The notes under the pieces were generated by a model that was not told the origin of the DNA, did no database searches, and was given only the letters and a program-made list of their open reading frames with translations. DNA of 34,781 nt from assembly GCF_003352915.1 (NCBI RefSeq), contig NZ_CP022314.1:3138851-3173631 (forward strand), written 5' to 3'. Made by a program: the position numbers and the translations under genes. Positions 1 to 34,781 of this stretch are shown here, piece by piece (the stretch's first letter is position 1; each line of letters opens with the position of its first letter). The stretch is from Arthrobacter sp. PM3 (GTDB lineage: Bacteria; Actinomycetota; Actinomycetes; Actinomycetales; Micrococcaceae).

Positions 1-484
1 CGGGCATGAGCCGGTAGCGGCCCTCGGCGCGCTGATAGGGGTCCGTGTTGGTGCCGAGGGCCACGTGCTCGTGCCGCCAGCCCGGTTTGGCCAGTTCCTT
101 GCGCAGGACCTCTGCCGCGTTGACTTTGACCACCACCTGGCTGTCAAAGTCCAGGCCGGCATCGAAGTCCAGGTAGGTGTGGCTCTTGCGGGCAAAGCAG
201 TACACACAGGCGTGGCTGCAGCCGCGGTACGGGTTGATGGTCCAGTCGAACGGCATCCTGGAACCGGCCACCACTTTGTTGAGCACCGATTTGGCAGTGA
301 CCTCATGGAAAGTGATGCCGGCAAACTCAGGGGTGGACACCGACCGCACCAGGCCGGCCAGCGGGAGCAGCGCGTCAGGGCGCGGTGGCGCCGGGGACTT
401 TGCAGCCGCTGAATCAGGACGCGGAGACTCCGCGGCCGGGGTGCCGGGAGAGTCGCGCTCCAGTGCTTGTGCGTCCCATCTCAT
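1..484 (-). CDS. Rv2578c-family radical SAM protein (5' part, runs off the left edge)
   Basis: About 161 N-terminal codons are present and the rest lies outside the window. The start ATG at 484 gives MRWDAQALER. The frame contains YRGCSHACVYCFAR, a radical SAM CxxxCxxC motif (C-S-H-A-C-V-Y-C) for the [4Fe-4S] cluster, preceded by VSTPEFAGITFHEV and followed by VALGTNTDPYQRAEGRYRLMP. This matches my memory of the actinobacterial Rv2578c/spore-photolyase-like radical SAM family, which usually has about 340 residues. The substrate is unknown. A near-consensus LexA box sits immediately upstream, so SOS induction is likely and a role in DNA damage or nucleic-acid repair is inferred. Family assignment is firm; function is not. 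Confidence 0.88.
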   Translation of the reverse strand, partial: MRWDAQALERDSPGTPAAESPRPDSAAAKSPAPPRPDALLPLAGLVRSVSTPEFAGITFHEVTAKSVLNKVVAGSRMPFDWTINPYRGCSHACVYCFARKSHTYLDFDAGLDFDSQVVVKVNAAEVLRKELAKPGWRHEHVALGTNTDPYQRAEGRYRLMP

Positions 485-492
485 CCCTATAT

Positions 493-508
493 TCGAATGT
501 ATGTTCGA
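493..508. promoter_or_regulatory. Candidate LexA (SOS) box
   Basis: TCGAATGTATGTTCGA on the + strand reads TCGAACATACATTCGA on the gene strand. It fits the Gram-positive/mycobacterial SOS box TCGAAC-N4-GTTCGA with one mismatch in one half-site. It ends 9 bp upstream of the radical SAM ATG and overlaps the region where a -10 element would lie (TACATT or TCGAAT), so bound LexA would block transcription directly. Confidence 0.75.
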
Positions 509-524
509 TTAGATGTCAAGGATC

Positions 525-560
525 CCCTGACCGTTGCCCTGACCGTTGCCCTGACGATTG
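525..560. repeat. Three tandem 12-bp units
   Basis: The unit CCCTGACCGTTG occurs twice perfectly (525-536, 537-548) and once with two mismatches (549-560). It lies in the non-coding stretch between the radical SAM gene and a gene relic. No protein frame or operator explains it; replication slippage in unconstrained DNA is the simplest reading. Confidence 0.7.
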
Positions 561-632
561 ACCGGAAGCCGCCGCCGGCGCGGTGTACGCTTCGCGAACT
601 GGCCTTGCAGCGACGCGACGCAGGGCACATCT

Positions 633-880
633 ATGGGGGTAGGAAACAGTGAAGCATCGAAGCCTGGGAGCCGCGGCCGCGGGAATGGCACGGTTTTCGT
701 TCCGAACCCTGCTGAGGGCACCGTGTCCGTCATCGCGCCCCAGGGATCGACGGTGGACCGCACTGTCACCGTTGGGGCCGGCGCGGTGGAAGTGGCGGAC
801 ACGAAGGACGGCGCCGCGTACGTGACAAACCAGGGCGAGGGCACGGTCTCGGTGATCCCTCCCGGGGGGGGACGCCGTAG
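633..880 (+). pseudogene. Relic of a YVTN-type beta-propeller protein
   Basis: The frame from ATG 633 encodes about 1.5 blades of a 40-residue YVTN propeller: GTVFVPNPAEGTVSVIAPQG, then AAYVTNQGEGTVSVIPPGG. The EGTVSVI core occurs twice about 42 residues apart. The similarity then runs into a run of eight G (864-871), after which the frame becomes an Arg-rich tail ending at 923, inside pcp. Deleting one G would restore PPGGDAV, which suits the repeat, but the reading would still run straight into pcp. Family members have several hundred residues, so this is a fragment and probably non-functional. There is no signal peptide and no good ribosome site. A short living gene cannot be excluded. Confidence 0.55.
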
Positions 881-919
881 GAAGGCAGTCCAGCGGGAGC
901 GTCTTGTTAGGCTGGGGCG

Positions 920-1561
920 ATGATCCTCCTGACCGGGTTTGAACCGTTTGGCGGCGCCACGATCAACCCGTCCTGGGCCGCAGCCCGGTCGGCGGCGCGG
1001 CTTCTCGCTGGCGACGGGCACGACGTCCAGGCCGTGGAACTGCCCTGCGTCTTCGGGGCCTCAGCCCGCGCGCTCGAGGACGCTGTGGAGCGCTTCCGGC
1101 CCGAGCTGGTGCTGTGCGCCGGGCAGGCCGGCGGGAGGGCGCGGATCTCGCTCGAACGCGTCGCCATCAACTGTGACGACGCCCGGATCCCCGACAACGC
1201 CGGCAACCAACCCGTCGATGAACCCGTGGTGGCCGGCGGCCCGGCGGCCTATTTCACGTCCCTGCCCGTCAAGGCGGCGCTCGCGGCATTGGCCGCGGAA
1301 CAGATCCCCGCCGAGGTGTCCCAGAGTGCGGGGACGTATGTGTGCAACCACGTCTTCTACGCGCTCATGCACGCCCTGCGGAGGTACCCGGACACCAGGG
1401 GCGGCTTCGTGCACGTCCCCTACGAAGACTCACAGCTGCCGGCCGGCAGCAGCGCGCCGTCCCTGCCGGCGCCACAGCTGGCGGCGGCGCTCGCCGTCGT
1501 CGTCCGTACTGCGCTCAGGACGACGGCGGACCTGAGGCTGGCCGCCGGCGCGACGCACTGA
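920..1561 (+). CDS. pcp: Pyrrolidone-carboxylate peptidase (pyroglutamyl peptidase I)
   Basis: Cytosolic cysteine peptidase (family C15) that removes N-terminal pyroglutamate from peptides. It has 213 residues, the normal size. The N-terminus MILLTGFEPFGG is diagnostic. The expected catalytic triad is visible: Glu79 in SLERVAIN, Cys142 in GTYVCNHVFY and His165 in GFVHVPYE. A TAGGCT hexamer at 908-913 lies 6 nt before the ATG and there is no Shine-Dalgarno sequence, so the mRNA is probably leaderless. The stop is 3 bp from the stop of the convergent SIMPL gene. Confidence 0.95.
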   Translation: MILLTGFEPFGGATINPSWAAARSAARLLAGDGHDVQAVELPCVFGASARALEDAVERFRPELVLCAGQAGGRARISLERVAINCDDARIPDNAGNQPVDEPVVAGGPAAYFTSLPVKAALAALAAEQIPAEVSQSAGTYVCNHVFYALMHALRRYPDTRGGFVHVPYEDSQLPAGSSAPSLPAPQLAAALAVVVRTALRTTADLRLAAGATH

Positions 1562-1564
1562 CCC

Positions 1565-2203
1565 TCAGCCGAGCAGTTCCCACACGACGCCGAGAGTGGC
1601 GGTGACGCTCGACTCGCCGGCCTCGACCGTGAGTGATTCCGCCGCCACCGCCCGCTGCATCTTCGCCACGGGGACGGGCGCCTGGAATCCGGACTGCTGG
1701 GTGAGCGTGAGAACCTTGCCCAGGCTCGCCCCGGACAGGGCGGCGTAGTGCTCCGCCGTGGTCCGGGCATCCTGCCAGGCGGCCTCCCGGGCCTGGGCCT
1801 CCACGGCGGCGGGATCGGTGAAGCCGAGGCTCAGCCCGTTCAGCCGGACGTCGTCGCCGCCGGCGGCAACGGCCGCGGCCAGGATCTCCGAGGACGAGGA
1901 CAGGCTGCGGATCCTGACGGTGAGGGTGCTCGAGGCCGCGTAGCCGGTCACAACCTGGCCCTTTCCGTCCTGCCAGTTGACCTCGGCCCGGACGTTGAGG
2001 CCGGAGGCGGACATGTCCGCGCTGTCCACCCCGTGCTGCCGCAGCGCCGCGGTGATTGCGGCGGACCGGATCCCGGCGTCGCCGTAGGCCCCGGCCACGG
2101 TCTCCCGGCGGCACTCCACTCCGATCGACAGGGTCAGGAGGTCCGGCACGGCCTCCGCGCTGCCGGTTCCGGTGACCGAGATGCTTCTGGGGCTGTCTGT
2201 CAT
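1565..2203 (-). CDS. SIMPL-domain (DUF541) protein
   Basis: A 212-residue protein beginning MTDSPRSISVTGTGSAEAVPD. The early ISVTGTGSAEAVPDLLTLSIGV strand pair, the central YAASSTLTVRIR segment and the closing SSVTATLGVVWEL strands are typical of the SIMPL/DUF541 family (Omp28-, BP26-like). Family functions are poorly defined; oxidative-stress and channel-like assemblies are described for relatives. No signal peptide is evident, unlike many Gram-negative members. ATG 2203 was chosen because it begins the conserved strand and has GAGG upstream. The frame stays open further upstream only by overlapping the neighbouring gene. That gene's stop lies one base before this ATG (TGAAATG), so the two are probably translationally coupled. 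Confidence 0.85.
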   Translation of the reverse strand: MTDSPRSISVTGTGSAEAVPDLLTLSIGVECRRETVAGAYGDAGIRSAAITAALRQHGVDSADMSASGLNVRAEVNWQDGKGQVVTGYAASSTLTVRIRSLSSSSEILAAAVAAGGDDVRLNGLSLGFTDPAAVEAQAREAAWQDARTTAEHYAALSGASLGKVLTLTQQSGFQAPVPVAKMQRAVAAESLTVEAGESSVTATLGVVWELLG

Positions 2204-2204
2204 T

Positions 2205-2678
2205 TCAGGCCTCGTAACGTTCGGGGGCGGCGGTGCCGCCCGTTTTTCGGTGTGTCCGGGGAACGGCCCCACGACCGCCGGCGCGGGGATACCCGCCTGC
2301 TTCCAGCCCCGCCTGCCGCTCGAAGAAATTCGCGCTGCCAGGGTTGCCGGTACGCCACAGCGACCAGCCCGCGGCAATGAGGTACAGGGGCAGGAACGGC
2401 AGCCCCAGGCACCAGGCGTATTGGGTGCTGTGGCGCTCTTCGTGCCCCAGCAGCACCGGATTGGCGCGGGCCGCCTCCTGGCCGGCCCGGAACAGGACCA
2501 CGTTCCCGACCGTAAAGGCCGCGGCAAAGGGCAGCCGCCAGCCGTAGCGGGCCGCGATCAGCAGTCCCCGCGGACCGGGCCTGATGTCCGTCCCGGCACA
2601 GCCGGCTATCAGCAGGCCCAGGAGGGTGGACCCGTTGAGCATGTTGGCGACCTGCCGCAGCCGTTGTCCGGACGTCAT
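2205..2678 (-). CDS. Small membrane protein with HExxH motif
   Basis: A 157-residue protein of unknown role. Two hydrophobic segments are visible, at about residues 15-29 and 92-107. Between them lies GHEERHSTQYA (HExxH at 79-83), and later NFFERQAG (118-124), in which a Glu could be a third metal ligand. HExxH followed by a hydrophobic stretch and an N-F-F/E-E-R-QAG motif resembles small uncharacterised membrane proteins annotated as hypothetical; zinc-dependent proteolysis is possible but unproven. ATG 2678 is preferred over upstream starts: the hexamer TACCAT lies 6 nt upstream on this strand, fitting a leaderless start. The stop is one base from the SIMPL start. The C-terminal 25 residues are basic and low in complexity. 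Confidence 0.7.
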   Translation of the reverse strand: MTSGQRLRQVANMLNGSTLLGLLIAGCAGTDIRPGPRGLLIAARYGWRLPFAAAFTVGNVVLFRAGQEAARANPVLLGHEERHSTQYAWCLGLPFLPLYLIAAGWSLWRTGNPGSANFFERQAGLEAGGYPRAGGRGAVPRTHRKTGGTAAPERYEA

Positions 2679-2946
2679 GAGGCCATGGTAGCCGGGGGTG
2701 CTCTCGGGGCAGGCGGCCGGGCTGCCGCTCCGGCAGGGGAGCCCAGTCGCAGGCGCCGTCACGTTCCGGCGGGCGTTGACTCGCCGTCGGCAGCCGTCTA
2801 CTAGACTGGAGGCGGTGCCCGCCGGAGCGTTTTCGCCGGCAGTGCACCACGACCTGTGACCATAAGCCTTGCCGACAACCCGTGACCGTGCCGCGTGCTC
2901 GTCCCGGTGCCGCCGGCATGATCCGACTCGTAGCTAAGAACAGTAG
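2679..2946 (+). promoter_or_regulatory. Intergenic region with candidate pheST promoter
   Basis: No gene is seen in these 268 bases. TTGACT (2776-2781) is followed 17 nt later by TACTAG (2799-2804), with TAGACT 3 nt further on, giving a possible promoter and a leader of about 140 nt. Alternatively, pheS has no Shine-Dalgarno sequence and a weak TAAGAA hexamer ends 6 nt before its ATG, as expected for a leaderless start. I found no Phe-rich leader peptide, attenuator or T-box in the leader. Confidence 0.4.
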
Positions 2947-4008
<1,062 letters not shown>

Positions 4009-4010
4009 CA

Positions 4011-6554
4011 GTGCGTATCCCCCTTTCCTGGCTGCGCGAATTCGCGCAGGTCCCGGCCGGCGCGAGCGCCGAGGACGTCATGGCCGAACTCGTCAAAGTC
4101 GGTTTTGAAGAAGAAGCAGTCCACCGCCCTACGGACACCCTCCAGGGCCCGATCGTCGTGGGCCAGGTGCTCAGCATCGTCAAGGAGCCCCAGTCCAACG
4201 GCAAGACCATCAACTGGTGCCAGGTCCGGGTGGTCCCCGAGGGCCGGGAGCAGACCCTGACCGGCGACGGCATCGACCCCTCCGGCGTGCAGGGCATCAT
4301 CTGCGGCGCGCACAACTTCGTCGAAGGCGACAAGGTGGTGGTCACCCTCCCCGGTGCCGTGCTGCCCGGCGACTTCCACATTTCCGCGCGCAAGACCTAC
4401 GGCCACCTCTCCGCCGGCATGATCGCCTCCGTGCGTGAGCTCGGCATCGGGGAGGACCACGACGGCATCCTGGTGCTGTCCCGGATCGGCCTGGACCCCG
4501 AGCCGGGCACCGACGCCATGGAACTGCTGGGCCTCTACGACCAGGCCGCCGAGATCAACGTGACCCCGGACCGCGGCTATGCCTTCTCTATTCGCGGCGC
4601 GGCCCGCGAATACGCACACGCCACCGGCACCGCGTTCACCGACCCCGCATCGAAGGTGCAGGCCCCGGACGTGCTCTCCGGCGGCTACGGCGTCAAGCTC
4701 AACGACGACGCCCCCATCTACGGCAAGCCCGGCTGCGACCGCTTCGTGGCCCGCACCGTCCGCGGCGTGGACGCCACCCGGCCCACCCCGCCGTGGATGA
4801 CCGCCAGGCTCCGGCTCGCAGGCATCCGCTCGATCTCCCTGCCGGTGGACATCTCCAACTACGTCATGCTTGAGCTCGGGCAGCCGAACCACTGCTATGA
4901 CCTCGACAAGCTGGCCGGCGACATCGTGGTGCGGCGCGCCACCGCGGGGGAGAAGATCACCACCCTGGATGACAAGGAGCGCACGCTCGACGCCGAGGAC
5001 CTGCTGATCACGGACGACTCCGGACCCATCGGGATTGCCGGCGTCATGGGCGGCGCCCACACCGAGGTCTCGGACTCCACCACGAACATCCTGGTCGAGG
5101 CCGCGCACTTCGACGAAGTCTCGATCGCCCGCTCGCGCCGCCGCCACAAACTGCCGTCCGAGGCGTCGAAGCGCTTCGAACGCGGCGTGGACTGGCAGGT
5201 GGCCGGAGTCGCAGCCCAGCGGGTCGTGGACCTGCTGGTCGAGCTCGCCGGCGGGACGGCCGACGAGGCCGGGACCGACGTCGGGACGGCGCCGGACGCC
5301 GTCACCATCGAACTGCCGGCAGGATACGCCGCAGCCCGGATCGGGATCGACTTCACCGAGGACCACATCGTCACCGCCCTCGAGGACCTGGGCGCCGTCG
5401 TCGAGGAAAACGGCACCGGCCACACGGTGACCGCCCCGAGCTGGCGCAACGACCTCGAAACCCGGGACGACCTCACCGAGGAAATCGCCCGCCTGGTCGG
5501 CTACGACAAAATCCCGGCAACCCTGCCGGTGGCACCGCCGGGCCGCGGCCTGACCCGCATCCAGCAGCAGCGCCGCCGCCTGATCCAGGCCCTCGCCGAT
5601 GCCGGACTCACCGAAGTGCTCGCCTACCCGTTCGTGTCCAAGGCCGCCAACGACACCTTCGGTGTCCCGGCCGAGGGCGCCGAACGGACGGCGCTCAAGC
5701 TGGCCAACCCGATCAGCGAGGAGCACGGCTTCCTGCGGACTTCGATCCTGCCGGGCCTGATCGAGGTGGCCAAGCGCAACCACTCCCGCGGGTTCCGCGA
5801 CCTCGCCCTTTTCGAGGCCGGAAGCGTGTTCCTGCCCGGCGAACAGCTGGGAACGGCCTCGATCCCGCCGCTCGGCGTCAAGCCGGGCGATGAGGTGCTG
5901 GAGGCCCTGTACGACGGCGTTCCGGACCAGCCGCTGCACGTCGCCGCGGTGTTCACGGGTCACGACTCGCCGGCCGCCCCGGGCCACACTCCGCGGGCCT
6001 GGGACTGGGCGGACGCCCTTGACGTTGCCCGGCTCGCCGGCGACGTACTCGGCGTCGAGCTTCTCGTCACGCAGGGCCGCCACCAGGCGTTCCACCCGGG
6101 CCGGGCCGCGCAAATCGAACTGCGCACCGGCGAAGTGGTGGGCTACGCCGGTGAACTCCACCCGAAGCTGCTGGCGGCCTACGACATGCCGGCCCGCTCC
6201 GTGGCGCTGGAGCTGAACGCCGATGCGCTCTTCGACGCCGCTGCCGACGTGATCGTCGCCCGGCACATCTCCACGTACCCGGTGGCCACCCAGGACGTCG
6301 CCCTCGTGGTGCCGCAGGATGTCCCGGCCGAAGAGGTGCTCACGGCGCTGCGCGACGGCGCCGGCGAATTGCTCGAGGATGTCGCCCTGTTCGACGTCTA
6401 CGCCGGCAAGGGCATCGAGGACGGCAAGAAGTCGCTGGCGTTCAGCCTGCGGTTCCGCGCCGCCGACCGCACCCTGACGGCGGACGAGGCATCGGCGGCA
6501 CGTGAGGGTGCCGTGGCCGTTGCCTACGAACGCTTCGGGGCGGTGCAGCGCTGA
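4011..6554 (+). CDS. pheT: Phenylalanyl-tRNA synthetase beta subunit
   Basis: Beta subunit of PheRS, 847 residues, starting with GTG at 4011 (MRIPLSWLREF, the usual family start). Domains in order: B1/B5 core, the OB-fold tRNA-binding domain (GPIVVGQVLSIVKEP, about residues 45-165), the B3/B4 editing region with RSRRRHKLPSEASKRFERGVD, a B5 helix-turn-helix region near LEDLGAVVEENGTG, the inactive class II-like core (RNDLETRDDLTEEIARLVGY, SRGFRDLALFEAGSVF) and a C-terminal anticodon-binding FDX-ACB domain (HISTYPVATQDVALVV to the end). Nothing is missing compared with other bacterial PheT proteins. Confidence 0.97.
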   Translation: MRIPLSWLREFAQVPAGASAEDVMAELVKVGFEEEAVHRPTDTLQGPIVVGQVLSIVKEPQSNGKTINWCQVRVVPEGREQTLTGDGIDPSGVQGIICGAHNFVEGDKVVVTLPGAVLPGDFHISARKTYGHLSAGMIASVRELGIGEDHDGILVLSRIGLDPEPGTDAMELLGLYDQAAEINVTPDRGYAFSIRGAAREYAHATGTAFTDPASKVQAPDVLSGGYGVKLNDDAPIYGKPGCDRFVARTVRGVDATRPTPPWMTARLRLAGIRSISLPVDISNYVMLELGQPNHCYDLDKLAGDIVVRRATAGEKITTLDDKERTLDAEDLLITDDSGPIGIAGVMGGAHTEVSDSTTNILVEAAHFDEVSIARSRRRHKLPSEASKRFERGVDWQVAGVAAQRVVDLLVELAGGTADEAGTDVGTAPDAVTIELPAGYAAARIGIDFTEDHIVTALEDLGAVVEENGTGHTVTAPSWRNDLETRDDLTEEIARLVGYDKIPATLPVAPPGRGLTRIQQQRRRLIQALADAGLTEVLAYPFVSKAANDTFGVPAEGAERTALKLANPISEEHGFLRTSILPGLIEVAKRNHSRGFRDLALFEAGSVFLPGEQLGTASIPPLGVKPGDEVLEALYDGVPDQPLHVAAVFTGHDSPAAPGHTPRAWDWADALDVARLAGDVLGVELLVTQGRHQAFHPGRAAQIELRTGEVVGYAGELHPKLLAAYDMPARSVALELNADALFDAAADVIVARHISTYPVATQDVALVVPQDVPAEEVLTALRDGAGELLEDVALFDVYAGKGIEDGKKSLAFSLRFRAADRTLTADEASAAREGAVAVAYERFGAVQR

Positions 6555-6597
6555 CTGCTGCGCTGAACACCGCGCCAAGGAACTGAAAGGGCGGGCC

Positions 6598-7275
6598 ATG
6601 GCATCACACCTCGTTGTGCGGGCCTGCCCGCCCTTTCGCGTCCCGGGCGACGAGCGGGCGCTGCTGGACGGCCCGGAACTGGAGCGGGCGCAGGCCATGG
6701 CGGCGCGGACCCGGGAGGATTTCCTCGCCGGGCGGGTGGCGCAGCGGCGGTTCGCTGCCGGGCTGTTGGGCGTGGAGGCGTCGGACCTCACCGCCTGCTA
6801 CAGCTGTCCCCGTTGCGGCACGGGCGCGGAGATCTCCCACGGCCGGCCCGGCTACCTGCTCCGGGGCGCGCCCGCCCCGCTGCTGCTCAGCCTGTCCCGC
6901 GCGGCGGGATGGACCCTGCTGGCCGGAGTCGTGGACCCGGACCCGGGCCTGCGCCTGGGCATCGACGCCGAGGACCCGGCGCGGACGGACTTCGAGGGAT
7001 TCGATGCCGTGGTGCTGACCCCGGCGGAACAGGCGGACCTCGCCGGCCTGCACGGTGCCGCACTGCTGCGCGGCCGCGCCCGGCTGTGGGCGCGCAAGGA
7101 GGCCTGGCTCAAGATGACCGGCACGGGCCTGCGGACGGCTCCGAACACCGTCGACGTCCGGCAGGACGGCCAGGACGGTCCCGCCGGCCGCCCCGGACTT
7201 CGGGACCTCCCGGGGTCTGAAACCGGACTGCCGGCGGAGCTGGTCGCCGCCGTCGCCCTGGCGGTCAATTCCTGA
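6598..7275 (+). CDS. 4'-phosphopantetheinyl transferase, Sfp-type
   Basis: A 225-residue enzyme expected to transfer the phosphopantetheine arm of CoA to a carrier-protein serine. The signatures are LGIDAED (Mg-binding Asp123 and Glu125) and WARKEAWLK (residues 164-172, with the conserved Lys-Glu pair and following Lys). Upstream, CYSCPRCG and LLLSLSRAAG match the Cys-x-x-Cys-Gly and fNLSHs-like positions of Sfp-type enzymes. ATG 6598 follows GAAAGGGCGGG, a good ribosome site, only 43 nt after pheT, so it probably shares the pheST transcript. The gene converges on the M1 peptidase/NRPS transcription unit; the NRPS at 8752-12735 contains a carrier domain and is the obvious local substrate. The C-terminal 40 residues are Gly/Pro-rich and variable. 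Confidence 0.88.
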   Translation: MASHLVVRACPPFRVPGDERALLDGPELERAQAMAARTREDFLAGRVAQRRFAAGLLGVEASDLTACYSCPRCGTGAEISHGRPGYLLRGAPAPLLLSLSRAAGWTLLAGVVDPDPGLRLGIDAEDPARTDFEGFDAVVLTPAEQADLAGLHGAALLRGRARLWARKEAWLKMTGTGLRTAPNTVDVRQDGQDGPAGRPGLRDLPGSETGLPAELVAAVALAVNS

Positions 7276-7318
7276 GAGACGAGCTTCAACAGACGAGCCT
7301 GACAGTCCGTCCCCAGGC

Positions 7319-8701
7319 TTAGCCGGCCACTCCCGGCACAGGATGCGGGAACGGCGGGAGCCGCTCCTCGAACAGCCACGGGTGCAGCAGCGCCTCGGCG
7401 TCGATACCCGTGGTGTGGCCGGCCGCGATGATGAAATCGGCCGTGGTCACGGTGCCGTGGCGGAATCGGTCCGTCCAGTCGTGGAGCAGGGCGAAGAACG
7501 CAAGGTCGCCGCAGCGTACCCGCAGTGCGTGCAGGGCCAGGGCACCGCGCTTGTAGACGCGGTCGTCGAACATCAGCGCCGGCCCGGGGTCGCCCACCAC
7601 CAGGTTCTGTGCGATGCCGGAAAGTTTGCGCCAGGCGGCGCGGGCCCGGCCGTCCACCGTCATCACCCCGGCCTCCTCGGACCAGAGCCACTCCGCGTAG
7701 CAGGCGAAGCCCTCGTGCAGCCAGATGTCCCGCCACGTGGCCGTGGTGAGCGAGTTCCCGAACCACTGGTGGGCGAGTTCGTGGGCGACCATGCGCTGTG
7801 ATTCCCAGTCCTGTCGCAGGTGATTGGGACCCAGGATGGACAGCGTCTGTGCCTCCAGGGGGATTTCCAGCACGTCCCCGGTGACCACCACGGTGTACTC
7901 CGGGAACGGATACGGCCCAAAGCAGTTCGTGAAGGTCCGCATCATGCCGGGCTGGCGGGCCAGCCCGGCCAGGGCGTTCGCCGCGAGCGACGCCGGGACC
8001 GCCACATACTGCGGCACGTGCCCCGACGGCCGCTCGGCATTGAGCGTCAGGAGTTCGTAGCGCCCGATCTGGACTGTTGCCAGGTACGTGGCCATCGGTT
8101 CGGCCTGCTCGTACACCCACGTTTCGCGGCTGGCCCTGCGGGTGCGGGAGAGCAGCACCCCGTTGCAGACCGCCCGGTAGTTCGCATCCGTGGTCACCGT
8201 GATGCGGTAGCTTGCTTTGTCCCGCGGATGGTCGTTGCACGGAAACCAGGAGGCGGCGCCGTTGGGCTGCCCGGCCACCAGCACGCCGTCGGAAAGCTCC
8301 TCCCAGCCCACTTCGCCCCACAGGCCGCGGCGCGGCGCCGGGTAACCCTCGTAGCGGATGTCCAGCGTGAAGGCCTCTTCGGCCAGCAGCGGCACGTCGG
8401 GGTAGATCACCAGCTGCTCGGCCCGCTGGGTGAACCTGCGCACCCTGCGGCCGTCGAGCTGGATCTTGGTGGCCCGCAGCCCGGTCAGGTCCAGCACAAT
8501 CGCCGACGTCGGAAGCTGCGTCATGGCGTGCAGGACGGCGTGGCCGGCCAGGCGGTTGCTGCTCACCCGGTAGTCCAGATCGAGTTCGTACCGGGAGACC
8601 CGGTACGCGTTGGTGCCGTGGCCGGGCATGTACGGATCCGGCGCGCCGCTGTCTGGTGTGCCACTGCTGGGTGCGCTGCTGCTGGTTGCGCTGGTGCTCA
8701 A
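7319..8701 (-). CDS. Compact M1-family zinc aminopeptidase
   Basis: Predicted metallopeptidase removing N-terminal residues from peptides. With the TTG start at 8701 it has 460 residues, roughly half of aminopeptidase N: the N-terminal beta domain and catalytic domain are present, and the C-terminal helical domain is absent. HELAH at 307-311 with Glu330 (in HEGFA, 18 residues further on) forms the gluzincin zinc site, and the Tyr in DRVYKRGAL is likely the catalytic Tyr. The exopeptidase motif GxMEN is replaced by PLEAQT (281-286), as in some actinobacterial members. GAAGG lies 10 nt before the TTG; the alternative ATG at 8629 (MPGHGTNAY) lacks a good site. There is no signal peptide. The gene starts 50 nt after the NRPS stop on the same strand, suggesting co-transcription and possible processing of that enzyme's product. 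Confidence 0.87.
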   Translation of the reverse strand: MSTSATSSSAPSSGTPDSGAPDPYMPGHGTNAYRVSRYELDLDYRVSSNRLAGHAVLHAMTQLPTSAIVLDLTGLRATKIQLDGRRVRRFTQRAEQLVIYPDVPLLAEEAFTLDIRYEGYPAPRRGLWGEVGWEELSDGVLVAGQPNGAASWFPCNDHPRDKASYRITVTTDANYRAVCNGVLLSRTRRASRETWVYEQAEPMATYLATVQIGRYELLTLNAERPSGHVPQYVAVPASLAANALAGLARQPGMMRTFTNCFGPYPFPEYTVVVTGDVLEIPLEAQTLSILGPNHLRQDWESQRMVAHELAHQWFGNSLTTATWRDIWLHEGFACYAEWLWSEEAGVMTVDGRARAAWRKLSGIAQNLVVGDPGPALMFDDRVYKRGALALHALRVRCGDLAFFALLHDWTDRFRHGTVTTADFIIAAGHTTGIDAEALLHPWLFEERLPPFPHPVPGVAG

Positions 8702-8751
8702 TGGAGAAAAACCTTCGGGTCGTGGTGCTGGTGGACGTGCGCGGACCGGGC

Positions 8752-11700
8752 CTAGCGGGGGCCGGCGGGCGGGGCCGGCCCGTCCCACGGGCTGACCGGG
8801 TTGCCCATCCAGTACGTCCCGGCAGGGACGGTTTCGCCCCGCATCACGAGGGAAGCCGGCCCCACCGTGCCGCCGCTGCCGATCCTCGCCTGCGGCAGGA
8901 TCACGCCGTGCGGGCCCATGGTGGCTCCGTCATCGAGCGTAACAGTGTCGATGCTCATCACCCGGTCGTGGAACAGATGGGTCTGGACGACGCACCCGCG
9001 GTTGACGGTCGAGTTCCGGCCCAGCGTGACAAGGTCGGCCTCGGGCAGCCAGTAGCTCTCACACCAGGTGCCGGCGCCGATCTTCGCGCCGAGCGCCCGC
9101 AGCCACCACACCAGCGCGGGGGTGCCCGTGGCCGCGCGGGCGAACCATGGTGCGCTGACCATCTCGATGAAGGTGTCCACCACTTCGTTCCGCCAGATGA
9201 AGGAACTCCAGAGCGGGTGCTCGCCGGCGTGGATCCGCCCCACCAGGAGCCACTTGGCCACGACCGCACTGGCGGCGGCCGTCGCCCCGGCCAGCAGGAC
9301 CACCACTCCGCCCAGGACAGCCGCCACCGCGTAGCTGAAGGTTGCCGCCAGCGTGTCAAAGGCGACCATCACGCCGACGGCGATCGCCACCGTCAGCATG
9401 ACCGGGACAAACCGGCACAGCTCCCACAGGGTCCGCGCGACCTTCAGCCGCACGGGCGGCTGGTAGGTCCGGGTGTCGTCGGAGGCGATCGCGGTGCGCC
9501 GCAAGCGGACCGGCGGGCTGCCCAGCCACGAGGTGCCGGACTTTGCCTTGGCCGGCGTCGCCGAGAGGACCGCGACGAGGGAGTTCTTGGGCACGTTGCG
9601 GCCGGCAGCCGTCATGCCCGAGTTGCCCAGGAAGGACCGCTTGCCGATCTTTGCCGGCGCAATCCGCATCCAGCCGCCGTCCAGTTCGTAGGAGGCCACC
9701 ATGGTGTCGTCAGCCAGGAACGCGCCTTCGCCCACGGTGGTCATCCGGGGGATCAGGAGCACGGTCGACGCCTCGACGTTGCGGCCCACTTTCGCGCCAA
9801 GGAGCCGGAGCCAGACGGGGGTGAAGAGGCTCGCATAGACCGGGAACAGCAGGTCCCGGGCCAGGTCCAGCACCCGCTCGGTTGCCCATACCTGCCAGCC
9901 GATCCGGCTGCGCACCCGGTAGTAGCCTTCGGCGAGGCCGATGCTAAGCAGGCGCGTCGTGGCCAGGACCAACAGCAGATTGGTCAGGAACCACACCAGG
10001 GCCGCCAGGGGCACCGACAGCACCAGGCCGGGCAGGGCCGCGGACAAGGAGGAGCTGCCCCGGATGAACGCGAAGATCACCAGGGCCGCTGCGGCGGCCG
10101 AAACATAGGGAATGAGAGCCAGCACCGCCGACGCCGCGGCGAACCCGGCAAACCACAGCCGGCCGGTCAGCCGATGCCCGGCGGCGGGAGGCTCCGGCCA
10201 CGAGCGTCGGGCCTTGCCCCGGCGTTCCGCCGGCGACCCGGCCACCAGCTGCCCGGCCTTGACCTTGCCCATCACCGCGGACCCCGGCTCCACCTGCGCT
10301 CCGGCGCCCACCGTGGCTCCCGGCATCAGGGTACTGCGCGCCCCGACGCTGGCACCGGGGCCGATCCGGATGGCGCCGATGTGGACGCGGTCGCCGTCGA
10401 TCCACCAGCCGGAGAGGTCCACTTCCGGTTCGATGTTGGACCCGGCGCCCAGGGTCAGCAGCCCCGTGACAGGCGGCAGCGAATGCAGCTGGACGTTCTC
10501 GCCGATCTTCGCGCCCAGCGCCTTGGCGTAGTAGGGCACCCAGGGCGCGCTGGCCAGGCTGATCGCGCCGGCGAGGTCCTGGATCTGCTCCGCGAGCCAG
10601 AGCCGGATGTGCACCTTGCCGGAGCGAGGATACGTTCCGGGTCCGACGTTGCGCAGCAGGATGCGGGCCGCGGCAATGGAGATCATCATCCGCCCGGCGG
10701 GACTGACAAAGACGAGCCAGGACGCACCGATCCACCACCACGAGATGGTCGGCGCGGCACTGAATCCGGCGAAGGCGGCCAGAAGGTTGTTGGCAGCCAT
10801 CAGGTACGTCAGCCAGCGCATGCCGACCAGGATGTGCAGGGGGATACCCATGAGGGTCTGGAACGCCTGTGACCTGCGCGCCGTCGGCCGGACGGTGCGC
10901 TCCTGCGCGGGGACCGGGCCGCCTTCGGGCAGGGACTGGCGCGCCGCATCCACCAGGGCACCCACCCGGGGGGTCGCGTAGATATCGGCCACCGTGATGG
11001 TGGGGTAGCGGACCCGGAGGGCGGAGACGAGCTGCGCGGCGGCCAGCGAGCCGCCCCCGTAGGCGAAGAAGTCGGCGTCGAGGCTGGTGACCGGGCTGCC
11101 CAGCACAGCGCTCCACTGCTCCACGATCCACTGCGCGTCCTCCGGCAGGTTCAGCGGGGCGCCCTCGGCCTCGGCGGCTCCGGCGCCGCTGAGCGGCCAG
11201 GGCAGGGCGTGCCGGTCCACTTTGCCGCTGGTCTTGGTTGGCAGCGAGTCCACGAGCGTCAGGAGCGGGATGAGGGGAGCCGGAAGGCTTTCGCCCAGCA
11301 GTTCGCGGGCGGCCGCGAGGTCGATGTCATTGCCCGAGGCGGAGGCCAGGTAGCCGACAAGGATCTGGTTGCCGGCCGCCGTCGTCTGCACGGCGGCCGC
11401 GGCCCCGGCGACGTCCGGCAGCGACTGCAGGGCGGCGTCGATTTCCCCGAGTTCAATCCTGCGGCCGCCCAGCTTGACCTGCTCATCGGCGCGGCCCTGG
11501 AAGATCAGGCCCTCGGCCTCGTACTTCACGAGGTCGCCGGAGCGATAGGCACGCGCCCAGCCCAGCGACGGCATGGGGGCGTACTTCTCGGCATCCTTGG
11601 CCGGATCGAGGTACCGGGCCAGCCCCACACCGCCGATGATCAGTTCGCCCACGTCACCTTCGGCCACGGGCACGGAATCGGCGTCGACGACGGCGAGGTC

Positions 11701-12735
11701 CCAGCCGTCCAGCGGCAGTCCGATCCTGACGGGGCCGGGGCCGCCCAGCCGGGCGGCGCACGCGACGACGGTGGCCTCGGTGGGGCCGTACGTGTTCCAC
11801 ACTTCCCGGCCCTCGACGGCGAGCCGCTCGGCCAGGTCCGGGGGACAGGCCTCGCCGCCGAAGATCAGCAGGCGGACGCTTTCCAGCGACTCGACGGGCC
11901 ACAGCGCGGCAAGCGTGGGGACGGTGGAAACCACGGTGATGCCGTGGCTGATCAGCCACGGCCCGAGGTCCATCCCGGTCCGGACCAGCGCCCGGGGCGC
12001 CGGCACGAGGCACGCGCCGTGGCGCCAGGCGAGCCACATCTCCTCGCAGGAGGCATCGAACGCCACGGACAATCCGGCCAGCACCCGGTCCTGCGGTCCC
12101 ACCGGTTCGTCCTGGAGGAACAGGCGGGCTTCGGCGTCCACGAACGCGGCGGCCGAACGGTGCTGCACGGCAACGCCCTTGGGCGTCCCGGTGGATCCGG
12201 ACGTGAAGATCACCCAGGCGTCGTCGTCGGGACCTGCCGGCCTGGCCGCCGGGAACGGCCGGGGATGCCTGCTGTCCGTGACGATCTTCCCGCCGGCGCG
12301 CAGGATGCCGGAGACCCGGGCCTCGCCGAAGACCAGTTTGGCGCGCTCGTCCGGATCGTCGGCATCCACCGGAACATAGGCCGCACCGACCAGCAGCACC
12401 GCCAGGATCGAGATGTAGAGCTCATTGGTGCCGGACGGGATGCGGATCCCGATCTTGTCGCCGGCGCCCAGCCCCGCCGCGTGCAGCTTCCGTCCCGTTG
12501 CCCGGACCTCGTGCATGAGCTGGGCGTAACTGAGGGACCGGTGGCCGTCGTCGAGCGCGGACGCATCGGGGAACCGGGCGGCGGTCTCATGGAGGATCTT
12601 CATGAGCGTCCGCTCCGGCGGGGCGGCCAGCGAGCCCGGGAGCTGGGGCGCGTGGACGGGGATCCCGGCGGCTTCCGCGGGCTGCGCCGCAGCGGCGTCG
12701 GGGGTCTTACTCGGGGTCAGCTGTTGCTCGGTCAC
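8752..12735 (-). CDS. Pls/PosA-family single-module NRPS (cationic poly-amino-acid synthetase-like)
   Basis: A 1327-residue membrane-anchored synthetase. Domains: adenylation about 45-515 (IFTSGSTGTPKGV 176-188, FDASCEEMW 226-234, NTYGPTE 314-320, YRSGD 397-401, TSGKVDR 502-508); carrier domain about 535-600 (FFAYGGGSL, Ser563 for phosphopantetheine); then two membrane helices (about 628-695), soluble domain 1 (735-835), two helices (857-927), soluble domain 2 (975-1075), two helices (1105-1162) and soluble domain 3 (1208-1315). Each soluble domain starts with an L-G-A-K-I/V-G motif and has hexapeptide-repeat-like turns. This is the layout and size of epsilon-poly-L-lysine synthetase (Pls, about 1320 residues) and PosA. 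The residues at the specificity positions read D-A-E-S-I-G-T-V-V-K; the Glu suggests a basic amino acid. There is no classical condensation (HHxxxDG) or thioesterase domain. Start GTG 12735 has AGGGA upstream. The product is inferred, not shown. Confidence 0.9.
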   Translation of the reverse strand: MTEQQLTPSKTPDAAAAQPAEAAGIPVHAPQLPGSLAAPPERTLMKILHETAARFPDASALDDGHRSLSYAQLMHEVRATGRKLHAAGLGAGDKIGIRIPSGTNELYISILAVLLVGAAYVPVDADDPDERAKLVFGEARVSGILRAGGKIVTDSRHPRPFPAARPAGPDDDAWVIFTSGSTGTPKGVAVQHRSAAAFVDAEARLFLQDEPVGPQDRVLAGLSVAFDASCEEMWLAWRHGACLVPAPRALVRTGMDLGPWLISHGITVVSTVPTLAALWPVESLESVRLLIFGGEACPPDLAERLAVEGREVWNTYGPTEATVVACAARLGGPGPVRIGLPLDGWDLAVVDADSVPVAEGDVGELIIGGVGLARYLDPAKDAEKYAPMPSLGWARAYRSGDLVKYEAEGLIFQGRADEQVKLGGRRIELGEIDAALQSLPDVAGAAAAVQTTAAGNQILVGYLASASGNDIDLAAARELLGESLPAPLIPLLTLVDSLPTKTSGKVDRHALPWPLSGAGAAEAEGAPLNLPEDAQWIVEQWSAVLGSPVTSLDADFFAYGGGSLAAAQLVSALRVRYPTITVADIYATPRVGALVDAARQSLPEGGPVPAQERTVRPTARRSQAFQTLMGIPLHILVGMRWLTYLMAANNLLAAFAGFSAAPTISWWWIGASWLVFVSPAGRMMISIAAARILLRNVGPGTYPRSGKVHIRLWLAEQIQDLAGAISLASAPWVPYYAKALGAKIGENVQLHSLPPVTGLLTLGAGSNIEPEVDLSGWWIDGDRVHIGAIRIGPGASVGARSTLMPGATVGAGAQVEPGSAVMGKVKAGQLVAGSPAERRGKARRSWPEPPAAGHRLTGRLWFAGFAAASAVLALIPYVSAAAAALVIFAFIRGSSSLSAALPGLVLSVPLAALVWFLTNLLLVLATTRLLSIGLAEGYYRVRSRIGWQVWATERVLDLARDLLFPVYASLFTPVWLRLLGAKVGRNVEASTVLLIPRMTTVGEGAFLADDTMVASYELDGGWMRIAPAKIGKRSFLGNSGMTAAGRNVPKNSLVAVLSATPAKAKSGTSWLGSPPVRLRRTAIASDDTRTYQPPVRLKVARTLWELCRFVPVMLTVAIAVGVMVAFDTLAATFSYAVAAVLGGVVVLLAGATAAASAVVAKWLLVGRIHAGEHPLWSSFIWRNEVVDTFIEMVSAPWFARAATGTPALVWWLRALGAKIGAGTWCESYWLPEADLVTLGRNSTVNRGCVVQTHLFHDRVMSIDTVTLDDGATMGPHGVILPQARIGSGGTVGPASLVMRGETVPAGTYWMGNPVSPWDGPAPPAGPR

Positions 12736-12783
12736 TGGCGCATTGTCCCTGCAGGAGATGAACGGAAGGTAGTGCCGTGCGGC

Positions 12784-13749
12784 CTAGGGGACCAGGATGA
12801 CTTTGCCGGTGGTGCGGCGCTGTTCGAGGTCCTCATGGGCGTCGGCTGCCTCGCCCAGGGAGTAGCGGGCGCCGATCCGGACGTTGAGGCTGCCTGCTGC
12901 TGCAGCGGCAAAGACCTCGTCGGAGCGCCAACGCCGTTCCCGGGCGTCGCGAAGGTAGTGGCCCATGGTGGGCCGTGTGAGGAAAAGCGAGCCGCCGGCG
13001 TTGAGGCGTTGCGGGTCGAACGGCGGCACCGGACCCGAAGCCGCGCCGAAGAGCACCAGCATGCCCCGGACGCGCAGCGACTCCAGGGAGGCATCGAAGG
13101 TGTCCTTGCCGACGCCGTCGTACACCACGTCCGCGCCGGTGCCGTCCGTCAGTTCCCGGACCCGCCCGGCGAAGCCGACGTAGCGCAGCACGTGGTCGGC
13201 GCCGGCTCCGCGGGCCAGTTGTTCCTTCGCGTCCGTGGAGACCGTCGTGATGACGCGGGCGCCCCGGGCCTTGAGCAGCTGGATCATGAGCAGGCCGACG
13301 CCGCCAGCGCCAGCGTGCAGCAGCACGGTGTGGCCGGGCTCCACCTTGAACGTGGAATTGATCAGGTAGTGCGCCGTCACGCCCTGCAGCGGCAGCGCGG
13401 CGGCGGTGAAATCGTCCAGGCCGTCCGGCACCGGGAGGGCTTTGTCCTCGTCGATGAGGGCGTAGCCTGCGTAGCAGTTGATGCCTTCCGCCGTCGCCAC
13501 GCGGTCGCCGGGCGCGAACCCGGTGACGCCGTCGCCGACTTCCTCCACGGTGCCTGCGGCCTCGGAGCCCGGCGTGAAGGGGTAGCTGACCTTGTAGACT
13601 CCGCCGCGCTTGTAGGTGTCAATGAAGTTCACACCCGCGGCGGCGACCTTGATCAGCAACTGGCCGGGCCCGGGGACGGGACGCTCCGTTTCGGTGAGCT
13701 CCAGGACCTCAGGTCCACCGGCGCGGCGGGCGACGATCGCGTGCATCAT
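12784..13749 (-). CDS. Zinc-independent quinone oxidoreductase (zeta-crystallin-like MDR)
   Basis: NADPH:quinone reductase family, 321 residues, the full family length. The N-terminal GroES-like domain contains AAAGVNFIDTYKRGGVY and PFTPGSEAAGTVEEVG; the Rossmann domain contains LLHAGAGGVGLLMIQLLKA (about 143-161), typical of Qor. No structural or catalytic zinc cysteines are seen. The start ATGATG at 13749 follows AGGAG, and TAGGAT near 13795-13800 is a plausible -10. The stop is 48 nt before the NRPS GTG, so it may be the first gene of the leftward qor-NRPS-peptidase unit; any biochemical link to the NRPS is unknown. Confidence 0.92.
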   Translation of the reverse strand: MMHAIVARRAGGPEVLELTETERPVPGPGQLLIKVAAAGVNFIDTYKRGGVYKVSYPFTPGSEAAGTVEEVGDGVTGFAPGDRVATAEGINCYAGYALIDEDKALPVPDGLDDFTAAALPLQGVTAHYLINSTFKVEPGHTVLLHAGAGGVGLLMIQLLKARGARVITTVSTDAKEQLARGAGADHVLRYVGFAGRVRELTDGTGADVVYDGVGKDTFDASLESLRVRGMLVLFGAASGPVPPFDPQRLNAGGSLFLTRPTMGHYLRDARERRWRSDEVFAAAAAGSLNVRIGARYSLGEAADAHEDLEQRRTTGKVILVP

Positions 13750-13908
13750 GTGTCTCCTATTCCGGGCCGGGATTGTGTCCTGGTCCCACGAACCATCCTA
13801 GGGACACCAGTGACAACCATGAAGGGGCGGTTCGTAACCCGTCGTCACGTGCTGCGTCTCCCGCCCGGCGTGACGGCAGGCGTGTGAGCGGCAGGCGCGT
13901 GCCGGCGT

Positions 13909-15012
13909 CTAGTACCGGCGGGTGACGGTCGCCATCGGGCATTCGAAGTGGCGGCCCGCGGCGAGTCCGACGTCGTTGAGGTAGCGGACAATGATGGCGT
14001 AGGACTGCATCAGGGTGGTTTCCGTGTAGGGAACCTGGTGCGTGGCGCAGTACTCGCGGACGATCCTGGCGGCCTTGTCCAGCTGGGGACGGGCCATGTC
14101 CGGGAAGAGATGGTGTTCCGCCTGGCGGTTCAGGCCGCCGAGCAGGATGTCCATGAAGAGGCCGCCGGAGATATTCCGTGACGTCAGGACCTGCCGGCTG
14201 AAGAAATCCACCCGGCTGTCCGCCGGCAGGACGGGCATGCCTTTGTGGTTGGGCGCGAAGGACGCCCCCATGTAGAAGCCGAAGACGGCCAGCTGGACGC
14301 CGATGAAGGCGAACGCCATGCCCAGGGGCAGGAAGCTGAAGGCGAGGACCGGCAGCAGGCTGAGCCGGACCGCGAGGATGGGGATTTCAACCCAGCGGTG
14401 CGTGACCTTGGCCCGGCGGACGATGAATTTCACCGAATCGATCTGCAGCCCCAAACCCACCAGGAACAGGAGCGGGAAGAAGAACCAGCCCTGTTTGCGG
14501 GTCAGGAAGGCGAAGCGCCCCTTCCGGTCGGCCACGGCTTGAGTGTGGAAGGCGATCGGGCCCGGCGCAATGTCCGGATCCTTGGAAATGACGTTCGGGT
14601 GGTTGTGGTGCGCGCCGTGCTTCTGCTCCCACCAGGAGTAGCTGATGCCGGCCACGGACGTGGCGAGCAGCCGGGCTGCCCAGTCGTTGGCGCGGCGGGA
14701 CGCGAAAATCTGGCGGTGGCCGGCCTCGTGGGCCAGGAAACTCAGCTGCGTGCACAGGATGCCCAGGGCGGCAGCGATCAGGAGCTGGAACCAGCTGTCA
14801 CCGATGAGCGCGAAGCCGAACCAGGTGGCGGCCATCAGCAGCACGAGGCTGGCGAACAGGGTGATGTAGAAGCCGACGCGCCGTTCAAGGAGGCCGGCCG
14901 TCTTCACGCTCTTCAGGAGTTCCGAATAGCTCAGGACGACGGCGTTCGGTTGCCGCACGCGGGCTGGCGGACGCCCCGGCGTTTGAGCGGGAAGGGTGGA
15001 AGTGGCAGTCAT
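13909..15012 (-). CDS. Membrane fatty-acid (acyl-CoA/acyl-lipid) desaturase
   Basis: A 367-residue integral membrane di-iron desaturase. The three histidine boxes are intact: HEAGH at 95-99, HGAHH at 132-136 (followed by NHPN) and QAEHH at 297-301. Hydrophobic segments flank them (about 48-72, 76-93, 176-192, 212-250). The QxEHH third box without a fused cytochrome b5 domain is like actinobacterial DesA3/linoleoyl-CoA-type desaturases, which introduce a double bond into membrane acyl chains using a separate reductase. Double-bond position cannot be predicted. The ATG at 15012 begins MTATSTLPAQ. The gene is divergent from argC, with 236 bp between; no clear promoter or cold-response element was identified on its side. 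Confidence 0.92.
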   Translation of the reverse strand: MTATSTLPAQTPGRPPARVRQPNAVVLSYSELLKSVKTAGLLERRVGFYITLFASLVLLMAATWFGFALIGDSWFQLLIAAALGILCTQLSFLAHEAGHRQIFASRRANDWAARLLATSVAGISYSWWEQKHGAHHNHPNVISKDPDIAPGPIAFHTQAVADRKGRFAFLTRKQGWFFFPLLFLVGLGLQIDSVKFIVRRAKVTHRWVEIPILAVRLSLLPVLAFSFLPLGMAFAFIGVQLAVFGFYMGASFAPNHKGMPVLPADSRVDFFSRQVLTSRNISGGLFMDILLGGLNRQAEHHLFPDMARPQLDKAARIVREYCATHQVPYTETTLMQSYAIIVRYLNDVGLAAGRHFECPMATVTRRY

Positions 15013-15134
15013 GGGGCGCTGGCCTCGTCACGGTTACGGGCAACGCTGCAACTGACATTCGCAGCTGCACGGTCTGGATCACCCTCCACCCAGCATACGC
15101 CCCCGGTTTTTCCGGAGGGCCGGCCCGCACCTGA

Positions 15135-17443
<2,309 letters not shown>

Positions 17444-17450
17444 CCCCCGA

Positions 17451-17474
17451 AGGGATGCATAGAGGGATGCACAG
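17451..17474 (+). promoter_or_regulatory. Tandem 12-mer, candidate second ArgR site between argJ and argB
   Basis: AGGGATGCATAG (17451-17462) is followed directly by AGGGATGCACAG (17463-17474), identical except for one base. The core GGATGCATA is the same as in the operator before argC (15198-15206). It lies in the only real gap (49 nt) of the argC-argR string. AAGGA at 17476-17480 behind it is the likely argB ribosome site, so binding here could affect internal initiation or read-through. Confidence 0.5.
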
Positions 17475-17492
17475 TAAGGAACGACGAGCAGC

Positions 17493-18442
17493 ATGAACAC
17501 CCAGACACGCGAGACCACCTCGATGGCCGATGCCCGGGACAAAGCCGCCACGCTGGTCGAGGCGCTGCCCTGGATCCAGCGCTTTGCCGGCACCACCATG
17601 GTGATCAAGTACGGCGGCAACGCCATGGTCAACGACGAACTCCGCCGCGCGTTCGCCGAGGACGTCGTCTTCCTGCACCACGTGGGCATCCACCCAGTGG
17701 TGGTGCACGGCGGCGGCCCGCAGATCAACGCCATGCTCGGCCGGCTCGGGATCGAATCCGAGTTCAAGGGCGGGCTGCGCGTCACCACCCCAGAGGCCAT
17801 GGACGTGGTGCGGATGGTCCTCACCGGACAGGTGGGCCGCGAACTCGTGGGCCTGATCAACTCCCACGGCCCCTACGCCGTCGGCATGTCCGGGGAAGAC
17901 GGCGGCCTGCTCCGGGCCGTCCGCACCGGCACCGTCGTGGACGGCGAGGAGGTGGACCTGGGCCTCGTGGGCGAGGTGGTCGGGGTGAACCCGGAGGGCA
18001 TCCTGGACATCGTGGCCGCGGGTCGGATTCCCGTGATTTCCACCGTCGCCCCCGAAATCCACGGCGACGGCGCCGCGGACAGCACCCAGCGCGGGCAGAC
18101 CACCGGCCAGGTCCTGAACGTCAACGCCGACACCGCCGCGGCCTCCCTGGCCGAGGCCCTGGGTGCGTCCAAACTCGTCATCCTCACCGACGTCGAGGGC
18201 CTTTACGCCAACTGGCCGGACCGGTCCTCGCTCATCTCCTCCCTGACGGTTTCGGAGCTCCGCGAGCTGCTGCCCGGGCTGGAATCGGGCATGATCCCGA
18301 AGATGGAAGCCTGCCTGAAAGCCGTCGAGGGCGGCGTTGAACGAGCGCACATCGTGGACGGCCGGCTGCCGCACTCGATGCTGCTGGAAACCTTCACAAC
18401 CGCGGGAATCGGGACCCAGGTGGTCCCGGACGAGGAAAGCAA

Positions 18443-18446
<4 letters not shown>
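17493..18446 (+). CDS. argB: Acetylglutamate kinase
   Basis: Phosphorylates N-acetylglutamate, 317 residues. Amino-acid kinase signatures: IKYGGNAM (38-45), VVHGGGPQI (70-78), and the [16 protein letters not shown] and [10 protein letters not shown] segments. The N-terminal helix (about 14-30, [15 protein letters not shown]) is the extension typical of arginine-inhibited hexameric enzymes, which fits a cyclic pathway where ArgB rather than ArgA is the feedback target. ATG 17493 has AAGGA 12 nt upstream, a long spacing; the in-frame ATG at 17523 is a possible alternative. The stop overlaps argD (ATGA). Confidence 0.95.
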
Positions 18447-20735
<2,289 letters not shown>

Positions 20736-20736
<1 letters not shown>

Positions 20737-21266
20737 TGTCCGTCCAGCCAGCCTCCCCGGGGGCCAGCCCGGCCACCAAAACGGCCCGGCAGGCGCGGAT
20801 CACGGCCATCCTGACAGGCGAATCGGTCCGTTCGCAGGCCGAGCTCGCGGCCCTGCTCGCGGACGACGGGGTCCAGGTCACCCAGGCCACGCTCTCCCGT
20901 GACCTCGTGGAGCTCGGCGCGGTCCGGGTCCGCGGCAAGGACGGCGTGCTGGTCTATGCCGTCCCGGGAGAGGGCGGCGAGCGCGCGGCCAGGAGCGGGG
21001 TCACGCAGGAGATCCTCGACGCGCGACTGACCCGGCTGTGCGGGGAACTGCTCGTCACCGCCGAGGCCTCGGCCAACCTCGTGGTGCTGCGCACTCCGCC
21101 CGGTGCCGCGAACTTCCTGGCCCTCGCGATCGACCACTCCGTGATGCCCTCGATCCTGGGCACTATCGCGGGGGACGACACCGTCCTCCTCGTCACCCGG
21201 GACCCGCAGGGCGGCGCGGACATCGCCGCCCGCTTCCTGCAGTTCGCCGAGGAAGCCGGCCAATGA
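20736..21266 (+). CDS. argR: Arginine repressor
   Basis: Arginine-responsive hexameric repressor, 176 residues. The N-terminal winged helix contains [13 protein letters not shown] and [17 protein letters not shown] with the conserved Ser-Arg pair; the C-terminal oligomerisation and arginine-binding domain contains [16 protein letters not shown] and [15 protein letters not shown] with the Asp pair that contacts arginine. The first about 18 residues are a variable leader. The start is fused to the argF stop (TGATG), so it is made by coupled translation from the operon it probably regulates. Confidence 0.95.
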
Positions 21267-21326
21267 TTTTTCACGAATGACTTTGCACCAGAGACCCAAG
21301 AACCCAACAACTAAGGAGCATTTGAA

Positions 21327-23980
<2,654 letters not shown>

Positions 23981-23986
23981 CCACAG

Positions 23987-24076
23987 ACGCTCCCTCACTT
24001 CCGGCAGCTTTCCGCCGACGCTCCCGCACTGCCCGCAGGAGCGTCGGCGGATTTCCTGCCAAAGGTGAGGGAGCGT
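23987..24076. repeat. 90-bp palindromic element (REP-like or terminator) after argH
   Basis: The left arm begins ACGCTCCCTCAC and the right arm ends GTGAGGGAGCGT. Inner blocks GGCAG/CTGCC and TCCGCCGACGCTCC/GGAGCGTCGGCGGA also pair, giving about 31 of some 40 paired positions around a short centre. The ACGCTCCC word occurs at both the outer end and near the loop, so each arm is itself an internal repeat. There is no T-run on either side (TTGTCC on the right), so it is not a standard intrinsic terminator, though a strong hairpin could protect the mRNA 3' end. Confidence 0.7.
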
Positions 24077-24116
24077 TGTCCGTTTGCCGCCGGGACCGCC
24101 CGGGTAGTGTCATCGC

Positions 24117-24638
24117 ATGAGCGAATCCTTCCGCGAGTTCCTGCGTGCGCTGCCCGATTTCCCCGATGTCCTCCCGGCGTTTGACCCGGCCGCAGCGCCT
24201 GCGGATCCGGCCGAACTCTTCCGGCAGTGGCTCGCCGAAGCGCTGGAGGCCGGGGTGCCGCAGCCCAACGCCTGCAGCCTGGCCACCGCCGATGCCCAGG
24301 GCCGGCCGTCGTCAAGGATGCTGATCCTGAAGGACATCGACGCCGACGGCTGGCACTTCGCCACGTCCCGGGCATCCCGCAAAGGGCAGGAACTCGCGGT
24401 GAACCCGCAGGCGGCGCTGAACTTCTTCTGGCAGCCGCAGGGCCGGCAGGTACGGGTGGCAGGGGACGTCGTGCAGCTGTCCGCGGCGGCCTCGGCAGCC
24501 GACTGGCAGGCCCGGCCCGGAGGGGACGGCACGGAGAACCCCGTCTGGCAGCTTTACGCCGTGCGCCCGCGGGAGATTGAATTCTGGCAGGCGCGGCACG
24601 ACCGCCGGCACATCCGGCACCGCTACACGAGCGGCTGA
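24117..24638 (+). CDS. PNPOx-like FMN flavoprotein (pyridoxamine-phosphate oxidase family)
   Basis: A 173-residue protein with a PdxH-like split-barrel fold: NACSLATADAQGRPSSRMLILKDID (about 51-75, FMN-phosphate binding), WHFATSRASRKGQEL, AALNFFWQPQGRQVRVAG, and YAVRPREIEFWQARHDRRHIRHRY at the end. True PdxH proteins are about 210 residues and finish with a W-x-R-L-x-P substrate-binding strand; here the protein stops before it. It may oxidise pyridoxine phosphate, but a different flavin-dependent activity is equally possible. TAGTGT (24105-24110) lies 6 nt before the ATG with no ribosome site, suggesting a leaderless mRNA. Confidence 0.8.
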   Translation: MSESFREFLRALPDFPDVLPAFDPAAAPADPAELFRQWLAEALEAGVPQPNACSLATADAQGRPSSRMLILKDIDADGWHFATSRASRKGQELAVNPQAALNFFWQPQGRQVRVAGDVVQLSAAASAADWQARPGGDGTENPVWQLYAVRPREIEFWQARHDRRHIRHRYTSG

Positions 24639-24666
24639 TCGAGCCCTGCCGATCGGATCCTGTTCA

Positions 24667-24708
24667 GTTAATCGGTGTTAATCGGGTGGCTCCGTTAGGA
24701 TAGGCGCC
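24667..24708 (+). promoter_or_regulatory. Promoter with tandem 10-bp repeat before the DinB-like gene
   Basis: GTTAATCGGT (24667-24676) is followed by GTTAATCGGG (24677-24686). TAGGAT (24696-24701) lies 7 nt before the ATG at 24709, the arrangement of a leaderless promoter. The repeats cover the -35 position and could be an activator or repressor site. Confidence 0.45.
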
Positions 24709-25446
24709 ATGACCGACATCACACCGGACAAGCTCCTGGAAGAACTCCACCGCGCGGCCGACGCCGTGGCCGGAATCGCCGCCACCTTCACGGACCCGGA
24801 CATCAAGGCGCCGTCGGAACTGCCCGGGTGGACCCGCGGGCACGTGCTGGCGCACATCGGCGGGATCGCCAACGCCATGGCACGCCAGCTGGAATACGCG
24901 GCCCGGGGCCAGGCCATTGAGCTCTACGACGGCGGCTACGATGGCCGCACCCGCGCCATCGAGGCAGCCGCCGGGCACAGCGCCGCGGAACACCGGGCCG
25001 ACGTCGACGCCGCTCTGGAGCGCGCCCTGCGCGCCTTTGACTCGCTGGAGTCCGCCGGCTGGCGCGAGCCCATCACGTACCGCGGGGGAGTGGTGTTCGA
25101 CGGCGGCCTGGCGCTGTGGCGCGAACTCGTCATTCACGCCGCCGACCTCGGCACCGGCCGCGGCCCGGAAACCTGGAGCCGGCCCTTCTGCGAGCACCTC
25201 TTCGATTTCCTCTCGGCCAGGGTGCCGGACGGCCAGCGTTTCGTCCTGCAGCCGCTTGGCCTGCCCGGCCGGGCGATCGGCAACGGGGGGCAATCCACGG
25301 TCATCAGCGGCATGCTCACGGACATCGCGGCGTGGCTGGCAGGGCGCACCCCGAGCCTCGGGAGCCTTCGCGCCACGGCGGCAGCCGACGGCGTCGACCT
25401 CCCCGCGCTGCTGCCCTGGCCGGCCGGGGTGCCCGTCACCAACTGA
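24709..25446 (+). CDS. Maleylpyruvate isomerase-family, probably mycothiol-dependent enzyme
   Basis: A 245-residue member of the DinB-like/mycothiol-dependent maleylpyruvate isomerase superfamily. LPGWTRGHVLAHIGG carries His49, and LALWRELVIHAADLG carries Glu139 and His143; this His plus Glu-x3-His set corresponds to the metal-binding triad of the Corynebacterium enzyme. The C-terminal part (about 150-245) fits the second domain of that enzyme. No aromatic-degradation genes are adjacent, so the substrate may be another electrophile or mycothiol conjugate. Annotation at family level is secure; the reaction is not. Confidence 0.82.
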   Translation: MTDITPDKLLEELHRAADAVAGIAATFTDPDIKAPSELPGWTRGHVLAHIGGIANAMARQLEYAARGQAIELYDGGYDGRTRAIEAAAGHSAAEHRADVDAALERALRAFDSLESAGWREPITYRGGVVFDGGLALWRELVIHAADLGTGRGPETWSRPFCEHLFDFLSARVPDGQRFVLQPLGLPGRAIGNGGQSTVISGMLTDIAAWLAGRTPSLGSLRATAAADGVDLPALLPWPAGVPVTN

Positions 25447-25450
25447 GGCT

Positions 25451-25470
25451 GCCGGGCGGGCCCGCCGGGC
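25451..25470. terminator. GC-rich palindrome between convergent genes
   Basis: A 20-bp palindrome centred at 25460/25461 pairs at 9 of 10 positions without a loop and is followed on the right by TGTTTCG. It lies in the 59-bp gap between the tail of the DinB-like gene and the tail of ogt, so a weak bidirectional terminator is plausible. Confidence 0.35.
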
Positions 25471-25505
25471 TGTTTCGCGGCATGGCCTTGGCCGCGGACC
25501 GGCCC

Positions 25506-26021
25506 TCAGGGCCGTGCCGCGAGGGCGAACTCCCGTTCCCGGTCCAGCAGGCGCTCCTTGACCGCCAGCCCCCAGCGGAAGCCGCCCAGGGAGCCGTCGG
25601 AGCGGACCACGCGGTGGCAGGGCACGAAGAGGGCCGCCGCGTTGAACGCGCACGCACTGGCCGCCGCCCGGACCGCCTTGGCGTTCCCGGACAGCTCCGC
25701 ATATTCCGTGTACGTCACGGGGTGGCCGGGCGCCACCGTCCGGAGCACGTCCCAGGCATGGCTGCGGAACGGGCCGGACTTCTGCAGGACCGGCACCTCC
25801 ATGGCCGGGCCAGGGGTTCCGGCGTAGAACGCCTCCACCGCCTCGGAGATGGCGCCGAGCCCGGTGACGGTCTCGAATCCGGCCGGCAGCAGGTCCGCGT
25901 GGATCTGGCCGGTCAGCGCGCCGGGACCGGCGGTCCAGCCGGAGGACAGCACGGCGCCGTCGCGGGCAATGATCGTGAAGGGGCCGTCCGGGGTGGACAT
26001 GGTCAACAGCTGGGCTTTCAT
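25506..26021 (-). CDS. ogt: Methylated-DNA--protein-cysteine methyltransferase
   Basis: Suicide repair protein that takes the methyl group from O6-methylguanine or O4-methylthymine; 171 residues. The active-site motif VPCHRVV contains Cys135, preceded by [14 protein letters not shown] (the usual AVGxANxxNP helix-turn, degenerate here: NAAAL in place of NPIPL) and followed by [19 protein letters not shown]. The N-terminal domain (1-80) is short. ATG 26021 overlaps the stop of the upstream Ada-AlkA gene by 4 nt (ATGA), so the two are coupled; the same pairing is known to me from mycobacteria (alkA-ogt). Confidence 0.94.
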
Positions 26022-27586
26022 GGGTTCGCTTTCTTGGGAGTCTGTATTGCCGTCTGTGCCGACATCGAAGATGGGCTGCGCGCCGCAGCCTGGGCGGCCG
26101 CTGCCGCCCGCCACAGGTGCATCGTGGCGTAGGAGCGCCAGGGACTGACCTCACGGAATTCGGGGGAGGCGCCGGTACCGCCGTCGGCAGCGCCGCGGCT
26201 TGAAGCGCCACCGGCACCGCCCGGGGCGAGGGACCGGATGCCGTTGCGGACCGCGGCGTCGTTGGCGAGGAAAACGTCAGGAGCACCAATGACGCGCATG
26301 GCGACGTACCCCACCGTCCACGGCCCGATGCCGGCCAGCGGCAGGAGTTTGGACTCCAGCCCGGGCAGGTCGTCGCCGTAGCCGAAGTCCAGATCGCCCG
26401 AGGCCATCGCCGCCGCTGCCGAACGGACGGAGTCGATCCGGCGCTGCGGGCCGCGGAGCAACCCGAAGCCGGTCTCCGCGATCTGCGCCGCGGTGGGGAA
26501 GAGCCGGTGCAGGCCGTCGCCGGGCACCAGGCTCTCGCTGCCGGCCGCCGCGAGTTGGCCCAGGGCAGTCCGGGCGGCCGCCACGGTGATCTGCTGGCCG
26601 ACCATGGCCCGGATCAGCAGCTCCTGCGGGTCCACGGCGCCGGGCATGCGCATACCCGGCGTGCGCGCCACCGTGGCGGCCAGCCGGGGATCGGCGCCGA
26701 GGGTCCCGTCGATGGCGACAGGATCGGCGTCGAGGTCCAGGAGCCGGCGGACCCTGCTGAGCAGGGAGGCAAGATCCCGCAGGTCCACGGCGCCGATCGT
26801 CAGGACCAGCGGGCGGCCGGCCGCGCCGGCGTCGTAGTCGACCCTGAACCGGGCGTCGCCGTGGGCCAGCCGCAGGGTCCGGGCGTAGGACCCGGACGTT
26901 CCCTCCTCAATGCCGGGGACGGCACGCACGGCGAGGAACTCGAAAATGCCGGGGTCGAACGGTTCCCGGTACGGGAGATTGAGGGTGAGCGAGGTGGATG
27001 CCACCGCCGCGGTGGCATGCGCCCGGGGGTGCCGTGCGGTCGCCCGGAGCGCGGAAGGCGTCATGGCAAAGACTTCGCCGATGGTTTCGTTGAACTGGCG
27101 CACGCTGTTGAAGCCGGCGGCGAAGGCGATGTCCGAGGCCAACATGTCCGTGGAGACCAACAGGGTGCGGGCCGTCTGGGCGCGGCTCGCTCGGGCCAAA
27201 GACAGGGGACCGGCCCCGAGCTCGTGGCTCAGGATCCGGTTGAGTTGGCGCGAGGAGTAGCCGAGCCGCGCGGCCAGGCCTTCCACGCCGTCGCGGTTGA
27301 TCACGCCGTCGTTGATGAGCCGCATGGCCCGGCCGGCGACGTCCGAGCGGACATTCCATGCCGGGGTGCCCGGGACAGCCTCCGGCAGGCAGCGCTTGCA
27401 AGCGCGGTAGCCGGCATCGTGCGCCGCGGCCGACGTTTCGTAGAACGTGATGTTGTCCGCCTTGGGGGTCCGTGCCGGGCACGACGGCCGGCAGTAGATG
27501 CCGGTGGTGCGGACAGCGGTGTAGAACTGCCCGTCGAACCGGGTGTCCCGGGCGTCGATTGCCCGGTAGCGCTGCCAGAAGTCCAT
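26018..27586 (-). CDS. Ada-AlkA fusion: methyl-phosphotriester sensor plus 3-methyladenine DNA glycosylase II
   Basis: A 522-residue regulator and repair enzyme of the adaptive response. Domains: AdaA zinc/methyl-acceptor domain (1-75) with Cys32, Cys36, Cys63 and Cys66 in [13 protein letters not shown] and ACKRC; AraC-type helix-turn-helix (about 85-185, [14 protein letters not shown] and [17 protein letters not shown]); AlkA N-terminal domain (about 195-310); HhH-GPD glycosylase (about 320-500) with [17 protein letters not shown] and catalytic Asp443 in VFLANDAAV. Between the active site and the conserved [11 protein letters not shown] helix is a Gly/Ala/Ser-rich insertion (about 454-476). 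ATG 27586 gives the conserved MDFWQRY start; upstream extension would overlap mpg. CAGGAT lies 6 nt before the ATG. Methylation of the N-terminal Cys probably switches on this operon and the divergent gene. Confidence 0.93.
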
Positions 27587-27676
27587 GCCCCCATCCTGCC
27601 AGCTTCCCCCGGCCCCTGCTAGCGGAATTCGGACACGGCCGTGGGCGGTCGCGCGCGGATTTGTTAAAGTCTCAGC
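27587..27676. promoter_or_regulatory. Divergent promoter region of the alkylation-repair module
   Basis: These 90 bp separate two divergent repair genes. On the right, TAAAGT (27665-27670) lies 6 nt before the mpg ATG; on the left, CAGGAT lies 6 nt before the Ada-AlkA ATG. Both starts look leaderless. Any Ada-type operator controlling both directions should be here, but I could not recognise a clear repeat. Confidence 0.5.
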
Positions 27677-28369
27677 ATGACGTCCAGCCCACTGCCCGCG
27701 GGGCCCGGCACGCGACCGGACGGCGGATCCGACGCCGGCCCGGCACTCCGGGAACTGCTCTCGGCGGACCCCCGGCACGTGGCGCCGCTGTTACTCGGCG
27801 CCGTCCTGACGCACGACGGGCGCGGCGGAACGGTATCAGTGCGGCTGACCGAAGTGGAGGCGTACTTGGGTCCGCACGATTCGCTGCACCCCGATCCCGG
27901 CTCCCACACCTTCCGTGGCGAAACGCCGCGCAACGCGCCCATGTTCGGCCCGGCCGGCCACCTGTACGTGTATTTCACCTACGGCATGCACCACTGCGCG
28001 AACATTGTGTGCGGGCCCGACGGCGTCGCCTCCGCGCTGCTGTTGCGCGCCGGCGAAGTGGTGGCTGGCGTCGAGCTGGCCAGGACCAGGCGCCCGACGT
28101 CGAAATCCGACACCGACCTCGCCAGCGGACCCGCCCGGCTTGCCACCGCACTGGGACTGACGACGGCGGACAGCGGCAGGGACGCGCTGGGCCCGCCGTT
28201 CCGGCTCGAGCTGCCGGACAGCCCGCGCAGCGCCGCCGCGCAGATCAGTTCGGGCCCGCGCGTCGGTGTGTCCGGCGCCGGCGGCAGCCACGACTACCCG
28301 TGGCGTTACTGGCTCAGCGGCGACCCGACGGTGTCACGGTACAAGGCCGCGAAGGTGCGCAGGAAGTGA
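27677..28369 (+). CDS. mpg: AAG/MPG-type 3-methyladenine DNA glycosylase
   Basis: A 230-residue base-excision enzyme that releases alkylated or deaminated purines. The family core is clear: [12 protein letters not shown] with the catalytic Glu at about 61 and stacking Tyr63, [37 protein letters not shown], and [15 protein letters not shown]. The segment SLHPDPGSH is a few residues longer than in the shortest bacterial members, as in other actinobacteria. The first about 22 residues are Gly/Pro-rich and variable. It is unrelated in fold to AlkA, so the locus carries two different 3-methyladenine glycosylases back to back. The unknown gene at 28376 follows after 6 nt. Confidence 0.93.
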
Positions 28370-28375
28370 CGCCGC

Positions 28376-29032
28376 ATGGGTGAGGGTAAGCGCGGGAAGC
28401 CGGCCGGTGAACTGGAGCGGCTGCGGGTCTTCGAGACGCTGGCCACCGAATACTTCCGCATGGTTGAGCTGTTTGCCCCCGACGGCGGCCCTGCCCCTGC
28501 GGACCCTGCCGGGGCCGAGCGACGGCACTGGGTGGAACTCTTCCGCGCGGCGCTGCTGCGCAAATTCATCGTGCGCGATGAGCACGTCTCGCTCAAACTC
28601 GTGGTCAGGGCGCTGCGCCTGTGCAATATCCCGGCCGATCCCACCGTCGCGGAGGGGACCGACGCCGTCGTGCGCCTCTTCACGCCCGAAATGCTCCAGG
28701 GCCGCCGGCCCGAGCCGCCCGGCACCGCATCCGCCGGTGCGTTTGCCGGCGGCGCGCTGACCAACGACGCCGAGGCGCAGGACGTCTTCGACGACGTGCT
28801 CTACGGGCGGCTGCTGCACGGCGACGCCGACCGGTTCCGCCGTTCCGGCTGGGCGGACGACTACACCCGGATGAGTGCGGCGGCGGCCGCCCGGTTTGAG
28901 GCCGAGCACGCGCTCGCCAAAGCACTGGAGGTGGTCAGCTACGGGCTCGCCCATGGACTCCTGCGGCCGCCAGCGGCGGGCGGGCATGCCATGCCGCCGG
29001 CGCCTGGCCCCCAGGAGCGTGCGCGGCACTAA
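28376..29032 (+). CDS. Protein of unknown function downstream of mpg
   Basis: A 218-residue predicted soluble protein that I do not recognise. It is helical in appearance, rich in Arg and Ala, with segments LRVFETLATEYFRMVELF, HWVELFRAALLRKFIVRDEHVSLKLVVRALRLC and DAEAQDVFDDVLYGRLLHGDADRFRRSGWADDY. No membrane segment, metal motif or nucleotide-binding loop is visible. ATG 28376 has AGGAAG about 8 nt upstream, located in the end of mpg, so co-translation with mpg is likely and a role linked to DNA repair is possible. Its last 98 bases overlap the tail of the convergent GNAT gene; the final residues (PPAAGGHAMPPAPG) look unstructured. Confidence 0.7.
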   Translation: MGEGKRGKPAGELERLRVFETLATEYFRMVELFAPDGGPAPADPAGAERRHWVELFRAALLRKFIVRDEHVSLKLVVRALRLCNIPADPTVAEGTDAVVRLFTPEMLQGRRPEPPGTASAGAFAGGALTNDAEAQDVFDDVLYGRLLHGDADRFRRSGWADDYTRMSAAAAARFEAEHALAKALEVVSYGLAHGLLRPPAAGGHAMPPAPGPQERARH

Positions 29033-29639
29033 GGCGGTCCGCGGCGACGGGGGAGTCGCCGACGTCGAACGGGGCCAGCCGGCGCCGGAGCCCGGCGCGC
29101 ACTCCGGGCCACTCCTCGGCAAGGATCGAGAAGACGGCGGTGTCCGCACGGCCCCCGTCCGGTGCCGTGCGGTGGCCCCGCAGCGTTCCTTCGTGCCGCG
29201 CGCCCAGCCGCTCGATCGCGGCGGCGCTGCGCGTGTTGCGGGCATCGCACCGGAACCCCACGCGCCGGACGCCCAGCCCGCCAAAAGCGTAGGCGAGCAG
29301 CATGTGCTTGCTCGCCGGGTTGACGTGGCTGCCCCAGAACTGCCGCCCGTAAAACGTCCCGCCCACTTCCAGCCGCTGCTGGGCGGGGACGTGCTCGCGC
29401 AGGGACGTCGTTCCCAGGAGGGCACCCGTGCGCCGGTCCGTCACTGCGAACGGCAGTGTGGCGGGATCGTCCAGCCTGGATGCAAAGAGGGATGCCAGTT
29501 CGGCCGGGGTTGCAGGCATCGCCGCAGCCATGCCTGCCCACATCCCGGGGTCGACGAAATCGAAGAGCCCGGCGCTGTGCTCCGGGGAAAGCGGAACCAG
29601 GCGGATTCCGTGGCCGTCCAGGACAATATCGTGTCGCAT
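28935..29639 (-). CDS. GNAT-family N-acetyltransferase (RimJ/RimL type)
   Basis: A 234-residue acetyltransferase. The fold is shown by GHGIRLVPLSPEHSAGLFDF, RTGALLGTTSLREHVPAQQRLEVGGTFYGRQFWGSHVNPASKHMLLAYAF and VGFRCDARNTRSAAAIERLGARHEGTLRGHR, the acetyl-CoA-binding region of RimJ/RimL-like proteins. The substrate is unknown. Normal members end near residue 190 (GVRAGLRRRL); the last about 45 residues here are Ala/Pro-rich, and most of them overlap the opposite-strand gene, so the tail is probably an accidental extension after loss of the original stop. ATG 29639 has TTAGAT 6 nt upstream and no ribosome site, suggesting a leaderless mRNA. Confidence 0.82.
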   Translation of the reverse strand: MRHDIVLDGHGIRLVPLSPEHSAGLFDFVDPGMWAGMAAAMPATPAELASLFASRLDDPATLPFAVTDRRTGALLGTTSLREHVPAQQRLEVGGTFYGRQFWGSHVNPASKHMLLAYAFGGLGVRRVGFRCDARNTRSAAAIERLGARHEGTLRGHRTAPDGGRADTAVFSILAEEWPGVRAGLRRRLAPFDVGDSPVAADRLSAAHAPGGQAPAAWHARPPLAAAGVHGRARS

Positions 29640-29748
29640 TGGAGCATCTAATCACCGTGCCGGGGCGGCCGTCCCGCCCATCAGGTGCCGCGCCGGTGAA
29701 CGTTGGATGACCGGCAGATGGCCGGCAGCCCGGGCCGGGAGTATTTAC

Positions 29749-29770
29749 TACCGGCCGGTAAAGTAGACGG
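29749..29770 (+). promoter_or_regulatory. 12-bp perfect palindrome on the apt promoter
   Basis: TACCGGCCGGTA (29749-29760) is perfectly self-complementary, with TTTAC to its left and AAGTA to its right extending the symmetry partly. TAAAGT (29759-29764), the candidate -10, overlaps its right end and lies 6 nt before the GTG of apt. Palindromes of the TACCGRCCGGTA type are common operators of TetR-family repressors, so a repressor site is likely. Confidence 0.5.
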
Positions 29771-30373
29771 GTGAATGAAAGCGACCCGGACCAAAACATC
29801 CCAGCCCACAACCCCGCAGAACTCAACGTCCCGGCCTCTGACGGCCCGGCCCACTCGGTGGACCGGCTGATCAACAGCCTGTGCGCCACGATCGAGGACT
29901 ACCCCAAGCCCGGCATCAGCTTCAAGGACCTGACCCCGGTCTTCGCCCACGGCCCGGCACTCAAAGCGATCGTTGACGCCCTGGTGGAGCCGTTCCGGGG
30001 CCGGTTCGACGCCGTGGCCGGGGTGGAAGCCCGCGGCTTCCTGCTCGCCGCGGCCGCCGCCTACGCCACGGACACCGGCGTGATCACGGTCCGCAAGGCT
30101 GGCAAGCTCCCCCGTGAAGTGGTCGCCGAGGACTATGCCCTTGAGTACGGCACCGCCACCCTCGAACTGCACACCACGGACCTTGCCCCGGGCAGCCGCG
30201 TGCTGATCCTCGACGACGTTCTGGCCACCGGCGGCACGCTCGGCGCCGCGGCACGGCTGTTCGAACGCTGCGGCATCCACGTCGCCGGCGTCGGCGTCGT
30301 TATGGAGCTCGACGGGCTCGGCGGCCGCGAGGCCCTGGCCGGACACCCCGTCCGGTCGCTGCTGCGCCTGTAG
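29771..30373 (+). CDS. apt: Adenine phosphoribosyltransferase
   Basis: Purine salvage: adenine plus PRPP to AMP. It has 200 residues with the GTG start at 29771. The core begins at about residue 30 (VDRLINSLCATIEDYPKPGISFKDLTPVF), followed by VAGVEARGFLLA, RKAGKLPREVVAEDYALEYGT (catalytic flexible loop) and the PRPP motif VLILDDVLATGGT (144-156). The first about 28 residues are an Asn/Pro/Asp-rich extension with no targeting feature; in-frame starts inside it are not supported by a ribosome site. A leaderless promoter is proposed just upstream. Confidence 0.94.
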   Translation: MNESDPDQNIPAHNPAELNVPASDGPAHSVDRLINSLCATIEDYPKPGISFKDLTPVFAHGPALKAIVDALVEPFRGRFDAVAGVEARGFLLAAAAAYATDTGVITVRKAGKLPREVVAEDYALEYGTATLELHTTDLAPGSRVLILDDVLATGGTLGAAARLFERCGIHVAGVGVVMELDGLGGREALAGHPVRSLLRL

Positions 30374-30461
30374 CCGAACGCCGTAACGGGCACGCCGCGA
30401 AGGGAACGCAGAAACTGGACCCCGCGGACCGTGTGGGTAGAATTCCCTGACGAAGACTGCC

Positions 30462-30550
30462 TTGACAGTTTTCGGCCAACGCATCTTCGATGCGCCGGCC
30501 GAATTGGCTGTAGAATGGTGGGTCTGTCTTTTTCGATAGGGGAACGTTCG
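30462..30550 (+). promoter_or_regulatory. helR promoter/leader with large inverted repeat
   Basis: TTCGGCC (30471-30477) pairs with GGCCGAA (30497-30503), and inside it GCATC pairs with GATGC around a TTC loop; only the three bases between the blocks mismatch. The repeat lies between TTGACA (30462-30467) and TAGAAT (30511-30516), which are 43 nt apart, too far for one ordinary promoter. TAGAAT is the likely -10, giving a leader of about 28 nt with ribosome site AGGGGA (30538-30543). The repeat is therefore a strong candidate regulator site or hairpin. Confidence 0.55.
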
Positions 30551-32779
30551 ATGCACGACGCTGATTTGGCCCATGAACGCGACTATGTGGCCGGCCTGTA
30601 CGCCCGGCTGGATGAGTTGCGGGCGGAAAAGCGCGCCCAGCTGGCCCAGGTCCGGCGTGCCGGTGCGGTGGGCACCATGCAGAACGTCTCCGAGCGCGAC
30701 GCGTTCGCGGCCCTGTACGAGGACCGCCTGGCCCAGCTCGACGCCGTCGATGACCGGCTGGTCTTCGGCCGCCTGGACCTGGATTCCGGCGAGGCCCAGT
30801 ACATCGGCCGCATCGGCCTGACCACCGAGGACCTGCAGCGGCTCATGGTGGACTGGCGCGCGCCCGAGGCCGGCCACTTCTACCAGGCCACGGCCTTTGA
30901 CCGGCAGGGCGTGCGCCGCCGCCGCCACCTGATCCTGCAGGGCCGCGAGGTCAAGGCCATCGAGGACGACGTGCTCGACGCCGACATGCTCGCCGACTCC
31001 GACTCCCTCCAGGGCGAGGGCGCCCTCCTGGCCGCCCTGAACTCCAAGCGGACCGGCCGGATGTCCGACATCGTCGGCACCATCCAGTCCGAACAGGACC
31101 GGATCATCCGCTCCTCCATCTCCGGGGCCCTCGTGGTCCAGGGCGGCCCCGGCACGGGCAAGACCGCCGTCGCCCTGCACCGTGCCGCGTACCTGCTGTA
31201 CACGCACCGGGAGCGGCTCAAGAGCGCCGGCGTCCTGCTGGTGGGCCCGACGTCGTCGTTCATGAACTACATCGAACGCGTGCTGCCCTCGCTCGGCGAG
31301 ACCGGCGTCGTCATGGCGAGCCTGGGCCGGCTCATGCCGGGCATTCACGCCGTCGCTGAGGACGACGCCGCCGTCGCTGCCATCAAGGGCCGGCTGGACA
31401 TGGCAGAGGTCGTGGCCAACGCCGTGGCCAACCGGCAGCGCATCCCCGCCGCCAACCGGATCCTGGAAGTGGACGGCCGCAAACTCGTACTGACGCCGCG
31501 GCAGGTCCGCCGCGCCAAGGAACGGGCGCGCGCCACCGGCAAACCGCACAACGAGGCCCGTGTCTCCTTCGTCAAGATCCTGCTCCGCGAGCTGACCGAG
31601 CAGATGACGGAGCTGGTGGAGGCCGGCAACATCGGCAACAACGCCGACCGTTCCTACCTGGCCGAAGACGTCCGGTCCGCCCGGGATGTCCGGATCGCGC
31701 TGAACCTGTGCTGGATGCCGATGACCCCGGAGAAACTCGTGGGGGAGCTGCTGAGCAAGCCGGCCATCCTGGAGGCCTGCACGCCGAACCTCAGCCCGGA
31801 GGAGCGCGCCCTGCTGCTCCGCCCGGCCGGCTCGCCCTGGACCGAGGCCGACGTCCCGCTGCTCGACGAGGCAGCCGAGCTGCTCGGCGAGCTGGACGCC
31901 GCCGCCGGCCGGAGCCTGGCGCAGCAGGAACAGGACCACGCCCGCGACCTCGCCAACGCCAAGCAGACGCTAATCAACATGGAAACCGCCGGTGTCGACG
32001 TCCTTGTCTCGGCTGAAGACCTGGTGGAGCAGAACCAGGAGCGGGAGGCCCGGCTGACCGCTGCCGAGCGCGCGACGACGGACCGCACCTGGGCCTTCGG
32101 GCACATCGTGGTGGACGAGGCGCAGGAGCTCTCGCCCATGCAGTGGCGGCTGCTGGTCCGCCGCTGCCCGCTGAAGTCCTTCACGATCGTGGGCGACATC
32201 GCACAGACCAGTTCGGTCGCCGGGGCCAAGTCCTGGCACAGCGCACTGGCCCCCATGTTCGGGGATCGGTGGCAGCTCGAGGAGCTGACCGTCAACTACC
32301 GCACGCCGTCCCAGATCGCCGAAGCCGCGGCCCGGATGGCCAACGCGGCCGGACTGGTGGTCTCGGCGCCAAAGGCCGTCCGGGAGGGCCGCTGGTCCCC
32401 GGTCATCGACCAGGTCGCCAAGGAAGGCATCATCGACAAACTCATCGAGGTCCTGCCGGAAGAACTCGACGCCGTCGAAGGCGGCCTGCTGGCGGTCATC
32501 GCCGACGGCGGGCTCCTCCCGGCGGCCAACACGGCCTTGCGTGCCGTGTACGGCCACCGCATCGGCACTGGGGCCGGGAGCTACGAACAGGACATCGTGG
32601 TGATCAGCCCCCGCGAGGCCAAGGGACTGGAGTTCGACGGCGTCGTGGTCCTGGAACCGACGGACATGCTCAACCACGAGCACGGCCGGGTAGGCGACCT
32701 GTACGTGGCCATGACGCGGCCCACGCAGCGCCTGCGCATGATCGCTTCCGCCGGTATCCCGGCCGGCATCGAGGGGTAG
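30551..32779 (+). CDS. helR: HelD/HelR-like RNA polymerase-recycling motor ATPase
   Basis: A 742-residue UvrD/Rep-like superfamily-1 ATPase. The N-terminal alpha-helical hairpin (about 1-70, with DELRAEKRAQLAQVRR) is the arm that inserts into RNA polymerase in HelD proteins. Walker A GGPGTGKTA lies at 198-206, motif II VVDEAQELSPMQW near 520, motif III GDIAQTS, motif IV NYRTPSQIA, motif V-VI ISPREAKGLEFDGVVV and YVAMTRPTQRL. Lengths of M. smegmatis HelD and Streptomyces HelR are similar. Such proteins release stalled RNA polymerase and, for HelR, confer rifamycin tolerance. The ATG at 30551 has a good ribosome site; the open frame upstream to 30431 includes the promoter and is not coding. Family is secure; choice between HelD and HelR is inferred. 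Confidence 0.87.
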   Translation: MHDADLAHERDYVAGLYARLDELRAEKRAQLAQVRRAGAVGTMQNVSERDAFAALYEDRLAQLDAVDDRLVFGRLDLDSGEAQYIGRIGLTTEDLQRLMVDWRAPEAGHFYQATAFDRQGVRRRRHLILQGREVKAIEDDVLDADMLADSDSLQGEGALLAALNSKRTGRMSDIVGTIQSEQDRIIRSSISGALVVQGGPGTGKTAVALHRAAYLLYTHRERLKSAGVLLVGPTSSFMNYIERVLPSLGETGVVMASLGRLMPGIHAVAEDDAAVAAIKGRLDMAEVVANAVANRQRIPAANRILEVDGRKLVLTPRQVRRAKERARATGKPHNEARVSFVKILLRELTEQMTELVEAGNIGNNADRSYLAEDVRSARDVRIALNLCWMPMTPEKLVGELLSKPAILEACTPNLSPEERALLLRPAGSPWTEADVPLLDEAAELLGELDAAAGRSLAQQEQDHARDLANAKQTLINMETAGVDVLVSAEDLVEQNQEREARLTAAERATTDRTWAFGHIVVDEAQELSPMQWRLLVRRCPLKSFTIVGDIAQTSSVAGAKSWHSALAPMFGDRWQLEELTVNYRTPSQIAEAAARMANAAGLVVSAPKAVREGRWSPVIDQVAKEGIIDKLIEVLPEELDAVEGGLLAVIADGGLLPAANTALRAVYGHRIGTGAGSYEQDIVVISPREAKGLEFDGVVVLEPTDMLNHEHGRVGDLYVAMTRPTQRLRMIASAGIPAGIEG

Positions 32780-32845
32780 TCGCCGGCGCTGTCGCCGCGG
32801 CGTCACCTGCGCTGCTGATCTGCCGATCCTGCTAACTTAGATTCC

Positions 32846-34159
32846 GTGTCCCAGCAAAATAATCTCGATGCCCAGCAGAACGACCCCAGCTTCGCCAACA
32901 TCTGGCAGGAGCTGAAATGGCGCGGACTTGTCCACGTCTCCACGGATGAGGTGGAGCTCGAGAAGCTCCTCGCCGGCGACCCCGTGACGTATTACTGCGG
33001 TTTCGATCCGACAGCACCGAGCTTGCACCTGGGCAACCTGGTCCAGCTGCTGCTCATGCGCCGGATCCAGCTGGCCGGGCACAAACCGCTCGGACTCGTC
33101 GGCGGTTCCACTGGCCTGATCGGTGACCCGCGTCCGACGGCGGAACGCACCCTCAACACCAAGGACACTGTGTCCGAATGGGTCGGCTACCTGCAGGCCC
33201 AGGTCCGCCGCTTCCTGAGCTTTGAGGGTGACAATGCCGCCCGGATGGTCAATAACCTCGACTGGACGGCGCCGCTGAGCGCCATCGACTTCCTTCGTGA
33301 GATCGGCAAGCACTTCCGAGTTGGCACCATGCTCCGCAAGGACGCCGTCGCGTCCCGTCTCGGCTCCGACGAGGGCATCAGCTACACCGAGTTCAGCTAC
33401 CAGATCCTGCAGGGCATGGATTACCTCCAGCTCTACCGTGACTACGGCTGCGTGCTGCAGACCGGCGGCTCGGACCAGTGGGGCAACCTCACCAGCGGAA
33501 CCGAACTCATCCGGAAGGTTGAAGGTAAGCACGTCCACGCCCTGGGCACGCCTCTCATCACCAACTCCGACGGCACCAAGTTCGGCAAGAGCGAGGGCAA
33601 TGCCATTTGGCTGGATCCGGCCATGTGCAGCCCGTACACCTTCTACCAGTTCTGGCTCAACACGGCCGATGCCGATGTGGCGGACCGCCTCAAGGTCTTC
33701 ACGTTCTTGAGCCGGGCAGAGATCGAGGCGCTCGAAACCGCCGTTGCCGAACGTCCGTTCGCACGGGAGGGCCAGCGGAAACTCGCGTACGAGGTCACCT
33801 CCCTGGTGCACGGCGTGGATGCGACGGAAAAGGTCATTGCTGCGTCGGCCGCCGTGTTCGGCAACGGTGACCTTTCCGTGCTGGACGAGGCGACGTTGAA
33901 GGCAGCGACTTCCGAGCTCCCTTCTGCCACAGTCGACGCTGGCGCGCTGGGCATCGTCGAACTGCTGGTGGCCTCCGGTCTGTCGGAAAGCAAGTCCGCT
34001 GCCCGCCGTACCGTCGGTGAAGGCGGAGCGTACGTGAACAATGCCAAGGTGACGGACCCCGACGCCGTGGTGGCCCCCGGCGAACTACTGCACGGGCGGT
34101 ACCTGCTCCTGCGCCGCGGCAAGAAGAACCTTGCAACAGTCGAAGTCGCCGTGTCCTGA
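32846..34159 (+). CDS. tyrS: Tyrosyl-tRNA synthetase
   Basis: Charges tRNA-Tyr; 437 residues, class I. The HIGH-like HLGN is at 61-64 and KFGKS, the KMSKS equivalent, at 245-249. Tyrosine-binding segments YTEFSYQILQGMDYLQLYRDYGC and QTGGSDQWGNL are intact. The C-terminal S4 RNA-binding domain (about 365-432) contains SKSAARRTVGEGGAYVNNAKV. GTG 32846 lies 7 nt after TAACTT (32833-32838) with no ribosome site, suggesting a leaderless start. No T-box leader is seen. Codon use is a little less GC-extreme than in neighbouring genes. It is followed by a clear terminator. Confidence 0.96.
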   Translation: MSQQNNLDAQQNDPSFANIWQELKWRGLVHVSTDEVELEKLLAGDPVTYYCGFDPTAPSLHLGNLVQLLLMRRIQLAGHKPLGLVGGSTGLIGDPRPTAERTLNTKDTVSEWVGYLQAQVRRFLSFEGDNAARMVNNLDWTAPLSAIDFLREIGKHFRVGTMLRKDAVASRLGSDEGISYTEFSYQILQGMDYLQLYRDYGCVLQTGGSDQWGNLTSGTELIRKVEGKHVHALGTPLITNSDGTKFGKSEGNAIWLDPAMCSPYTFYQFWLNTADADVADRLKVFTFLSRAEIEALETAVAERPFAREGQRKLAYEVTSLVHGVDATEKVIAASAAVFGNGDLSVLDEATLKAATSELPSATVDAGALGIVELLVASGLSESKSAARRTVGEGGAYVNNAKVTDPDAVVAPGELLHGRYLLLRRGKKNLATVEVAVS

Positions 34160-34184
34160 TCCCGGTTCGCCGCTGCATGCCAAC

Positions 34185-34239
34185 TACACGCCCCTGTCCC
34201 GCCGATTTGCACGGCGGCGCAGGGGCGTGTATTGTTTTC
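34185..34239 (+). terminator. Rho-independent terminator of tyrS
   Basis: TACACGCCCCTG (34185-34196) pairs with CAGGGGCGTGTA (34220-34231), and inside it CCGCCG pairs with CGGCGG around ATTTGCA. The hairpin is followed by TTGTTTTCT. The long GC-rich stem plus T-rich tail, 25 nt after the tyrS stop, is a standard intrinsic terminator. Confidence 0.9.
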
Positions 34240-34280
34240 TGAGTCGCCGCCGCTGAGCGGTGACAAACCCCCACAAATGA

Positions 34281-34325
34281 GAAGCAATTCTTCATGCGCC
34301 AGGTGCGGATCGGAAGAATTGCTTC
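34281..34325. repeat. Perfect 13-bp inverted repeat upstream of the rRNA region
   Basis: GAAGCAATTCTTC (34281-34293) and GAAGAATTGCTTC (34313-34325) are exact reverse complements separated by 19 nt. Each arm is also nearly palindromic on its own. There is no T-run, so it is not an obvious terminator. The spacing of about two helical turns plus the repeated half-sites would also suit a DNA-binding protein. Confidence 0.6.
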
Positions 34326-34657
34326 AATTCTGCTGGGCGGATTCGCTCCACAGAGTGAATTCCGGATGAAAATCCTGAATTTGCAAAGTGGTAATGAATG
34401 AAATAAGCTATAAACATCGCAGCGAAGAAAAGCGAAACAAAAGAATTCATTGAAATGAATTTTATTTCGACAAGTATTCGAATGTGTCTGTTGTTTGAGA
34501 ACTCAATAGTGTGCCAAGTTTGTTGATACCAATTTATTATGGATTGGTTGTTTTGCCGGGCCCGTCACCCCGTGTCGGGTCTGGTTTTTCAGCTGGTTTC
34601 AAATTTTGTGCAGCCTGGTTCCGCGTTTTCCCGTGGTTCCTGGTTGTGTCTGTTATT
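34326..34657 (+). promoter_or_regulatory. AT-rich rRNA operon promoter and leader region
   Basis: No protein gene is supported here. Base composition shifts sharply to AT-rich. TTGCAA (34381-34386) followed 17 nt later by TAAGCT (34404-34409) is one promoter candidate, with TATAAA (34409-34414) overlapping. A perfect palindrome AATTCATT-GA-AATGAATT occupies 34444-34461. TGTTGTTTGAGAACTC (34489-34504) matches the boxA-like antitermination element known in actinobacterial rRNA leaders, continuing into AATAGTGTGCCAAG. ACCAAT (34528-34533) pairs with ATTGGT (34543-34548), a possible processing stem. The exact transcription start cannot be fixed by eye. Confidence 0.65.

Positions 34658-34781
<124 letters not shown>

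Follow-up and report, generated by a model that had tools for sequence, protein, structure and literature searches.

A probable ε-poly-L-lysine production unit with a putatively dedicated phosphopantetheinyl transferase in Arthrobacter sp. PM3

In Streptomyces, the membrane terminal domain of the synthetase Pls joins lysines via isopeptide bonds, and the resulting ε-poly-L-lysine (ε-PL) is exported. A self-protection role has been postulated for the peptidase PldII. Earlier work describes the Pls-peptidase gene pair in Streptomyces and Corynebacterium, and Arthrobacter is among the coryneforms listed as having Pls homologues (PMC8117764). According to the same source, Corynebacterium variabile, which has this gene pair, yields no detectable ε-PL in culture; in Streptomyces coelicolor M145, a host described as having no pls of its own, its synthetase gene leads to ε-PL production once it is driven by the pls promoter of S. 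albulus. The terms “phosphopantethein”, “PPTase” and “Sfp” are absent from the main text of that article. The wider Pls/PosA family is described as making polymers of several diamino acids, and its terminal domain has been modelled (PMC10522769).

We analysed a stretch of 34,781 nucleotides from Arthrobacter sp. PM3, here called the window, which very probably contains an ε-PL production unit. The unit consists of a Pls synthetase, an M1 metallopeptidase and a phosphopantetheinyl transferase (PPTase), and all three frames are open. A sequence-only reading had proposed a Pls-type cationic polymer system here, and its coordinates and gene calls for these genes and a neighbouring quinone oxidoreductase were correct.

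Genes of the unit and their neighbours

Pls (positions 8752 to 12735, minus strand) has 1327 residues with AMP-binding, one PP-binding and Hexapep matches in Pfam. It scores 702 bits against TIGR02353, “Pls/PosA family non-ribosomal peptide synthetase” (cut-off 423), in a match that spans residues 625-1314 and model positions 2-695 of 695. A carrier motif, DFFAYGGGSL, begins at residue 555. The protein is a single-module synthetase, as first read, and consists of an adenylation (A) domain, one carrier and a terminal domain of roughly 700 residues, with neither a condensation nor a thioesterase domain.

In the C-terminal part, a simple hydropathy scan detects two strong hydrophobic pairs (2.2-2.4), at about residues 860-932 and 1102-1165, and segments near 628-692 that are weaker (1.3-1.4). 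A threshold of 1.6 misses this first pair, while a lower one reveals it together with an extra peak at 962-980 (1.41) that equals the weak segments. The six membrane helices proposed earlier are therefore compatible with the hydropathy profile, but this scale does not prove that there are exactly six. The three soluble stretches, by contrast, are clearly related to one another as claimed (z = 20.5, 14.0 and 9.0 in local alignments, with 300 shuffles as background). Pls thus shows the family's three transmembrane pairs and three related soluble domains, with a first pair that is weak on the simple scale.

The Pls A domain (residues 34-517) aligns at 659 bits with 7WEW, “Epsilon-poly-L-lysine synthase”. 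The ten-residue specificity code, read by alignment to the Pls A domain, is DAESIGTVVK and is the same in 7WEW at all ten positions. This code recurs in all 80 loci that we compiled from named genomes, which are the best 80 of at least 592 confirmed matches. It also occurs in 19 of 20 further loci of the genus; the frame of the twentieth (L075) is broken and its code unreadable. A random draw from 102 loci with known adjacency of peptidase and PPTase supplied these 20, and the sample is therefore uninformative on the frequency of adjacency. Comparison with characterised Pls/PosA enzymes thus places the synthetase with lysine-type Pls (7WEW, PMC10522769), and we infer from its sequence that the A domain is specific for L-lysine. 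Because the code is that of lysine-type enzymes, the “cationic polymer” of the sequence-only reading can be narrowed to ε-PL.

The PldII-like peptidase (7319 to 8701, minus strand) starts either at a TTG at 8701, giving 460 residues and a 50-nt gap to Pls as noted before, or at a GTG at 8788, giving 489 residues and a 37-nt overlap with Pls. It has Pfam M1 and M1_N matches and a HELAH-18-E zinc site, and shares 51% identity with the M1 peptidase that follows Pls in a Kitasatospora record and 43% with its counterpart in a Streptomyces record. The zinc site and the position behind pls are as expected of a PldII-type enzyme; an M1 peptidase follows Pls in every one of the 80 loci from named genomes (the best 80 of at least 592 matches). 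A hydropathy scan of the peptidase showed no hydrophobic segment. PldII is reported on the outer side of the membrane (PMC9223678), a difference that may count against the proposed reading.

The PPTase (6598 to 7275, plus strand; alternative GTG start at 6502) lies 43 nt after pheT and converges on the peptidase. Its PF01648 match (47 bits, residues 152-230 of a 257-residue frame) bears out the Sfp-type enzyme described previously. An ACPS-superfamily match in a protein of about 220-250 residues is typical of the Sfp type, and the enzyme is distinct from AcpS; the sole other PF01648 match in the genome is a frame of 118 residues.

On the left, the unit is flanked by pheS-pheT (2947 to 6554, plus strand), which marks one side of the site of insertion or loss. 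On the right are the quinone oxidoreductase (12784 to 13749, minus strand), a fatty acid desaturase (13909 to 15012, minus strand) whose presence varies among relatives, and argC (15243 to 16280, plus strand), the first of the arginine genes.

Retention and loss of the unit

In a sample of 150 species genomes of the genus, the synthetase family occurs in 123, the PPTase in the same 123 and the M1 peptidase in 124. Pls/PosA-type synthetases are thus widespread in Arthrobacter. Every genome with synthetase and PPTase also holds the peptidase, and the additional peptidase genome (G142) has only weaker M1 matches, the best at 1.1e-47. Positions were listed for 150 synthetase loci, covering 118 of the 123 genomes (all but G052, G072, G102, G128 and G131). 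M1 lies at a gap below 400 bp in 113 of these loci, and the PPTase directly behind M1 in 98 of the 113. Second PPTase matches that were weaker or fragmentary do not enter this locus table, nor do short pieces of M1 genes, M1 paralogs (about 35-43% identity) or G142.

The named-genome loci include many from Arthrobacter and partly overlap with this survey. Among these best 80 of at least 592 matches, a PPTase is near Pls in 36 of 46 Micrococcales loci, although one match is weak (L157, 21 bits) and one gene is about 4.4 kb away (L130). No PPTase was found within the fetched stretch of the other 10, two of which had less than 3 kb downstream. Among the 34 loci from other orders, which include one from Rhodococcus (L134), the count is zero, with a profile built from the genus that could miss distant PPTases. 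Clustering of Pls, peptidase and PPTase is conserved far beyond chance, and the neighbours in both collections are not random.

Two genomes, G018 and G094, have lost their home Pls or keep only a gutted copy, but still have M1 and PPTase; both also encode a second synthetase with a lysine code elsewhere, in favour of the proposed reading. The link between PPTase and Pls in the genus is not absolute, however. The only similar PPTases in G002, G091, G128, G137 and G140 are distant (39-41%) and situated away from the Pls-M1 pair. The PPTase is far from M1 in G102, and 11-14 kb away in G047 and G139.

The unit is missing from 27 of the 150 genomes, and the site was inspected in 20 of these. In each of the 20, the quinone oxidoreductase comes next after pheT, and all three genes are absent from the interval. 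The oxidoreductase, previously placed at the head of the unit as either a passenger or a supply enzyme, is therefore a bystander outside it; its persistence at all 20 empty sites inspected rules out the supply role. In 19 of the 20 genomes PF01648 matches only once, and this match is taken as AcpS. The exception is G099, where a 231-residue frame gives a second PF01648 match although the synthetase is absent. On a tree of 36 of 41 loci (five with incomplete genes were dropped), presence or absence of the unit changes 8 times, with at least 5 changes forced by well-supported branches. The clean empty sites, together with G018 and G094, represent natural experiments on how the parts depend on one another.

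Proposed function and alternative explanations

The PPTase, judging from co-occurrence, would load phosphopantetheine onto the Pls carrier. The A domain, according to its code, would activate L-lysine and pass it to the carrier, and the membrane-embedded terminal domain, as in Streptomyces Pls, would link lysines successively from alpha-carboxyl to epsilon-amino group. The polymer would presumably leave the cell as it does in Streptomyces, and the peptidase would shorten or destroy it; the most likely purpose is to protect the producer itself, the role postulated for PldII.

Elsewhere, the same genome encodes a second synthetase of the poly-diaminobutyrate (poly-Dab) type, with the code DFECLSVVTK, which the PPTase probably also serves. 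These two proteins hold the genome's only carrier matches in Pls/PosA-type synthetases. A literature search on the gene context of poly-Dab synthetases found nothing, so this context is taken from the legend of a figure in PMC8117764. A further PF00550 match lies in a frame of 861 residues, which could be another client of the PPTase. Similar frames also occur in genomes in which no Sfp-type PPTase was found.

Could the synthetase belong to the Pls/PosA family and yet make a polymer of ornithine, diaminobutyrate, diaminopropionate or beta-lysine? The diversity of the family's products (PMC10522769) and the second synthetase in the same genome would allow for it. However, the second position of the code, which is associated with chain length, is Ala in the window and in lysine enzymes, as opposed to Met in PosA and Phe in enzymes for diaminopropionate (Dap) or Dab (PMC10522769), and ornithine, Dab and Dap were judged unlikely substrates from the code. 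Moreover, a scan of adjacent genes in the window found no dat/ask, sbnA/sbnB or aminomutase. We therefore regard a different polymer as very improbable. The genes might also be mostly silent, or the unit kept for a non-antimicrobial role, for example to make short oligomers that stay bound to the surface and influence adhesion. The C. variabile gene, functional yet silent in its own host (PMC8117764), the patchiness of the unit across the genus and the modest increase in biofilm reported for a posA knockout (PMC10522769) would fit such a scenario, but three open frames in the window and a family present in 123 of 150 species genomes make it unlikely overall.

The PPTase could also be a housekeeping enzyme whose adjacency to Pls is incidental. 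It sits just behind pheT in the orientation opposite to Pls, stays beside pheT in three genomes whose Pls is on a different contig (G014, G080 and G129), and was not found beside Pls in the 34 non-Micrococcales loci among the best 80 of at least 592 matches. Against this, the 27 genomes without the synthetase family have no match to it at E 1e-5, Pls-M1 pairs away from the pheT site (L078, L083 and L088) are still adjoined by a PPTase with 39-47% identity, and in L118 and L120 a PPTase is on the opposite side of Pls. An incidental neighbour thus seems quite improbable. Activation of ordinary non-ribosomal peptide synthetases is likewise unsupported, because the condensation domain PF00668 was found in none of 25 genomes examined, including that of the window. 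The PPTase would instead be a private activator: in the genus genomes examined, the Sfp type accompanies only Pls/PosA-type synthetases, with one possible exception.

More generally, it seems fairly likely that ε-PL synthesis in Arthrobacter and other Micrococcales is organized as a self-contained PPTase-M1-Pls cassette, that the Sfp-type PPTase exists there owing to cationic homopolymer synthetases and is gained, lost or replaced with them, and that a second synthetase encoded elsewhere can rely on the same single PPTase and peptidase. As a practical hint, a PPTase usually accompanies Pls genes in Micrococcales, and heterologous expression may require it; S. coelicolor, the host used for the C. 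variabile gene, has PPTases itself.

Comparison with known systems

Acinetobacter baumannii PosA, which makes delta-poly-L-ornithine, belongs to the same synthetase family, but its code, DMEHNGTVSK, differs from that of the window and corresponds to a different substrate (PMC10522769). The Pls of Streptomyces albulus has the same domain order as the synthetase in the window and, judged by 7WEW, the solved A domain of a Pls, the same ten code residues. Host and locus differ, and the pair in the window is adjoined by a PPTase. The S. albulus pldII gene likewise adjoins pls; the identities given above refer to the M1 peptidases beside Pls in the Kitasatospora and Streptomyces records. In S. albulus, the genes overlap by 4 bp (PMC4361855), in contrast to the 50-nt gap or 37-nt overlap in the window. 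Relative to the Pls-peptidase operon of C. variabile, our analysis adds the PPTase and the genus-wide pattern of presence and absence. The core Pls-peptidase pair is of an already known kind, and its co-retention with a PPTase is the point added here.

The synthetase and its predicted substrate

The genome of Arthrobacter sp. PM3 is a single contig of 4.35 Mb, in which the window occupies G000:C1:3138851-3173631. Between pheS-pheT (2947-6554, plus strand) and the arginine genes (argC, 15243-16280, plus) lie, in this order, an Sfp-type PPTase (6598-7275, plus), an M1 peptidase (7319-8701, minus), a 1327-residue synthetase (8752-12735, minus), a quinone oxidoreductase (12784-13749, minus) and a desaturase (13909-15012, minus). 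The locus of Pls-type synthetase, M1 peptidase and PPTase proposed in the sequence-only reading is real. The synthetase (Pls) matches TIGR02353 (‘Pls/PosA family non-ribosomal peptide synthetase’) with 702 bits, covering the terminal-domain model almost entirely, the peptidase carries the zinc motif HELAH-18-E, and the adenylation (A) domain aligns over residues 34-517 with PDB 7WEW (‘Epsilon-poly-L-lysine synthase’; 659 bits). Among the matches listed, the closest named relative of Pls is the synthetase of Arthrobacter sp. ES3-54 (92%). Three soluble stretches of the terminal domain are mutually related (z 20.5, 14.0 and 9.0), and the membrane domain has two strong hydrophobic pairs and one weak pair.

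The ten specificity positions of the A domain were placed by PheA offsets. These offsets were checked against the PosA residues given in PMC10522769. The code reads DAESIGTVVK (PheA/PosA numbering), and identical residues are readable in the 7WEW alignment. All 80 loci taken from named genomes, which rank highest among 592 confirmed matches, carry this code, as do 19 of another 20 genus loci; in the last one it is not readable. According to that paper, a lysine substrate is paired with Ala at code position 2, ornithine with Met, and diaminopropionate or diaminobutyrate with Phe; because the code has Ala there, the predicted substrate is lysine. The earlier proposal of a cationic polymer is largely right, the code pointing to an epsilon-poly-L-lysine (e-PL) locus of the Pls-PldII type. 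In the model given in PMC10522769, the corresponding part of PosA forms one domain with approximate threefold symmetry and left-handed beta-helices, and a Hexapep match in Pls is consistent with that model.

Gain or loss, and conservation, of the unit

In our set of 150 genus genomes, the synthetase terminal-domain family and the PPTase each occur in 123 and the peptidase in 124, G142 among these with weaker matches only. The three genes coincide in the same 123 genomes (scripted for 118; the other five via the synthetase genome table). At 113 of the 150 synthetase loci entered (111 genomes) the peptidase lies downstream in the same orientation, less than 400 bp away, and at five further loci it is split or slightly beyond this limit, so the neighbours are conserved. 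A PPTase is found within 15 kb at 104 of the 113 loci, in 98 cases at ~1.4-1.65 kb, and in opposite orientation at 99 of the 104. The description of the PPTase as dedicated-looking is supported by the shared 123 genomes, but a strict link is weakened by G002, G091, G128, G137 and G140, where only distant PPTases (39-41%) occur, away from the Pls-M1 pair.

Twenty of the 27 unit-less genomes were fetched. Every one of them has the quinone oxidoreductase next after pheT, and nothing between the two matches PPTase, peptidase or synthetase; the gap is ~80-170 bp in 16, and four contain ~0.9-1.6 kb of other sequence, one transposase-like by eye. At three loci (L060, L066, L067) the interval holds ~0.9-1.6 kb of similar-looking open frames at the unit's usual place. 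A single PF01648 match, taken as the essential AcpS, is present in 19 of the 20 genomes; G099, the exception, shows an additional one in a frame of 231 aa. The oxidoreductase had been read as the head of the unit. It is retained at all 20 empty sites and does not track the three genes, so we dropped it as a member. On a tree of 36 rows, built from four flanking proteins by a quick method, the unit's state changes eight times, at least five of them on branches with at least 95% SH-aLRT support, which indicates that the three genes came or went jointly and repeatedly.

Of 20 genomes sampled from the set in which the three genes adjoin one another, 17 have the unit behind pheT. In the others (L078, L083, L088) a PPTase (39-47% identity) still adjoins the peptidase, inverted in two. 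Two genomes keep peptidase and PPTase at the home site, where Pls is absent between oxidoreductase and peptidase (G018) or reduced to pieces matching residues 1-86 and 1205-1299 (G094). Each has another synthetase elsewhere (49% identical to Pls, code DAESIGTVIK) without a peptidase match beside it in the fetched stretch. This pattern would fit peptidase and PPTase acting in trans.

Related clusters and possible PPTase clients

PF01648 matches the window PPTase and a 118-aa frame in the PM3 genome. PF00550 has five matches (in Pls, in a second synthetase, in a frame interpreted as AcpP, in one of 122 aa and over part of one of 861 aa), and no PF00668 condensation domain was found in this genome. 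The second synthetase (1427 aa, minus strand; G000:C1:3994263, L039:8063-12346) is 28% identical to Pls and has the code DFECLSVVTK. It adjoins an aspartate kinase and a diaminobutyrate-2-oxoglutarate transaminase (cluster L039:8063-15214, equal to G000:C1:3994062-4001213), gene types also named in a gene-context comparison including poly-diaminobutyrate synthetases (PMC8117764, figure 1 legend). This code and these neighbours make it probable that the strain has genes for poly-diaminobutyrate as well as for e-PL. Beyond the cluster is an M28 peptidase (L039:15644-16675), also seen near poly-diaminobutyrate-type clusters in L044, L178, L179 and L188; it could be the counterpart of the e-PL M1 peptidase.

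Some related genomes contain a split relative of the family. In L042 (L042:5335-15398) one protein combines three tandem carriers with a Pls-type terminal domain but lacks an A domain; a separate A-carrier protein comes after it, along with SbnA, SbnB (diaminopropionate), TauD and LuxE genes. Its product is possibly diaminopropionate-based. Similar synthetase parts occur in L045, L052, L186 and L187. PPTases 39% identical to that of the window lie near poly-diaminobutyrate-type or split clusters, away from Pls (L178:14991-15569, L045:11131-11628), in an apparently independent linkage.

Comparison with known Pls loci

In the 80 top-ranking named-genome loci (of 592 confirmed matches), the peptidase follows Pls in all 80. 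A PPTase within 6 kb on the downstream side of Pls, or 1.6 kb on its upstream side, is present in 29 of 36 Micrococcaceae loci and in 7 of 8 Microbacteriaceae loci, one call (L157) being weak at 21 bits. None was detected in two Brevibacteriaceae loci or 34 from other orders with this profile, which could miss distant PPTases because it was built from 18 genus sequences. Literature searches pairing PPTase terms with polylysine, and word checks in PMC8117764 and PMC12067966, turned up no account of a PPTase-Pls gene link. In PMC4361855 the term is one entry among the gene classes listed as enriched; PMC10522769 reports PosA loaded in vitro using Sfp.

The window peptidase is 43% and 51% identical to M1 peptidases directly 3′ of Pls in a Streptomyces record and a Kitasatospora plasmid record, respectively. 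PMC4361855 and PMC9223678 report PldII as the main e-PL degrader of S. albulus, its gene overlapping pls by 4 bp, and C. variabile has this pair too according to PMC8117764; the Pls-peptidase pair is therefore already known. Arthrobacter is one of the genera for which PMC8117764 records Pls homologues. The locus is known in kind, a Pls-PldII type e-PL locus, and Pls was already reported in the genus; this analysis adds a PPTase that looks dedicated and takes the oxidoreductase out of the unit.
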